Shown here: piece after piece, positions 1 through 64,000 of the stretch | Numbering within the stretch: position 1 is the first letter of the stretch | Layout of the letters: each line of letters starts with the position of its first letter | Assembly (NCBI GenBank): GCA_016930915.1 | Contig: JAFGFU010000008.1 | Coordinates: 1-64,000, forward strand | DNA length: 64,000 nucleotides | Reading direction: 5' to 3' | Source of the DNA: Campylobacterales bacterium | Lineage (GTDB): Bacteria; Campylobacterota; Campylobacteria; Campylobacterales; Sulfurospirillaceae | The notes under the pieces: generated by a model | The model's input: only the letters and a program-made list of their open reading frames with translations | What the model was told of the DNA's origin: nothing | Database searches by the model: none | Made by a program: the position numbers and the translations under genes

Positions 1-543
1 AAAATCCTCTTTTTGAAAATTTTTCTTTTTCATTAAACACACAGCTAACGCATCACCAAGCGCCAATGTTAGTGTGGTCGAACAGGTGGGTGCGGCATCA
101 AGAGGGCACGCTTCTTTTTTTACATGTAAAGGAATAAAAATATCGCTGTAATGCCCTAATGAAGACTCTTTTTTCCGTGCCATTCCAATAAGAGGAATAT
201 TAAAACGCTTGACATGAGGCAAAATTTTAATCAACTCTTCACTCTCCCCGCTATAGCTAATCGCTAACACAGCGTCTTCTTTGCCAATCATGCCTAAATC
301 ACCATGCAGTGCTTCCGTTGGGTGTAAAAAGAAACTACTGGTACCCGTACTTGCAAATGTAGCAGCAATTTTGGCACCAATCAATCCACTCTTTCCCACA
401 CCTGTCACAATCAATTTACCCTTAAGATTCGCAATGAGATGCGTTGCTTCACGCATCTCATCTCCAATGTAATTGGCTGCATTTAAAAGCTCATGAGCTT
501 CTAACTCTAAAACGTCTTTGGCAATTGCTTTAAAATCTTCCAT
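1..543 (-). CDS. kdsD: KpsF/GutQ-family arabinose-5-phosphate isomerase (3' end cut by window edge)
   Basis: The 181 visible codons encode a SIS sugar-isomerase domain. The family interconverts ribulose-5-phosphate and arabinose-5-phosphate, the first step towards the Kdo sugar of LPS. The nucleotide-sugar binding signature VTGVGKSGLIG, the LHPTEALHGDLG block and AISYSGESEE are all visible. The start is the ATG at 543, just after the rnj stop, with AAGG upstream. The C-terminal part, normally with CBS repeats, lies outside the window. It is the last visible gene of an rsmA-rnj-kdsD run. A palindrome copy at 120 encodes LHVK inside the domain. Confidence 0.9.
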   Translation of the reverse strand, partial: MEDFKAIAKDVLELEAHELLNAANYIGDEMREATHLIANLKGKLIVTGVGKSGLIGAKIAATFASTGTSSFFLHPTEALHGDLGMIGKEDAVLAISYSGESEELIKILPHVKRFNIPLIGMARKKESSLGHYSDIFIPLHVKKEACPLDAAPTCSTTLTLALGDALAVCLMKKKNFQKEDF

Positions 544-554
544 TTTCAACCTTA

Positions 555-2546
555 TTACATCATGAAAATTGTGGGTACAATGGTTGGATACTTTTTCATT
601 TGGCGATAAATATGTTTACGAACAACTTGACGTAACTCATTTTCTAAAGCACGAGAGTTCTCTAACAATTCAGCCTTTGCATTCACAATAAACTGATCAA
701 TTACCCCTTCCATTTCAATCGAAAATGCTTTATCTTCTTTATCAGAGACCAATCCGTAACTAATAATCTTTGGTTTTGCAATCAGTTTGTGCTCACTCTT
801 ATCTAACTGAATCACTAACATAACTAAGCCAGAATCAGCGAGTTTTTGACGATCAATAACGACATCATCCGCAATTTGTTGATTAATTTGGTTATCAATA
901 AATACTTTACCTGTTTTAATAGTTTTAATTTTTTTAATATATTTTGCACATAATTCAACTTGATCACCATCACTCATTAAATAGATATTGCGCTCAGGAA
1001 TGCCACATTGCATTGCCGTCTCTTTATGCTTTGTAATATGATTATACTCACCATGCACAGGAAGAAAGAATTTTGGTTTAGTCAATCGTAAAATGAGCTT
1101 TTGTTCTTCTTGTGCAGCATGACCGCTCACGTGAATCTCACTAAAATCCTGATACGCTACATTTGCACCGCTTTTGAGTAAGAAATTAAGCACTTTAGAG
1201 ACACTGCCCTCATTACCAGGAATTGCTTTTGCTGAGATAATAATCTGATCGGTTGGTTTGATTTTAACATGGCGATGCTCATCCGTTGCCATACGATACA
1301 GAGCACTCATCGTCTCACCCTGACTTCCTGTGGTAACAATCAACACATCTTTATCGTTGTATTTGTTCACTTCATGTGGATCAATAAAAATACTTTTATC
1401 GAGTTGAATATAACCTAAATCTATCGCTGTAAAGAGATTACGCTCCATAGAACGACCAATGACACACACCCTTCTTCCATACTTTAAACCATAATCTATC
1501 GCCTGATAGACTCTGTGGATATTTGAAGAAAATGTGGACATAATCACACGCCCTTTGGCTTTTGAAAAAATAGAATCAAACGTCTTTCCAACAGTACTTT
1601 CTGAACGAGTAATGCCTTCTTTATAAGAGTTGGTACTATCGCTCATTAAACATAAAACCCCTTTTTCACCATAATCTGAAAAACGATTTAGATCGGTTAC
1701 GTACCCATCAATAGGGGTATGATCTATCTTGAAATCGCCTGTATGTATAATCGTACCAGCTTCTGTGGTAATAGCCAAAGCAGATGCATCAATTATAGAG
1801 TGGGTAATATGAATCCATTCTATTTCAAATTCACCAATTTTGTAAATTTTACGTTTTTCAACAGGTCTAAAATACTTTTTGTGCCCTTTAAGCCCGTGTT
1901 CATCAAATTTATTTGAAATCATCCCTAAAGGAAGAGGTGTAGCATAGAGTGGAAATTGCATCTCTTTAAATAAATACGGAATCGCTCCAATATGATCTTC
2001 ATGGGCATGTGAAATAATAATTCCAGCAATTTTTTTCTTAATTTGTCGCAAATAGCTAAAGTCAGGCACTAAAATATCAACACCATGCATATCTTCACTT
2101 GGGAAGCTCATGCCTACATCAAGGATGATGGCAGAGTTTTCTGTTTCAAAAACACAAATATTTCCGCCAATTTCACCAAGACCGCCTAAAGGTGTAATTT
2201 TGATTTTTCCTTTAGAGTTTTGCTCAACAATAGGAGCTTTATTGAGACGTTCTTTGTGCATTTTCTGATTGGCTTCAATGGCTTTTTTCATATCTCGTTG
2301 CCAAACTTCGTTCCCCTCAATAGAAGCCGTTGGCGCTTTACTGTTATTTTTTCGTCTACGATTATTACGTTTCTTAGGTGCCTGCTCACCCACTACTTCA
2401 GGGGTATTGTTTTGAGCGTTTTGACTCACTTCTTTGCTTGTGTTAGCCTGTGGCGATTGCTTTGGTTTTGAATCTCTTTGGAGATTCTCTTTTGAGTGTT
2501 TTTCGTTACTGTTTTGTTGTTGCGTTACTTCGTTTTCTTGCATCAT
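555..2546 (-). CDS. rnj: Ribonuclease J
   Basis: This is a 663-residue metallo-beta-lactamase/beta-CASP RNase, the main mRNA-decay nuclease in Campylobacterota, which lack RNase E. Residues 1 to about 110 form a polar tail rich in Asn, Gln and Lys with an RRRK cluster. Such N-terminal extensions are known in Helicobacter RNase J. The metal-binding HAHEDH motif is at residues 180-185, followed by the TGDFKIDHTP block and GSQGE. The C-terminal portion is the RNase J-specific dimerisation domain. The start overlaps the end of rsmA by 41 bases, so the two are probably co-transcribed and coupled. MetMet at the start leaves a one-codon ambiguity. Confidence 0.96.
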   Translation of the reverse strand: MMQENEVTQQQNSNEKHSKENLQRDSKPKQSPQANTSKEVSQNAQNNTPEVVGEQAPKKRNNRRRKNNSKAPTASIEGNEVWQRDMKKAIEANQKMHKERLNKAPIVEQNSKGKIKITPLGGLGEIGGNICVFETENSAIILDVGMSFPSEDMHGVDILVPDFSYLRQIKKKIAGIIISHAHEDHIGAIPYLFKEMQFPLYATPLPLGMISNKFDEHGLKGHKKYFRPVEKRKIYKIGEFEIEWIHITHSIIDASALAITTEAGTIIHTGDFKIDHTPIDGYVTDLNRFSDYGEKGVLCLMSDSTNSYKEGITRSESTVGKTFDSIFSKAKGRVIMSTFSSNIHRVYQAIDYGLKYGRRVCVIGRSMERNLFTAIDLGYIQLDKSIFIDPHEVNKYNDKDVLIVTTGSQGETMSALYRMATDEHRHVKIKPTDQIIISAKAIPGNEGSVSKVLNFLLKSGANVAYQDFSEIHVSGHAAQEEQKLILRLTKPKFFLPVHGEYNHITKHKETAMQCGIPERNIYLMSDGDQVELCAKYIKKIKTIKTGKVFIDNQINQQIADDVVIDRQKLADSGLVMLVIQLDKSEHKLIAKPKIISYGLVSDKEDKAFSIEMEGVIDQFIVNAKAELLENSRALENELRQVVRKHIYRQMKKYPTIVPTIFMM

Positions 2547-3354
2547 TCAACCTTAATGTTTTAAATAGTAGATGATGAGACAAGACGCCAATTTCGTGAG
2601 GACGAATCGTTTCTGGAAGATTTTGTTCGTGCATTACATGTAAAACACACGATTTATCAAACTCAGAAGAGATATTTCTCAACCAAGTTTTTCTAGGACT
2701 TTGAAAGGAACATCGCAAATACTTTTTAAATTTTTGCAATTGTTCATTATTTTCAAAAATACCAGAAAATTTTCCATCAACAAACTCTGTTTGTTTGTCA
2801 ATTTTGAGAATAGACGACACCACTTTAGGTTGTGGTTCAAACGATTCTGGAGATACATCAAAAAGTATGGTAGCCGTCCCAACACTTTGTGCCAAAATCG
2901 CCAAAGAGGTAAACTCTTTTGTTTTTGGAAGTGCAGCAAATTTCTCCGCCACTTCTTTTTGAACCATTACAATCATCGATTTGCAATTCTGGTCTTCCAA
3001 AGCTTCCAAAATAATTGTCGTAGCAATGTAATAGGGCAAATTAGCAACCAAATCGTAAGGCTCCTCACAGAGCGATCCTTTTTCAAATTGCTTTAAAACA
3101 TCGGTTTGCACCAATGTCAATTGCCCTTCTGCTATCTTCGTCGCATATTTTTTTCTCAAATAAACGCATAAGTCCTCATCGACTTCATAGGCTATTAGAG
3201 GTTTTACCTTTAACAGCGCTTGCGTCAAATCACCTAATCCAGGCCCAATTTCAATCAGTTTCCTGCTATTCTGGGGCATCGATTGGATGATTTTACTTAC
3301 AACGGTTGTATCTTTTAAAAAATTTTGGCCAAATTTCTTTTTTGCTTCTATCAA
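2506..3354 (-). CDS. rsmA: 16S rRNA dimethyladenosine methyltransferase (KsgA/RsmA)
   Basis: This 282-residue enzyme dimethylates two adjacent adenines near the 3' end of 16S rRNA in helix 45. The N-terminal KKKFGQNFLKD signature, the SAM-binding EIGPGLGDLT (about residues 35-44) and the catalytic NLPYYIAT motif are all present. The start is the ATG at 3354, the first Met before the signature. It is the first gene of the leftward run rsmA-rnj-kdsD. The 147-bp gap to hisF is AT-rich and must hold divergent promoters, but I could not define them confidently. Confidence 0.96.
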   Translation of the reverse strand: MIEAKKKFGQNFLKDTTVVSKIIQSMPQNSRKLIEIGPGLGDLTQALLKVKPLIAYEVDEDLCVYLRKKYATKIAEGQLTLVQTDVLKQFEKGSLCEEPYDLVANLPYYIATTIILEALEDQNCKSMIVMVQKEVAEKFAALPKTKEFTSLAILAQSVGTATILFDVSPESFEPQPKVVSSILKIDKQTEFVDGKFSGIFENNEQLQKFKKYLRCSFQSPRKTWLRNISSEFDKSCVLHVMHEQNLPETIRPHEIGVLSHHLLFKTLRLNDARKRSNATTKQ

Positions 3355-3501
3355 TTTGCACCCTATATTTTCTAAGTTTTAGTGATTGTACTCAATCTTT
3401 ACTTATAAACTTGTTAGTTTAGAGTGTACTTAAGATTTTCAGAAGTTTTTTTTAATTCTTTCGCTATCATTTTTTAACTTAATTTACTAAAAAGAGACCT
3501 T

Positions 3502-4260
3502 ATGGAGCATTTTGCGAAACGTATTATCCCTTGTTTAGATGTGAAAAATGGACGTGTTGTGAAGGGTGTTAATTTTATAGGTCTTAAAGATGCGGGGGAT
3601 CCTGTTGAAATTGCAAAACGCTATAACGATGAGGGTGCGGATGAACTTACATTTTTAGACATTACCGCAAGCCATGAGGGCAGAGGAACGATTGTTGATA
3701 TTGTTGAGAAGGTAGCTCGTGAAGTTTTCATTCCTTTGACAGTAGGCGGAGGCATTCGAACCTTAGAAGATATTTATAAACTTTTACATGTAGGGTGTGA
3801 TAAAGTCAGCATTAACTCTCCAGCTATTGCAAATCCTGATTTTATTAATCAAGCGGCAAAACGTTTTGGCTCACAATGTATCGTAGTAGCCATTGATGCA
3901 AAACGTATGGATGATTCGTGGCATGTTTTTATCAATGGTGGACGTATTGATACAGGATTAGATGCTTTGATATGGGCAAAAGAGGCTGCTGAACGAGGTG
4001 CTGGAGAGATTCTTTTAACCTCTATGGATTGCGATGGTGCTAAGAATGGATATGATATTCCTCTAACTTCCCAAATGAGTTCTATGCTCAATATCCCTGT
4101 GATTGCTAGTGGTGGAGCAGGAAGTATGGAACATATTAAAGAAGCCTTCGTTAATGGGGCAGATGCAGCACTGGCCGCCTCTATTTTTCACTTTAAAGAG
4201 ATTGATATTATGGATTTAAAACACTACCTCAAATCTGAGGGAATTGCGGTGAGATTATGA
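3502..4260 (+). CDS. hisF: Imidazole glycerol phosphate synthase cyclase subunit
   Basis: This 252-residue (beta/alpha)8 barrel makes imidazole glycerol phosphate and AICAR from PRFAR with HisH-derived ammonia, in histidine synthesis. Catalytic Asp13 is in [11 protein letters not shown], and the second catalytic Asp is in VVAIDAK. The phosphate-binding GGGIR and ASGGAGS loops are visible. Length is typical. The start ATG follows AAGAGACC. hisH and the other his genes are not in the window. The stop overlaps the next start as ATGA, so the two are translationally coupled. Confidence 0.97.
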
Positions 4261-4805
4261 TTATATGTGCTGGACGAAATGAAACATTTGACTTTGCAAA
4301 ACCTGTTGGCGTAGGTTTAGTGGAAAGTGCTATAACACTGACACAATACATTTTAGAAGAAAAACCTGCTTTTTTATTTTTTGTAGGAACTGCGGGAAGT
4401 TATGGAAAATTTGCCCCTCTTGATATTCTTTTAAGTCACAATGCAAGTAATATTGAATTGGCTTTTTTACAAGATAATTGTTATACGCCTCTGCAAACGA
4501 CAATAGAAGCAAAAATTTCCCATGTTTCACGTGGAACAACTCATCCTTGGATCAATGTCAATTCAAGCAATTACATTACTACAAACGAAGTGTTAGCACA
4601 AAAAATGTTAGAAAATGGTAGAGATATCGAAAATATGGAGTTTTTCTCTGTCTTAAGTGTCGCAAACCATTTCAATCTACCCTGTTCTGGTTTGTTTGTT
4701 GTGACCAATTATTGTAATGAAAATGCACACAATGATTTTCTAAAAAATCATGCAAAAGCAAAAGAGTTAATCACATTACATGTAGAAAAAAATATGAAAA
4801 TTTGA
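4257..4805 (+). CDS. Nucleoside phosphorylase-superfamily protein (PNP/UDP/MTAN fold)
   Basis: The 182 residues resemble the phosphorylase superfamily, which cleaves N-glycosidic bonds of nucleosides. [10 protein letters not shown] corresponds to the conserved phosphate/ribose loop and [13 protein letters not shown] to the ribose-binding Met-Glu motif. [14 protein letters not shown] sits near the usual catalytic Asp position. At 182 residues it is shorter than typical purine nucleoside phosphorylases or MTA/SAH nucleosidases (about 230), so substrate class cannot be assigned. A parS-like site lies within its coding sequence. It overlaps hisF by 4 bases and precedes rlmN by 6. Confidence 0.75.
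4523..4538. other. parS: Candidate parS site 1
   Basis: TGTTTCACGTGGAACA is a 16-bp palindrome with one mismatched arm position. It matches the ParB/Spo0J binding consensus (TGTTNCACGTGAAACA) at 15 of 16 positions. The same 16 bases recur at 6843. It lies inside the phosphorylase-like gene, as parS sites commonly lie within genes. Known biology: parS clusters load ParB near the chromosome origin. Confidence 0.8.
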
Positions 4806-4811
4806 GGAATT

Positions 4812-5888
4812 ATGGAAAAAGAAAATATATTTGACCTATCAAAAGAAGAGTTATCTGAAGTTATTAAACCTGCTTTTAGAGCCAAACAGATTTATCAATG
4901 GCTCTATCAAAAATATGTCACATCCTTTGATGAAATGAAAAATTTACCCAAAGAACTTAAAGAGCAACTGAGTGAAAAATATTATCTTGACCCTTTGCGC
5001 ATAGTGACTATTGAAGAGAGTTCTGATGGAAGTAAAAAATATCTTTTTGCGCTAAAAGATAATCAAACCGTTGAAGCTGTCTTACTCCCTATGAAACAAG
5101 AACAGGTAGATGAAGAAGGAAAATTGGTTCATCATGCACGCTATACGATTTGTATCTCTTCACAAGTGGGGTGTAAGATAGGGTGTGCTTTTTGTTTAAC
5201 GGGCAAAAGTGGTTTTAAACGAAACCTGACAGCTGGAGAGATAACCACACAAGTTTTAATGATAAAAAGAGATAACGCCATTGCTGAAAATAGACGTGTA
5301 AACATTGTTTATATGGGTATGGGAGAACCATTGGACAACTTAACTAACGTGAGTAAAGCTGTTCGTATTTTTAGCGACCTTGATGGACTTTCTATCTCTC
5401 CTCGCAGACAAACGATTTCTACGAGTGGATTAAGCTCACAAATTGAAAAGCTTGGCAAAATGGATTTGGGTATTTTGCTTGCTATTTCGCTTCATGCAGT
5501 GGATGATGATTTACGACAAAAATTGATGCCTATTAACAAAGCCTATAATATTGAATCCATTATGAATGCCGTTCGAGGATTCCCCATAGATGCTCGTAAA
5601 CGGGTTATGTTTGAGTACTTGGTCATGAAGGGGGTCAATGATGACCAAAAGAGCGCTAAAAAGCTGGTGAAGCTTCTACATGGTATAAAAGCCAAAGTCA
5701 ATCTTATCTATTTCAATCCTCATGCAGGAAGTGATTTTGATCGTCCTAGTACCAAAGATATGATAGCTTTTCAACAGTATCTTGTAGACCATGGTGTGCT
5801 TTGTACTATTCGCCAATCAAAAGGGTTGGATATTAGCGCAGCGTGTGGTCAGCTTAAAGATAAGGAACAAAAAAATGACCTTGCTTGA
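4812..5888 (+). CDS. rlmN: Dual-specificity 23S rRNA/tRNA adenine-C2 methyltransferase RlmN
   Basis: This 358-residue radical-SAM enzyme methylates C2 of A2503 in 23S rRNA, and A37 of some tRNAs. Cluster cysteines C121, C125 and C128 are in [16 protein letters not shown] and [10 protein letters not shown] are family blocks, and the methyl-carrying C-terminal Cys is in SAACGQL. The start has GAGGA just upstream. A 32-residue ORF begins inside its last codons. Confidence 0.97.
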
Positions 5889-5973
5889 TTGGTCGCAGAT
5901 TGGTTTTTTAATTATTGTTGTCATTGTAGGAGTAGGGGGACTTGTCAAAGTCCTTTTTACAAAAGAGAACTAA
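5875..5973 (+). CDS. Small single-pass membrane peptide (32 aa)
   Basis: The ORF begins with ATG at 5875 inside the end of rlmN, 7 bases after AAGGA, and overlaps rlmN by 14 bases. The product has a polar start ([10 protein letters not shown]), about 20 strongly hydrophobic residues ([18 protein letters not shown]) and a short charged tail (TKEN). It ends two bases before a strong hairpin terminator, so it fills the space between rlmN and its terminator. From memory, C. jejuni also has a tiny hydrophobic protein gene next to rlmN (Cj1713/Cj1714), which supports it being real. Function unknown. Confidence 0.65.
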
Positions 5974-5974
5974 C

Positions 5975-6010
5975 ATCTTTACATGTAAAATCTCTTTTAC
6001 ATGTAAAGAT
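5975..6010. terminator. Bidirectional terminator built from two TTTACATGTAAA palindromes
   Basis: ATCTTTACATGTAAAA, a TCTC loop, and its exact reverse complement form a perfect 16-bp stem between the rightward rlmN/small-peptide unit and the leftward FAH-family gene. Each arm carries one copy of the window-wide palindrome. The last base overlaps the stop codon of the FAH gene. Confidence 0.8.
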
Positions 6011-6624
6011 TAATACGCTATCCATTCGTGTGAAATAATCTCTTTCTCCCCACAAAAAATCTTGCCCCTAAATCTATCACCACGCTCATACGTTCCAACG
6101 CCTTTAGGTGTTCCAGACATGATAATATCATTATCCATCAATGTTGAAAATGTCGTAATCTCGTCAATGATCTGTTCTGGTTTGTAGATCATCAACTCAA
6201 CACCAGCCTCTTGCACTAACACATCATTCATCCAGAGTTGCATAGAGAGTTTTGCAATATCAGAAGCTTCTATACTTACAAATGAACTCATAACAGCGGC
6301 ACCATCAAATGCTTTAGCTCGCTCCCATGGAAGCCCTTTTGCTTTGAGCTCACTCTGTAAATCTCGGTTAGTTAAATCTAAACCAAAACCAACCCCTACA
6401 ATTCTTCCATTTTGAATAATAAAACAGATTTCTCCTTCATAATGCAAAGGCGTTTGTGAAGATGTTAGCAATTCCAAACTCAGTGCAGAATTAGGTTTCA
6501 TAAATAAAACCATAGAAGTAGGAATTTCATTTTTTAACTCATAAATGTGTTCTACATAGTTACGTCCCACACAGACTATTTTACTAGGTGTAACACGTTC
6601 CTCATTAAAAAAAACTTTTTTCAT
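6010..6624 (-). CDS. Fumarylacetoacetate hydrolase (FAH)-family protein
   Basis: This 204-residue single-domain FAH-fold protein belongs with the fumarylpyruvate hydrolase/oxaloacetate decarboxylase group. KIVCVGRNYVEH, the metal ligands of HYEGEICFII (E-x-E) and the SGTPKGVGTYERGD motif are all present. Metal-dependent C-C bond hydrolysis or decarboxylation is the family activity, and the substrate is not predictable. It follows the pseudouridine synthase gene by one base on the same strand. The same pairing occurs in C. jejuni (Cj0021c-Cj0022c, from memory). Confidence 0.88.
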   Translation of the reverse strand: MKKVFFNEERVTPSKIVCVGRNYVEHIYELKNEIPTSMVLFMKPNSALSLELLTSSQTPLHYEGEICFIIQNGRIVGVGFGLDLTNRDLQSELKAKGLPWERAKAFDGAAVMSSFVSIEASDIAKLSMQLWMNDVLVQEAGVELMIYKPEQIIDEITTFSTLMDNDIIMSGTPKGVGTYERGDRFRGKIFCGEKEIISHEWIAY

Positions 6625-6625
6625 T

Positions 6626-7534
6626 TCAACCTTTCATTAACGCATAAAATTCATTTTTAATATCTATGGTTGACTCTATCGCATACTCAACCCCTTTAAA
6701 GCTAAACGAGAGCGAATAGGCATGCAAAAGAAGGCGTGAGCTCAATGTCTTTTCATACTGTTCTTCTGCGCTCATGCTTCCATCCAAATAACGCTCAGCA
6801 TCTTCTTCATCTACTCCATAAATCATATCACCCACAATAGGATGTTTCACGTGGAACAAATGGACACGAATTTGGTGTTGTCGTCCTGTATAAGGAAAAG
6901 CTTGTACCAAGGTTGCATCTTTATCTTCAAAATAGTGGAGAGGAATCACTTTGGTTTGAGAAGGTTTTCCTCTCTCATCCACATGAACTTTAAGACGAAT
7001 TTGACTCGTTTCGACATCACGCTTCAATTTTTCATCAATCAAAATTTCTTCTTTCATATGCCCTTTCACCAATGCGATATAACTCTTTTGTACTTTACGT
7101 GTCGCAAAAATCTCTTTGAGTGCAATTTCTGATTGCTTATGTTTCCCCACTAAAACCAAACCACTGGTACTTTTATCAATGCGATGCGCCGCATTGGCAT
7201 CTTTTCCATAAAGCGATTTAATCTCATCATTAAGCGTATAACCATCACTTCTCTTTCTAGGATGAATCATCACGCCACTAGGTTTTTCAAAAACAGCAAA
7301 ATCTTCTGTTTCAAATACGGGACGCAACCCTTTAGAATCTCCTTCAAAAACAACCACACCAATCTTTCCAGAAATCAAAGTTGATTTACGCATCAACTGT
7401 TCATCTTCAACAAAGACCCGTCGCTTATCAATAATTTTTTGTGCTTCTTTCATACTGATACCAAAGGTATCCATCAGAAATCGAAAAGCAGGAGTAGGTT
7501 TTTCAAGAAAAAAGTTTTTCAAAATATATGCCAA
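6626..7534 (-). CDS. RluA-family RNA pseudouridine synthase
   Basis: This 302-residue protein has an N-terminal S4-like RNA-binding segment (about residues 15-60) and a pseudouridine synthase domain. The catalytic motif AAHRIDKSTSGLVLVGK carries the essential Asp, and GRQHQIRVHL is the conserved second motif. The family isomerises uridines in rRNA or tRNA; the exact position cannot be told. The second parS-like site lies in the codons for HLFHVKHP. It is divergent from purB. Confidence 0.92.
   Translation of the reverse strand: MAYILKNFFLEKPTPAFRFLMDTFGISMKEAQKIIDKRRVFVEDEQLMRKSTLISGKIGVVVFEGDSKGLRPVFETEDFAVFEKPSGVMIHPRKRSDGYTLNDEIKSLYGKDANAAHRIDKSTSGLVLVGKHKQSEIALKEIFATRKVQKSYIALVKGHMKEEILIDEKLKRDVETSQIRLKVHVDERGKPSQTKVIPLHYFEDKDATLVQAFPYTGRQHQIRVHLFHVKHPIVGDMIYGVDEEDAERYLDGSMSAEEQYEKTLSSRLLLHAYSLSFSFKGVEYAIESTIDIKNEFYALMKG
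6843..6858. other. parS: Candidate parS site 2
   Basis: This is a second exact copy of TGTTTCACGTGGAACA, 2.32 kb from the first, inside the pseudouridine synthase gene. The immediate flanks (A before, A after) are also shared. Two copies this close are typical of origin-proximal parS clusters. Confidence 0.8.
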
Positions 7535-7651
7535 AATTCAACCCTTTTTTAGTCCGAAATTGTTAAAATTAACCATCGCATAAAACACGATTTTATGGAT
7601 AAACTCTCCGTATTTTATCACAGAAAAATCACAAATAGATAAGGACAAACA

Positions 7652-8980
7652 ATGGTAGAGCGTTACGCTAGAGAAGAGATGAAAAAGCACTGGACGATTC
7701 AAGCAAAATACGATGCATGGCTCAAAGTTGAAAAAGCAGCCACCAAAGCATGGAATAAATTAGGATTGATTCCTGATAGCGATTGCGAAAAAATTGTGAA
7801 CAATGCAACATTTGATATTGCACGTATTGATGAGATTGAAAAAGTAACCCGTCACGATGTGATTGCTTTTTTAACCAGTGTTGCGGATAGTCTAGGCGAA
7901 GAGAGCAGATGGGTACACTACGGTATGACCAGTTCAGATTGTATTGACACTGCGGTTGCTCTTCAAATGCATGACTCTTTACATGTAATTATTGAAGATG
8001 TCAAAACACTCATGGAATCTTTGAAAAAAAGAGCTATGGAACACAAAATGACCTTAATGGTTGGACGAAGCCATGGTATTCATGGAGAGCCTATTACCTT
8101 TGGTTTGGTACTTGCTATTTGGTATGAAGAGATTAAACGAAGTTTGACCAATCTTGAAAATGTCATGGATATTATCTCCGTAGGACAAATCAGTGGAGCT
8201 ATGGGCAATATGGCACATTCTCCGATTGAGCTTGAAGAACTCGTATGTGCAGAGTTAGGTCTAAAACCTGCTCCTGTGTCCAACCAAGTTATTCAACGAG
8301 ACCGTTATGCTGCTTTGATGAACGCTTTAGCGCTTTTGGCTTCGAGTTGTGAAAAAATTGCCGTAGCCGTACGTCACTACCAACGCACCGAAGTGTATGA
8401 GTGTGAAGAATTTTTTGAGCAAGGGCAAAAAGGAAGTTCTGCGATGCCTCACAAACGAAATCCCGTCCTGAGTGAAAACATTACAGGTCTGTGCCGTATG
8501 ATTCGCTCATACGCCATCCCAGCTATGGAAAATGTGGCATTGTGGCATGAGAGAGATATCAGCCATAGTTCTGTTGAGCGATTTATCTTACCCGATGGAT
8601 TTATTACCACTGATTTTATGCTCAACAGACTGAACAGCGTTATCTCAAAACTCGTGGTTTACCCAGAAAATATGATGAAAAATCTTAACCTCACGGGTGG
8701 ACTTGTCTTTTCACAACGCATTTTACTTGAACTTCCTCTTAAAGGTGTTTCTCGTGAAGATGCTTATAAAATTGTCCAACGCAATGCGATGAAAGTCTGG
8801 GCAGATTTACAGCAAGGCAAAGCTGCCCTCAATGAAAACAAAGAGAGCTTATACCTTCAAAATCTTTTAAGCGATGAAGACTTAAGAGCCAAACTCAGCG
8901 AAAAAGAAATTAGAGAGTGTTTTGAGTATACCTATTACACTAAAAATGTCGAAAAAATATTTAAAAGGGTCTTTATATAA
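7652..8980 (+). CDS. purB: Adenylosuccinate lyase
   Basis: This 442-residue fumarase/aspartase-superfamily enzyme cleaves SAICAR and adenylosuccinate in purine synthesis. The signature loop GSSAMPHKRNP is present, as are the catalytic-His region GRSHGIHGEP and the MTSSDCID motif. Length is standard. AAGGAC precedes the ATG. The stop shares one base with the nrdA start (TAATG), indicating coupling. Promoter candidates lie in the 117-bp gap after the divergent pseudouridine synthase gene. Confidence 0.97.
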   Translation: MVERYAREEMKKHWTIQAKYDAWLKVEKAATKAWNKLGLIPDSDCEKIVNNATFDIARIDEIEKVTRHDVIAFLTSVADSLGEESRWVHYGMTSSDCIDTAVALQMHDSLHVIIEDVKTLMESLKKRAMEHKMTLMVGRSHGIHGEPITFGLVLAIWYEEIKRSLTNLENVMDIISVGQISGAMGNMAHSPIELEELVCAELGLKPAPVSNQVIQRDRYAALMNALALLASSCEKIAVAVRHYQRTEVYECEEFFEQGQKGSSAMPHKRNPVLSENITGLCRMIRSYAIPAMENVALWHERDISHSSVERFILPDGFITTDFMLNRLNSVISKLVVYPENMMKNLNLTGGLVFSQRILLELPLKGVSREDAYKIVQRNAMKVWADLQQGKAALNENKESLYLQNLLSDEDLRAKLSEKEIRECFEYTYYTKNVEKIFKRVFI

Positions 8981-11346
8981 TGCTTACCGTACAAAAGCGT
9001 AATGGTCGCATAGAACCACTTGATATCTCAAAAATTCAAAAATACACCAGCTCTGCTATCAAAGGGCTAGAAAATGTCAGCCAAAGTGAGCTAGAAGTCG
9101 ATGCTAAAATTCAATTTCGCGATAAAATCACCACCGAAGAGATTCAAAAAACGCTGATTAAAACAGCGGTTGATAAAATTGATATTGACCGTCCCAACTG
9201 GACCTTTGTTGCCGCACGACTCTTTTTATACGACCTGTACCATAAAGTGAGTGGCTTTACAGGTTACGGTAGTTTTAAAGAGTACTTTGAGCGATGTGAG
9301 AAAGAGGGACGCATTGCCTTAGGATTGAAAGAAAAGTATGACCTTTCAGATTTGGAAGCATATATTAACCCTGAACGTGACCTTCAATTTAACTATCTTG
9401 GCATTAAAACACTCCATGATCGTTATTTGATTAAAAACAAAGAGGGAAAACCCATTGAGTTGCCACAACATATGTTTATGGCGATTTCGATGTTTTTGGC
9501 ACAAAATGAACTCGACTCACAAAATTGGGCAAAGAAATTTTACGATGTCATTAGTAAATTTGAAGTGATGCTAGCCACACCTACACTTTCTAACGCACGA
9601 ACCACACGTCATCAACTCAGTTCATGCTACATCGGAAGTACACCCGATAACATCGAGGGTATTTTTGACTCCTACAAAGAGATGTCACTGCTCAGTAAAT
9701 TTGGCGGTGGCATTGGCTGGGATTGGAATTTAGTTCGTTCAATGGGTGGCATGATTGACGGGCATAAAAATGCCGCAGGTGGCGTTATACCGTTTCTTAA
9801 AATCACCAATGACATCGCCGTTGCAGTTGACCAATTAGGTACACGCAAAGGGGCAATTGCCGTCTATTTAGAACCATGGCATATGGATATTTCTGATTTT
9901 CTTGATTTAAAGAAAAACTCAGGCGAAGAGAGACGTAGAGCCCATGAACTCTTCCCTGCACTTTGGATTAATGACCTTTTTATGAAGCGTGTAGAGAGTA
10001 ATGCTATGTGGACACTTTTTGACCCAGCACAAACACCTGATTTATGTGAAGTCTATGGCGAAGAGTTTGAGCGACGCTATAGTGCCTACGAGCATGATGA
10101 GAGCGTGACAAAAGAGTATATTCTCGCTAAAGAGTTGTGGAAAAAGATATTGACCAGCTATTTTGAGAGTGGAAGTCCTTTCTTGTGCTTTAAAGACAGT
10201 GCCAATAAAGTTAATCCAAACGACCATGCAGGCATTATTCGAAGTTCTAACTTGTGTACCGAAATTTTTCAAAATACACAACCTAACCACTACAAAATCA
10301 AAATTGTTTTTAACGATCAAACATTCATCACATATGAAGAGAGAGACTTAGTCAAAGTAGACAGTGGCATTACCAAAGAGGCTAAAAAAGTAACGGCATT
10401 GGATAGTATTGATGGCAAAGATATTTTTATCGTTGAAAAAGAGATGATTGAGGGAAAAACAGCGGTGTGTAATCTTGCCAGTGTCAATCTCTCTAAAATT
10501 CACACCAAAGAAGATATAGAGCGAGTCCTTCCAATTGCCATTCGAATGCTCGATAATGTCATTGACTTAAATTTCTATCCTCACGCAAAAGTCAAACACA
10601 CCAACCTCAAATCACGTGCAATTGGGCTAGGGGTTATGGGCGAAGCGCAAATGCTGGCAGAACAAGGTATCCAATGGGGAAGTAATGATCATTTTAGTAA
10701 AATTGATGAAGTGATGGAAGCGATTAGTTACAACGCCATTTTAGCCTCATCTAACCTCTCGATTGAAAAAGGTGCATACCCCGAATTTTCTGGTTCAAAA
10801 TGGAGCAGAGGCATTTTCCCCATTGATTCGGCAAATGAAGAGGCTAAAAAATTGGTGGATAGAGGAGGTCTTTTTGGCTACCTTTATGACTGGGAGAGCC
10901 TAAGAGAAAAAGTAAAAAATAATGGTATGCGTAATGGTTATTTAATGGCGATTGCGCCAACAAGTTCCATCTCTATCTTGGTGGGAACTACTCAAACTAT
11001 TGAGCCTGTCTATAAACGCAAATGGTTTGAGGAGAACCTCTCAGGTATGATTCCTGTGGTTGCTCCTAATTTAAATCCAGATACATGGAACTTTTATACC
11101 CCTGCGTATGAGCTAGACCAAAGAATCTTGGTAAAAGCAGGTGCTATTCGCCAAAAATGGGTCGATCAAGGACAAAGCCTTAATATTTTCATCACACTCG
11201 ATAAAGCCAGTGGTAAATACCTCAATGATATTTACATGCTTGCATGGAAGCTTGGTATTAAATCAACCTATTATCTACGTTCACAATCGCCTGAAAATAA
11301 ACTCGAAGCGATTGATCGTAGCATCGAATGCGAGGGATGTCAATAA
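8980..11346 (+). CDS. nrdA: Class Ia ribonucleoside-diphosphate reductase, alpha subunit
   Basis: The 788 residues begin with an ATP-cone (about 1-90), followed by the ten-stranded barrel. SSCYIGSTPD carries an active-site cysteine, NLCTEIFQNT and CNLASVNLSKI flank a roughly 60-residue insert, and APTSSISILVGTT is conserved. The C-terminal redox pair is in ECEGCQ. It reduces NDPs together with NrdB, whose gene is 4 kb downstream beyond the anaerobic reductase genes. It is coupled to purB at the start codon and followed by a hairpin terminator. Confidence 0.97.
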   Translation: MLTVQKRNGRIEPLDISKIQKYTSSAIKGLENVSQSELEVDAKIQFRDKITTEEIQKTLIKTAVDKIDIDRPNWTFVAARLFLYDLYHKVSGFTGYGSFKEYFERCEKEGRIALGLKEKYDLSDLEAYINPERDLQFNYLGIKTLHDRYLIKNKEGKPIELPQHMFMAISMFLAQNELDSQNWAKKFYDVISKFEVMLATPTLSNARTTRHQLSSCYIGSTPDNIEGIFDSYKEMSLLSKFGGGIGWDWNLVRSMGGMIDGHKNAAGGVIPFLKITNDIAVAVDQLGTRKGAIAVYLEPWHMDISDFLDLKKNSGEERRRAHELFPALWINDLFMKRVESNAMWTLFDPAQTPDLCEVYGEEFERRYSAYEHDESVTKEYILAKELWKKILTSYFESGSPFLCFKDSANKVNPNDHAGIIRSSNLCTEIFQNTQPNHYKIKIVFNDQTFITYEERDLVKVDSGITKEAKKVTALDSIDGKDIFIVEKEMIEGKTAVCNLASVNLSKIHTKEDIERVLPIAIRMLDNVIDLNFYPHAKVKHTNLKSRAIGLGVMGEAQMLAEQGIQWGSNDHFSKIDEVMEAISYNAILASSNLSIEKGAYPEFSGSKWSRGIFPIDSANEEAKKLVDRGGLFGYLYDWESLREKVKNNGMRNGYLMAIAPTSSISILVGTTQTIEPVYKRKWFEENLSGMIPVVAPNLNPDTWNFYTPAYELDQRILVKAGAIRQKWVDQGQSLNIFITLDKASGKYLNDIYMLAWKLGIKSTYYLRSQSPENKLEAIDRSIECEGCQ

Positions 11347-11350
11347 CTAT

Positions 11351-11384
11351 TCACACACGCCATGCCTTAAAAAGCGTGGTGTGA
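11351..11384 (+). terminator. Terminator-like hairpin after nrdA
   Basis: TCACACACGC and GCGTGGTGTGA can pair with one bulged base around a 13-base loop, followed by TTCTTTAC. It lies 5 bases after the nrdA stop. The loop is long, so confidence is moderate. Confidence 0.55.
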
Positions 11385-11407
11385 TTCTTTACATGTAAAG
11401 GGTAAAC

Positions 11408-12109
11408 ATGAAAACCATAGGACTCATTGGTGGCATGAGTTGGGAATCAACACTCAGTTATTACACACTGCTCAATGAAGGTGTCAAAGCGCATTTAGGT
11501 GGGCTTCATAGCGCTAAAGTTGTGTTATATTCCATTGATTTTGCACCAATTGCAGAGTTTCAAAAAGAAGGTAAATGGGAAGAAGCAGCTCAGATGATTA
11601 AAGAAGCTTCCCTTTCACTTGAACGTGCAGGTGTCGATATAATACTACTGTGCACCAATACGATGCATAAAATTTTGCCTCTTGTAACCCCTTTCATTCA
11701 AACCCCTTTTTTGCATATTGCAGAAGCAACAGCCCATGCACTAAAAGAAAATAGTGCAAAAAAAAGTATCTTATTGGGCACAAAATTTACCATGCAAGAA
11801 ACGTTTTATACAGAAATTTTAAATAAACATTCTATTGAAGTCGTCATCCCAGATAAAAATGCTATTGAAACAATCAATCGCATTATCTTTGATGAGCTGT
11901 GTATCGGTAAAATAGAAACAGCTTCAAGAGACTCTTTTATTGAGATTATTCATGCGCTAAAACGTCAAAACGATGAAATTGATTCTGTCATTCTAGGATG
12001 CACTGAAATTGGTCTTTTACTCAATCAAGAAAGCTCTCATTTACCGCTGTTTGATACAACTCTTTTACATGTAAAAGAGGCACTAACATACGCATTAAGA
12101 GAAAAATAA
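11408..12109 (+). CDS. Aspartate/glutamate racemase-family protein
   Basis: This 233-residue protein begins KTIGLIGGMSWEST, typical of the YgeA/aspartate racemase branch. The two catalytic cysteines are visible in LLCTNTMHK and ILGCTEIGLLL. The family carries out PLP-independent racemisation of amino acids; substrate is uncertain. It sits between nrdA and nrdD without an obvious link to nucleotide reduction. A palindrome copy (12065) encodes LLHVKEA near its end. Confidence 0.88.
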   Translation: MKTIGLIGGMSWESTLSYYTLLNEGVKAHLGGLHSAKVVLYSIDFAPIAEFQKEGKWEEAAQMIKEASLSLERAGVDIILLCTNTMHKILPLVTPFIQTPFLHIAEATAHALKENSAKKSILLGTKFTMQETFYTEILNKHSIEVVIPDKNAIETINRIIFDELCIGKIETASRDSFIEIIHALKRQNDEIDSVILGCTEIGLLLNQESSHLPLFDTTLLHVKEALTYALREK

Positions 12110-12214
12110 ATAAAATATATAGATTAGTTTTATATTTTTATATTTTATTATTAAAAAATGAGTTTAAGAACCTAAAAATAGCTATCAACTTAATTAATAA
12201 ATTTTTAGGAAAAT

Positions 12215-12229
12215 GCTCTATTTTAGAGC
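12215..12229. other. Short hairpin in the nrdD leader region
   Basis: GCTCTA and TAGAGC flank a TTT loop, a perfect 6-bp stem about 90 bp upstream of nrdD. It could end the racemase transcript or act in nrdD control. I found no clear NrdR box in this 208-bp gap. Confidence 0.35.
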
Positions 12230-12283
12230 TGTGACATATTCGTTTCACCTTAATTATTAAGTTTCTTTAAATTTTACTCTGAC

Positions 12284-12289
12284 TATAAT
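12284..12289 (+). promoter_or_regulatory. Candidate -10 element for nrdD
   Basis: TATAAT lies 29 bases upstream of the nrdD start in an AT-rich gap. No convincing -35 hexamer is present, as is usual for Campylobacterota promoters. Confidence 0.55.
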
Positions 12290-12317
12290 CAAGTTTACTT
12301 TTAAATCTAGGATAATC

Positions 12318-14426
12318 ATGCTAACCAAAGTACTTAAACGCGATGGCACAACAGAAGAATTTCAACCTTACAAAATTGAAGATGCAATTAAAAAAGCTTT
12401 CAAAAGTGAAGGGGTGATATACGACGAAAGTATCTATAAAGAGATTCTAAAACGTATTGAGAAAAAGCGTGTTGCAGCCGTTGAAGACTTTCAAGATATG
12501 ATTGAACAAGAACTGTACAAAGCTCGATATTTTGATGTTATGCGCTCTTTTATTCTCTATCGTCACACGCACAAAATGCAACGAGAGCACATTTATGGAC
12601 TCAGTGAAGATACAACCTACATTAATTCAACACAGACAATTGAAGAGTACATTGGCAAAAGTGATTGGCGTATTAAAGCTAATTCAAACACAGGCTACTC
12701 CAATGCAGGTTTAGTGAACAATACCGCAGGAAAAGTCATCGCTAACTACTGGCTCGATAAAATTTATTCCAAAGAAGAGGGCTTAGCACACCGAAATGGG
12801 GATTACCATATTCACGATTTGGACTGTTTAACAGCCTACTGTGCAGGATGGAGTTTGCGTGTCCTTTTAGATGAAGGATTTAACGGGGTAAGAGGTCGTG
12901 TGGAGAGTCGTCCACCTATGCACTTTAGAGAAGCACTGGGACAAATGGCAAACTTTTTAGGTATTTTACAAAGTGAATGGGCAGGCGCTCAAGCGTTCAG
13001 CTCTTTTGATACTTACCTAGCTCCGTATGCTTTTAAAGATAAAATTTCTTACAAAGAAATTAAAAAAGCAATTCGTAGCTTTATCTATAATCTTAACGTT
13101 CCTGCACGCTGGGGACAAAGCCCGTTTACCAATATCACGATTGATTGGACAGTTCCTAGCGATTTGGCAGATCAAATCCCAACATCTAGCCAACGTCATC
13201 TTTTTAAAGAGATCAACGATGCTGAACTGATAGAAGAGGCTAAAAAACGTGGGGTTACTTCACTTGAAGCTATGACTTATAAACATTTTCAAAAAGAGAT
13301 GAATCTTATCAACAGAGCCTACTACGAAGTGATGACAGAGGGTGATAAAACAGGTCAGCCTTTTACATTCCCAATTCCTACGGTTAACATTACCGAAGAT
13401 TTTGATTGGGATGGGGAAAATACTGATTTATTGTTTGAAAACACTGCAAAAATTGGCTCCTCTTATTTTCAAAACTTTATTGGAAGCCAATATGTGAGAG
13501 ACGCTGAGGGCAAATTGGTGGAGAATCCAAAAGCCTATAAACCAGGACATGTTAGAAGCATGTGTTGTCGTTTACAGCTTGACCTTCGAGAACTTTTAAA
13601 ACGCGGTGGTGGACTTTTTGGAAGTGCTGAAATGACGGGTAGTATTGGTGTTGTAACACTCAATATGGCACGCCTTGGGTATTTACATAAAGGTAATAAA
13701 AAAGAATTGATGGAACAATTTGAATACCTCATGGATTTAGCAAAATCGACTTTAGAGAAGAAACGTGTTTTCGTGCAAGAGATGTATAACCGCGGACTTT
13801 ATCCCTATACCGCACGCTACTTACCTGGATTTAACAGCCATTTTTCGACCATTGGGGTTAACGGAATCAATGAAATGATTCGTAATTTTACTGATGATAA
13901 GCATAATATTGCAGATGAGTATGGAATGGAATTTGCTCATGAAATCTTAGAATTTATGCGCAATAAGATGGTCGCTTATCAAGAAGAGACGGGTAATTTA
14001 TATAATCTTGAAGCAACACCAGCAGAGGGCACGACGTATCGTTTTGCAAAAGAAGATAACAAGCGTTATCCTGAGATTATTCAAGCAGGATCAGGTAAGA
14101 ATGTGTATTATACAAATTCTTCACAATTACCTGCTAATTTTACCGATGATCCTTTTGAGGCATTAGATTTACAAGATGATTTGCAGTGCTCTTATACTGG
14201 TGGTACTGTATTGCATCTTTATATGAAAGAGCGCATTAGTTCTAGCGAAGCGTGTAAAAAGTTGGTGAAAAATGTGATTACGAACTACCGTATGCCATAT
14301 TTAACAATCACACCTGTTTTTTCAGTCTGTGAAAAACATGGTTATATCAGTGGTGAGCACGAATTTTGCCCTAAATGCGATGAGGAACTTATCGCACAAT
14401 ACCAAAAAGAAGGAGAAGCCTCATGA
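12318..14426 (+). CDS. nrdD: Anaerobic (class III) ribonucleoside-triphosphate reductase, core subunit lacking the glycyl-radical loop
   Basis: The 702 residues start with an ATP-cone (VLKRDGTTEEF, about 1-90) and continue through the anaerobic reductase barrel (HIHDLDCLTAYCAGWSL, SITIDWTVP-type and PEIIQAGSGKN blocks). The C-terminal zinc site is visible as CEKHGY followed by CPKC. The chain stops about 13 residues later, where an intact NrdD would continue into the glycyl-radical loop. That loop is encoded by the next ORF, which overlaps by ATGA. The reductase makes dNTPs without oxygen using formate or a thiol reductant. Confidence 0.95.
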   Translation: MLTKVLKRDGTTEEFQPYKIEDAIKKAFKSEGVIYDESIYKEILKRIEKKRVAAVEDFQDMIEQELYKARYFDVMRSFILYRHTHKMQREHIYGLSEDTTYINSTQTIEEYIGKSDWRIKANSNTGYSNAGLVNNTAGKVIANYWLDKIYSKEEGLAHRNGDYHIHDLDCLTAYCAGWSLRVLLDEGFNGVRGRVESRPPMHFREALGQMANFLGILQSEWAGAQAFSSFDTYLAPYAFKDKISYKEIKKAIRSFIYNLNVPARWGQSPFTNITIDWTVPSDLADQIPTSSQRHLFKEINDAELIEEAKKRGVTSLEAMTYKHFQKEMNLINRAYYEVMTEGDKTGQPFTFPIPTVNITEDFDWDGENTDLLFENTAKIGSSYFQNFIGSQYVRDAEGKLVENPKAYKPGHVRSMCCRLQLDLRELLKRGGGLFGSAEMTGSIGVVTLNMARLGYLHKGNKKELMEQFEYLMDLAKSTLEKKRVFVQEMYNRGLYPYTARYLPGFNSHFSTIGVNGINEMIRNFTDDKHNIADEYGMEFAHEILEFMRNKMVAYQEETGNLYNLEATPAEGTTYRFAKEDNKRYPEIIQAGSGKNVYYTNSSQLPANFTDDPFEALDLQDDLQCSYTGGTVLHLYMKERISSSEACKKLVKNVITNYRMPYLTITPVFSVCEKHGYISGEHEFCPKCDEELIAQYQKEGEAS

Positions 14427-14587
14427 GTCAAGCTGAAATTTTAGAAAAGTTACACGAAAAACGTACAAAATGTATTGTTTATACTCGTGTTATGGGCTAC
14501 CACAGACCTGTAGAGAGTTTTAATGTGGGTAAAACAGGTGAGCACAAAGAGCGTGTCCAATTTGTTGAAAAATGTTCTTGCCGATAA
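14423..14587 (+). CDS. Stand-alone glycyl-radical domain of class III NTP reductase (54 aa)
   Basis: This ORF encodes the missing NrdD C-terminus. TRVMGYHRPVESFN contains the Gly that carries the stable radical in NrdD enzymes, followed by the usual NVGKTGEHKER tail. A perfect AAGGAG at 14410-14415 stands 7 bases before its ATG, and the start overlaps the nrdD stop as ATGA, so it is a designed start rather than a sequencing frameshift. It ends with a Cys-rich tail (EKCSCR) and overlaps the likely nrdG start. It probably docks on NrdD, much as YfiD replaces a damaged pyruvate formate-lyase domain. Function is inferred from sequence similarity to NrdD tails. Confidence 0.85.
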   Translation: MSQAEILEKLHEKRTKCIVYTRVMGYHRPVESFNVGKTGEHKERVQFVEKCSCR

Positions 14588-15257
14588 GGCAATCCACAGT
14601 ATTACCAAATTTACAACGCTTGATTTTCCTAATCATTTAGCGTCTATTTTTTGGTTTGCTAAATGCAATATGGCATGTCCATATTGCTATAATCCACAAA
14701 TTGTACGAGGCAAGGGTGAAATCAGTCTTGCCTCTGCACTAGAGTTTCTAAAAAGTCGCAAAGGTCGTCTTGATAGTGTTGTTTTAAGTGGAGGAGAGTG
14801 TACACTTTATCCTTATCTTGAAGCATTTTGCGAAATGATTAAATCAGAAGGTTTCAAAATTAAAATTGATACCAATGGATCTAATCCTACTTTACTAAAG
14901 CGTTTAGTTGAAAAAGCATTGGTCGATTATATTGCCCTCGATTATAAAGCGCCTAAAGAGCGCTACACTTCTATTACACATCATCCTCATTTTGATTACT
15001 TTGAAGAGAGTTTAATATACCTCATTGAAAAGCAATTTCCCTTTGAAGCTCGCACAACTTTACACAGTGATTTACTGAGCGAAAATGAGATTAATGCCAT
15101 TATTCAAGATTTACATGTAAAGAACTACAAAGGAACATACTATCTTCAAAATTATTTACATGTAAATGAAACTCTAGGCGTTACAAAAGAGCAACAAAAT
15201 AAGTTTAAAATGAGTGAATTACTCCCATTAATCCCAATAGAATTAAGAAATTTTTGA
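14562..15257 (+). CDS. nrdG: Anaerobic NTP reductase-activating radical-SAM protein
   Basis: The radical-SAM motif CNMACPYC is about 35 residues from the start, followed by VLSGGECTLYP and IDTNGSNP. It would abstract hydrogen from the glycyl domain encoded just upstream. Start choice: homologues begin shortly before a SITKFTTLDFP-like block, which points to TTG at 14562 or 14565. An in-frame ATG at 14523 would extend it further into the glycyl-domain gene. Two palindrome copies encode DLHVKNYK and YLHVNETL. The order nrdD, glycyl domain, nrdG forms one coupled chain. Confidence 0.88.
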   Translation: MLKNVLADKAIHSITKFTTLDFPNHLASIFWFAKCNMACPYCYNPQIVRGKGEISLASALEFLKSRKGRLDSVVLSGGECTLYPYLEAFCEMIKSEGFKIKIDTNGSNPTLLKRLVEKALVDYIALDYKAPKERYTSITHHPHFDYFEESLIYLIEKQFPFEARTTLHSDLLSENEINAIIQDLHVKNYKGTYYLQNYLHVNETLGVTKEQQNKFKMSELLPLIPIELRNF

Positions 15258-15283
15258 TACAATAATCCCTTACACATCAAACC

Positions 15284-15348
15284 AGCAAAGCTATTTTGAC
15301 TACGCTAGCCGCTATGGCACTAAAGCTTACCAACTCTGTTGGCAGAGT
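15284..15348. repeat. Intergenic repeat copy A with a hairpin
   Basis: This stretch between nrdG and nrdB shares ordered blocks with 61169-61228: AGCAAAGC, CTACG, GGCACTAAAGCT, and then a short hairpin followed by AGA. Here the hairpin is CCAAC-TCT-GTTGG. An alternative stem ACTCTG-TTGG-CAGAGT (15333-15348) precedes CAATTTT and could end the nrdG transcript. Confidence 0.45.
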
Positions 15349-15383
15349 CAATTTTAAAACAAAAAATGATACAAGGAATCCTC

Positions 15384-16406
15384 GTGGATCGCAAAAAAAT
15401 CTATAACCCAAGCTCATGTGAAAGCCTAAATGATCGCAAAATTTTTGGTGGAAATCCTCATGGTATTTTAAATTTTACCAAAGCAAAATACGCATGGGCA
15501 CTCAAACTCTGGGATATGATGGAGGGTAACACATGGTTTCCCAAAGAGGTTGATACTACCAAAGATGTCATCGATTATAACAAAAACCTTACCGATGCAG
15601 AAAAACGCATGTATGACCTTGTATGGTCGCAACTCATTAGCATGGACAGCTTTCAGACCAACAACCTAGCAGACAACATTAACCCTTACATCACAGCCCC
15701 TGAAATTAATGCGTGTCTCTCACGTCAAGCCTATGAAGAAGCCAATCACTCTAAATCCTATGCGGTCATGGTTGAAGCCATTTGCGATAACACCGACTTA
15801 ATTTATGAAATGGAAAAACACGATGAGGTTTTACGTCGCAAAAATGACTACATCTCTAGCGTTTATGAAGAACTTGCAGGCGACGTGACTGAGGAGAAAC
15901 TTGTCTTAGCGATGTTTGCGAATCAAATTCTAGAAGGAATCTATTTTTACTCAGGATTTACCGCTATTTATGCCCTCGCACGCACAGGCAGAATGCTAGG
16001 AAGTGCTCAAATGATTCGTTTTATTCAAAGAGATGAGATTACCCATTTGCTCCTCTTCCAAAACATGATTAATACCACCAAAAAAGAGCGCCCAGACCTT
16101 TTTACCGATGCACTTAAAAGCAAAGTTTATGAGATGTTCCAAAGAGCAGGTGATTTAGAGATTGAGTGGGGAAAATACATCACACAAAATCAAATTATGG
16201 GCTTTACTGATGATATTATAGAGACATACATTCACTATCTGATTGATGACCGTTTAAGTGCTGTTGGCTTTAATAAACTCTACAATGCCTCACATCCTAT
16301 TAAGTGGGTCGATGATTTTTCTAAATTTAATGACCAAAAGACAAACTTTTTTGAAGGCAATGTCTCTAATTATAGCAAAGGAAGTCTCTCATTCGATGAC
16401 TTCTAA
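15384..16406 (+). CDS. nrdB: Class Ia ribonucleoside-diphosphate reductase, beta subunit
   Basis: This 340-residue ferritin-like diiron protein holds the tyrosyl radical for NrdA. Diiron ligands appear in [10 protein letters not shown] and [13 protein letters not shown], with other Glu ligands in the [11 protein letters not shown] and [15 protein letters not shown] helices. I chose the GTG at 15384: AAGGA lies 7 bases upstream, and the product then begins [11 protein letters not shown], matching the usual Campylobacterota N-terminus. An ATG at 15366 is the alternative. It lies apart from nrdA, which suggests separate control. Confidence 0.94.
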
Positions 16407-17163
16407 TCCCATGCTCTGCGCCCTACAATTTGCGTACGAGGGACGCTCTTACGAAGAGAACTTTGCTACCTTGCAATACCTTGTGGCGCAAACCCCTAAA
16501 GAGAGCATTGTGCTAGCACCTGAGCTCTGTTTAAGTGGTTATGCCTATGATGACATGGAAAAAGCAGCTACTTTTTCAGCACATATTCTTCAAGAGCTTG
16601 CCAAAATCTCTACATGTAAAACCCTCTCACTCACTTTAATCGAGAAAACAGCGCAAGGCTATGCTAATAATTTTAAACTGTTTCACGATGGAGCATTACT
16701 TTACACCCAAAGTAAAGCAAAACTTTTTCCTTTGGGCAAAAAAGAACACTATTTTACAGAAGGTTCAAGTGAAGCCATTCGTATTTACGAACTAAATGGA
16801 ATAAAAATTGCTGTGCTTATTTGCTTTGAACTTCGTTTTCCCCTTCTGTGGGAGCAAATCAAAGGAGCAGATCTTATTCTCATTCCTGCATATTGGGGAA
16901 TAGAGCGTAAAATGCATTTTGAAGTGCTGAGTAAAGCACTGGCTATTGCTAATCAAGCCTATGTTTTATGTGCCAATGGAGCTGATGAAACAATGGCAAA
17001 GGGCAGTAGCATTATCTCTCCTTTTGGACATGTCATAAGCGATGATTCAAAAAATCTTATCATGCACTCTTTTGATTTTTTAGAAATCAAAAAAATGCGA
17101 CGATACCTTGATGTAGGAATAAACCATAATGTCTCAATCAACCCATTTTCGGGAAAAGATTAA
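16396..17163 (+). CDS. Nitrilase/carbon-nitrogen hydrolase-superfamily protein
   Basis: The 255-residue product has the Glu-Lys-Cys triad: E in [12 protein letters not shown] in [13 protein letters not shown], and C in [10 protein letters not shown]. The superfamily hydrolyses amides or nitriles; substrate is unknown. The ATG at 16396 overlaps the nrdB end by 11 bases with AAGGAAG upstream, and a second ATG at 16411 is possible. It overlaps pcm by 35 bases downstream. A near-match of the palindrome (16611) encodes STCKT. Confidence 0.85.
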
Positions 17164-17788
17164 TTTTCAAAAACATAAAAGAATGGCAGATGAAATTGCC
17201 AAAGTCTTTCCACTCTCCCAAAATGTCTATAACGCATTTTGTCAAAGCGAACGTGAACTTTTTGTTCCACAAGGTATGGGCTTGCATGCGTACAAACTCG
17301 ATGCCCTTCCACTGGTGGCTAATCAATGGATTAGCTCACCCCTCACCGTTGCTAAGATGACTGAAGCGCTTACATGTAAAGGGGCAGATAGTGTTTTAGA
17401 AATTGGCTGCGGCAGTGGTTATCAAGCGCTAATTTTAAGCAAACTTATTCGCCGTGTGTTTACCATTGAGCGTATTGATAGACTACTGCAAGAGGCAAAA
17501 GAGCGTTTTAAAACACTAGGAATCACCAACATTCATACCCGTTTTGACGATGGTCAAAATGGCTGGAGAGAGTTTGCTCCCTATGATCGTATTTTATTTT
17601 CAGCCTCAACCCCTAAAGTGCCCCAAAAACTCTTTGAACAGTTAAAAATAGGTGGGATTTTAGTTGCACCCATTGAAAAAGGGGAACAACAAATTATTAC
17701 ACGATTTATTAAAACAGAAGAAGGAATCAAAGAAGAAGCCCTTCAAGAGTGTCTTTTTGTTCCTGTTATAGATGGAAGAGAGTTTTAA
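17129..17788 (+). CDS. pcm: Protein-L-isoaspartate O-methyltransferase
   Basis: This 219-residue SAM-dependent methyltransferase starts repair of isoaspartyl residues. The SAM motif VLEIGCGSGYQALIL, the substrate-pocket ISSPLTVAKMTEAL and FDDGQNGW are typical of the family. Length is typical. It overlaps the upstream hydrolase gene by 35 bases and converges on recJ with only a 12-bp gap. A palindrome copy (17370) encodes LTCKGAD next to the SAM motif. Confidence 0.93.
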   Translation: MSQSTHFREKINFQKHKRMADEIAKVFPLSQNVYNAFCQSERELFVPQGMGLHAYKLDALPLVANQWISSPLTVAKMTEALTCKGADSVLEIGCGSGYQALILSKLIRRVFTIERIDRLLQEAKERFKTLGITNIHTRFDDGQNGWREFAPYDRILFSASTPKVPQKLFEQLKIGGILVAPIEKGEQQIITRFIKTEEGIKEEALQECLFVPVIDGREF

Positions 17789-17800
17789 GAAGCACTTTTA

Positions 17801-21029
<3,229 letters not shown>

Positions 21030-21085
21030 CTATTATTTTTTTGGAAAGATTATATCTCAACTAAGATAATAAAGGGTTTATCTGC

Positions 21086-21955
21086 TTAGTTTGCTTTGCT
21101 GTGAAAGTAGTTGGTTGCTTCCACAAACCCTTCAATAGAACCACAATCAAATCGTCTACCGTTGAATTTGTAGGCAATCACTTTGCCTTGTTTGGCAAGC
21201 TCTAAAAGAGCATCGGTAATTTGAATTTCCCCACCTTTTCCAGGTTTAGTATTTTCAATCACTTCAAAAATATCAGGCGTTAAAATATAGCGTCCAATAA
21301 TCGCTAAGTTCGTTGGTGCATCTTTGGGGTCTGGCTTTTCAACCATGTTGGAAACACGTAACACAGAGGTATTTCCATCAACAATTCTTCCGTCAATGAC
21401 ACCGTATTTATTGGTCTCTTCTTTAGGAACTTCTTCAATAGCAACCACACAACAACGGTATTTTTCATACACCTCTACCATCTGTTTAAGCACAGGGTCT
21501 TCATCGCTATTGTCACACAAGTCATCGGCTAAAATGACGGCAAATGGCTCATCGCCAATCAACGTTTTACCCGTTAAAATCGCATGACCCAAGCCTTTCA
21601 TTTCAATCTGTCGGGTGTAACTAAAGGTACAGTTATCAATCAAATTTCGAATTTCTGTCAAATAGCTCTCTTTGGATGTCCCTTTAATCTGATGCTCGAG
21701 CTCATAGCTAACATCAAAATGGTCTTCAATCGCTCTTTTACCACGACCTGTGACAATCGCCATGGTGTCAATGCCTGCACTCACTGCCTCTTCCACACCG
21801 TATTGAATGAGGGGTTTAGTTAAAACAGGTAACATCTCTTTAGGCATTGCTTTGGTCGCAGGAAGAAAACGAGTACCATAACCAGCTGCTGGGAATAGGC
21901 ACTTTTTTACGGATTTTAAATTATTGATCTTATTGTATTTCGAGATACTTGACAC
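21086..21955 (-). CDS. galU: UTP-glucose-1-phosphate uridylyltransferase
   Basis: This 289-residue nucleotidyltransferase makes UDP-glucose for surface polysaccharides. The signature LFPAAGYGTRFLPATKAM and EMLPV are present near the N-terminus, with LADDLCDN at the metal site. The start is GTG at 21955, chosen because AGGAG lies 6 bases upstream. This gives about 15 residues before the usual KKCLFPAAG start, and a later GTG at 21910 is the alternative. Confidence 0.95.
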   Translation of the reverse strand: MSSISKYNKINNLKSVKKCLFPAAGYGTRFLPATKAMPKEMLPVLTKPLIQYGVEEAVSAGIDTMAIVTGRGKRAIEDHFDVSYELEHQIKGTSKESYLTEIRNLIDNCTFSYTRQIEMKGLGHAILTGKTLIGDEPFAVILADDLCDNSDEDPVLKQMVEVYEKYRCCVVAIEEVPKEETNKYGVIDGRIVDGNTSVLRVSNMVEKPDPKDAPTNLAIIGRYILTPDIFEVIENTKPGKGGEIQITDALLELAKQGKVIAYKFNGRRFDCGSIEGFVEATNYFHSKAN

Positions 21956-22011
21956 GTATCACTCCTAAAAATTAAATATGCGATTTTATCGTAATTTTGC
22001 TCTTGAAGAGC

Positions 22012-22209
22012 TTATTCTTTGCTCTTTAACATTTCACGCATTTTGCGCTCCATACGTTTTTCAAATGCTTCATTGGAAGGGCTCTCTTCTGAGGAGAATT
22101 TTACTTTACCATACAGTACGCACCCTTTATGACCAGGGTCACACTCTTGTCTAATAATCGTACATACACCCTCAACATCGTGAGGACAGCTCCAGCCCCC
22201 TTGATTCAT
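22012..22209 (-). CDS. Small Cys-rich conserved hypothetical protein
   Basis: The 65-residue product has five cysteines in its first half (CPH, CTI, ECDPGHKGCVLYG) and a charged helical tail (EKRMERKMREMLKSK). The spacing suggests a metal site or Fe-S cluster, but no family is recognised. It lies between marC and galU on the same strand, 11 bases after marC, so it may share the ilvD-marC transcript. Confidence 0.7.
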   Translation of the reverse strand: MNQGGWSCPHDVEGVCTIIRQECDPGHKGCVLYGKVKFSSEESPSNEAFEKRMERKMREMLKSKE

Positions 22210-22220
22210 CTTTCTTCCTT

Positions 22221-22859
22221 TTACATGTAATGTTTGACCAAAACACTGACACCACCCACAATAAACTGCACCGCAATAGCACCTACAATCAGTCCCATCA
22301 AACGACTCACAATTTTTTGCCCCGTAATTCCAAGATATTTTCGGATATAAATACTGTTTTTAAACGCCAAATAAACACTTAATGCCACAATGAGATACGC
22401 AAGCACTAACGCACTCAAAGAGACCACTTCTAAATGTTCGCCTCTTAAAATAATAATAGTTGCAAACACTCCAGGACCAAAGGTAATGGGCACACCTAAA
22501 GGAATCACCGAAAACTCATCATTTTTAATCGCTTCTTCTCGCTCTTCTTCGGTTTGATTTTTTGACTCCATAGAGCCTTGCACCATTTTAATCGCCGTTA
22601 AGAGTAAAATAATACCACCCATCACTTTCAAGGAGTCAATTTCTATCCCAAAGAGATTGAGTAAAAAATTACCCGTCACTAACACCACAAAAAATGCCAC
22701 AATAATCGTGAGTGTTGCTTTAGTGGCAATTTTGTTAATATGTTCTTTGGTCGTACTTTGAGGGAGGAGGGAGAGCATAATCGCACTCACCCCCAATGGA
22801 TCAACAATAGCAATAATCGTAATGGTATACTGCAATAACAGATTGAGAAATTCTGTCAT
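22221..22859 (-). CDS. MarC-family integral membrane protein
   Basis: This 212-residue protein has about six hydrophobic segments. IVDPLGVSAIMLSLLP and the second-half IPLGVPITFGPGVFATII are the paired MarC repeats. The family is of uncertain transport function. Its start overlaps the ilvD stop by one base. Its last codons and stop are formed by a palindrome copy (HYM, then TAA at 22221), so this copy spans a gene end. Confidence 0.9.
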   Translation of the reverse strand: MTEFLNLLLQYTITIIAIVDPLGVSAIMLSLLPQSTTKEHINKIATKATLTIIVAFFVVLVTGNFLLNLFGIEIDSLKVMGGIILLLTAIKMVQGSMESKNQTEEEREEAIKNDEFSVIPLGVPITFGPGVFATIIILRGEHLEVVSLSALVLAYLIVALSVYLAFKNSIYIRKYLGITGQKIVSRLMGLIVGAIAVQFIVGGVSVLVKHYM

Positions 22860-24544
22860 TAATCCTCTTCGGTTTTTAAAATAGCACCATTACTCGCATT
22901 CGTAACAAGCTGACGATACTGTTTCAACCAACTTCCCTCAATCTTTTTCACATGCGGTTTAAACGCTGCTCTTCGTTTAGCTAGTTCATCTTCATCAATT
23001 AACGCTTCAATCGTATAGGCATCCACATCAATTTGAATGGTATCGCCATCGTGTAATAATCCAATGAGTCCACCCTCAGCCGCTTCTGGACTGACATGCC
23101 CAATGCTAAGACCTCGGGTCGCCCCTGAAAAACGTCCATCGGTAATTAAGGCTACATCTGCGCCTAATCCCATACCCATAATGAGACTCGTCGGAGAGAG
23201 CATCTCCTGCATACCAGGACCTCCCCGAGGACCTTCGTAGCGAATCACTACCACATCACCTTTTTTAACTTTACCCCCGATAATGCCAGAAATTGCCTCT
23301 TGCTGTGAATTAAAACAGACCGCCTTACCCACAAACTGACGTGAACCTGTAATGCCTGCGGTTTTAATCACACAGCCTTCAAGTGCCAAATTACCAAATA
23401 AAATGGCAAGTCCACCCACTTTAGAGTACGGATTTTCTAAGGTATGAATAATCGCCGTATCCTTAATATCAGCAGAAGCGATACGCTCTGCGATACTTTC
23501 ACCTGTCACAGTTAAATTATCCAAATGTAAAATACCATTTTCCCTACGGCTTACCTCTTTCATGACCGCACTCACACCACCAGCTCGATTAATGTCTTCC
23601 ATATGTACCGTTGAAAGGGATGGAGAAATTTTGGCAATATGAGAGATATTTTTGCTAATTTCGTTAATATCTTTAATGTTAAAATTCACCCCTGCCTCTT
23701 TAGCGATGGCTAACATATGTAACACGGTGTTAGAACTTCCACCCATTGCCATATCAATCGCAAAGGCGTTGCGTACGGCTTTTTCATTGAGAATGTTACG
23801 TAAATTAAAACGCTCATCCAACGCAATTTCACACACCCGTTTTGCTGCTGCACGAATGAGCACTTCACGTTCAGGTGTTAAAGCAGGGATGGTTCCATTT
23901 CCAGGAAGCGCTATTCCCATCGCTTCCATCAATGTATTCATACTATTGGCTGTAAACATGCCTGAGCATGAACCACCGCTTGGACAGGCATTGCACTCGA
24001 TGTCGGTGAGTTCAGCTTCACTCATCTCACCCGTTTCAAATTTACCAACCGCTTCAAATGCTGTGGCTAAATCGATAGGATTTCCCTCTTTGGTGTACCC
24101 TTTTTTCATTGGACCACCACTCACAAACACCGTAGGAACATTAACACGTAAAGCTCCCATAATCATACCTGGTACGATTTTATCGCAGTTAGGAATACAA
24201 ATCATCGCATCGAGCTTATGCGCATTCATCATCGTTTCAATCGAATTGGCAATGAGTTCTCGACTGGGAAGTGAATAAAGCATCCCATCATGCCCCATTG
24301 CAATACCATCATCCACACCAATGGTATTAAACTCAAAAGGTACACACCCATTTTTACGAATCTCATCTTTAATAATGACGGCATACTCATGTAAGAAGAA
24401 ATGACCAGGAATAATATCGATATACGAATTGGCTACACCAATAAATGGTTTGTTAAAATCCTCATCCTTCAACCCCGTTGCTCGAAACAAACTTCGATGA
24501 GGCGCTCTGTTGTACCCTTTTTTAACCTGATCACTACGCATCAT
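22859..24544 (-). CDS. ilvD: Dihydroxy-acid dehydratase
   Basis: This 561-residue Fe-S enzyme performs the penultimate step of valine and isoleucine synthesis. Cluster and metal residues are visible in [12 protein letters not shown] and [40 protein letters not shown] is near the C-terminus. Length is standard. AAGGAT precedes the start (MetMet, one-codon ambiguity). Confidence 0.97.
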
Positions 24545-24623
24545 TTTATCCTTAAAAATTTTTCAGGATTATAGCAAAACGACCCTAAAAAAGCTTACAT
24601 GTAAAAAAATTTTACAAAATAGC

Positions 24624-24652
24624 TTTACATTTGAAAAAAAAACTGCTATACT
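24624..24652 (+). promoter_or_regulatory. Promoter of the tRNA cluster
   Basis: TTTACA and TATACT are separated by 17 bases, a near-consensus sigma-70 promoter. It ends 18 bases before the tRNA-Gly gene. A palindrome copy lies 20 bases further upstream (24595). Confidence 0.75.
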
Positions 24653-24670
24653 CTCATCTCTTTTTTAGAC

Positions 24671-24745
24671 GCGGGAATAGCTCAGTGGTAGAGCACAACC
24701 TTGCCAAGGTTGGGGTCGCGAGTTCGAACCTCGTTTCCCGCTCCA
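24671..24745 (+). tRNA. tRNA-Gly(GCC)
   Basis: The acceptor stem GCGGGAA pairs with TTCCCGC, and CCA is encoded. The anticodon stem-loop reads AACCTTGCCAAGGTT, giving anticodon GCC. The T-loop GTTCGAACC is intact. It is the first of four tRNAs in one array. Confidence 0.96.
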
Positions 24746-24770
24746 TACGTTTAAAAAATGAAAAAGCGTC

Positions 24771-24858
24771 GCCCGGATGGCGAAATTGGTAGACGCAAGG
24801 GACTTAAAATCCCTCGGGAGTTTTTCCTGTGCCGGTTCAAATCCGGCTCCGGGCACCA
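24771..24858 (+). tRNA. tRNA-Leu(TAA)
   Basis: This is an 88-nt class II tRNA with a long variable arm. GCCCGGA pairs with TCCGGGC and CCA is encoded. The anticodon loop in GGGACTTAAAATCCC gives TAA. Confidence 0.95.
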
Positions 24859-24876
24859 CCTAATACGTGATTCGGT

Positions 24877-24950
24877 GGCGATATAGCCAAGCGGTAAGGC
24901 ATGGGCCTGCAAAGCCTTGATCCCCGGTTCGAATCCGGGTGTCGCCTCCA
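24877..24950 (+). tRNA. tRNA-Cys(GCA)
   Basis: GGCGATA pairs with TGTCGCC with one G-T, and CCA is encoded. The anticodon loop CTGCAAA gives GCA. The T-arm CCCGGTTCGAATCCGGG is intact. Confidence 0.95.
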
Positions 24951-24983
24951 CCTTAAAAATTTACATTGACTACTTTATTCTGT

Positions 24984-25071
24984 CGGGAGATGGCAGAGCG
25001 GCTTAATGCGGCGGTCTTGAAAACCGTTGAAGGTAACACTTCCGGGGGTTCAAATCCCTCTCTCCCGGCCA
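24984..25071 (+). tRNA. tRNA-Ser(TGA)
   Basis: This is an 88-nt class II tRNA. CGGGAGA pairs with TCTCCCG, with discriminator G and encoded CCA. The anticodon loop CTTGAAA gives TGA. It is the last member of the Gly-Leu-Cys-Ser array, and fdh converges on it from the right. Confidence 0.95.
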
Positions 25072-25109
25072 CTCCTTTAAAAATAATCATTTTAATTATC
25101 TCTTTTTTT

Positions 25110-27194
25110 TTAAAAAGTATCTTTAGGGTCTTCATCATTCATGATTTCCACTTTAATGGACTTAAATGCGGCAGTCATCGTAAAGACATCGCTTTTATCG
25201 CCAAACAGACGATTAATGCCTGATTTTCCATGATGAAAGGTGCAAAAAAGTGTTTTGGGTTTTATTTTATCGGTAAATTTAATGCTAATGGGTGCGCTTT
25301 GTCCAAAAGCAGTTTTTAGCATCACCCGATCACTCGTAAAATCTTTTGCGTCATCTTCATGCACAAGTAAAATGGTCTCATCATAGCGTTTATTGAGCTT
25401 TTCACAGCGACTGGTTTGCGAAGCGTTATTGTACTGAGATAGGGTTCTGCCTGTGGTGAGGTAGTAGCCTGTCAAGTTTTTTTCTACCAACTCTTCTACC
25501 ATTCCTCTTAGCTCATATTGATGATAATGAAATTCCCCATACCCATCTTCCGTTCTAAAATCTAGCTGATGTAAAATAGGTGTATCTTCTGTATGAACAG
25601 GCCACTGAAGCCCACGAATACGGTGTCGCTCTAGTCTGTTATAACTCGCACCTGAAAAACGTCGGTATGCCACTTCTCTCACTTCATCCCAAATTTGCCT
25701 AGAATCTTCGTAAGCATATGTGGCACCCATTTTGTTTGCCACCAGCTTAATCACTTCCCAATCATCAGGTAAATCCGATGTAACAAGCGGTTGAGAAAGG
25801 TGAAGTCGGCGCATGGCATTGATATACACGCCCGTTTTTTCATAGGCCGATTTCACCCCAATCACAATATCCGCACGTTTGGCAATATCGGTCATAAAAA
25901 GCTCTTGCACCATTAAGAACTCTACCTTATCGAGTGCATGATTCATTTTATTGCTATTAGGGTGAACATGGGTCAAATCTTCACCCATATTCATCACCGC
26001 TTTGATACGTCCCTCTAACATTTCATCCACCAATTGAGGGGTCATTAAGCCTATCTCTTTTGGCACTTGATAATCAGGCTCATAGTAGGGAAGCATGCCC
26101 ATATCACAGGCACCTTGGACGTTATTTTGACCACGAAGTGGCATAAGCCCAGCACCTTGTTTTCCCACATTGCCTGTCATCAAGGCTAAATGGGTAATCG
26201 CCATAACCGCATACGAGCCATCAATGTGTTCGGTAACACCCAAACCCCAAAAAATCATTGACTTTTTCAGAGCATACTCACGGGCAACTTTAGGAATAAG
26301 TTTACTTAAGCTTTCATACCCCTCAAGCTTCTCAAAATAGCTAGGATTCGCATACGGATCATTTAGAATTTTTGCTTTAAAATCCTCAAATCCTTTGGTT
26401 CTATCTGCTAAAAAGTGCTCATTGTACAGCTCTTCGGTAATAATCACATACGCCATCATATTTAAAACGAGTAAATTGGCTTCATGCGGAATAATCCCTT
26501 TGTATTTAGCAAAGCGGTGCAGAGTAATTTCTCGCACATCAAATACAGCTAGATTGTCATGTTTACCCGCCACATCCACAATACGATTGGCGATAATAGG
26601 ATGGGCTTCGGTGGTGTTTGAACCAAACACGATCATAAATTCGGCATTGTAGATGTCATTGTACGGATTGGTTGCCGCCCCCTCGCCAATGGTCGTTCGC
26701 ATCCCTTTAAGGCTTGGTGCATGGCAAATGCGTGCACAGTTGTCTACGTGTGGAGAACCTAGCGTTTGGCGGGTGAATTTTTGAAGCAAATAAGAGCTTT
26801 CACACGAGGTTCTAGCTCCTCCAATGGAGCAGATACTTTTTGCCCCGTAATTTTCTTGAATCTCTTGAAGTTTCATCGCAGCAGCCGTGGTTGCCCCCTC
26901 TAAGCTTATCTCATTCCACGTCTCATCCAAAGGCTTTACATGTAAAGCGATAGCATCATAAATTTTAGGGTTATCTTCTAAAAACCGTTTGCGTATACGA
27001 GGTGCTCTTAAGCGGTCATGCGCATCTAAAAACGCATACCCGTATTTGCCCTTTACACATAAATTGCCTTGCGACACAACTCCCTCAGGATGCGCTGAAA
27101 TGTCGATAATCTTATTCTCTTTCACACTCGCACTAATATCACACCCTACACCACAATAGGTACAAACGCTATCAATCACATCCACATGTTCCAT
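25110..27194 (-). CDS. Formate dehydrogenase-like molybdopterin oxidoreductase, Cys form
   Basis: The 694-residue protein has an N-terminal 4Fe-4S site (CTYCGVGC with a later CVKGKYG) and the molybdopterin domains. ARICHAPS aligns with the FdhF active site, with Cys where FdhF has selenocysteine. GLGVTEHIDGSYAV and PLRGQNNVQGACDMG are typical of formate dehydrogenase alpha subunits. There is no Tat signal, so it is probably cytoplasmic. No electron-transfer beta or gamma subunit is adjacent. It abuts the 94-residue gene upstream (TAG followed directly by ATG). Confidence 0.88.
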   Translation of the reverse strand: MEHVDVIDSVCTYCGVGCDISASVKENKIIDISAHPEGVVSQGNLCVKGKYGYAFLDAHDRLRAPRIRKRFLEDNPKIYDAIALHVKPLDETWNEISLEGATTAAAMKLQEIQENYGAKSICSIGGARTSCESSYLLQKFTRQTLGSPHVDNCARICHAPSLKGMRTTIGEGAATNPYNDIYNAEFMIVFGSNTTEAHPIIANRIVDVAGKHDNLAVFDVREITLHRFAKYKGIIPHEANLLVLNMMAYVIITEELYNEHFLADRTKGFEDFKAKILNDPYANPSYFEKLEGYESLSKLIPKVAREYALKKSMIFWGLGVTEHIDGSYAVMAITHLALMTGNVGKQGAGLMPLRGQNNVQGACDMGMLPYYEPDYQVPKEIGLMTPQLVDEMLEGRIKAVMNMGEDLTHVHPNSNKMNHALDKVEFLMVQELFMTDIAKRADIVIGVKSAYEKTGVYINAMRRLHLSQPLVTSDLPDDWEVIKLVANKMGATYAYEDSRQIWDEVREVAYRRFSGASYNRLERHRIRGLQWPVHTEDTPILHQLDFRTEDGYGEFHYHQYELRGMVEELVEKNLTGYYLTTGRTLSQYNNASQTSRCEKLNKRYDETILLVHEDDAKDFTSDRVMLKTAFGQSAPISIKFTDKIKPKTLFCTFHHGKSGINRLFGDKSDVFTMTAAFKSIKVEIMNDEDPKDTF

Positions 27195-27479
27195 CTATTC
27201 GCCTTTGGTATAGTAAAAGTCCCCATGCACAGACTCATTTTTCATCTTTTTAATGGCACTGGCTTTAAGGGCTTCATAGCGTGCTTCGTCTATTTTAAGC
27301 TCAACCATAAGAGCTTTTTTATCGCTTTTTGTGACTTCTGCATTTAAAATAGCACACTCTTTTTTTGTCAATCTTTTCTTTAAAATCAGCCCCAACTCGG
27401 CATCAGTTTTTGTAATCGTTCGCTTATCACCCATCACCATTAAAATAATTTTTCGTGCCTCTAATGTTTCTAATTTCAT
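27195..27479 (-). CDS. Unrecognised 94-aa protein in the formate dehydrogenase operon
   Basis: The product is charged, lysine-rich and predicted mostly helical, without cysteines beyond one in KKECAIL and without membrane segments. The central LKIDEARYEALKASAIKKM stretch could be a DNA- or protein-binding helix pair. It is the first gene of the unit and stops right at the fdh start, so a role in formate dehydrogenase assembly or regulation is possible but not shown. Confidence 0.7.
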   Translation of the reverse strand: MKLETLEARKIILMVMGDKRTITKTDAELGLILKKRLTKKECAILNAEVTKSDKKALMVELKIDEARYEALKASAIKKMKNESVHGDFYYTKGE

Positions 27480-27505
27480 ACTAACCTCTTTAAGTAATTA
27501 TGCGT

Positions 27506-27535
27506 ATTATAGCCTAACGAAACTTTTGCTATACT
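27506..27535. promoter_or_regulatory. Divergent -10 elements between the fdh unit and the esterase gene
   Basis: TATAAT is read leftward at 27506-27511, 27 bases from the 94-residue gene. TATACT is read rightward at 27530-27535, 33 bases before the esterase ATG. Confidence 0.55.
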
Positions 27536-27567
27536 CTTACCTATTGGTTAATTTTTAAAGGTTTAAC

Positions 27568-28140
27568 ATGATTATTTGCATTCACGGATTTGGCTCAAGT
27601 GGCGAGGCGAGTAAAGCCAAATTGCTTCGTGCGTATTGTCAAGAAAATAAAATTCGCTTCATTGCGCCATCACTGCCCACCATCCCTGACCTTGCGATTA
27701 AAACACTGAGTGAACTCATCGAATCCTACATGGAACACGAACCTGTTTATCTTATCGGAGCGTCGTTGGGTGGCTACTATGCGCTTTATTTGGGCGATAA
27801 ATACAACCTTAAAACGGTGCTGATTAACCCCGCCATCAATGCTCCTGAGACACTCGAGAGAGCCATTGGGCATGGGGTGAACTACTACGATAACTCCAGC
27901 TACGAATGGAATGCATCGCATCTTGAGATGTTGGAGAGTTATGAAATTGAAGAGCCTAATGTGCAAAACATTTTACTTTTGTTGCAAAAAGGCGATGAGG
28001 TCTTAGACTACGAAGAGGCGCTTGATGTTTTAGAAGGAGCAAAGCTCATCTTAGAAGAGGGTGGCACTCACAGTTTTGAGGGACTTGAGCGCCACATGAA
28101 GAGCATTAAACGCTTTTTGGGCGTCGCTTTAACACTCTAA
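27568..28140 (+). CDS. YqiA-type alpha/beta-hydrolase esterase
   Basis: The 190-residue product opens MIICIHGFGSSGEASK. The nucleophile elbow GASLGGYYAL has the catalytic Ser, and the His is in EEGGTHSFEG, with an Asp in LLLQKGDEVLDY. It matches the short YqiA/YcfP esterase family. Substrate is unknown. Its 3' end overlaps the convergent EamA gene by 35 bases. Confidence 0.9.
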   Translation: MIICIHGFGSSGEASKAKLLRAYCQENKIRFIAPSLPTIPDLAIKTLSELIESYMEHEPVYLIGASLGGYYALYLGDKYNLKTVLINPAINAPETLERAIGHGVNYYDNSSYEWNASHLEMLESYEIEEPNVQNILLLLQKGDEVLDYEEALDVLEGAKLILEEGGTHSFEGLERHMKSIKRFLGVALTL

Positions 28141-29002
28141 TATTATTAAGCATCTTCACCGCAAAGAGTGTCAAAATCGTTCCTAAAATAATAAACACAT
28201 CCAGTTTTTCGCCTAAAAAAATAGCACTTAAAATGATGGCTGAAAAAGGAACCAAAAAGACAAAGGAGCTCACCTCTGCCGCACCTAGTTTTTCAATCCC
28301 TAAAAAATAGATGGTATTGGTAAAGGTGGAGGCGGCGATGGAGATGAGCGCCATATTGAGCCAAAAGATGCCATCAAAGGTCTCAAAGGCAATTGCTTGC
28401 ACATCGACAAAAAAGAGCCAATCCAAAGCCACGGTAATGATGTACATGTAAAAGGTAAAAACGATGGGCGAAATCTTTGTTGATTTGGAACTAATAATGG
28501 TAAGAACCGCCCATAAAATCGCTGCAAGTAAAAAGTAAAGATTGTGAATCACAAAAATACGTGTACTATCGAAACTCCAAATATGCATCATTGTAAGTAC
28601 CCCAATCGCTCCAATGAAGAGGGCTATGGCATCTTTTTTACTCACTTTTTTACTGCCTAAAAGTGCTAAAAAAACAAAGGTCAAAATGGGAATCAGTGTG
28701 GTCACCATCGCACCTCCTAGGGAGGCTGTGCCAAATTTTGTTCCCAAATAGTAGTATTTGTTATAGAAAATGAGCGTAATGGAGACGAGGGTTACTAAGC
28801 CCAAACTTTTAAGGTCGATTTTAAACGAGTGCTTTAACCAGATAATGATGGGAACCATCGTGAGTGCGGTAATGCCAAAACGCATCAAAATCATCTCATA
28901 CGCACTGATATAGCTTCCCAAAACTTTCACATTCACCCATGAACCACCCCATACTATCATGCCAAAAAAGAGTAAGACATAAAAAATATTTTTGTTGTTC
29001 AT
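28106..29002 (-). CDS. EamA/DMT-superfamily transporter
   Basis: The 298-residue protein has about ten transmembrane segments in two EamA repeats (FFGMIVWGGSWVNVK at the start, NMALISIAASTFTNTIYFLG in the second half). The start is the ATG at 29002 with AAGGAG 5 bases upstream; an in-frame upstream extension is ignored. An AraC-type regulator gene lies 37 bases upstream on the same strand. The 3' end overlaps the esterase gene by 35 bases, so the two mRNAs are complementary there. Confidence 0.88.
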   Translation of the reverse strand: MNNKNIFYVLLFFGMIVWGGSWVNVKVLGSYISAYEMILMRFGITALTMVPIIIWLKHSFKIDLKSLGLVTLVSITLIFYNKYYYLGTKFGTASLGGAMVTTLIPILTFVFLALLGSKKVSKKDAIALFIGAIGVLTMMHIWSFDSTRIFVIHNLYFLLAAILWAVLTIISSKSTKISPIVFTFYMYIITVALDWLFFVDVQAIAFETFDGIFWLNMALISIAASTFTNTIYFLGIEKLGAAEVSSFVFLVPFSAIILSAIFLGEKLDVFIILGTILTLFAVKMLNNIRVLKRRPKSV

Positions 29003-29039
29003 AAGGACTCCTTGAAGCGAAAGTCTACTCTTTTTTGAC

Positions 29040-29840
29040 TCAAGGGTATAGAATAAAATTGCTTTTTTGAAGAAGTGTTTTGGGGGAATAGCCGTAAATT
29101 TTGCGAAACGAACGGATAAAATGCGACTGGTCGCTAAACCCTGCTTGAAGTCCCGCAAGCGAAAGTGATTCACCTTTAAGTATCAGTGTTTTTGCTTTAT
29201 ACGCACGTTCTGCCATAATGTATTGGTGCGGACTCAAGCCTATATGATTTTTAAAAAGCCTTAAAAAATGGTACTTGCTTATCTTTGCAACATAAGAGAG
29301 ATCATCAAGAGAAATATCACCATCCAAGTGAGCATGGATATAGTCTATCACCATAGAAAAGCTCTTTTTATCTTTACATGTAAAAAGAGAAGGCAGAGAT
29401 TTTTGAGTGTAATGCGCTATAAGATAACTCAGTGCATCAATAAGTTTTGACTCAATCAGCAAAGGCTCTTCGTGCTGATATACACTGCGAAAGAAAAGAA
29501 CCAATCTTTGATACAGCTCATCATCTTGAATAATATGCTTTTCAAACATTGGTATTTTCGTCTCACCATACATCTGCTCATAAAGATTGGTTAAAAGCGC
29601 AACGCTAGGATAAAAGTTCGTGTACTGCCATGCGTGAGAATCGCCACAATGCACTTCACCAGGATTAATAATGCGTGTAGAATACGAATAGGCTAAAGAA
29701 GCCTTGTGCGCACGAATAGACTTAAACATGCCATCATGCGTAAGTCCAATCGTGTACGTATCATGAAAATGGTTGCTAAACTGTCCATTTGAGTTTGTAA
29801 TGTTTTCAAAAATAGTATCACGTAAAAGAGAAGCTTTCAT
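29040..29840 (-). CDS. AraC-family transcriptional regulator
   Basis: The 266-residue protein has a cupin-like sensor half (HFHDTYTIGLTHDG, INPGEVHCGD) and a C-terminal AraC double HTH (ISLDDLSYVAKISKYHFLR, then the second HTH with FSDQSHFIRSFRKIYG). The layout matches regulators that control the adjacent amino-acid or drug exporter, here the EamA gene. A palindrome copy (29374) encodes LFTCKDKK in the linker between halves. Confidence 0.92.
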   Translation of the reverse strand: MKASLLRDTIFENITNSNGQFSNHFHDTYTIGLTHDGMFKSIRAHKASLAYSYSTRIINPGEVHCGDSHAWQYTNFYPSVALLTNLYEQMYGETKIPMFEKHIIQDDELYQRLVLFFRSVYQHEEPLLIESKLIDALSYLIAHYTQKSLPSLFTCKDKKSFSMVIDYIHAHLDGDISLDDLSYVAKISKYHFLRLFKNHIGLSPHQYIMAERAYKAKTLILKGESLSLAGLQAGFSDQSHFIRSFRKIYGYSPKTLLQKSNFILYP

Positions 29841-29891
29841 GGCATCAGTCTAACACAACTTTACATGTAAAAATAGTACAAAATTGCGCTT

Positions 29892-30290
29892 TTAATAGCG
29901 TGTAAATTTGACCGCTTGCGCTTTGGCTTCAATGCCACTCCAACGATTGTAAGAGACACCAACTTTTTCATACCGCACGAAAATAAGCGCATCAGCTCCT
30001 TTTTTCAAGCCTTCTTCTTTGAGTTTGGCTTCAGCTTCTTCTTTGGTGGGTTCTTTGCCCCATGGATTGAGTTTAGTGAGACTGACTTCTATTTCACCTA
30101 AACTGGTGTACGGGCGGTCTGTGATGTCAAGCTCGTACATTAACAAAGGATTAGCAGGCGCTATTTTCATCTCTTTCACCACTGCTACTGTTGGTTCTGG
30201 CGCTTTTTGACTCCAAAATGTATAATTAAAACTCATGCTACATCCTGAAAAAAGAGCAACAAAAAGAATAAGAGGTAGTGTGTGTTTCAT
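29892..30290 (-). CDS. Putative lipoprotein
   Basis: The 132-residue protein has a lipobox-like LFSGC at residues 13-17 after a hydrophobic signal. The mature part ends in KKGADALIFVRYEKVG, a pattern seen in YbjQ/DUF-type small domains, where ADA or ADG precedes a beta strand. No function is assigned. It is divergent from the AMMECR1 gene. Confidence 0.75.
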   Translation of the reverse strand: MKHTLPLILFVALFSGCSMSFNYTFWSQKAPEPTVAVVKEMKIAPANPLLMYELDITDRPYTSLGEIEVSLTKLNPWGKEPTKEEAEAKLKEEGLKKGADALIFVRYEKVGVSYNRWSGIEAKAQAVKFTRY

Positions 30291-30355
30291 CCAAAAACTC
30301 CTTTAAAAGAAAGGCAAAGTGTACCATTTTTAACATTACATGTAAAAATTTGCTC

Positions 30356-30361
30356 TATAAT
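30356..30361 (+). promoter_or_regulatory. Candidate -10 element for the AMMECR1-MEMO pair
   Basis: TATAAT stands 21 bases upstream of the AMMECR1 start, just after a palindrome copy at 30336. Confidence 0.5.
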
Positions 30362-30382
30362 ACCTTAGACGAAGGAGGCAAG

Positions 30383-30925
30383 ATGAAAAATGTAATCCTA
30401 AGCATCGCAAAACAAGCCATTAGTGATGGTTTAAACCATACATCAACCCTTGATAGGGCGCTATTGTTAGAACGCTACCCTGAATTTTCTAAGCAAAAAG
30501 CTACCTTTGTTACCCTCACACTGCATGGAGAACTTCGTGGATGCATTGGCTCGTTGATTGCCCATCGCTCCTTACTTCACGACCTGATTCATAATGCCAA
30601 AGCAGCTGCTTTTGATGACCCACGCTTTCATCCTTTAAGTGCGGAAGAGTTTTTACATGTAAAGATAGAAGTCTCCCTTTTAAGTGAGCCTGAAGTAATT
30701 GAATACAGTACAACTGAAGATTTAAAGTCGAAAATCATTATAGGAAGTGATGGTATTATTTTAGAGTATGGAGCCCACAAAGCCACTTTTTTACCTCAAG
30801 TATGGGAACAATTACCCACGTTTGAGCACTTTTTTTCTCATCTATGCTACAAAGCGGGAATGGACTCAGATTGTTTAGATTTGCACCCAAAAATTTCACG
30901 ATACAGGGTTGAAAAAATAGCGTAA
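30383..30925 (+). CDS. AMMECR1-domain protein (AmmeMemoRadiSam system protein A)
   Basis: The 180-residue product has the AMMECR1 core motif HGELRGCIGSL, with DPRFHPL and KIEVSLLSEPE blocks. The ATG at 30383 has GGAGG 6 bases upstream. The family occurs with MEMO and a radical-SAM protein in a three-part system of unknown chemistry. Here only A and B are adjacent. A palindrome copy encodes FLHVKIEV. Confidence 0.92.
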   Translation: MKNVILSIAKQAISDGLNHTSTLDRALLLERYPEFSKQKATFVTLTLHGELRGCIGSLIAHRSLLHDLIHNAKAAAFDDPRFHPLSAEEFLHVKIEVSLLSEPEVIEYSTTEDLKSKIIIGSDGIILEYGAHKATFLPQVWEQLPTFEHFFSHLCYKAGMDSDCLDLHPKISRYRVEKIA

Positions 30926-30954
30926 GCTTTACATGTAAAAGGAGAACATAGTGG

Positions 30955-31746
30955 ATGAAAACACGAAAATCTGCTGTAGCTGGCATGTTTTATCCAGAAA
31001 GGTGCCACGATATAAAAGCCTTTATCACGCACTTTGAAAGTCAAATCAAAGGGCCAACGTGTACGATTGCACCCAAAGCGCTCATTGTCCCTCATGCAGG
31101 GTACATTTACAGCGGTTACACTGCCAACCTTGCTTACCACTACACCGCTTCCAAACGCTCGGATATTCAGTGTGTAGTCGTTATAGGACCAAGTCATCGT
31201 GTCTATCTTGAAGGGGCTTCCATTGCCTTGTACGATACCTATCACACGCCTTGTGGGGAGATTAGCATTGACCTTGCGTTTTCACATATGCTTGAAAAAC
31301 AGTTTTCTTTTCTTCGCTTTCATCCCACTGCCCATGAAGAGCACTCCACTGAAGTACAAATGCCTTTCATTCGTCACTACTTTAAAGAGGCTATGGTGGT
31401 TGAAATTGTCTATGGCGACATCACTGCTAAAGAACTCTCTGACGTGATGGATACTGTGCTCACAGAAGAGAACACTCTGCTGGTGGTGAGTACTGATTTG
31501 AGTCATTTTCATAGCGAAGAAGAGGCAAATGAACTCGATAATATCTGCATTCAAGCCATCCAAAATCTCGACATTCACGCCCTCTCAAACGGATGTGAAG
31601 CCTGTGGTATTTTAGGAATTAAAGCGCTGGTACACGTAGCAGAAAAACATCACTTAAAACCCCACTTTTTAGACTACCGCACCAGCTTTGCGCACACCAA
31701 AGATGCAAGTCGAGTTGTGGGATATACGTCGTTTGTGTTGGGGTAA
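30955..31746 (+). CDS. MEMO1-family protein (AmmeMemoRadiSam system protein B)
   Basis: The 263-residue protein resembles class III extradiol dioxygenase-like MEMO. PHAGYIYSGYTA, VVIGPSHRVY and the metal-site region STDLSHFHS are conserved. The start is preceded by a palindrome copy and AGGAGA. It lies 29 bases after AMMECR1, so they form a two-gene unit. No radical-SAM partner is in the neighbourhood. Confidence 0.92.
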   Translation: MKTRKSAVAGMFYPERCHDIKAFITHFESQIKGPTCTIAPKALIVPHAGYIYSGYTANLAYHYTASKRSDIQCVVVIGPSHRVYLEGASIALYDTYHTPCGEISIDLAFSHMLEKQFSFLRFHPTAHEEHSTEVQMPFIRHYFKEAMVVEIVYGDITAKELSDVMDTVLTEENTLLVVSTDLSHFHSEEEANELDNICIQAIQNLDIHALSNGCEACGILGIKALVHVAEKHHLKPHFLDYRTSFAHTKDASRVVGYTSFVLG

Positions 31747-31766
31747 CTCTTTACATGTAACTATAC

Positions 31767-32459
31767 TTACTCAATCTTCATATACCCCAAATCGCTTTGA
31801 TTGCGTAGGCGTTTTTCAATGCTCTCGTAGTAAGAAGGGGCAAGAGAGGGAATATTTAAAATGGCTTCAAGGGTTTTAGGGTGCAAGAGAGGCTCTTTAA
31901 ATGCCTCGTTCGCCTCCAAAATCGAGATGGCTTTACCTTCACCTCGTCTGACACTCACTTTATCGTTTTGCTGTATCTCACCTTCACACAAAACCGTGTA
32001 GTACCAACCGCTCAAACCACTCGTGAAAATTTCGTGGGTAAAGGTAGGATGATTCCATCGGCGTGAGATTTTCCAGCAAGGTTTTCGAGGTTGAGAAACC
32101 TGTAAAATAGCAGAACCAATGGTGTGAATATCGCCCAACATCACACTCTTCTCGTGTAAACCGCTTAGGGTTAGATTTTCTCCCAAAGCACCATAAGACA
32201 AAGAGGGAAGGGCTAAAAACTCTGACCAATGCGTATAGTTTTCATAACTGTTGGCAAAGAGGGCTTTATGAATACCGCCATGATGAAGCTTATCAGCGAC
32301 TTCATCACCCTCCAAGCCCAAAACACCCACACGTACTTTTCCCTCACACGCTTCTTTCCAAAAACCACTCTGCCACGCTTTTTCGAAAAAAGTTGTTTGG
32401 GTACTATCCCCATAGTGTTGCACACGCCCTGCTTGCACAGAGATAACCTTCGCTTCCAT
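31767..32459 (-). CDS. MOSC-domain protein (YiiM type)
   Basis: The 230-residue protein carries a MOSC domain. GLEGDEVADKLHHGGIHKA, YGALGENLT and the conserved Cys in QPRKPCWKISR match YiiM-type sulfur-carrier or molybdenum-cofactor-dependent reductases. It is downstream of the selenium cluster on the same strand with a 98-bp gap, so it may or may not belong to that unit. Confidence 0.88.
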   Translation of the reverse strand: MEAKVISVQAGRVQHYGDSTQTTFFEKAWQSGFWKEACEGKVRVGVLGLEGDEVADKLHHGGIHKALFANSYENYTHWSEFLALPSLSYGALGENLTLSGLHEKSVMLGDIHTIGSAILQVSQPRKPCWKISRRWNHPTFTHEIFTSGLSGWYYTVLCEGEIQQNDKVSVRRGEGKAISILEANEAFKEPLLHPKTLEAILNIPSLAPSYYESIEKRLRNQSDLGYMKIE

Positions 32460-32557
32460 GTACGCTCCTCAAATGTCAACGGGTTATTTTACATGTAAAG
32501 AAGTGGTTCATGCCATGATACACATCATGTGTTTTTTACATGTAAAGCACTTAAGCC

Positions 32558-32776
32558 TCACGAAATGCTTTTAAATTCGTACTCTATGCGGTGTTCATCC
32601 AAGCATCGCATCGCCATTTCCATTGCTTCGCCCTCGATGTAAACTGCCATACCACAATCACTGGAAAACTCTCTGGGTGTAGGAACTAATGAGACCTTGT
32701 ACGCTTCCATCTCTTTTAAAAGTTCCTGGGCGTACAATGCGCTCGAAGTGGTAAAAAGAAGAAAATAGCCTCTCAT
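32558..32776 (-). CDS. DUF3343 putative Se/S carrier protein
   Basis: The 72-residue protein begins MRGYFLLFTTSSALYAQELL, with the conserved PTPREFSSDCGMAV motif holding its likely carrier Cys. The start at 32776 overlaps the desulfurase stop as ATGA. DUF3343 proteins recur beside YedE and YedF in selenium gene clusters, and this placement fits. Confidence 0.85.
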   Translation of the reverse strand: MRGYFLLFTTSSALYAQELLKEMEAYKVSLVPTPREFSSDCGMAVYIEGEAMEMAMRCLDEHRIEYEFKSIS

Positions 32777-33915
32777 TGTGCTATCTCCCGCATCGCCCAA
32801 ATAACCCGTTCTATCTCTTCATCGGTGGTGAAAAAAGAGGGTGAAAAGCGAATGGTTCCACCATGAGGCAGTGTCCCGATACTTTTATGCGTTGCAGGTG
32901 AGCAGTGCAAACCCACTCTGGTTAAAATGCCATACTGGTTATTGAGCGTTTGGGCGACACGTGAGAGGCTCTCATTTTTAGGATACCATGACAAAACGCC
33001 CGTGGTGGCATACGCTTCATGTACATCGCACACGACTATGGAATCTAAAGTTTTCAGTGCGTCTTTCAGCTGTGTTCTATGACGTATCTCATGGGCATAC
33101 ATCGCCTCATACCCGATACTCTCACGCCATTTAAGTGCGGCTAAAAGTCCCGCAATGGCTGGCATATTGGGCGTTCCACTTTCATATTTGTCAGGGAGTA
33201 ATGCTGGCTGTATCTCCTCTTCGCTTCTGCTCCCCGTGCCTCCTTGCATGAAACTCTCTAGTACATCCATGCGTGAAGAAAGCGAAAAAAAACCAAGTCC
33301 CATAGGACCATAAAGTCCTTTGTGCGCCGAAGCACAGAGTATATCAATGCCCTCTTTTTCCATATCTATCTCCACCAACCCCGCACTTTGAGAAGCATCG
33401 ACTAGCAGATACGCCCCTGATTCCTTCGCTAACGTGGCAAAAAAATCCAAAGGCATTAGCGCACCCGTGACATTGTTGCCATGCACACAAGCAATGAGTT
33501 TAACCCCATGTGCTAAAGCTTTGGCAGCTTTGGTGTCGAGTTTACATGTAATATCTGAGGGAATGAAACGAAGCTGAATACCTCTGGTTTTCTCCAACAT
33601 ACGAAGAGGGCGCATCAAGGCATTGTGTTCAAGGGAGGTGGTTAAGACCACATCTCCCTCTTTTAAGAGCCCGTACAGACACGTGTTGATTGCCATGGTT
33701 GCATTCATGGTAAAAAAAGTGCGCAAAAAATCCTTTTGCCCAATCAGCTTTGAGAGCGCTTTGCGACACTGAAACATAATGTTTGCCGATTCGATGGAAA
33801 GGGTGTGTGCACTGCGCCCTGGATTGGCTCCTACCTGCGTCATAAAAGAGACCATCGCCTCTGTCACACACGAAGGCTTCGGAAAGGTAGTAGCTGCGTT
33901 ATCGAGGTAAATCAT
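32773..33915 (-). CDS. Class V aminotransferase / cysteine desulfurase-like protein
   Basis: The 380-residue PLP enzyme begins MIYLDNAATTFPKP. The Schiff-base Lys is in CASAHKGLYGP and the active-site Cys in RVGLHCSPATH. It belongs to the desulfurase-like group found with YedE/YedF, which probably releases S or Se from cysteine or selenocysteine. It overlaps yedF by 4 bases upstream and DUF3343 by 4 downstream, so the three are coupled. Confidence 0.9.
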   Translation of the reverse strand: MIYLDNAATTFPKPSCVTEAMVSFMTQVGANPGRSAHTLSIESANIMFQCRKALSKLIGQKDFLRTFFTMNATMAINTCLYGLLKEGDVVLTTSLEHNALMRPLRMLEKTRGIQLRFIPSDITCKLDTKAAKALAHGVKLIACVHGNNVTGALMPLDFFATLAKESGAYLLVDASQSAGLVEIDMEKEGIDILCASAHKGLYGPMGLGFFSLSSRMDVLESFMQGGTGSRSEEEIQPALLPDKYESGTPNMPAIAGLLAALKWRESIGYEAMYAHEIRHRTQLKDALKTLDSIVVCDVHEAYATTGVLSWYPKNESLSRVAQTLNNQYGILTRVGLHCSPATHKSIGTLPHGGTIRFSPSFFTTDEEIERVIWAMREIAQ

Positions 33916-34124
33916 TGGGCGTTTAATGTAAACTCTGTTGTACCATCATCCAATGTTTTGACATCCACGCTGTAGTTAGCATTACGTGCAAAACGGGTCA
34001 CATTCTCTGTTGCAGTACCGCAATCGGCTAAGACTTTGAGGCTTTTTACCCCTCTATCCATTGCTTGTTTCACTTCTAAAACGGGGGAAGGGCATGAGAG
34101 CCCTCGTACATCAATAGTTTCCAT
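33912..34124 (-). CDS. yedF: YedF/TusA-like sulfur/selenium carrier
   Basis: The 70-residue protein has the TusA active Cys in RGLSCPSPVLEVK (residue about 11) and a typical small alpha/beta fold length. It is 3 bases downstream of yedE and overlaps the desulfurase by 4. Its place in the yedE-yedF-desulfurase-DUF3343 unit points to selenium handling, by family association. Confidence 0.9.
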   Translation of the reverse strand: METIDVRGLSCPSPVLEVKQAMDRGVKSLKVLADCGTATENVTRFARNANYSVDVKTLDDGTTEFTLNAQ

Positions 34125-34127
34125 AAC

Positions 34128-35192
34128 TTATCTCCTCTCTTTGGCAAAAACGCCTAAAACGATACAAAAAATCAATCCCGCAAAAACCATAAACGGCGCA
34201 TTTGCACCAATCCCAGCAGGTGAGCTTGCGAGAGCAAAATTGTGCGCAACACCCGCACCCACTAGAAGTCCCATGATGAAAACACCCGCATCACTATCAC
34301 CTTCACCGCTCAAAACCAACTGGCGACCAGGACAACCTCCCACCAAAGTCAATGCTAAACCTGAGAGTACCATGCCTAAAAAGTTCCATAAAGCATCGTT
34401 ATGTGCAATCGGCTGTTTCTCAAATCCCGCATGAAACTGACCCAAAAGCATATTGGTGATAAATGCGAAGAGAACGAATGCGACTAAGCCTTGTAAGATG
34501 TGTGTCTCTTTTAGAAGTACCGTATCACGAACGGCTGCAATCGTACAAAAACGGCTCTTTTGAAACACAAATCCCAATAACAGCCCAACGCCTAGTGAAA
34601 TCATTAAAGGAGCGTACATTGAGCCTGGTCCTTTGGTAGAGAATTTCACCGGAGTCGCTTCGCCATACATTCCCCACAACAATAAAGCTAAAAGTATGAC
34701 ACCAAACAGAGGCATCATGTAGCCAACCAACGGATGCGCAGGGCGGTTACGTCCAAGAGAGAACCCTTTTTTGAAAAAATAAATGCCCATCAAAATACCC
34801 ACAATCAACCCCGCAAGTCCAGCCAATGCTGTCCAATCACCCGCAGAGAGACGTAAAAACATACGCCACGGACATCCTAGAAAGACTAAAGCGCCTATCA
34901 TTGCAAAAACACCTAAGAAAAAACGAGCCAAAGGCGCAGAACCCGCACGAGGCTTAAACTCTTTAAACAAAAAGGAAGAGACAAACGCCCCCAAAATAAG
35001 CCCGATAATTTCAGGACGAATGTACTGCACAATCGCCGCACTGTGAAATCCAAGCGCACCTGAAATATCTCTCAAGAAACACGCCGCACACATACCCATA
35101 TTGCCTGGGTTGCCAAACTTTGCCAATAAGGGTGCGGCAACACCAAAAATGACTCCAGCCACAATGGGCCAATACGCCAATTTTTTAACCAT
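34128..35192 (-). CDS. yedE: YedE-family putative selenium transporter
   Basis: The 354-residue membrane protein has about nine hydrophobic segments. Paired YeeE/YedE repeats contain conserved cysteines: GMCAACFLRDI, GCPWRMF, SRFCTIAAVRDT and GGCPGRQLV. YedE is the proposed selenium importer that co-occurs with SelD-type systems. It is the first gene of the four-gene unit. selD and selA are not in the window. Confidence 0.92.
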   Translation of the reverse strand: MVKKLAYWPIVAGVIFGVAAPLLAKFGNPGNMGMCAACFLRDISGALGFHSAAIVQYIRPEIIGLILGAFVSSFLFKEFKPRAGSAPLARFFLGVFAMIGALVFLGCPWRMFLRLSAGDWTALAGLAGLIVGILMGIYFFKKGFSLGRNRPAHPLVGYMMPLFGVILLALLLWGMYGEATPVKFSTKGPGSMYAPLMISLGVGLLLGFVFQKSRFCTIAAVRDTVLLKETHILQGLVAFVLFAFITNMLLGQFHAGFEKQPIAHNDALWNFLGMVLSGLALTLVGGCPGRQLVLSGEGDSDAGVFIMGLLVGAGVAHNFALASSPAGIGANAPFMVFAGLIFCIVLGVFAKERR

Positions 35193-35340
35193 ACCAAAAA
35201 CCTTGAAATGTGAATTTTACATTGAAGTAATAACGTTTGCTAAACCTTAGCACTTTTGTTGCATTTATTAAGAGGGGTATCTTATACTCTTTTTGCTGAT
35301 TAAACATTAAAAGATGTGACGTTTTTACGTTTTACATGTA
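35193..35340. promoter_or_regulatory. yedE leader/promoter region
   Basis: This 148-bp AT-rich gap must contain the leftward promoter of the selenium unit. A candidate -10 (TATAAG, read leftward) lies near 35285-35290. A palindrome copy is at 35332. No riboswitch fold was recognised. Confidence 0.4.
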
Positions 35341-35362
35341 AAGCATACCTGAGGGTATACTT
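35341..35362 (-). terminator. Terminator overlapping the MATE gene stop
   Basis: AAGCATACC, a TGAG loop and GGTATACTT form a stem with one G-T, followed leftward by TTTACATG from a palindrome copy. Confidence 0.55.
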
Positions 35363-36663
35363 TACGAAAAAGAGCGATGTTCCAGCTTTTTTGTCTCTTT
35401 AAGAAGAAAAAAACTACGCCCCAGACTAAAGAGAATAAACGCCAACCACAAACCGTGATTATCAAAGTAGGGAATAAAACTAAAATAGGCAACCATAAAA
35501 ATCAAAAGGGAGAAAACCATCGAATCTCGCACGGGTTTTGTGTACGTTGCACCCGTAAAAATACCATAGTACACCAGTCCAATCCCCACACAAAAAGGGA
35601 AAATCGCCAGCCAAAGGGTATACTCCAAACAGAGTGTTTGTATGGTTGCGATATCTGTAAAAAGTGCAATCATAGGCTTTTCAAAAAGAACAATAATCAA
35701 AGCCACTAGCACACTTAATCCAAAAACCATCACATTAGAAATCCGAAATACCTCATGGTACTGCTCTTTGTTTTTAGCTCCCACCGCACGCCCTGCAAAG
35801 ATGCTTGAAGCATTGGCAAGTCCATCAAACAGATAAGAGATAATGTACTGGATTTGAAATAAAATGGCATTCGCCGCTAAAATCTCCACCCCAAAACGAT
35901 TGCCTCGTGCAACGAACATATTGGTCATGGCTAACAAACAGACGGTGCGAATCATCAAGTCGCCATTGACACTCATAATTTTTTTAAGTTCACCTTTGTG
36001 TAACAGCTCGTCCCTAAAATAGAGAATACGTTTAAACGTGATGATTTTTGAGATAAACCAAAGCCCTAAGATAAAACCGTACCCCTGTGCAATGAGGGTT
36101 GCATACGCCACACCCGCTACCCCAAAATCCCAATAAAAAACAAACACCACATCCAAAATGATGTTGATGACATTGGTTGAAATCTGAAGCCACATCGTCT
36201 CTTTAATGCGCTTTTGCCCCATAATCCAACCCAAATTGACATAGCCAACTAAAACAAACGGCGCACCCCAAATCAAAATCTCAAAATAACTCTGTGTACT
36301 CTGCAACACCTTAGCTTCAGGTGCGTAAATGGCAAAAGCACCTTGTAAAATCGGCTGATGCAACGCAATAAAAACAATACTAATACACAGTGCAATAAAA
36401 AGCGGTCTAAAGTAGGCAAAATAGACCTGTTTTTCACTTTGAGACCCCAAAGCTTGCGCCGAAAACCCCGAGGTTCCAACCCTTAAAAATCCAAACAACC
36501 AATAGAGCGTATTCAAAATCGCCGTACCAATGGCAACACCTCCGACAAACGCAGGCTCACCCAAACGCCCAATGACCGCCGTATCCACCGCACCTAAAAG
36601 CGGTTGTGTCACCGTAGAGATGACAAAGGGAATCGCAATACTTAAATACTCTTTATAACCCAC
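35362..36663 (-). CDS. MATE-family efflux transporter
   Basis: The 433-residue protein has about twelve transmembrane segments. AVDTAVIGRLGEPAFVGGVAIG and SGFSAQALGS are typical of the DinF-like MATE branch, which exports cations or drugs using H+ or Na+. It starts only 9 bases after nikE, so it is probably the last gene of the nik operon. Whether it exports metal or a chelator is not evident. Confidence 0.9.
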   Translation of the reverse strand: MGYKEYLSIAIPFVISTVTQPLLGAVDTAVIGRLGEPAFVGGVAIGTAILNTLYWLFGFLRVGTSGFSAQALGSQSEKQVYFAYFRPLFIALCISIVFIALHQPILQGAFAIYAPEAKVLQSTQSYFEILIWGAPFVLVGYVNLGWIMGQKRIKETMWLQISTNVINIILDVVFVFYWDFGVAGVAYATLIAQGYGFILGLWFISKIITFKRILYFRDELLHKGELKKIMSVNGDLMIRTVCLLAMTNMFVARGNRFGVEILAANAILFQIQYIISYLFDGLANASSIFAGRAVGAKNKEQYHEVFRISNVMVFGLSVLVALIIVLFEKPMIALFTDIATIQTLCLEYTLWLAIFPFCVGIGLVYYGIFTGATYTKPVRDSMVFSLLIFMVAYFSFIPYFDNHGLWLAFILFSLGRSFFLLKETKKLEHRSFS

Positions 36664-36672
36664 AGAAAAACC

Positions 36673-37437
36673 TTAACAAAAATTGGGAATTTCAAGCGCT
36701 TCAACAGCCCCTAAAAGACTTTTGGAGTAGGGGTGTGAAATATGCTTTAAGTCTTCGATTTTATCGACACTTTCAACGCATTCACCCTCTTTAAAAAAGA
36801 TGACCCTATCGCACAGATAGGTCACACACATCACATCGTGCGTGATGAAAAGATAAGAGAGGTTATGTTTCTCTTTAAGCGCTTTTAAAAGCTCCAAAAT
36901 CTGCAACTGCACCGAAACATCCAGTGAACTCACCGCTTCATCCAGCAAAATAAACTTAGGCTTTGTCGCAATCGCTCGTGCAATGCAGACCCTTTGAAGC
37001 TGACCACCACTGAGTTCATGCGCATAACGCTCCAAAAAAGTCTCATTCAGCCCCACTTCTTCAAGGAGTGAGAGGATGTAAGCACGTTTTTCTTTGGCAC
37101 ATGCGATGCTTTTTCCAAGTGCTTCTGCGATGACCTCTTTGATGCGAAAGCGAGGATTGATGGAGCTGGTGTAGTCTTGAAAAACCACACTCATCTCTTT
37201 TTCATACGCTCTTTTGTCGCTTTTTCCCTCAAAAGAGATGGTGCCCTCATCGGCTTTTTCAATCCCTAAAATAATCTTGCCTAGCGTACTTTTGCCACTG
37301 CCAGACTCACCAATGAGTCCAACGCATTCGCCCCTTTTTACATGTAAAGAGACCCCTTTTAAAACCGCTTTATGCCTCTTTTTAAAAAGACCTTGCGATT
37401 CATGGTACCCTTTTACAATGCCCTTTGCTTCTAACAT
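36673..37437 (-). CDS. nikE: Nickel/peptide ABC transporter ATPase (NikE/OppF type)
   Basis: The 254-residue ATPase has Walker [13 protein letters not shown], signature LSGGQLQRVCIARA and Walker B FILLDEAVSSLD. The ATG at 37437 has AAGGAG 5 bases upstream; an in-frame upstream ATG at 37455 is rejected. It overlaps nikD by 7 bases. It pairs with nikD to drive the NikBC permease. Confidence 0.9.
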   Translation of the reverse strand: MLEAKGIVKGYHESQGLFKKRHKAVLKGVSLHVKRGECVGLIGESGSGKSTLGKIILGIEKADEGTISFEGKSDKRAYEKEMSVVFQDYTSSINPRFRIKEVIAEALGKSIACAKEKRAYILSLLEEVGLNETFLERYAHELSGGQLQRVCIARAIATKPKFILLDEAVSSLDVSVQLQILELLKALKEKHNLSYLFITHDVMCVTYLCDRVIFFKEGECVESVDKIEDLKHISHPYSKSLLGAVEALEIPNFC

Positions 37438-38249
37438 GAGCACTCCTTCACACATCTTTGAAACGCCTCAATGAGCTTCAAACGTGTGGAGATAAGCTCT
37501 TTGGTCGGTGCTTCTTTGGGAGAAAAGATAATCTCCTGCGCACGCCCGCTCTCGACAATTTTTCCTTGATGCATCACCATCATGGTATCGGATATCTGAC
37601 TTAAAATACTCAAATCATGCGAGATAAAAAGCATACTCGTCTGATAGAGTTCTCGCACTTTTTTCAGCTCACGAATCACCTCGACTTGATTAACCACATC
37701 TATCGCCGTGGTTGGCTCATCGGCAATAATCACCGAGGGATTTAAGGCAATGCAAAGCGCTATCATCATGCGTTGCAACATGCCACCACTGAGCTGATGC
37801 GGATACTTCTTCAAAATCGCTTCACCCTCATGCAAATTCATCTTTTCAAACGCCTCTAAAATAAGTCTCAAAAGTTCTTTTTTATTCTTTACATGTAAAT
37901 GCGTTTGCAAGGTTTCTAAGAGTTGATTTTCCATGCTAAAAAGGGGATTAAACGCTGTCATGGGATTTTGAATGACCATGCATATCTCTTTACCCCGAAT
38001 CAAGCTCTTCTCTTTTTCGAACATGGTTAAAATATTTTTGCCATGAAACAGCACTTCGCCCTCTAGGTGAAAGTTGGCATCCAGCAATCCCATAACTGCT
38101 TTACATGTAAGACTTTTTCCACTGCCAGACTCCCCTAAAATGCCTAAACAATGATTTTTTTCTAGGTTAAAAGTAACATCGCTCACCAAAGGGTGTAAGC
38201 CCTTTTTCGTGCGCACACTCACACACAGGTTTTTTACTTCGAGTATCAT
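37431..38249 (-). CDS. nikD: Nickel/peptide ABC transporter ATPase (NikD/OppD type)
   Basis: The 272-residue ATPase has Walker A GESGSGKSLTCK, signature LSGGMLQRMMIALC and Walker B VIIADEPTTAID. Two palindrome copies lie within it: one at 38102 gives SLTCK right after the Walker A Lys-Ser, and one at 37889 encodes HLHVKNKK. It overlaps nikC by 4 bases (ATGA). Confidence 0.9.
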   Translation of the reverse strand: MILEVKNLCVSVRTKKGLHPLVSDVTFNLEKNHCLGILGESGSGKSLTCKAVMGLLDANFHLEGEVLFHGKNILTMFEKEKSLIRGKEICMVIQNPMTAFNPLFSMENQLLETLQTHLHVKNKKELLRLILEAFEKMNLHEGEAILKKYPHQLSGGMLQRMMIALCIALNPSVIIADEPTTAIDVVNQVEVIRELKKVRELYQTSMLFISHDLSILSQISDTMMVMHQGKIVESGRAQEIIFSPKEAPTKELISTRLKLIEAFQRCVKECSC

Positions 38250-39067
38250 TTGACAACTCCTTTTACATCAAGCATATCACGCAGTGCATCGCCTAAAATA
38301 TTAAAACTAGCCACCACAACCAAAATGGCAACCCCAGGGGCCATCATTTGAGAAGGATTGGACATGAGCACATTTTTGGCTTCACTGAGCATCGCACCCC
38401 ATTCAGGAAAAGGAGGCTGAATGCCCAGTCCTAAAAACGAAAGGGTTGAGATGTTAATGATAACCCAACCCATATCAAGTGTGGCTAAAATAATAATCTC
38501 TGAGAAGATATTGGGCAATAGATGGCGTGAGATAATAAACCTATCGCTCTTGCCAATCGTCTTAGCATAAAGCACATAATTTTTATAGTTGTAGCCTGCC
38601 ACCATGCCTCGTATCATCCTCGCGTACCACGTCCACTTAATGACAATGTTCGCTAAAATGATATTTTCAATGCCCACACCCAAAACACCCACAATCGCCA
38701 AAATCATCACTTGACTGGGAAAGGAGAGCATCACATCGCAAAACCGCATCATCATCTCATCGACCACACCCTTGTAATAGCCCGAAATCACCCCTACCAC
38801 AACGCCAATGCCAATGGTACACACCATCGTGAGCATTGCTAAAAAGACCGTATTGCGAATGCCAAAAATAAGACGTGAGTAGATACAACGCCCTAAATGG
38901 TCGGTTCCTAGAGGATACTCCCATGACATCCCCGCAAATTTAAACGCAATGTTCTGTTCCAAAGGGTCATGCAAACTAAAAAAAGGAGCAAAAAGTCCCA
39001 TAATCATCACTGTCACCAAAATCGACAGCGCTAAAATCGCTAATTTATCACTCAACAGTCGCTTCAT
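38246..39067 (-). CDS. nikC: Nickel/peptide ABC transporter permease NikC
   Basis: The 273-residue inner-membrane permease has about six segments. PLGTDHLGRCIYSRLIFG and the EAA-like loop (YVLYAKTIGKSDRFIISRHLLPN) are typical of the OppC/NikC family. It sits between nikB (3-base gap) and nikD (overlap). Confidence 0.92.
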   Translation of the reverse strand: MKRLLSDKLAILALSILVTVMIMGLFAPFFSLHDPLEQNIAFKFAGMSWEYPLGTDHLGRCIYSRLIFGIRNTVFLAMLTMVCTIGIGVVVGVISGYYKGVVDEMMMRFCDVMLSFPSQVMILAIVGVLGVGIENIILANIVIKWTWYARMIRGMVAGYNYKNYVLYAKTIGKSDRFIISRHLLPNIFSEIIILATLDMGWVIINISTLSFLGLGIQPPFPEWGAMLSEAKNVLMSNPSQMMAPGVAILVVVASFNILGDALRDMLDVKGVVK

Positions 39068-39070
39068 TCC

Positions 39071-40006
39071 TTACATGCTCCGTCTCTGTTTGGGGTCTAA
39101 ATAGGTCTGAATAATGTCAATAAAGAGATTGCAAAAGACAAACAAAAGTCCCATCATTAAAATGTAGGCTTGAATAATCGGATAATCTCGGTTAAAAATC
39201 GCGCTAATACACAACCTTCCAATACCTGGAATCGCAAAAATATTTTCAATGACAAAGGTTCCTGCAATCAGTTGTACAAAACTCATCCCAAGCGCGTTCA
39301 TGGTCGATTGCAAAGAGTTGGTAAAAAGATGTTTCAACACAATGACCACCTCACTAATGCCTCGAACTCTCGCATAAAAGAGGTAATTCTCTTGCATATT
39401 TTCAAGCATGGAGTTACGAATAAGACGAATGTACGTTGAAACATAGGTCATGGAAAGTGTGATGGCTGGTAAGATATAGTGCACAAAACTGGTCGCTCCA
39501 CTGGTGGGTAAGAGGTTAAAATGAATGGCAAAAAACCACATCAAAATCAACCCTAACCAGTAGTTAGGAATAGCGGTAAATAAAAACATAAAAACCCTTG
39601 CTACTTTGTCTGTGATGGAGTCTTTAAAGACCGCACTTAAAATGCCAATAGGAAAACTCACCACAATGACAAGGATAAAGGAAAAGAGAGCCAGTTTCAA
39701 CGTAGCAGGCAGACTTCTTAGAATCTCATCAAACACCAAACGGTTATGGTTGATGTAAGAGCTTCCAAAATCCAAACGCAAACAGTCATACAGCCAATTC
39801 ACATAACGCACTAAAAAAGGATCATTCAAGCCTAAACTCTCTCGCATCGAAGCCACCGCTTCATGGGTGGGAATAATTTCATTGACACGCAGTGCCACTT
39901 CCGCAGGATCAGAGGGAATAAAACTGATAATAACAAAGGCGATAAACGAGATGGCTAGCATCATGGGAAGGGTGAACAACAGGCGCTTTAATACATAATT
40001 TCTCAT
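39071..40006 (-). CDS. nikB: Nickel/peptide ABC transporter permease NikB
   Basis: The 311-residue OppB/NikB permease has about six membrane segments. The N-terminal MRNYVLKRLLFTLPMML, the SLGLNDPFLVRY block and EAA loop (YLFYARVRGISEVVIVLKHL) are visible. It is separated from nikA by a hairpin with a T-run, which may lower its expression relative to nikA. Confidence 0.92.
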   Translation of the reverse strand: MRNYVLKRLLFTLPMMLAISFIAFVIISFIPSDPAEVALRVNEIIPTHEAVASMRESLGLNDPFLVRYVNWLYDCLRLDFGSSYINHNRLVFDEILRSLPATLKLALFSFILVIVVSFPIGILSAVFKDSITDKVARVFMFLFTAIPNYWLGLILMWFFAIHFNLLPTSGATSFVHYILPAITLSMTYVSTYIRLIRNSMLENMQENYLFYARVRGISEVVIVLKHLFTNSLQSTMNALGMSFVQLIAGTFVIENIFAIPGIGRLCISAIFNRDYPIIQAYILMMGLLFVFCNLFIDIIQTYLDPKQRRSM

Positions 40007-40031
40007 TCACTTCCTTGCTTTACATGTAAAA

Positions 40032-40055
40032 CCCTGTACGCTAAAACGTACAGGG
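40032..40055 (-). terminator. Intra-operon hairpin between nikA and nikB
   Basis: CCCTGTACG and CGTACAGGG form a perfect 9-bp stem with a 6-base loop. Read leftward it is followed by TTTTACATG. Its position just after the binding-protein gene is typical of partial terminators that give excess binding protein. Confidence 0.75.
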
Positions 40056-40067
40056 CTTAAAGAGCGG

Positions 40068-41687
40068 TTATTTAACACGCATTCTCTCAAAAGGGACTTC
40101 ATATTTGGAGACATCAAAACCTACATTTTCAAGTTTTTGGTTGAAAATCGCACGGTTTCGCTCATACGTCAATGGCAAATAGACCGCTTCATCATGCAAA
40201 CGTGTTAAAACAAAACGGTAATGTTCTTGACGTTTGGTCTCATCGGTACTCTCAAGCGCATGCAAAATGCTCTCATCAATTAAGGCTTTATCATGAAGTC
40301 CTTGTTGTGCCAAATAATCCCCATACACCACTTTTCGCATCCCCGCTAAAAAGGATTGTGGATCATAAGGCATACCCCATGAGATGTTAAAGACCATCTG
40401 AAACGTTCCCGCTTTCATACGGTCACGGTTGGCTTGTTCTTCTTCACCAACGATATTTAGGTTCATCCCAATTTTCGCAAACTCACCTTGTAAAAACTCC
40501 GCAATCGTTTTATCGGTGACATTGTTACTGTTGTAATTAAGCGTAATGGCAAGTTCACGCCCCTCTTTTTGACGGTATTTTTTGCCTTCAACTTTCATCC
40601 AACCTGAGGCTTCCAAAAGGGATTCTGCTTTGGCTTTATCAAACGCATAAGGGGTTAAGCCAATGTTCGCATAAGGGGTGTTTTTGGAGAGCAATAATTC
40701 TGCTGGGCTCTCAATGCCCGCAAAAATCGCTTTAGAAATCGTCTCTTTATCGGTTGCATGCTGAATTGCTTGACGCACGTTGATGTCACCCGTAATAGCA
40801 TCAGTGGTGTTAAGCAAAATCATACGGGTGGAAAGAGGCTCAGACATAGCGCCACGAAAACCTTTGAGGTTTGCAAATTTGTTGTAAGAAGCTGAATCAA
40901 CCATATTGACCCCAAAAATAAGGTCAATCTCACCTTTTTCAAGTGCCATCAAACGGGTTTGATTGTCAGGAATAACTTTCACCACCACTTTTTGAAGCTC
41001 TGGCTTTTTACCCCAATAATTTGGATTGACTTCAAACACCGCATACTCATCTTTATGATTCTCTTTTAACACATAACGACCCGTTCCACTGAGCGCACTT
41101 ACCCCATCTTTAGTGGTACCGTTAATAAACGCTTTGGGAGAGATAAAACGAAACGGACGAATCACCCCAAGTTCTACCAAAAGTGGGTAATACGGAGCGT
41201 CAAGTTTTAGGGTAAGTTCATACTCACCACTGGCTTGTACCGCTTCGCCACCTTTTTGATTAATAGCGTCCATCAAACGTACAGACTCTAACCATCCGTG
41301 GCGCTTAATGTTGCTCAAAATGGCATCAAAGTTGGCTTTAGCTGCTTTAGCGTTAAATTTCTCGCCATCAGAAAATGAGACATCTTCACGCAATTTAAAC
41401 ACATAGGTTTTCCCATCTTCTGAAATCTTCCACTCCGTCGCTAACCACGGCTCAATTTTACCGTCATTGGCAATGTGTACCAACGATTCAAACAACATAT
41501 TTTGAGCGTACAATTCACCGCTGTATAAATGCGGATTCAAATCCCTGATATCTCTAAAATTGGCAAACGTAACCACCTGTTCACTCTTTTTGGACGCTTC
41601 TGCTTTTGGCTCTTCTTTGGATGAAGAGAAGTAAAAGCCCACACCAATAACCACTAACGCTAAAATCGCTAAACCGATTTTTTTCAT
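40068..41687 (-). CDS. nikA: Nickel ABC transporter substrate-binding protein (NikA-like)
   Basis: The 539-residue protein closely tracks E. coli NikA through most of its length, with blocks such as DLNPHLYSGEL, RHGWLESVRLM, PFRFISPKAF, YANIGLTPY, TRLHDEAVYLPLTY and WGMPYDPQSF. It begins with a hydrophobic anchor (KKIGLAILALVVIGVG) without a lipobox Cys, so it may stay membrane-tethered by that helix. The start is ATG 41687; an in-frame ATG at 41723 is less likely. It is divergent from a porin with a shared upstream motif. Nickel is the likely substrate but peptide or metallophore cannot be excluded. Confidence 0.88.
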   Translation of the reverse strand: MKKIGLAILALVVIGVGFYFSSSKEEPKAEASKKSEQVVTFANFRDIRDLNPHLYSGELYAQNMLFESLVHIANDGKIEPWLATEWKISEDGKTYVFKLREDVSFSDGEKFNAKAAKANFDAILSNIKRHGWLESVRLMDAINQKGGEAVQASGEYELTLKLDAPYYPLLVELGVIRPFRFISPKAFINGTTKDGVSALSGTGRYVLKENHKDEYAVFEVNPNYWGKKPELQKVVVKVIPDNQTRLMALEKGEIDLIFGVNMVDSASYNKFANLKGFRGAMSEPLSTRMILLNTTDAITGDINVRQAIQHATDKETISKAIFAGIESPAELLLSKNTPYANIGLTPYAFDKAKAESLLEASGWMKVEGKKYRQKEGRELAITLNYNSNNVTDKTIAEFLQGEFAKIGMNLNIVGEEEQANRDRMKAGTFQMVFNISWGMPYDPQSFLAGMRKVVYGDYLAQQGLHDKALIDESILHALESTDETKRQEHYRFVLTRLHDEAVYLPLTYERNRAIFNQKLENVGFDVSKYEVPFERMRVK

Positions 41688-41713
41688 ACAAACCCTTTCG
41701 TCAAAACTATTTT

Positions 41714-41733
41714 TTGATAACAAAAATCAAATA
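41714..41733 (-). promoter_or_regulatory. Shared motif upstream of nikA
   Basis: Read leftward, the sequence is TATTTGATTTTT, then G, then TTATCAA. It ends 26 bases before the nikA ATG. The same element with one base changed occurs in the opposite direction at 41828. Confidence 0.6.
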
Positions 41734-41827
41734 GCATCCTAACATAAAAACGATTATCAAGTCAAACGTAATATTTATATTAAATAAAAAAATAAAATCC
41801 AAGGAAATTTAAGCTCTCCGAATGTAT

Positions 41828-41847
41828 TATTTGATTTTTATTATCAA
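41828..41847 (+). promoter_or_regulatory. Shared motif upstream of the porin
   Basis: TATTTGATTTTT, then A, then TTATCAA ends 16 bases before the porin ATG. It matches the nikA element at 19 of 20 positions and faces its own gene, so both genes carry it in the same orientation relative to their starts. It could be a metal-regulator operator. Confidence 0.6.
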
Positions 41848-41863
41848 TATTTTAGGAGAATAT

Positions 41864-43072
41864 ATGAAATTTTCACGTTTAAGTTTAGTAGCATTGGCGG
41901 CACTTGCTACGCTTTCAAGCAACGCTTTTGCGGCAGACAATCTTGCAGATGCGTTCAAAAATGGTAAGCTCACAGGGGAGATTCGCACCTATTATTTTAG
42001 CAGAGATAAAACAGGAGACGCTCAAGGTCATCAAGATATTTTTGCCTCAGGTTTAATGCTCAACTACGTCACCGATAGCTTTATGGGATTTAGAGCAGGG
42101 GCTACTTTCCAATCAAGCGCAACCCCATTTGTGGATGATGATGGTAAAGCGATGTTTACACGTGATATGTGGGCGCAAGGAGCACAACTCTCTGAGGCGT
42201 ATCTTGCATACACGTTAGGTAAAACCGATGTCAAAGTAGGGCGTATGTATATGGGAACACCACTGATTGCAGGGAGTGGTTCACGCCTCATTAAAGAGTC
42301 ATTTGAAGGTGCGCTTATTACCAACAAAGATATTCCTAACACCACGTTAGGTGCTGTGTATGCAGATAAATTTCAAGCACGCACCAACAAAGAGGGCGAT
42401 ATTGGCGAATTTGAAGATTATTACGATGGGATGTACTCTTTGTACGCCATTAACAAATCTATTGCAGGACTAACCCTCACGGGTGCATGGGCTTATATCA
42501 ATGATGATAACACACTAGGCTCCAACCTCAATATTTATAACCTCGAAGCTATCTATGCCAATAAAATAGGTGCGTTTGGTTATAACCTAGGCGCTCAGTA
42601 CTGGCTCAATGATTACAGCTCTGTGAGTACAGGTGAAGATGACTCTATCTATGGCTATGGTCTAAAAGCAGGAGCGAGTTATGCAAACCTTAGTGGATAT
42701 CTCGCTTACTCTCAAATCTCTGATGATGACAACACCCCAATGGGTCAATTACTCCACGGTGCAGGCAATGGTACAGATCTTATTTATACGGCTTCTATCA
42801 TCGGTTCATACAGCTACTATGCTGATATGAAAGCCTATGCAGCGGGTTTAGATTATAAAATCAATCCTTCCACAAATGTTGGTACCGTTTATGTTGCAAC
42901 CACTAATGATGCCAATTTCGCAGCCGATGCCGATGTCTCTTACACAGGTTTTTATGCCTCTTATAGCTTTAGTGGAGCATTAAAGGGCTTAAGTGTTATG
43001 GCACAATACGAAACCATTGGTAAAGATGCCGATGGTGATCAATTCCGTTTTAAAGGCTCTTATAAATTCTAA
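41864..43072 (+). CDS. OprD-like outer-membrane porin
   Basis: The 402-residue protein has a signal peptide (KFSRLSLVALAALATLSSNAFA, cleaved before ADNL) and a beta-barrel pattern of alternating aromatic residues ending in Phe (GSYKF). The start at 41864 has AGGAGAA just upstream; an in-frame earlier ATG gives a poor signal. Campylobacterota OprD-family barrels look like this. Being divergent from nikA with a shared motif, it may be the matching outer-membrane route for nickel or its chelate. Confidence 0.88.
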   Translation: MKFSRLSLVALAALATLSSNAFAADNLADAFKNGKLTGEIRTYYFSRDKTGDAQGHQDIFASGLMLNYVTDSFMGFRAGATFQSSATPFVDDDGKAMFTRDMWAQGAQLSEAYLAYTLGKTDVKVGRMYMGTPLIAGSGSRLIKESFEGALITNKDIPNTTLGAVYADKFQARTNKEGDIGEFEDYYDGMYSLYAINKSIAGLTLTGAWAYINDDNTLGSNLNIYNLEAIYANKIGAFGYNLGAQYWLNDYSSVSTGEDDSIYGYGLKAGASYANLSGYLAYSQISDDDNTPMGQLLHGAGNGTDLIYTASIIGSYSYYADMKAYAAGLDYKINPSTNVGTVYVATTNDANFAADADVSYTGFYASYSFSGALKGLSVMAQYETIGKDADGDQFRFKGSYKF

Positions 43073-43079
43073 AATATTA

Positions 43080-43112
43080 GATGACGCAGTGGTATAAAAC
43101 CACTACGCCATC
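43080..43112 (+). terminator. Porin terminator
   Basis: GATGACGCAGTGG and CCACTACGCCATC form a long imperfect stem around TATAAAA, starting 7 bases after the porin stop. Confidence 0.65.
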
Positions 43113-43159
43113 CTAAAAATTCTGTGCTATACTCTCTTTTCCATCTTAAAAGGTCATTG

Positions 43160-43774
43160 ATGCAAACAAAAACAGATTATTTTCATGCAAAATCAAAAAT
43201 ATATGAAACAGAAGCCACACGCACCAACAACGTTAAAAATATTGGTGAAGCGATTTTGGAGAGACTCACATACGATAAATCAACAACGCATGTGATGGAT
43301 TTTGGCTCAGGTACGGGACTTTTAACCGAACAGATTGCTCCATACGTTCGTAAAATAACCACTATCGATACTTCACCTTCGATGAATGAAACGCTACGTG
43401 CTAAAGAAAAGCAACTAGAGTGTGAACTCTCCATGCTAGAACTTGACGTGATGAGTAATGAACTTAATGAGACATTTGATAGCATCATCTCTTCGATGAC
43501 GATTCACCATATTGAAGATGTGCAGGCACTTTTTCACACATTTTACCGCTTGCTTCATAGCAAAGGCACCATCGCTTTAGCAGATTTAGACAAAGAAGAT
43601 GGCACGTTTCATAAAGAAGATATGGGTGTATTTCACTTTGGTTTTGACCAAGAAGAGTTTGCTATGTGGGCGCAAAAAGCGGGCTTTGAAGATGTGACTA
43701 TTGAGATTGTAAGCACTGCCAAAAAACCTTATGGGGAGTATCCCATCTTTTTATTGACAGGGCGCAAGTCTTAA
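43160..43774 (+). CDS. Class I SAM-dependent methyltransferase
   Basis: The 204-residue protein has motif I VMDFGSGTGLL, an IDTSPSMNE post-motif and SMTIHHIED. The family is UbiE/BioC-like and the substrate is not predictable. The start at 43160 has AAAAGG upstream, and a TATACT -10 lies near 43129. Confidence 0.88.
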   Translation: MQTKTDYFHAKSKIYETEATRTNNVKNIGEAILERLTYDKSTTHVMDFGSGTGLLTEQIAPYVRKITTIDTSPSMNETLRAKEKQLECELSMLELDVMSNELNETFDSIISSMTIHHIEDVQALFHTFYRLLHSKGTIALADLDKEDGTFHKEDMGVFHFGFDQEEFAMWAQKAGFEDVTIEIVSTAKKPYGEYPIFLLTGRKS

Positions 43775-43869
43775 AGATTGACACTATGGGTATATAAATT
43801 CTCAAGCTTCGCATACCAAACGTGCATAAAGTGAAATCTTTTTACATGTAAGCTTAAAAACAAATGCGA

Positions 43870-43875
43870 TATAAT
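43870..43875 (+). promoter_or_regulatory. Candidate -10 for the permease gene
   Basis: TATAAT lies 30 bases upstream of the permease start, 18 bases after a palindrome copy. Confidence 0.5.
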
Positions 43876-43905
43876 CACTCAACTTTTTTAAGGCTTAGGT
43901 ACTTA

Positions 43906-45489
43906 ATGATTAACAACGAAATTTTCTACCTTTTTGCCATTATCTCTGTGGGGTATATCTTAGGCAATATCAAGATTAAGGGCTTCTCTTTAGATGTGAC
44001 GGCTATGCTCATTGTCGCACTGATTGCAGGGCATTATGGCATGGTTATCTCCGATGCATTCCAATATTTTGGACTTGCTATTTTTATCTATGCCGTGGGG
44101 CTTCAATCAGGGCCTGGTTTTTTTGACACCATTAAAAATGAAGGACTCAAGCTCAACCTTATTGCGGTTACGCTTCTCTTGCTTCTTTTTGCCATCATTT
44201 TTACATGCGGATATATTTTCAAAATGCCACGAACCATTACTGATGGTATTTTTGCAGGAGCACTCACCTCTGTTCCAGCGCTTGCAGCCGCCCTTGAGAT
44301 TAAAAATACCGCAACCACTTCGGTTATGTTTGGTTTGGTCTATCCTTTTGGCATTGTGGTAACCGTTTTGTTTATGCGTCTTTTACCCGTACTCTTTCGT
44401 GTGGATTTGCAAAAAGAGGTTGAGGCGTATGAAGCGGCACAAAAAACACGTTTTCCTGACATTCATACCCGAAATTTTCGCATTACCAATGAAAACTTTA
44501 AAACCAGTGAGATTAAAAAATCCAAAATCGAAGCCATGACCGCTACGATTATTGAGCGTATGAGTTTAGATGGCATCGTAGAACATGATGACGATGATGC
44601 TATCTTGCGTTTTGGTGATGTCATTCGTGTGGCAGGAACCGATGAACAACTGGCCAACTTAAGCATTGTGCTAGGACAAGAGATTGGTGAGGAACATGTT
44701 TTTAAAGACGATATGGCGGTTCTTAGACTTCTTACCACCAATAAAGAGATTGTGGGTAAAAAAATTGGCATGATTAAAGAGCTTAAGTCTTTGCGTACGG
44801 TGATTACCAAAGTCAGACGAGCGGGTATTGACATTCCCTCTTACCCCAATCTTACCCTCCGCCTTGGTGATAAACTCTATGTCGTAGCGCCTGAAATATA
44901 CGTTGAAAAAGTAACCAAATTCATTGGTAATGACCTTTTAAAATACCCTGCTGCGGACTTTTTACCCATCTCTTTGGGGGTTGTTTTAGGCATATTATTA
45001 GGAAGCATTCCTTTTTATATTCCAGGCGTAGGTGCCATTAAACTCAGCTTTGTGGGTGGCATTTTAATTACAGCGTTGATTTTAGGACGTTTGGGGCGTG
45101 TAGGACCCATTGTCTGGAACCTTTCACCGCACTCCACAACACTTTTAAAAACATTGGGGCAGCTCATCTTTATCGCAACACTAGGAACCAATGCGGGGAA
45201 ATACCTACTCGAATCTTTGCACAATAACGGCTTTTTACCCATTGCCATTGCCTTGGGTGCACTTGTCGTTTCACTGGGGCTTGTTGCCTTTACATGTAAA
45301 GTCATTTTAAAGATGAATTTTATCGATATTTTGGGTGTTCTCTCAGGAGCTATGACCTCCACGCCTTCTTTAACCATGGCAAACAATATGACCAAAACCG
45401 ATTACCCTTCCATCGCTTACGCAGCGGTTTATCCCTTAGGACTGGTCTTAGTCATCGTCCTTGCACAATTAGGCATGAAGATAATGTAA
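43906..45489 (+). CDS. AspT/YidE-type antiporter-like permease with TrkA-C domains
   Basis: The 527-residue protein has two permease repeats. Segments such as FAIISVGYILGNIKIKGFSL and LGVVLGILLGSIPFYIPGV resemble each other, and each half has a GS- or GALTSVPALAAA/GAMTSTPSLTMA loop. Two TrkA-C-like ligand domains lie between them (FGDVIRVAGTDEQL; LGDKLYVVAPE). This is the AspT/YbjL family of putative exchangers. Substrate unknown. The ATG at 43906 follows AAGG; an earlier in-frame ATG is rejected. Confidence 0.88.
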   Translation: MINNEIFYLFAIISVGYILGNIKIKGFSLDVTAMLIVALIAGHYGMVISDAFQYFGLAIFIYAVGLQSGPGFFDTIKNEGLKLNLIAVTLLLLLFAIIFTCGYIFKMPRTITDGIFAGALTSVPALAAALEIKNTATTSVMFGLVYPFGIVVTVLFMRLLPVLFRVDLQKEVEAYEAAQKTRFPDIHTRNFRITNENFKTSEIKKSKIEAMTATIIERMSLDGIVEHDDDDAILRFGDVIRVAGTDEQLANLSIVLGQEIGEEHVFKDDMAVLRLLTTNKEIVGKKIGMIKELKSLRTVITKVRRAGIDIPSYPNLTLRLGDKLYVVAPEIYVEKVTKFIGNDLLKYPAADFLPISLGVVLGILLGSIPFYIPGVGAIKLSFVGGILITALILGRLGRVGPIVWNLSPHSTTLLKTLGQLIFIATLGTNAGKYLLESLHNNGFLPIAIALGALVVSLGLVAFTCKVILKMNFIDILGVLSGAMTSTPSLTMANNMTKTDYPSIAYAAVYPLGLVLVIVLAQLGMKIM

Positions 45490-45966
45490 ATGCAGATGCA
45501 AATCCTCACGCATAACCATTGGCTAAACAACTATGTTTTAAACAAAGAGTTTAGCCTTAAAGCTGGGATTTCATCCAATGCGTACCGTTACTGGAAAGAT
45601 GCCGAAGCGGCAAAATTTGATGATGCGAGGGTAGTATTTTTACGCAAAGAGAGCATCTTGCCTCGCTATCAAGGCATCCTTAAAGAGTGTACGGATCTTA
45701 CAGGCATGGTTCAGTCTCAAGCCTTTTGCAAATACACAGGTCTTGCACCTTCTCATCTCATCGAGCACAACAACTCATGCATCTATAAATCCTTAGAGAT
45801 TATAGATGTCTGTGATATAAAATTTGTCAATCTCAAAAAATTTTACGATGACTTGAATCTAAGTTATAACTACCACATTTACATTGAAAAATGCAAATAC
45901 TTCGGCCCCTCTCCCTTTGAGAAAAAAATTCAACTTAGCAATGGTATTTGCGTGGGATATTATTAG
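45490..45966 (+). CDS. Unrecognised 158-aa protein
   Basis: It starts directly at the base after the permease stop (TAAATG), so it is probably co-translated. The N-terminal third ([19 protein letters not shown]) could be a short helix-turn-helix, as in excisionase- or MerR-like folds. The rest has five scattered Cys and many Tyr. No family is recognised. Confidence 0.7.
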
Positions 45967-45976
45967 ATTCCTTTGC

Positions 45977-45982
45977 TATAAT
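45977..45982 (+). promoter_or_regulatory. Candidate -10 for the chemoreceptor gene
   Basis: TATAAT lies 28 bases upstream of the ATG at 46011, with AAGGAG between them. Confidence 0.55.
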
Positions 45983-46010
45983 CACGCATTATTTTAGTAA
46001 GGAGAATCCC

Positions 46011-47084
46011 ATGTTTGGTGGAAAACGTATCGCTGCATTAGAGCGTGAAAATGAGGCACTTAAAATTGCCCTTAACGACAAAGAAAAAGAGCTAGAATCC
46101 CTACGTTACACACAAACCCAAACCTCATTCCATAAAGAGGTCAAAACCGACACAACCAAAGAAGCACTGCTTTCTCTATTATTGACTAGTTATGAAGATG
46201 GTATGAACTTTCTTCAGAACACTATTGAAGAAAGTTTGACGATGCTCGGTGAAATTAATACCCTCAATGATGCCTCTACGCAAGGTGGTCAAAATGTCGA
46301 GAAACAGACCAGTGAAATTGTCTGCTCTTTGGAAAAAATTCAAGTCCTCACACAGGATTTTACCCGTGACGTTGAAAATCTCTCCTCTAGTGTTTCGGCT
46401 ATTTCAGACATTATCAACCTTATTAAAGATATCTCTGACCAAACCAATCTTTTGGCCCTTAATGCCGCTATTGAAGCTGCACGTGCGGGTGAGCATGGAA
46501 GGGGATTTGCCGTCGTTGCTGATGAGGTTCGAAAACTCGCAGAACGCACCCAGAAGGCAACGCTTGAAGTCGAATCCAACATTAGCATTCTCAAACAAAA
46601 TGCAAACTCTATGGCAGATACCAGTGAAACTTTCCAAAAAGAGTCGCAAAACTCCATGTCAACACTCAATGCTTTTTCTACTGAAATTCACACTATGCTC
46701 GCAAATGCCACAAGCATTACCAATAAATGTGACAATGTCACCAATGAAATTTCTATTAGCAATGGCAAAATTGACCATATCTTACTCAAACTCAAAGGCT
46801 ACAATGCTGCTTTAGAGCATAAACGAAGTGACATTATGGCACACACAGCCTGCCGTTTTGCAAAATGGTTTGGCACCATTAACCACCGCTTAAGTCCAAT
46901 AACCGCCAATGAGGTCAATGACCACCATGTTAAAGTACATGATGGACTCAAAAAAGCGATTGATATTTTTGCAACAGGTGGCAATGAACAAGAGGGAATT
47001 CAAACCTTTAAAATGGTCGAAAATTCCAGTAAAGTGGGTTTTGAAAAACTCATTGAAGGTTTTAAAGCGATTCGCAAATCCTAA
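46011..47084 (+). CDS. Soluble methyl-accepting chemotaxis protein with CZB domain
   Basis: The 357-residue protein lacks membrane segments. A short coiled-coil start ([21 protein letters not shown]) leads to the MCP signalling domain, with the hairpin tip [21 protein letters not shown]. The C-terminal CZB zinc domain shows HTACRFAKW and [12 protein letters not shown] receptors sense zinc or hypochlorite in other bacteria. The ATG at 46011 has AAGGAG 7 bases upstream. Confidence 0.92.
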
Positions 47085-47090
47085 AAAAAT

Positions 47091-47126
47091 GGATTAATGG
47101 TTTTTACATGTAAAGACCATTAATCC
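47091..47126. terminator. Terminator after the chemoreceptor gene, enclosing a palindrome copy
   Basis: GGATTAATGGT and ACCATTAATCC form a perfect 11-bp stem around a core containing TTTACATGTAAA. It separates the chemoreceptor from tRNA-Ser. Confidence 0.75.
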
Positions 47127-47168
47127 TCAAATAAGCACAAAATCGTTATACTTCCACTCTTCAATTAT

Positions 47169-47256
47169 AGAGAGGTGTCCGAGCGGTTGAAGGAGCACGC
47201 CTGGAACGCGTGTGTGGGGCAACTCACCGAGGGTTCGAATCCCTTCCTCTCTGCCA
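47169..47256 (+). tRNA. tRNA-Ser(GGA)
   Basis: This 88-nt class II tRNA has AGAGAGG pairing with CCTCTCT, discriminator G and encoded CCA. The anticodon arm CACGC-CTGGAAC-GCGTG gives GGA. Its 3' end is repeated at 49102, consistent with use as an integration site. Confidence 0.95.
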
Positions 47257-47257
47257 T
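47244..47257 (+). repeat. Left direct repeat (tRNA-Ser 3' end)
   Basis: TTCCTCTCTGCCAT forms the end of tRNA-Ser. An exact copy lies 1858 bases downstream, flanked by similar downstream sequence (CTTTTTCAA, TCATTTTT, TCTAA). Confidence 0.7.
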
Positions 47258-47306
47258 TCTTCTTCAAAGCCTTTTTCAATCATTTTTCTAATATCAAGGA
47301 AATTTA

Positions 47307-47954
47307 ATGGCAACATCTGAAAAAGAAAGTACTCAAATAGAAAACAGTAAAAACCATACGATTAAAAAAATAAATTTTAATCATTATTTATCAACGTATG
47401 AGCAAATCAAAGCAAAACTTGACCCTGACATTTCTATTGCGCTGGAAAAAGAAGGCATTGCTCATATAAAAAATCTTCATACACGTTTTTATGTCTTTCT
47501 TCCTATAGCTATTGTTAGTACCTTTTACGTCTCTTGGCTAGTATTTATACCACTTTATCTATTGGCTTTTTCATATTTATACAGAAGCAAAAAACAAGAA
47601 AAATTGTCACCAACCCAAATTGAAAATGTCATAAAATCATTGATTAATCAAGAATATAACAAACAGCTCGCTACCTATAGAAAAGAGGTGGGCATTGTAA
47701 ACTATATTCCTGAAGGTCTAAAATATGAAGCTTTAAAGCTTCTCACGAGCTCTGGAAATAATTATTATAATGCTGAAACAAGTTTGATTGATCAAGCCTT
47801 TAGACTACAAGCCGATGGCATTATAAATGTCACGCTAAATTCAACCTCCTCAACACAAGTAAACGGTCGTACTGGCGAAAAAGGCTACATCTCTTCTAGC
47901 GTCAGCACAACCGTATATCTACAAGGTATGGCGATTAAATTAAACAAGGAATAG
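47307..47954 (+). CDS. Membrane protein with C-terminal YbjQ-like domain (215 aa)
   Basis: An N-terminal soluble helix (about 1-60) precedes two transmembrane segments (FYVFLPIAIVSTFYVSWLVF and a following LYLLAFSYLY). The C-terminal region ends QADGIINVTLNS, then a Gly/Ser-rich loop and VYLQGMAIKL, resembling the small heavy-metal-binding-like YbjQ fold. No function is known. It is the first cargo gene after tRNA-Ser, 2 bases before the antitoxin-like gene, so it may be co-transcribed with the toxin module. Confidence 0.75.
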   Translation: MATSEKESTQIENSKNHTIKKINFNHYLSTYEQIKAKLDPDISIALEKEGIAHIKNLHTRFYVFLPIAIVSTFYVSWLVFIPLYLLAFSYLYRSKKQEKLSPTQIENVIKSLINQEYNKQLATYRKEVGIVNYIPEGLKYEALKLLTSSGNNYYNAETSLIDQAFRLQADGIINVTLNSTSSTQVNGRTGEKGYISSSVSTTVYLQGMAIKLNKE

Positions 47955-47956
47955 CA

Positions 47957-48178
47957 ATGGCAAAAAACTATGTCGCAGATAAAGATGTACTCTTAGAACT
48001 TGCAGGTGGTGCTCTTGCACTTACTCAAGGACTAGGAAACGGGGAAGAAGTAGAATCAGATAGGAGAGCAATGGGTGCTTTAAAACTTGAGATTTTAGAT
48101 ACAAAAGATACCGAGATTGACTATAACGCTACACTCAAAAGAATAAAAACCTTAAGGTCAAAATATGAACGAGACTAA
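47957..48178 (+). CDS. Probable antitoxin of the zeta-toxin pair
   Basis: The 73-residue protein begins with KDVLLELAGGALALTQGLG and is mainly helical. It overlaps the zeta-type gene by 14 bases, the layout of a toxin-antitoxin operon. A 71-residue paralogue is encoded at 49193 outside the island. The antitoxin role is inferred from position. Confidence 0.75.
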   Translation: MAKNYVADKDVLLELAGGALALTQGLGNGEEVESDRRAMGALKLEILDTKDTEIDYNATLKRIKTLRSKYERD

Positions 48179-48902
48179 CGACATGGTTAAAGATAAGCTT
48201 GAGGAAGTTTGGCATACAGAAATTAAGATAGTTTACAATAACGCTACTCCTAACCAACAACAACCTCAAGCTTTCGTACTAGGTGGACAGCCTGGAGCAG
48301 GAAAAGCATCAATGTCCCAAGTAGCTGGTGAACGCCTTGATAAAAATGTTGTCATCATTAACGGTGACGATTTGAGAAAATATTATCCTGAATATAAAAG
48401 ACTGCAAAAAGAACAAGGGCAAGATGCTCCAAAATACACAGCAGAATTTGCTGGAAAAATGACAGAAGCGATCTTAAAAAAAGCAATCGATGAAAAATAC
48501 AACATCATCATTGAAGGAACGTTTCGAACAAGTGAAACCCCAATAAAAACGCTTCAACACTTCAAAGATAACGGCTACACAACCCATGTTTTAATCCAAA
48601 CGTGCCATCAATCAATCAGTTGGCAAACATGTCTTGATAGGTATGAGAGAATGCTTCACGACAATCCAAAAGAAGCACGATTTACAGATAAAAAACATCA
48701 TGATGTGGTTGTGCAAAATCTCGCGAAAAATATCCAAGAAGTTCAAAACAGTGGATTAGTGGATCATATGCAGATTTTTGTCCGCATACCCACAAAAGGT
48801 ACAGAAAACGAGTTCCAACAAAAAGAGATTTATAACAGTAGTCTGTCTAAAATAGTAAATATTTCAACGATTAACCAATACCTATTTGATGAAAAAAATT
48901 GA
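48165..48902 (+). CDS. Zeta-toxin-family kinase with altered P-loop
   Basis: The 245-residue protein matches zeta/PezT kinases, which phosphorylate UDP-N-acetylglucosamine and block wall synthesis. GGQPGAGKAS is the P-loop, NGDDLRKYYPEY holds the conserved Asp region, and EGTFRTSE is the substrate-binding Arg region, with LDRYERM further on. The P-loop has Ala where the family has Ser or Thr right after the Lys, which may weaken ATP-Mg binding. It could be a tamed toxin. Coupled to the upstream antitoxin-like gene. Confidence 0.88.
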   Translation: MNETNDMVKDKLEEVWHTEIKIVYNNATPNQQQPQAFVLGGQPGAGKASMSQVAGERLDKNVVIINGDDLRKYYPEYKRLQKEQGQDAPKYTAEFAGKMTEAILKKAIDEKYNIIIEGTFRTSETPIKTLQHFKDNGYTTHVLIQTCHQSISWQTCLDRYERMLHDNPKEARFTDKKHHDVVVQNLAKNIQEVQNSGLVDHMQIFVRIPTKGTENEFQQKEIYNSSLSKIVNISTINQYLFDEKN

Positions 48903-48923
48903 CAAGAACATCCCAAAAAAAAT

Positions 48924-49067
48924 TTAGTGTTTCATAATATTTTTTTGTACTGTATCTGCACTGTAAATTTCTTCTGTTCCAAGTCTTAGTGCTGATAGTT
49001 GTGCCAGAGCAAAAAATGGAGTTTTTGAGAAGAAGATAGAATTACGAAAGTCCGTATTTATGGTCAT
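48924..49067 (-). CDS. Small ORF of unknown identity (47 aa)
   Basis: An intact ATG-to-stop frame encodes a protein with FFALAQLSALRLGTEEI in the middle, which looks like real protein. There is no clear ribosome site, and it converges on the zeta gene. It may be a gene remnant inside the island. Confidence 0.35.
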   Translation of the reverse strand: MTINTDFRNSIFFSKTPFFALAQLSALRLGTEEIYSADTVQKNIMKH

Positions 49068-49101
49068 TTATAGTTTTTTATAAATTACTTTGAGCCATCC
49101 A

Positions 49102-49115
49102 TTCCTCTCTGCCAT
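49102..49115 (+). repeat. Right direct repeat (copy of tRNA-Ser 3' end)
   Basis: TTCCTCTCTGCCAT is identical to the last 13 tRNA-Ser bases plus one. No tRNA body precedes it. It marks the probable right end of the island. Confidence 0.7.
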
Positions 49116-49192
49116 GACTCACAAAACTTTTTCAAATCATTTTTTCTAAGAAATTAATCATATAATTATCCATAAAAAACAAGGAATCTTCA

Positions 49193-49408
49193 ATGGCAAC
49201 AATCATGGAAAAAGATGTTTTATTAGAACTTGCACGTGGTGCTCTTGCGCTTACTCAAGGACTTGGTAATGGAGACGAAGTAGAGGCTGATAGAAACGCA
49301 ATGGGTACTTTATGGGCGGAAATAATGGATACAAATTATCAAAAGATTGACTATGATGCCATGCTTAAAAGAGTTAAAGCTTTAAGGGCAAAATACGAGA
49401 GAGATTAG
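49193..49408 (+). CDS. Orphan paralogue of the zeta antitoxin-like protein
   Basis: The 71-residue protein resembles the island product at 47957 along its length (KDVLLELA, GALALTQGLGNG, LRAKYERD endings). No toxin gene follows; a convergent Sel1-repeat gene ends 1 base later. The start could be 49193 or the internal ATG at 49205. Confidence 0.75.
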   Translation: MATIMEKDVLLELARGALALTQGLGNGDEVEADRNAMGTLWAEIMDTNYQKIDYDAMLKRVKALRAKYERD

Positions 49409-49409
49409 A

Positions 49410-50039
49410 TTATTGCATCTCACTTCGTAATTTTCCATACTTATCACACGCTATAGAAAGTCCTTGTTCACATGCTTTTTTATAAAGTGAAAGTGCTTTA
49501 TTTAAATCTTTTGGAGCACCTTGTCCGTTACGGTACATCACCCCTAGGTTATAGCAACTCTTTTCGTACCCCTCGTTGCAGGTTTTTTGGAATAATTCAA
49601 ACGCTCTTGCGTAATTTTGCTGAACGCCATTTCCTTTATAGTACATCAAAGCCGTGTTATAACATCCTCTCGTGTGCCCGTTTTCACAGGTTTTATAAAA
49701 AAGGGTAAAGGCTTTGATGGTGTCTTTTTGCACACCCTCACCGCTCTCGTACATCATACCTAAGTTATAACACGCATCACTAAAACCACCCTCGCACGCT
49801 TGAGTATAAAGTTTAACTGCCTTTATATCGTTTTTATAAACACCTAGTCCTGTATCGTACATATTAGCAAGGTTGTAGCATGCTTCAGGATTTCCAGTGG
49901 CGCAAGAAGCCTCAAAATACTCTGCTGCTTTTGCAAAATCGTGACGCTCATATGCACTAAGACCTTGCATTAAATCATTGGCGTACACAAAAGAAGTACC
50001 GAGGAATAACACACTTATGTAGTAGCATAATTTTTTCAT
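49410..50039 (-). CDS. Secreted Sel1-like repeat, Cys-rich protein (Hcp type)
   Basis: The 209-residue protein has a signal peptide (KKLCYYISVLFLGTSFVYA) and five Sel1-like repeats of about 36 residues. Each repeat carries a Cys-x7-Cys pair (for example CATGNPEAC, CEGGFSDAC, CENGHTRGC), expected to form disulfides as in Helicobacter Hcp proteins. These are periplasmic or secreted; function is unsettled. Confidence 0.9.
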   Translation of the reverse strand: MKKLCYYISVLFLGTSFVYANDLMQGLSAYERHDFAKAAEYFEASCATGNPEACYNLANMYDTGLGVYKNDIKAVKLYTQACEGGFSDACYNLGMMYESGEGVQKDTIKAFTLFYKTCENGHTRGCYNTALMYYKGNGVQQNYARAFELFQKTCNEGYEKSCYNLGVMYRNGQGAPKDLNKALSLYKKACEQGLSIACDKYGKLRSEMQ

Positions 50040-50048
50040 GATTTCTCC

Positions 50049-50714
50049 TTATTTATATGTTCCATTGTAAGTCACTTCATCAAACAACAACTCTTCTAAC
50101 AATTCAGGAAAAAGACGCATAGTCATAAACAAAGCGACATTATTGGCAATCGATAAAGGCGTATGACTTTTAGAAATAGCCTCTTCCAAATAGGACTGAT
50201 CTTCCCTCGTGTAGCGCCTAATGGAGTAGATAAAATCTTTCACAATTTGCTTTGAAGCAGTGTCTTGAGCACTTTGTTGATAATTTACATGTAAAGATTC
50301 AAGATTCCAAATGGAAGAAGAAAATATCTCTTGAATACTTTGATTGGTAACAAACTCTTCAAATGCTTTTTTCACATCAAAATCAATCATCAAAGAGGGT
50401 TTGGTATCGCCGATAAAATAGATATATTCTCTCTCTATCGCACCTTTAAAATTATTTTTTTCTTGAAAACGGTGTCGAATAAAAAGAACTTTTTTACCAA
50501 TGCGTTTGGAAACCAATTCACCACTTTGCATCTTATGCCATGAAATTTCCTGATACGATTTAGGGGGATGTTTACCTTTTAAAATCGCCTCTTTAATGGC
50601 ATTTTTATAAACCATTTCAATGGATGAAGAGAGCGTTTCATCTTTTTGTTGCGTATGATTTTCACACCCTAAAAAAATTCCCAATACCAAAATGCCAATG
50701 TTTCTATATTTCAT
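50049..50714 (-). CDS. Putative lipoprotein of unknown function
   Basis: The 221-residue protein has a lipobox-like IFLGC at residues 13-17. The mature part is charged and helical with no known motif. It is 9 bases upstream of the Sel1-repeat gene on the same strand, so both may be expressed together. Confidence 0.75.
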   Translation of the reverse strand: MKYRNIGILVLGIFLGCENHTQQKDETLSSSIEMVYKNAIKEAILKGKHPPKSYQEISWHKMQSGELVSKRIGKKVLFIRHRFQEKNNFKGAIEREYIYFIGDTKPSLMIDFDVKKAFEEFVTNQSIQEIFSSSIWNLESLHVNYQQSAQDTASKQIVKDFIYSIRRYTREDQSYLEEAISKSHTPLSIANNVALFMTMRLFPELLEELLFDEVTYNGTYK

Positions 50715-50792
50715 TGAACACTCCTTTAGGCTTATTATACACCCAAGTGACTATAAAATCTTTACATGTAAAAGAGTGCTAAAGCGCTCTTC

Positions 50793-50821
50793 TTGAAATG
50801 ATAGCTTTGTCGTGCTATACT
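50793..50821 (+). promoter_or_regulatory. Promoter of the GntR regulator gene
   Basis: TTGAAA, 17 bases, TATACT is a close match to the sigma-70 consensus. It ends 29 bases before the ATG at 50851. Confidence 0.75.
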
Positions 50822-50850
50822 AAATAAAATTGAATACCAAGAGAGTTTTT

Positions 50851-51507
50851 ATGATTAATCTTCAAAAAGTTCAAATGTTACCTGCTCGTGAACAAGTGGC
50901 TTCTATGTTGCGTTCTTCGATTCTCTCTGGTGGCATTGCACCAGGGCAATCCATTACGCTTGATAGTGTTGGTGAGCAGGTGGGTATGTCTCGTACTCCT
51001 GTGCGAGAGGCATTTCAGATTTTAGCAGCAGAGGGACTTTTAGAGTTACGTCAAAATCGTTGCGCCATTGTAAAAGGTATATCGGTTGAAGCCATTAAAG
51101 ACCACTATGAGATGCGTATTTTACTGGAAACGGAAGCACTTAGACGTGCGTGTGAGCGTATGAATAATGAAACCCTTAAAGCCATAAAAAAAGTCAATGA
51201 AGAAGGCAAACGTGCGAAAGAAAATGGTGATACACAAGCCTATAATCTTGCCAATCAAGCCTTTCATATGATTATTTGGGAAGCAGCGAAGAGTGAAAAA
51301 CTCAAATATTTTCTCTCCTTACTCTGGAATGGTCTTTCCATGAACCGACTCGTTACGGCGCAAGAGTATGCAGGAATCTCGTTTGCAGATCATTCAAAAA
51401 TTGTCGAACAATTGGAAAAAAAAGAGTATGAAGATGCATGCGAAACGATGCGTCAGCATATTATTTACAGTATGAATAGCACACTTGCCAACTATAAAGC
51501 AAACTAA
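50851..51507 (+). CDS. GntR-family (FCD) transcriptional regulator
   Basis: The 218-residue protein has an N-terminal winged HTH (SVGEQVGMSRTPVREAFQILAAEGL) and a helical FCD ligand domain with His residues (FADHSKIVEQL, MRQHI). It converges on the tartrate dehydratase genes and is the obvious candidate regulator for them. The ATG at 50851 is used; an upstream TTG at 50830 is rejected. Confidence 0.92.
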   Translation: MINLQKVQMLPAREQVASMLRSSILSGGIAPGQSITLDSVGEQVGMSRTPVREAFQILAAEGLLELRQNRCAIVKGISVEAIKDHYEMRILLETEALRRACERMNNETLKAIKKVNEEGKRAKENGDTQAYNLANQAFHMIIWEAAKSEKLKYFLSLLWNGLSMNRLVTAQEYAGISFADHSKIVEQLEKKEYEDACETMRQHIIYSMNSTLANYKAN

Positions 51508-51508
51508 A

Positions 51509-51526
51509 GAGGCACAAAGGTGCCTC
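51509..51526. terminator. Bidirectional terminator between gntR and ttdB
   Basis: GAGGCAC, AAAG, GTGCCTC form a perfect 7-bp stem, with CTCTTTT to the right and A-rich sequence to the left. Confidence 0.8.
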
Positions 51527-51532
51527 CCTCTT

Positions 51533-52147
51533 TTAACTTTTAGCAATCATAGAGACAATCTCTTTTGCCGTCTCTTTGAAAGCGACTTCTTTCTTTTGAT
51601 GAAACCCAATCTTATTATTTTCAAACAGATTGTTTCCCTCCGTATCAATGGAAATAATTAAAGGTCCAAACTCTTTGACCTTCATAATCCAAAAGGCTTC
51701 AGGCATACCAAACTCTGGCCACTCTTTGCCTTCTATTTTTTCCACTTCTTCGGCTGCTACCACACCACAACCTCCAGGAAAAACTGCATGAACAGCAGTA
51801 CTCTCTTTACAGCCTTCTGCTGTTTTAGCACCCATGCCACCTTTACCAATGACCAACTTGACACCCGTTTTGGCTAAAAACTCTTTCTCGTAACGCTCCA
51901 TACGCATACTGGTAGTCGGTCCTATGGAGACCATTTCCCAACCATTTTCGACATCTTTAACAATAGGTCCTGCATGAAAAATAGCAATTCGATCTAAGGG
52001 AAGCTTTGGCATAATGCCTTCAGCTACAACTCTTCGATGTCCCTCATCTCTACAGGTCACCAGTGTGCCACTCAGATAAACAATGTCTCCCACTTTAAGT
52101 GATTTGATCGCTTCATCAGAAATTGGTGTTGTTAATACTTTTTTCAT
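51533..52147 (-). CDS. ttdB: L(+)-tartrate/fumarate hydratase beta subunit
   Basis: The 204-residue protein tracks E. coli TtdB closely: KKVLTTPI at the start, then LSGTLVTCRDEGHRR, IFHAGPIV, GPTTSMRM, VIGKGGMG and FGPLIISIDTEGNN. This is the swivel domain of the class I [4Fe-4S] hydro-lyase. It overlaps ttdA by 4 bases. Tartrate is favoured over fumarate by the TtdA/TtdB resemblance and the transporter next door. Confidence 0.85.
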   Translation of the reverse strand: MKKVLTTPISDEAIKSLKVGDIVYLSGTLVTCRDEGHRRVVAEGIMPKLPLDRIAIFHAGPIVKDVENGWEMVSIGPTTSMRMERYEKEFLAKTGVKLVIGKGGMGAKTAEGCKESTAVHAVFPGGCGVVAAEEVEKIEGKEWPEFGMPEAFWIMKVKEFGPLIISIDTEGNNLFENNKIGFHQKKEVAFKETAKEIVSMIAKS

Positions 52148-53043
52148 AAATTGACTCCTTTGTGAGAGATAATTTCATAATTTAAATTTTCATCGAAACG
52201 AATCACGCCATGACGATTTGCCCAACAGCCAACCGTAATACCTACACCTAAAACGGAAGGGTGATGTGCCATACCCTCGACATGCACTGCCATAACACTG
52301 TTTTTTCCTGAAATACCCTGAGGTCCTAACCCAATGGCATTAAGTCCTTCTTCAATTTTTTTCTCCATTGCCGCAGCTTTCGGATGTGGATGCGATGTTC
52401 CAATTGGACGGAGCATTGCTTTTTTAGAGAGCAGAGCAGCAGAATTTGAACACGTACCAATGCCCACACCCACCACCAAAGGAGGGCAGGCATTAATCCC
52501 CCAATCCACAATCGTATCAAAAACAAATTTCATAGCCCCTTCATACCCTGCCAATGGAGGTAAAACAATACTTCGACCAGGGAGTGAACAGCCACCACCT
52601 GCTTGATAGACTTCAATTTCAACGTTTGAACTATCATCTACAATTTCCCATTCAATAAATGGAACTTCTGTCCCTACGTTTGTGCCTGTATTGACTTCAT
52701 CAAACACTTCTACAGCATTTAAACGAAGCGGTGCGCTTTTCGTTGCTGCGATGGTTGCTTCTCTTAAAATACCACGCAATTGTCCTAGAAGAGGAAATTT
52801 AGCACCTGAGCGCACAAAAAACTGAATTACCCCTGTATCTTGACAAGTAGGGCGGTTGAGTGTAAGTGCTTTGTCTATATTATCAAACATAACATCGTAA
52901 ATTACCTTAGCAAGAGGTGCCTCTTCTTGAACTCGAAGCTCCTCTAATTTTGCCATAACATCATCGGGTAACTTTTTAGATACCACATCAACAAATTTTC
53001 CTATAACATCCACCATTTTTGTGGTTTGTCCAAATGTCGCCAT
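52144..53043 (-). CDS. ttdA: L(+)-tartrate/fumarate hydratase alpha subunit
   Basis: The 299-residue protein has the cluster cysteines in NRPTCQDTGV, INACPPLVVGVGIGTC and TVGCWANRHG. Like E. coli TtdA, it shows AGGGCSLPGRS and LRPIGTSHPHPKA. Together with TtdB it would convert tartrate to oxaloacetate. A fumarase role cannot be excluded from sequence alone. Confidence 0.85.
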   Translation of the reverse strand: MATFGQTTKMVDVIGKFVDVVSKKLPDDVMAKLEELRVQEEAPLAKVIYDVMFDNIDKALTLNRPTCQDTGVIQFFVRSGAKFPLLGQLRGILREATIAATKSAPLRLNAVEVFDEVNTGTNVGTEVPFIEWEIVDDSSNVEIEVYQAGGGCSLPGRSIVLPPLAGYEGAMKFVFDTIVDWGINACPPLVVGVGIGTCSNSAALLSKKAMLRPIGTSHPHPKAAAMEKKIEEGLNAIGLGPQGISGKNSVMAVHVEGMAHHPSVLGVGITVGCWANRHGVIRFDENLNYEIISHKGVNL

Positions 53044-53080
53044 CGTTTTCTCCTTTTTTTATAACAGTGTGTAAAATGTA

Positions 53081-54490
53081 TTACACAAAAATAAAGACAC
53101 CCAAAATTAAAACAGCCATATAAATTAATGCAAAGATGGCACCTAATGCCCACCATGTTCCTTGTGAAATATAACCAGCCCCATACCAAATCGGTGAAGG
53201 CCCTGTACCATAAGGGGTAATGATTCCCATAAGTCCAATAGCACTAGAGAGCAAAATTAAAAATGCTGGAAGTTGATCTGGAGAAATTAATTTCACAGCA
53301 ATAATAATAAAAATGGGTAAAAGAGCTGTAGTATGCGCTGTTAAACTTGCGAAAAAATAGTGCAAGAGAAAAAAGAGCACAATCATAGAAATCATTAACA
53401 TCGTTGGGCTTAACCCAACCAAATAGATTTCTGTGCCTTTTCCAATCCATGCTAAAACACCTACATTTTTAAGACCAGAAGCCAATGCAACCAATGTTGC
53501 AAACCAAACAAAAATATTCCATGCTGCCTTATTACCAATCACATCTTCCCATGTAATAACATTGGTGAGGACCATAAGAGCGGTAATAGAAATCGCCGCC
53601 ATGGTTGCATTAACACCCAATTGTTTTCCAAAAATCCACAAAATAAGTGCAAGCAGTGCAAACGATGCCATTAAAATTTCTTTTAAACTAATCGCACCCA
53701 TTTTTTTAAGTTCTTCAGCTGCCCATGCAGGTGCTTCAGGGGATTTCTTTTGCGTTGGAGGATAAATCCAATAGACCAATAAAGGTGTCACTAAAAAAAG
53801 TGGCAACAACAGAGGCACCATAATTTTTGCCCACGCACCCCACTCAATAGTAATATGAGCACCCTTTGCAATTAAATCTAATGCTAAAAGATTTGGAGCA
53901 AGTGCGGTTAAGAACATAGAACTTGTTACACACGTTGCTGCCATGGCAACCCACGTAATGTAAGCACCCATTTTACGAGGTTCATGTTCAGGAGTTGAGT
54001 TAAAAAGAATGGGGATATTAATTGCTATCGGATAAATAGTTCCACCACCACGTGCTGTATTTGAAGGCATAAAGGGAGCTAAAACCAAATCTGCAAAAGC
54101 CACCGCATACCCAAGTCCCAGTGAACTTTTTCCCATATATCTAATCATCACCAATGAAATACGCTTTCCTAAGCCTGTTTTTTGATAGCCCATAGCAAAC
54201 ATAAACGCTGCAAAAATAAGCCAAATAATGCTATTGGAAAAACCAGAAAGTGCCCATTTAACATTTTCTGCTGGTGTTTTACCGACAAGCCCAACAAGGG
54301 AAACAAAAGAAACACCGACTAACCCAACAAGTGCTGCAGGAACTGGCTCAATAACAAGACCAACAATAACTGCTAAAAAAACAGCTAAAAAATGCCAACC
54401 AACAGGTGTTAATCCCTCCGGAGTGGGTATAAACCAAAGAACCAAAAGCACAGCAACAGGAATAAGCATTCCAATAGTCTGCTTTGACAT
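53081..54490 (-). CDS. ttdT: DASS-family dicarboxylate/tartrate transporter
   Basis: The 469-residue membrane protein has about twelve hydrophobic segments. The family motif region (APFMPSNTARGGGTIYPIA) and late PYGTGPSPIWYGAGYI match CitT/TtdT-type anion exchangers. It is the first gene of the leftward unit with the hydro-lyase subunits, 37 bases before ttdA. It may swap tartrate or malate for succinate. Confidence 0.88.
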   Translation of the reverse strand: MSKQTIGMLIPVAVLLVLWFIPTPEGLTPVGWHFLAVFLAVIVGLVIEPVPAALVGLVGVSFVSLVGLVGKTPAENVKWALSGFSNSIIWLIFAAFMFAMGYQKTGLGKRISLVMIRYMGKSSLGLGYAVAFADLVLAPFMPSNTARGGGTIYPIAINIPILFNSTPEHEPRKMGAYITWVAMAATCVTSSMFLTALAPNLLALDLIAKGAHITIEWGAWAKIMVPLLLPLFLVTPLLVYWIYPPTQKKSPEAPAWAAEELKKMGAISLKEILMASFALLALILWIFGKQLGVNATMAAISITALMVLTNVITWEDVIGNKAAWNIFVWFATLVALASGLKNVGVLAWIGKGTEIYLVGLSPTMLMISMIVLFFLLHYFFASLTAHTTALLPIFIIIAVKLISPDQLPAFLILLSSAIGLMGIITPYGTGPSPIWYGAGYISQGTWWALGAIFALIYMAVLILGVFIFV

Positions 54491-54546
54491 GTAAACCTCC
54501 CTTTAAAAATTTTTTACCTTCTTTATTCTAAATATAAATAAAATAT
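54491..54546. promoter_or_regulatory. ttd leader region
   Basis: This AT-rich stretch upstream of ttdT includes a near-copy of the palindrome (GACATGTAAA) at its gene-proximal end. I see no defined promoter. Confidence 0.3.
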
Positions 54547-54572
54547 ATTTAATATGTGATAACATATTAAAT
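54547..54572. promoter_or_regulatory. Operator-like palindrome upstream of ttdT
   Basis: ATTTAATATGT, GATA, ACATATTAAAT is a perfect 11-bp inverted repeat, 57 bases from the ttdT start. It is a candidate GntR operator. The remaining 157 bp to the Bcr gene are AT-rich with a CTATAAT -10 candidate near 54695. Confidence 0.55.
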
Positions 54573-54729
54573 CATTCTATGCTTAGTAAACTTAAAAATT
54601 ATATAAAACAAAGATTCATTTAAAAAAACTTTTTATCATGTTTCCAAAAAGAATTTAATTCAATTTATTTACGTCGAATTTACCTAAATCTCCCTATAAT
54701 TTTGTCAATACCATTTAATTGAGAAATAT

Positions 54730-55914
54730 ATGTCCCACACACTAACAGAACGCCAAATTGTTTTAACATTGGCTTCGCTTTCTGCCATTACACCTTTAGC
54801 TATTGATATGTATCTTCCTGCGTTCCCCGCCATTGCGCTTGACCTTCATAGCGCTATTCCTCAAATAGAAATTAGTCTTAGCCTCTTCTTTTTTGGTATG
54901 GCAATGGGACAGCTTTTTGGAGGACCCATTTCTGATGCTTATGGCAGACGTCCTATGATTCTCATAGGTCTTAGCGTTTTTGCTCTGAGTAGTTTTATGC
55001 TCTCGATTACCAACAGCATCGAGATGTTTTGGGTACTACGTGCACTTCAATCTTTTGGTGGTGGTATTGCAACGGTCAATGTTTCTGCCATTGTACGTGA
55101 TAGATTTGAAGGTAAAGAGAGTGCACGTATTTTTTCTATGATTGCCATGATTATGCTTATGGCGCCACTTCTAGCGCCTACATTAGGTTCATTGATTTTG
55201 AAATTTTTTGAGTGGGAAGCTATTTTTATTGGGATGGGATGTTACACACTTTTTGCCTTAGGGTTTTATTTATTTCGCTTTCCTTCCATTAAAAAAGAAC
55301 GAACTAAAATTACTCCCATTCAAAATTATAAAACCGTTTTGAGTCATAAATTAGCGATGGTTTTTATTGTTTCGCAAATTTTATGTAGTTCAGGTATGTA
55401 CACATTTATTACCTCTTCTTCGTTTATATACATGGAACATTTTCATCTTGAAGCCACCCCTTTTGCGCTTATTTTTGCGCTGAATGTCACGCTGATGATG
55501 TTTTTTGGACGCCTTAATGCTTCTATTGTTAAAACGAAAGAGCCTTTTGTTTTACTACGTATGGGTACAATAACTCAAGCACTTTTAGGCATTTTGCTCT
55601 TTAGCGCCCAAAATGCCTCCATTTATGTTATAGCACCTCTTATTGGACTTTATATTGGTATTTTAGGCTTTATTTTTTCCAATTCCATTGCTTTAACTTT
55701 GGAATTTTTTCCCACCATTAGCGCTTCAGCTAACGCTATCATTGGTGTTTTACAGTACAGTGTGGGTGCACTCATGGGCTTTATAGCCAGTAACCTTCAC
55801 GATGGTACACTCTTTCCTATTACAGGAGTAATGATGGTGGTCAGTCTTTGTGGTGTTTTGTTATTAATGATAGGAAGTAGAGGCTATATCCCTCATCATG
55901 GAAGGGTAGCGTAA
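54730..55914 (+). CDS. Bcr/CflA-family multidrug exporter (MFS)
   Basis: The 394-residue protein has about twelve membrane segments. TPLAIDMYLPAFPAIALDL near the start and GGPISDAYGRRPMIL in the loop 2-3 region are Bcr/CflA signatures. It exports drugs or small peptides in relatives. Its stop codon lies within a hairpin shared with proX. Confidence 0.92.
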   Translation: MSHTLTERQIVLTLASLSAITPLAIDMYLPAFPAIALDLHSAIPQIEISLSLFFFGMAMGQLFGGPISDAYGRRPMILIGLSVFALSSFMLSITNSIEMFWVLRALQSFGGGIATVNVSAIVRDRFEGKESARIFSMIAMIMLMAPLLAPTLGSLILKFFEWEAIFIGMGCYTLFALGFYLFRFPSIKKERTKITPIQNYKTVLSHKLAMVFIVSQILCSSGMYTFITSSSFIYMEHFHLEATPFALIFALNVTLMMFFGRLNASIVKTKEPFVLLRMGTITQALLGILLFSAQNASIYVIAPLIGLYIGILGFIFSNSIALTLEFFPTISASANAIIGVLQYSVGALMGFIASNLHDGTLFPITGVMMVVSLCGVLLLMIGSRGYIPHHGRVA

Positions 55915-55927
55915 AATTTACGCTACC
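55905..55927. terminator. Bidirectional terminator between bcr-type gene and proX
   Basis: GGTAGCGTAAA, A, TTTACGCTACC is a perfect 11-bp inverted repeat overlapping the MFS stop codon. Confidence 0.75.
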
Positions 55928-55933
55928 TCTTAT

Positions 55934-56941
55934 TTAGTGTGCTGCTTTTTTAGCCGTTTCAATCCACTCATCAAATGTTTTTTGATGTGCTTTTATCCAC
56001 GCTTTTGCATGGGATTCTATTGCCTCTTCGCTTTTTTCACCCTTGCTGATTAGCATATTTTGTGCACTAATATCATTCATATTTAACTTCATTATTTCAA
56101 ACAATTTTGCAACAGCACGATTGTTTTTATCGACATCTCCATTTGCAACAATCTTAATAGCATTGATATTAAACCCATAATTTTGCCCATTTGTCAAAGC
56201 GGTATCTTTCGTAATAGGATGTGCGGAGTGTTTCACTTGCAACCACATAGTATCTTTATTGGGCACTAAAATGCCACTTACCCAATACGGTGTCCACGTA
56301 TAGTATAAAATGGGTTTTCCCTCTTTATAGCGTGCTATTGTCTCTGCAATAATGGCAGAATACTCTCCTTGATTGTGGGTAATGCTCTCTCTTAGTCCAA
56401 ATGCGTCTAACTGATGCTCAATCACTTTTTCACATCCCCATCCTGGGTTACATCCTGCTAAATCGGCTTTACCATCGCCATTACTGTCAAACAGTTTTGC
56501 AATTTTTGGGTCTTTTAAATCATTGATGTACTTGATGTTATATTTTTGAGCTGTTTTCTTATCAATCAAATACCCCTGCGCACACCCTTCCACAAAAACA
56601 CCCTTACGGTACATTGTCTTTTCACCACCTACTTTTTCAAACATCGCATCGTGCAGTGGTGTCCAGTTCACCGCAGTAAAATAGATATCTTTAGACGTCT
56701 TATTTTGTGCAATGGTCTGATACGTAACCGCATAGGAGACTTCATCAATAGGCATTACGTCATACCCTAAAGCCTTAAGAGCTTCATTGACAATCAGCGT
56801 TTGAAAACGCTCTTCGGCTATTGGACTTTGCATGGGATGCACTTTAATCCCTTTTCCTGGAAGTTCGCCCGCAAAACTATTTAGAGCAAAAATCGTAGAA
56901 CATACAGCTCCTATTACGATACCTTTAAACATACGTTTCAT
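55934..56941 (-). CDS. proX: Glycine betaine/proline-binding protein
   Basis: The 335-residue periplasmic protein has a signal peptide ([23 protein letters not shown], then GELPGK). [14 protein letters not shown] and [12 protein letters not shown] contain aromatic residues typical of betaine boxes. Length matches ProX. ATG 56941 has AAGGAG 5 bases upstream; an in-frame ATG at 57028 would bury the signal and is rejected. It overlaps proW by 17 bases. Confidence 0.92.
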
Positions 56942-57956
56942 TTTTTCTCCTTGTTTTAAATATCTTATAAAGTAGACCCATAGGACCTTTTTCAAACCAA
57001 CGAAGGTGGGTATTCCTATTTTTTTCACCCAAAGCTTGTGTGATGCGATCTAGTACCACCGCTAAAAGGACAATGCCCACACCTCCAACAGCCGCTAAGC
57101 CCATATCGAGCCTTCCAATACCTCGAAGTACCATCTGACCCAAACCTCCCACTGCAATCATTGAAGCAACCACCACCATTGAGATGGAGAGCATTAACGC
57201 TTGATTGATACCTGCCATAATAGTAGGCATCGCCACAGGAAGTTGCACTTTAAACAACATTTGCCAAGGGGTTGCGCCAAAGCTTTGGGAGACTTCAATT
57301 AAATCTTTAGGAACGTGTCTAATACCAAGATTGGTTAAACGAATGAGTGGAGGCAAAGCAAAAATAATCGTCACCACAACCCCAGGAACATTGCCAATAC
57401 CAAAAAGCATTACAACAGGAACCAAATAGACAAAGGCGGGTGTGGTTTGCATGGCATCTAAAATAGGGCGCATCACCAAAGCAACACTCTCATTACGTGA
57501 CATCCAAATGCCTAAGGGAATTCCTATCACTAAACAAAAAAATAAAGAAGTAAATACCAATGATAACGTTACCATTGTCTCACTCCATGCTCCAATCAGC
57601 CCAATGATAAACAAAGAGATAAAACTCCCTATGGCAATTTTTCGTCCTGCTAATTGCCATGCCAGAAGTGTAAAAAGAGTGATAAAAATGAAAGCTGGAA
57701 CACTCTGAAAAAAGTGTTCAATGCCACTAAGAACACTATCAATAGGCACGCGAATCATCTGAAAAAATCCACGAAAATGCTCTACGATAAAAGCCACACC
57801 TGATTCAACATAACGATCCAGTGGAATTATGGTCTCCTCAAAAGGGTGAAGCCAATCAAAATTTTTATCTTCCAGCACAGCCGTCGATTCATTGATCCAA
57901 CTCTGTTCTTGTGCTACTACTTCACTACTTCCCCACGGATTTGATGCGTTACTCAT
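56925..57956 (-). CDS. proW: Glycine betaine/proline ABC transporter permease
   Basis: The 343-residue permease has a soluble N-terminal region (about 1-75) and about six membrane helices. The EAA loop is in [20 protein letters not shown]. The ATG at 57956 is favoured because GGGAGG stands 6 bases before it. It overlaps proV by 8 bases. Confidence 0.93.
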
Positions 57957-59151
57957 GTTCATCCTCCCATTGATAATCCAGTGCCTTTAAAAGCGTTGCT
58001 TTAGAAATAGCACCTAAATATTTTTGATTTTCATCGACCACGGGAACAGAGTAGGGTGTATTTGCCACAATACTCACGATATCATTCAAACATGCGCCCG
58101 CTTCTATAATAGGACTCTCTTTTAAAAATGCCACATCAATACGTTCACGTTTGGGTTTTTCTCTAAGGCTATCGACTGATACAACGCCTAAAAAACGTTT
58201 TTTTCTATCCACGATATAGCCAAAATTTCGGTCATGCTCTCGTAAAATTTGCAATGCCATAAGCGTTCCTTGACCATCTTTTTGAATAATGGTCACTTGT
58301 TGATTACTAGCAATATCTTTCGCACTGATAATGCCACCCACATTCACGCCTTTAAAGAAAGAACGTACATATTCATTGGCTGGATTTTTTAAAATCTCAT
58401 CGGGTGTTCCTATTTGCACCACATCACCGCCTTGCATAATGGCAATGCGATCGCCTAGTTTCATTGCTTCATCCAAATCATGAGAAATAAACACAATGGT
58501 GCGTTCTTGCTCACTTTGAAGTTTTAAAAGTTCATCTTGCATTTCAGAGCGAATGAGAGGATCTAAGGCTGAAAATGCCTCATCCATCAACAATATATCA
58601 GGGTTATTCGCCAAAGCACGAGCCAATCCAACACGCTGTTGCATGCCACCACTGAGTGCATCAGGGTAGACATTTGCATAATCCAAAAGTCCTACTTGCA
58701 AAAGGGCTTCTTTGGCTTTTTCATGTCTCTCTTCTCTATTCATGCCACTTAGTTCTAAACCAAAAGCGACATTTTCGAGAACACGTAAATGTGGAAGTAA
58801 GGCAAAAGATTGGAAGACCATGCTCATCTTTTTACGCCTCACTTCACGCAACGAAGATGACTTCATTGTCGTTATATCTTCGCCATCAATTAAAATAGCG
58901 CCGCTGGAGGGTTCAATCAGACGATTAATGAGTCTCACTAACGTAGACTTCCCCGAACCAGAAAGCCCCATAATGACGAAAATTTCGCCTTTGTAGATTT
59001 GAAATGTAGCGTTACAAACACCTACACTTTGAGCCGTATGCCTAAAAATCTCCTCTTTATTCATCCCCTTTTTTAAAAGTGAGAGTGCTTTTTTAGGTGA
59101 ATTTCCAAAAATTTTATACACATTTTTTAGCTCAATCTTGACCTCTTTCAT
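57949..59151 (-). CDS. proV: Glycine betaine/proline ABC transporter ATPase
   Basis: The 400-residue ATPase has Walker [14 protein letters not shown], signature [14 protein letters not shown], Walker [13 protein letters not shown] and two C-terminal CBS motifs (about 290-395), which sense ionic strength in relatives. AGGAG lies 5 bases before the ATG. It is the first gene of proVWX, an osmoprotectant importer. Confidence 0.95.
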
Positions 59152-59177
59152 TGTTACTCCTAAGGTAAAATTAAGTT

Positions 59178-59200
59178 AAGAGAGATTTTTCTCTCTTTTT
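59178..59200. other. Hairpin in the proV leader
   Basis: AAGAGAGA, TTTT, TCTCTCTT is a perfect 8-bp stem 27 bases upstream of proV, with TTT on one side. It could be a terminator of rightward transcription or a leader structure. The rest of the 223-bp gap to mutY shows no gene; a CTTAAAATTGTCTTAAG inverted repeat lies near 59247. Confidence 0.4.
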
Positions 59201-59374
59201 CACCTTAACAAAAAAGACTTATATGAAACTTAATTTTTTAGATATTCTTAAAATTGTCTTAAGTTTAGAAGAGGTTAAAAGGCTTAGGAGCCACCACAGG
59301 GTAGTGCTTTAGAAAGTTTTAAGCGTTCAAGGGGAAAAATCATTTTTTTGAGTAAAAAAGTAACACAAAAAGAG

Positions 59375-60328
59375 CTATTTTTTTGAATTTAAGAGTTTGA
59401 GAATTTTTTTATCAACCGTAGAAAGCGCTAAATGTTCTATCTCTTTACATGTAAAATAGTTTTCTATCTTTACATGTAAAGAGGATTTAAAGACTTCAAG
59501 CTCCAATTTAAAATGGCTGTAGGTATGCGTCACCTTTCCTAGAAACATCCCTTCTGGTTTTTCATCCACTTGCATAAATCCCCAAAGCCCATGAAGCAGT
59601 TTTTCTTTTCGTTGAATCAGTCCGAGTTTTCCCTCATTTTCTACTACCAAAGCAAAGCGTTTTTTGGTAGGAACTTGGGCTTTTTTAAGAGAAAGTGGAT
59701 AGTTTTCAGGAGCACTTTTACCTTTACATGTAAAAACCAAAGGGCAGAGTTCACACTGTGGATTTTTAGGGGTACACACGAGTGCGCCAATATCCATCAT
59801 TGCTTGGTTATGCGCATAAGGGTGTTTTACATGTAAGAGTTCCCATGCCCTCTCCCAAAGCACTTTTTCATCCTTTACGCTGATCGCAAAATAGCGGCAC
59901 AAAACCCGTTTGACATTAGCATCTAAAATGGGAAGTGGCTCATGGTAGGCAAAGGCACAAATGGCATGTGCGGTACTTTTGCCAATGCCCTTAAGTCCAC
60001 CCAACTCCTCAGGACTACTGGGCAAAATACCTTTACATGTAATGGCGGTATGATGCAGATTTTTCGCCCTAGTGTAATATCCAAGCCCTTCCCACATTTT
60101 AAGCACATCATCGAGTGGAGCTTCAGCGACACTTTGAAGGGTAGGAAAACGTTTCAAAAAAGGGAAATAAAAGCGCTCCAACACAGTTTTTACCTGCGTT
60201 TGTTGCAGCATAATCTCACTGAGGTAGATTTTGTACGCATCACTCGTTTGTCGCCACGGCAAATCATGACGACCCTTTTCTTGATACCACCGATAAATGG
60301 CATCTTTTACACAGATGTCAATGCCCAT
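59375..60328 (-). CDS. mutY: Adenine DNA glycosylase
   Basis: The 317-residue enzyme removes adenine opposite 8-oxoguanine. Catalytic Glu is in LSEIMLQQTQVKTV and Asp in ILDANVKRVLCRY. The HhH is in GGLKGIGKSTAHAI. The 4Fe-4S cysteines follow C-x6-C-x2-C-x5-C (CTPKNPQCELCPLVFTC), and the C-terminal domain is NUDIX-like. Five palindrome copies lie in the gene (59445, 59470, 59724, 59827, 60033), and the one at 59724 encodes the fourth cluster Cys. It overlaps ung by 22 bases. Confidence 0.95.
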   Translation of the reverse strand: MGIDICVKDAIYRWYQEKGRHDLPWRQTSDAYKIYLSEIMLQQTQVKTVLERFYFPFLKRFPTLQSVAEAPLDDVLKMWEGLGYYTRAKNLHHTAITCKGILPSSPEELGGLKGIGKSTAHAICAFAYHEPLPILDANVKRVLCRYFAISVKDEKVLWERAWELLHVKHPYAHNQAMMDIGALVCTPKNPQCELCPLVFTCKGKSAPENYPLSLKKAQVPTKKRFALVVENEGKLGLIQRKEKLLHGLWGFMQVDEKPEGMFLGKVTHTYSHFKLELEVFKSSLHVKIENYFTCKEIEHLALSTVDKKILKLLNSKK

Positions 60329-60987
60329 TCTATCGGTTTTTTTCCATGTTCAATCAGATAAGCATTGCTTTTTGAAAAAGGTTTCGAGCCAAAAAATCCA
60401 CGGTAACTTGAAAGAGGAGAAGGGTGGGGCGCTTTTAAAATCAAGTGTTTTTTACCATCAATTAAAGAAGCTTTCGCTCCCGCAGGCGCTCCCCATAAAA
60501 TAAACACCAAATGTTCTTTTTGATCACTTAGGGTTTTAATAACCGCATCCGTAAAGTTTTCCCACCCACGTCCTCGATGAGAATTGGCTTCACTGGCACG
60601 TACCGTTAAAACAGCATTGATTAAAAAAACACCTTGTTTTGCCCATGCACTTAACATTCCATGACTAGGAATAGCACACCCTAAATCGTCCCGTAACTCT
60701 TTAAAAATATTTTGCAAAGAGGGTGGATGAGGTACACCTTCTTGCACTGAAAATGAGAGCCCATGTGCTTGTCCTGCTCCATGATAAGGGTCTTGCCCTA
60801 AAATAACTACTTTGACTTGTTTAAATGGGGTATGTTCAAACGCCGCAAAGATATTGGCTCCAGTAGGATAAATAGTATGGTGTTTTTTTTCTTCCACTAA
60901 AAAGTTTTTAAGCGCTTCAAAATAAGGCTTTTTAAACTCTTCTTTTAAAACATTTTTCCAACTCTCTTCAATTTTTGGATCTATCAT
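60307..60987 (-). CDS. ung: Uracil-DNA glycosylase
   Basis: The 226-residue family 1 UDG has the catalytic water-activating Asp in VVILGQDPYHGAGQAHGLSFSV and the His loop in HPSPLSSYRGFFG. I chose ATG 60987 since GAGG stands 6 bases before it; ATG 60993 is too close. It leads a ung-mutY base-excision repair pair. Confidence 0.95.
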   Translation of the reverse strand: MIDPKIEESWKNVLKEEFKKPYFEALKNFLVEEKKHHTIYPTGANIFAAFEHTPFKQVKVVILGQDPYHGAGQAHGLSFSVQEGVPHPPSLQNIFKELRDDLGCAIPSHGMLSAWAKQGVFLINAVLTVRASEANSHRGRGWENFTDAVIKTLSDQKEHLVFILWGAPAGAKASLIDGKKHLILKAPHPSPLSSYRGFFGSKPFSKSNAYLIEHGKKPIEWALTSV

Positions 60988-61020
60988 AAACATCCTCTAT
61001 TTTCTTTAAGCATTTTTGGG

Positions 61021-61026
61021 TAAAAT
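61021..61026 (+). promoter_or_regulatory. Candidate -10 of the SRP RNA gene
   Basis: TAAAAT lies 8 bases before the predicted 5' end of the RNA. Confidence 0.5.
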
Positions 61027-61033
61027 ACGCTTC

Positions 61034-61138
61034 GCCTTCTTCTAGACCTGTGCAATGTCTTTTAAGAGCATCGCTTCAGGGTGGGAACACAGCAGAGCAC
61101 TTTTATTAGGTGTGTGCCGCAGTCATCTGGAAGAGGGT
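61034..61138 (+). ncRNA. ffs: Signal recognition particle RNA, 4.5S type
   Basis: The domain IV apical hairpin is present as TCAGG, GTG, GGAA tetraloop, CAC, AGCAG, with the symmetric loop bases that bind Ffh. TGTGTGCCG matches the conserved 3' arm of E. coli 4.5S RNA. The 5' CCTTCTTCTAGA pairs with the 3' TCTGGAAGAGG. The ends are estimated from this stem. It lies between divergent ung and the convergent HD-domain gene. Confidence 0.85.
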
Positions 61139-61168
61139 TTTACAAAAACTATTTTTACACGCTTCTTT

Positions 61169-61228
61169 AGCAAAGCCAAAAAAGCTACGTTGCACTAGGC
61201 ACTAAAGCTAGCCTCATACGAGGCAGAA
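61169..61228. repeat. Intergenic repeat copy B with a hairpin
   Basis: This stretch shares blocks AGCAAAGC, CTACG, GGCACTAAAGCT with 15284-15348. It is followed by the hairpin GCCTC-ATAC-GAGGC. It lies just after the SRP RNA and before the HD gene stop. Confidence 0.45.
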
Positions 61229-61234
61229 CTTACT

Positions 61235-62446
61235 CTATACTCCAAAATATTCTTCTAACTCCAACGCCAATTTGTAAAAATCAGCTTTTTCCATTTGACC
61301 TTTTTCTTTAAGCTTTTTTAAAATATGTTCTTTGCCTTGAATGAGCTCTTTGGACTTCACCCCATGTGAAATGGAAAGGGTCGCTTCAATAAATGCCGCT
61401 AAATTATCGCAATTTTTCAAAGCTTTTCCATCAATGGCATTAAATTTATCTTCATTGTAGGCGTTTACATCTTCCACGACCACAATTTCATGCTCATAAA
61501 TGCGGTTTAAAAATTCATTTTTTTGATTATCCCCGTAAAGTCCAAGCAGGTATTTAAACTCTTTTAAAAGTCCCTCTGGCAAGTAAGGTAATATCTCTTC
61601 TTCAATCATTTTAATTTCAAACTCACTGATAATATCATCCAACCCACTCACCGAATACTTAACAGGGGAGATGATGTCACGTGTGAGTGCTTCAGGAAAG
61701 TCGTGAAAGAGGGCGCAAAAGAAGTTATTGACCAATCGCCCATCACACGCTTTGGAAAAAAGAGAGTAAAAATAACCTAAAATGGCGACAATGAGCATGT
61801 GCCCAAGTACGGAAGTTTCAGGAATGCGAGGTGTTTGTGCCCAGCGTTTTTGAAAACGAAGCCTGCCACTTAGATCAACAATTTTAGAGATTTTTTTATT
61901 CATTGCCATTTTACGAACACTGATGAGTTCATAATAATCTTCAATCTCTTCTTCCACCGCTTCTTTCACACGGTCAATATTGCTTAAAAATTGACTGGTT
62001 TGATAGACGATGGAAAACTCCCAGCGTGTTGCCATATAGGAAGCCGCCTTGAGGATAAAACGCTCTTTTTTATACATGGAACTATCGTTAATATAAGCCT
62101 CAAAACGCCTGCAAAAAGCTCCCTCTTCAATTTCACTCAGTGAATCATAGAGTTGTGAGAGCACCCACGAATTAATCTCTTTTTCTTTTTTTTGAAGCGC
62201 TTTTCTAAAAACATCAGGGCGAATATCAGTGACCACCACACGGCGCAAAAATTCAAAAATACCCGCTTCAATCAAAGAGCGCATATTAACACTACCCTCA
62301 GGCTCCATTTTGGCAATAAAATAGGCAATGATAAATTTATGCGCTTGCTTATCAAGCTCTACCAACTCGACCATGCGTGGATAGTCATTCCAACGCTGAA
62401 TGGAAGCAGCTCCAAAGAACTGCTCAATGAGTTTTGGGTTTAACAT
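61235..62446 (-). CDS. HD-domain phosphohydrolase family protein
   Basis: The 403-residue protein carries an HD domain with ligands in SVLGHMLIVAILG and LFHDFPEALTRDIISPVK, the YfbR/HD_3-like arrangement. The N-terminal 150 residues are helical and not recognised. Family members are 5'-nucleotidases or similar; the true substrate is unknown. It overlaps queF by 7 bases. Confidence 0.85.
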   Translation of the reverse strand: MLNPKLIEQFFGAASIQRWNDYPRMVELVELDKQAHKFIIAYFIAKMEPEGSVNMRSLIEAGIFEFLRRVVVTDIRPDVFRKALQKKEKEINSWVLSQLYDSLSEIEEGAFCRRFEAYINDSSMYKKERFILKAASYMATRWEFSIVYQTSQFLSNIDRVKEAVEEEIEDYYELISVRKMAMNKKISKIVDLSGRLRFQKRWAQTPRIPETSVLGHMLIVAILGYFYSLFSKACDGRLVNNFFCALFHDFPEALTRDIISPVKYSVSGLDDIISEFEIKMIEEEILPYLPEGLLKEFKYLLGLYGDNQKNEFLNRIYEHEIVVVEDVNAYNEDKFNAIDGKALKNCDNLAAFIEATLSISHGVKSKELIQGKEHILKKLKEKGQMEKADFYKLALELEEYFGV

Positions 62447-62835
62447 AGTGTTTCGTTTCGAACCATTTTTGAGTCAATTTCAATCACCGTATGTACGTTA
62501 CCTCGTGGGTTAAAATCTGCCACAACTTTGAGCCATTTTGGTTTGAGTTTGGTATCTAAAAGGTCGTAAATTTCATTGGCTGAATTTTCATGGCTGATGT
62601 TGCGATTCATAAAACTGTTGATGTAAAGTTTAATTGCTTTGAGCTCAACAACGAGTTCATTGGGGATATAATCAATATAAATTGTTGCAAAATCAGGGTA
62701 GCCACTGCGTGGACATAAACAACAAAATTCTGGTAATGTCAGTTTAATCACATAGTTTTTTTTATGCTGATTGGGCCAAATTTCCAAATCTTTTTCAACA
62801 TCAAATGCTTTAATAATTTGTTCACCGTATTTCAT
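62440..62835 (-). CDS. queF: NADPH-dependent preQ0 reductase
   Basis: The 131-residue short-form QueF reduces preQ0 to preQ1 in queuosine synthesis. The active Cys is in CCLCPRSGYPDFA, and the QueF motif ELKAIKLYINSFMNRNISHE is intact. ATG 62835 has GGAGAA upstream. Its start overlaps the stop of the EAL gene by 4 bases. Other que genes are not in the window. Confidence 0.95.
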   Translation of the reverse strand: MKYGEQIIKAFDVEKDLEIWPNQHKKNYVIKLTLPEFCCLCPRSGYPDFATIYIDYIPNELVVELKAIKLYINSFMNRNISHENSANEIYDLLDTKLKPKWLKVVADFNPRGNVHTVIEIDSKMVRNETLC

Positions 62836-64000
62836 TTTAGTTCTCCGATTGTTTTTGGTTTTGAGATACAAAAGCCTTGAATAAAATCAGGCTCATACGC
62901 TTTTATTAGCTCAAATGTACTCTCTTTGTCAACGAATTTTACCATAGTTTGCACCTGAAGCGTTTTGGCTAAGTCAATGTAAGATTTTAAGAGTTTTTGA
63001 TACTTCACATCTTCAATTTTTTTGGTAAATTCAATATCAAATTTAATCAAATCAATGGGTAAATATTTAAGGTATTCAAAGCCACAGTTATTGCCTCCAA
63101 AATTTCCCAGTGCTATTTTAAATCCTGCTTCTTTATAACTCTCAATAATTTCTTTAAATCGTTGCATCTCTTCATAACTTTTTTGCTCTATAATTTCCAA
63201 AATAAATTGATGAGGATTAAGCTCTTTTTCTTGAAAAAGTTTTAACAGATAACGTTTAAATTTGCTATTTCGTAATGTTACAGGTGAAATTTCAATACTC
63301 AATAAAAAAGACTCATGAATAAAAGGTTTTATATGTTCAAGTAATGAAGCCATAATATATTCATCTAATGCACATTCTAAGCCCATACGATTAATCATAT
63401 GTTGAAGATGCTGTTTTGGAAAAATACCATACTCTTTTGTATCAATACGTGTTAAAACCTCTATAAAGCTCTTTTTTTGCTCTTTTACATGTAAAGAAGG
63501 TTGGTACTTAAAAAGAATCCCATCGTTCTTTAAAACACTACTCAAGCTCTTTTTAAAGGCATTTAATTGTATATGAGGAAGAACTTCTTTATCAGGTTGT
63601 TCTTTTTCAATTAATATAAACAGATGTTCAATAATATTATTAACATCACTGTCATACTGTGCTTCTAAAAATGAGAGTGAAAGTTTCACCTCAATGTTAT
63701 AAATACCATTTTTTTGAATACGTTTGCTAAAAAGCATTAAAAAATGTTTTAACTCTTGTAATGAAGTACTAAAAATAAGTAAAAATGAATCATTACTGTA
63801 ACGACCAATGGGTGTATTTTTATAGTGATGTTCCTCTAAAAAAACTTCCAATTCTGTCATTAACGTTCTTAAAATCATATCGCCATTTGCAATTCCATAA
63901 CGTTCATTGATATCATTTAAATTATTTACATGTAAAAGGGTGACAATATCTTTTGGATTCTTTATTTTCTTTATTTTTAAAAGAATTTCATTACGTGTAA
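62832..64000 (-). CDS. Degenerate GGDEF-EAL protein (5' end cut by window edge)
   Basis: The frame runs open to the window edge, so the true start lies beyond 64000. The visible part begins in a GGDEF domain (NDINERYGIANGDMILRTLM), but the signature loop reads RYSNDSF instead of GGDEF. The EAL domain reads EVLTR for EAL, GNFG for DDFG and VKFVD for AEGVE, so at least two catalytic acids are gone. Only IKFD and QGF remain typical. It is probably a c-di-GMP sensor or binding scaffold, not an active phosphodiesterase. Confidence 0.85.
   Translation of the reverse strand, partial: TRNEILLKIKKIKNPKDIVTLLHVNNLNDINERYGIANGDMILRTLMTELEVFLEEHHYKNTPIGRYSNDSFLLIFSTSLQELKHFLMLFSKRIQKNGIYNIEVKLSLSFLEAQYDSDVNNIIEHLFILIEKEQPDKEVLPHIQLNAFKKSLSSVLKNDGILFKYQPSLHVKEQKKSFIEVLTRIDTKEYGIFPKQHLQHMINRMGLECALDEYIMASLLEHIKPFIHESFLLSIEISPVTLRNSKFKRYLLKLFQEKELNPHQFILEIIEQKSYEEMQRFKEIIESYKEAGFKIALGNFGGNNCGFEYLKYLPIDLIKFDIEFTKKIEDVKYQKLLKSYIDLAKTLQVQTMVKFVDKESTFELIKAYEPDFIQGFCISKPKTIGELK

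Follow-up and report, generated by a model that had tools for sequence, protein, structure and literature searches.

Predicted Fur boxes before a porin and a Nik-type importer in a Campylobacterales bacterium

The outer-membrane route of Nik-type substrates has been described as "an unknown porin" (PMC11091072). In a member of the Sulfurospirillaceae, probably Sulfurospirillum-like, an OprD-type porin gene stands back to back with a nikABCDE operon inside the window, the 64,000-nucleotide stretch of DNA analysed here. The arrangement raises the question of whether both units answer to one metal regulator and which substrate they serve. A sequence-only reading had proposed a metal regulator for both and nickel as the substrate. 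The genes concerned are the following.

35362-36663, minus strand: MATE-family (DinF-like) exporter (Pfam MatE), conserved in position
36673-37455, minus strand: NikE-like ATPase (TIGR02769 259.9, below the equivalog cut-off of 332.55)
37431-38249, minus strand: NikD-like ATPase (TIGR02770 290.7, below the equivalog cut-off of 318.7)
38246-39067, minus strand: NikC permease (TIGR02790 381.1, over the cut-off of 358.45)
39071-40006, minus strand: NikB permease (TIGR02789 458.8, over the cut-off of 447)
40068-41687, minus strand: NikA-family solute-binding lipoprotein, 539 aa (TIGR02294 598.7, over the nickel equivalog cut-off of 393), with Tyr455 (codon 40323-40325) at the E. coli His416 position
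41864-43072, plus strand: OprD/Occ-type outer-membrane porin, 402 aa (Pfam OprD 42.7 bits, over the cut-off of 25)

Although NikD and NikE miss their equivalog cut-offs, gene order and homology fit NikABCDE. A YedE-type putative selenium transporter (34128-35192) adjoins the MATE gene, likewise in the congeneric genomes G013 and G014, and the methyltransferase gene adjoining the porin is missing at the same place in G014.

A repeated dyad between nikA and the porin gene

The divergent region between the two units (41688-41863) is AT-rich, measures 176 bp and holds the following elements.

41714-41733, minus strand: nikA-side element TATTTGATTTTTGTTATCAA, 26 nt before the nikA ATG at 41687
41714-41730: nikA-side dyad core, TTGATAACAAAAATCAA as read on the plus strand, a predicted Fur box over the nikA transcription start
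41736-41765, minus strand: predicted nikA promoter, TTGACT (41765-41760), 18 nt, TAGGAT (41741-41736), with TG before the -10; a consensus match only, 9/12
41744-41760, strand unassigned: weaker Fur-like site ATAAAAACGATTATCAA, a half-matching third copy between the nikA -35 and -10 (10.3 on the matrix described below)
41825-41830, plus strand: candidate porin -10, TATTAT, read from the sequence, with no clear -35
41828-41847, plus strand: porin-side element TATTTGATTTTTATTATCAA, 16 nt before the porin ATG at 41864
41831-41847: porin-side dyad core, a predicted Fur box over the porin -10/start region

The repeated element, TATTTGATTTTTRTTATCAA, has two exact copies in the 2.23-Mb genome, both in this gap and facing opposite genes, each its own. 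The sequence-only reading had described these 20 bases with precisely this spacing and orientation, and both are exact. Its further statement that nothing else in the 176 bp is duplicated was nearly right, except for the weaker third copy, which scores 10.3-12.1 in relatives. At up to three mismatches the window contains only the two copies (0.09 expected; two copies in 0/100 shuffles). The genome-wide search proposed for the motif returned no further exact copy and just two more places at three mismatches, while a backwards-pattern control gave one per strand.

The core of each element is a perfect 17-bp dyad, TTGAT-N7-ATCAA. Comparison of orthologous nik-porin intergenes, also proposed at the outset, found the dyads conserved: in a gapped alignment of four congeneric genomes (this one, G013, G014 and G027), the dyad columns are invariant (34/34), as against 103/136 of the other columns. 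Both dyads are intact in the gaps of G014 and G027. Read without gaps, G013 keeps the nikA-side dyad intact and has the last base of the porin-side dyad changed.

The geometry of the dyads is that of a 7-1-7 Fur box (TTGATAATNATTATCAA), from whose consensus they differ by 2 and 3 mismatches. The family's own feoA promoters provide an independent standard. Most of 30 upstream regions of feoA contain a box at no more than three mismatches to the consensus, which as a rule lies some 29 nt ahead of the start and is typically of the form TTGATGAGCATTATCAA, with the same TTGAT-N7-ATCAA geometry as the nik and porin dyads. A symmetric scoring matrix was built from 13 feoA sites, leaving out all nik and porin sites, and applied to every 17-mer of the 64-kb window. 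The top two 17-mers are the porin-side dyad (15.97) and the nikA-side dyad (14.15). In 3000 first-order simulated versions of the 176-bp region, the higher of these scores turned up in 0.07% and the pair of scores never. Since chance alone would place about 5 and 16 sites as good as the two dyads, taken singly, in a sequence of genome size, the argument rests on the presence of both at promoters within one 176-bp gap. An AT-rich region could produce a chance repeat that no regulator reads, but the shuffles, the independent feoA matrix and the conservation of the dyads strongly disfavour this explanation and make it highly improbable.

The Fur-box consensus also precedes feoAB (C32), a second feoAB, a DUF4198-like gene and an OprD-like porin gene (all three on C14) and a NicO-like gene (C23), gene names here being partly read from sequence. 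The box of that further porin gene (L109, 7277-8438), TCGATATTAGTTATCAA, scores 16.3 on the matrix and lies just after a Dps-like gene; the NicO-like permease gene and a DUF1007-like gene (L108, 576-1968) are preceded by two Fur-type boxes that lie 52 bp apart. The names of these genes were likewise read from sequence.

Fur, NikR and the second nik operon

The regulator of the porin and nikABCDE is most likely Fur, rather than NikR, and the match at both promoters makes Fur control of the two units a well-supported prediction. The original proposal of joint control by a metal regulator is supported, given the conserved dyads and their Fur-type match. Four Fur-family proteins are encoded in the genome, the best-scoring of which adjoins lysS-glyA, and a paralogue could be the protein that reads the dyads. 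PerR was considered as a reader: PerR-type promoters (ahpC/ferredoxin, perR, ccp) score 6 or less on the feoA matrix, which speaks against PerR but not against another paralogue.

The position of the dyads suggests the direction of control. The nikA-side dyad starts a few bases downstream of the predicted -10 and covers the expected start, while the candidate porin -10 directly abuts the porin-side dyad. Fur-repressed genes usually have operators that cover the RNA polymerase site (PMC3788343), and repression of both units by iron-loaded Fur, relieved by iron shortage, would be expected from this overlap. With plentiful iron, Fe-bound Fur would occupy both dyads and switch off the porin gene and the nikABCDE-MATE operon together; with scarce iron, both would be made.

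NikR is encoded in the genome's hyp cluster. It is also present in 24/24 same-genus genomes, with or without a window-type nik operon, and so is not tied to that operon. The NikR operator consensus is TRWYA-N15-TRWYA, with TRTTA-N15-TAWTA as the H. pylori form (PMC5385501). The consensus was not found in the nik-porin intergenes of this genome, G014 or G027, and the three overlapping matches in the G013 intergene are chance-like. Half-site spacing differs as well, at 12 bp in the dyad against 20 bp in the NikR operator. An outer palindrome resembling that of E. coli NikR, CTATTT-N16-AAATAG, was seen by eye in this genome only and was set aside, as it is not kept in the aligned relatives.

A clear NikR-type site lies before another nik operon of the same genome.

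L043, 6525-10432 (C23): second nik operon, nikA2-nikB2-nikC2-GNAT

The nikA2 promoter carries TAACACTAAATAATTATTAGTAATA, a NikR-type operator (TAACA-N15-TAATA) that is kept in six genomes, fits the general consensus and nearly fits the H. pylori form; on the feoA matrix this promoter scores 4.9. NikA2 is about 45% alike to the window NikA and keeps the nickel-ligand histidine. No nikD or nikE adjoins the second operon in this genome, G014 or G031, and the G013 version lacks nikE and has a D-like ATPase only; the operon is complete in G035 and G196. This shortage of neighbouring nikDE genes suggests that the window NikDE may be common to both Nik permeases and power them both. If it is, the window operon would matter for nickel indirectly, even with a binding protein that carries something else.

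In Arcobacter-type genomes (family f9; L114, L119), inverted repeats of ACATAAGA...TCTTATA precede nikA2, unlike the NikR-type site of the window's family. These genomes are absent from the list of NikR-bearing genomes.

Porin linkage, the NikA clade and the substrate

The link between the porin and the nik genes extends beyond the genus. In a genome of another family (G196, family f9), porin, nikA, B, C, D, E and MATE genes follow one another on a single strand, and a Fur-type box (14.24 on the feoA matrix) lies 66 bp before the porin gene. The same partners and box type, found in both a divergent and a same-strand layout, point to a shared function of porin and nik genes. A palindrome before the G196 porin gene (ATTCTATTTATTAGAAT) was rejected as a counterpart, scoring -7.8 on the feoA matrix with a motif that differs from the dyad. 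Counting against a shared function, the Kmv14 relative has a different gene, and neither porin nor box, upstream of nikA, although its contig is short.

The two dyads might still be Fur boxes that reflect mere iron-economy cross-talk, with the porin and nik genes as neighbours that share no substrate. Porin paralogues are numerous and general, and location alone can make divergent neighbours share an operator. Against this, each promoter has a separate operator of its own, and the same-strand porin-nik operon occurs in another family, which together render the cross-talk account quite doubtful. The proposal that the OprD-type porin is the outer-membrane route for the Nik substrate is supported as far as the porin-Nik link goes, through the conserved dyads and the single operon of G196; its nickel half is not.

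The case against nickel involves the binding protein itself. In a tree of 35 NikA proteins, the window NikA and five others form one monophyletic clade (support 100/100), to which the G196 NikA, 65% identical to that of the window, belongs. At the E. coli His416 position, all 6 of these proteins have tyrosine, and the other 29 rows (29/29) have histidine. Arg97, Trp100, Arg137 and Trp398 are invariant across all 35, and Tyr402 is kept in all rows but two, both from one genome. His416 is the protein ligand of nickel in NikA complexes and occupies the axial metal site in Ni-AMA, whereas Fe-EDTA binds NikA without engaging it (PMC11091072). An AlphaFold model of NikA (pTM 0.51) was too weak to place the tyrosine and was left out of the argument.

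Taken together, the presence of NikR throughout the genus, the NikR-type site on nikA2 and the change of His416 to tyrosine point away from Ni-(His)2 and towards another chelate, without proving iron. A ferric chelate would be the more likely substrate of the two. Nickel as the substrate is thus the part of the sequence-only reading that lost its support: the shared element is Fur-type, the NikR-type operator belongs to the second nik operon, and the window NikA lacks the nickel-ligating histidine.

A nickel-uptake unit, with the porin as the outer-membrane route for nickel chelates and with NikR or a Fur-family protein that senses nickel in control, is nevertheless a real, if minority, possibility. 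NikA, NikB and NikC exceed the NCBIfam nickel cut-offs, the hyp cluster includes a gene for NikR, and in H. pylori NikR has two outer-membrane proteins, HopV and HopW, under its control (PMC5385501). The G196 operon comes after hyp genes: hypD, hypE and hypA (L129, 1-7344) lie upstream, separated from it by a response regulator and a sensor-like gene. These hydrogenase-maturation genes are the only neighbourhood pointer that hints at nickel. On the other side, no NikR match is listed for G196, assuming that it was in that sample as in two earlier ones. The 12-bp spacing of the dyads, the operator search in the intergenes, the NikR-type site on nikA2, the loss of His416 and the presence of NikR in all genus genomes regardless of a window-type operon weigh against such a unit.

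The exporter bears on a further alternative. The MATE gene is last in the nik operon in this genome, G013, G014 and G196, four genomes from two families, so export probably belongs to the function. A broad metallophore system resembling Cnt and staphylopine, whose chelator is made elsewhere, exported by MATE and re-imported with several metals, with Fur as one repressor, would combine a NikA-family importer and an exporter in just this way. CntA-family importers are Fur- and Zur-repressed (PMC7594338), and the CntA exception model NF047575 matches the window NikA at 507 bits, though below its cut-off of 800. Of the genes examined around the operon in the window, none resembled a nicotianamine synthase or an opine dehydrogenase, which counts against this system; we regard it as unlikely.

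Together, the Fur-type switch and the lost nickel-gripping histidine suggest that the pair probably imports a metal chelate, perhaps of iron, rather than nickel. The explanation we favour, and consider probable, is a Fur-repressed unit made up of the porin, the Nik-type ABC importer and the MATE exporter and handling a metal chelate, which is more likely to be ferric than to be Ni-(His)2. The OprD/Occ-type porin would pass a small, probably anionic metal chelate across the outer membrane. The NikA-type protein would catch it through its arginine/tryptophan pocket and the tyrosine that replaces the nickel-ligating histidine, and NikBCDE would import it. The MATE protein may export a related compound, possibly the chelator. 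A bolder version is a TonB-independent iron loop, in which MATE would export a citrate-like carboxylate chelator, the Occ-type porin admit the ferric chelate by diffusion, and the tyrosine-bearing NikA and a repurposed Nik importer take it up under two Fur operators. Such a loop is decidedly speculative and improbable in its full form; if true, the Nik family would have switched from nickel to iron through a histidine-to-tyrosine change at the metal ligand. More generally, genes annotated as a "nickel transporter" can belong to a clade whose metal ligand has changed and whose control is of the iron type, a point that bears on predictions of metal use in Campylobacterota.

Comparison with known systems

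The window porin resembles the OprD/Occ porins in its Pfam OprD match and its predicted fold, an 18-strand-like barrel (mean pLDDT only 73). Its model matches the structures of OccK3/OpdO, OccAB2 and OprD (E about 1e-17 to 1e-18), at merely 14-18% identity; on NCBIfam opr_proin_2 it scores 63, below the cut-off of 150. The substrates known for Occ porins are organic carboxylates and small molecules like them; we know of no metal chelate among these. Linked with the Nik genes through shared operators here and through a common operon elsewhere, this porin is a directly testable candidate for the outer-membrane route.

E. coli NikABCDE belongs to the same transporter family, and the window NikA aligns with its binding protein over the full length, including the Arg97/Arg137/Trp100/Trp398/Tyr402 pocket. 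The window system differs from E. coli NikABCDE-NikR in its tyrosine at position 416, in NikD and NikE that fall below the equivalog cut-offs, in a Fur-type rather than NikR-type operator and in the linked porin.

The S. aureus Cnt system, which handles staphylopine, likewise joins a NikA/Opp-type ABC importer to an exporter and is repressed by Fur, through two Fur boxes, and by Zur (PMC7594338). Unlike Cnt, the window system has an outer-membrane porin, a MATE protein in place of the Cnt exporter and a tyrosine at the His416 position, and no chelator-synthesis genes lie alongside. HopV and HopW of H. pylori are also Campylobacterota outer-membrane proteins co-regulated with metal uptake, although there the operator is that of NikR, the barrels are of the Hop family and the metal is nickel. 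By analogy, S. aureus Cnt would be the best functional parallel to the window system, and HopV and HopW the best parallel to its putatively metal-regulated outer-membrane protein.
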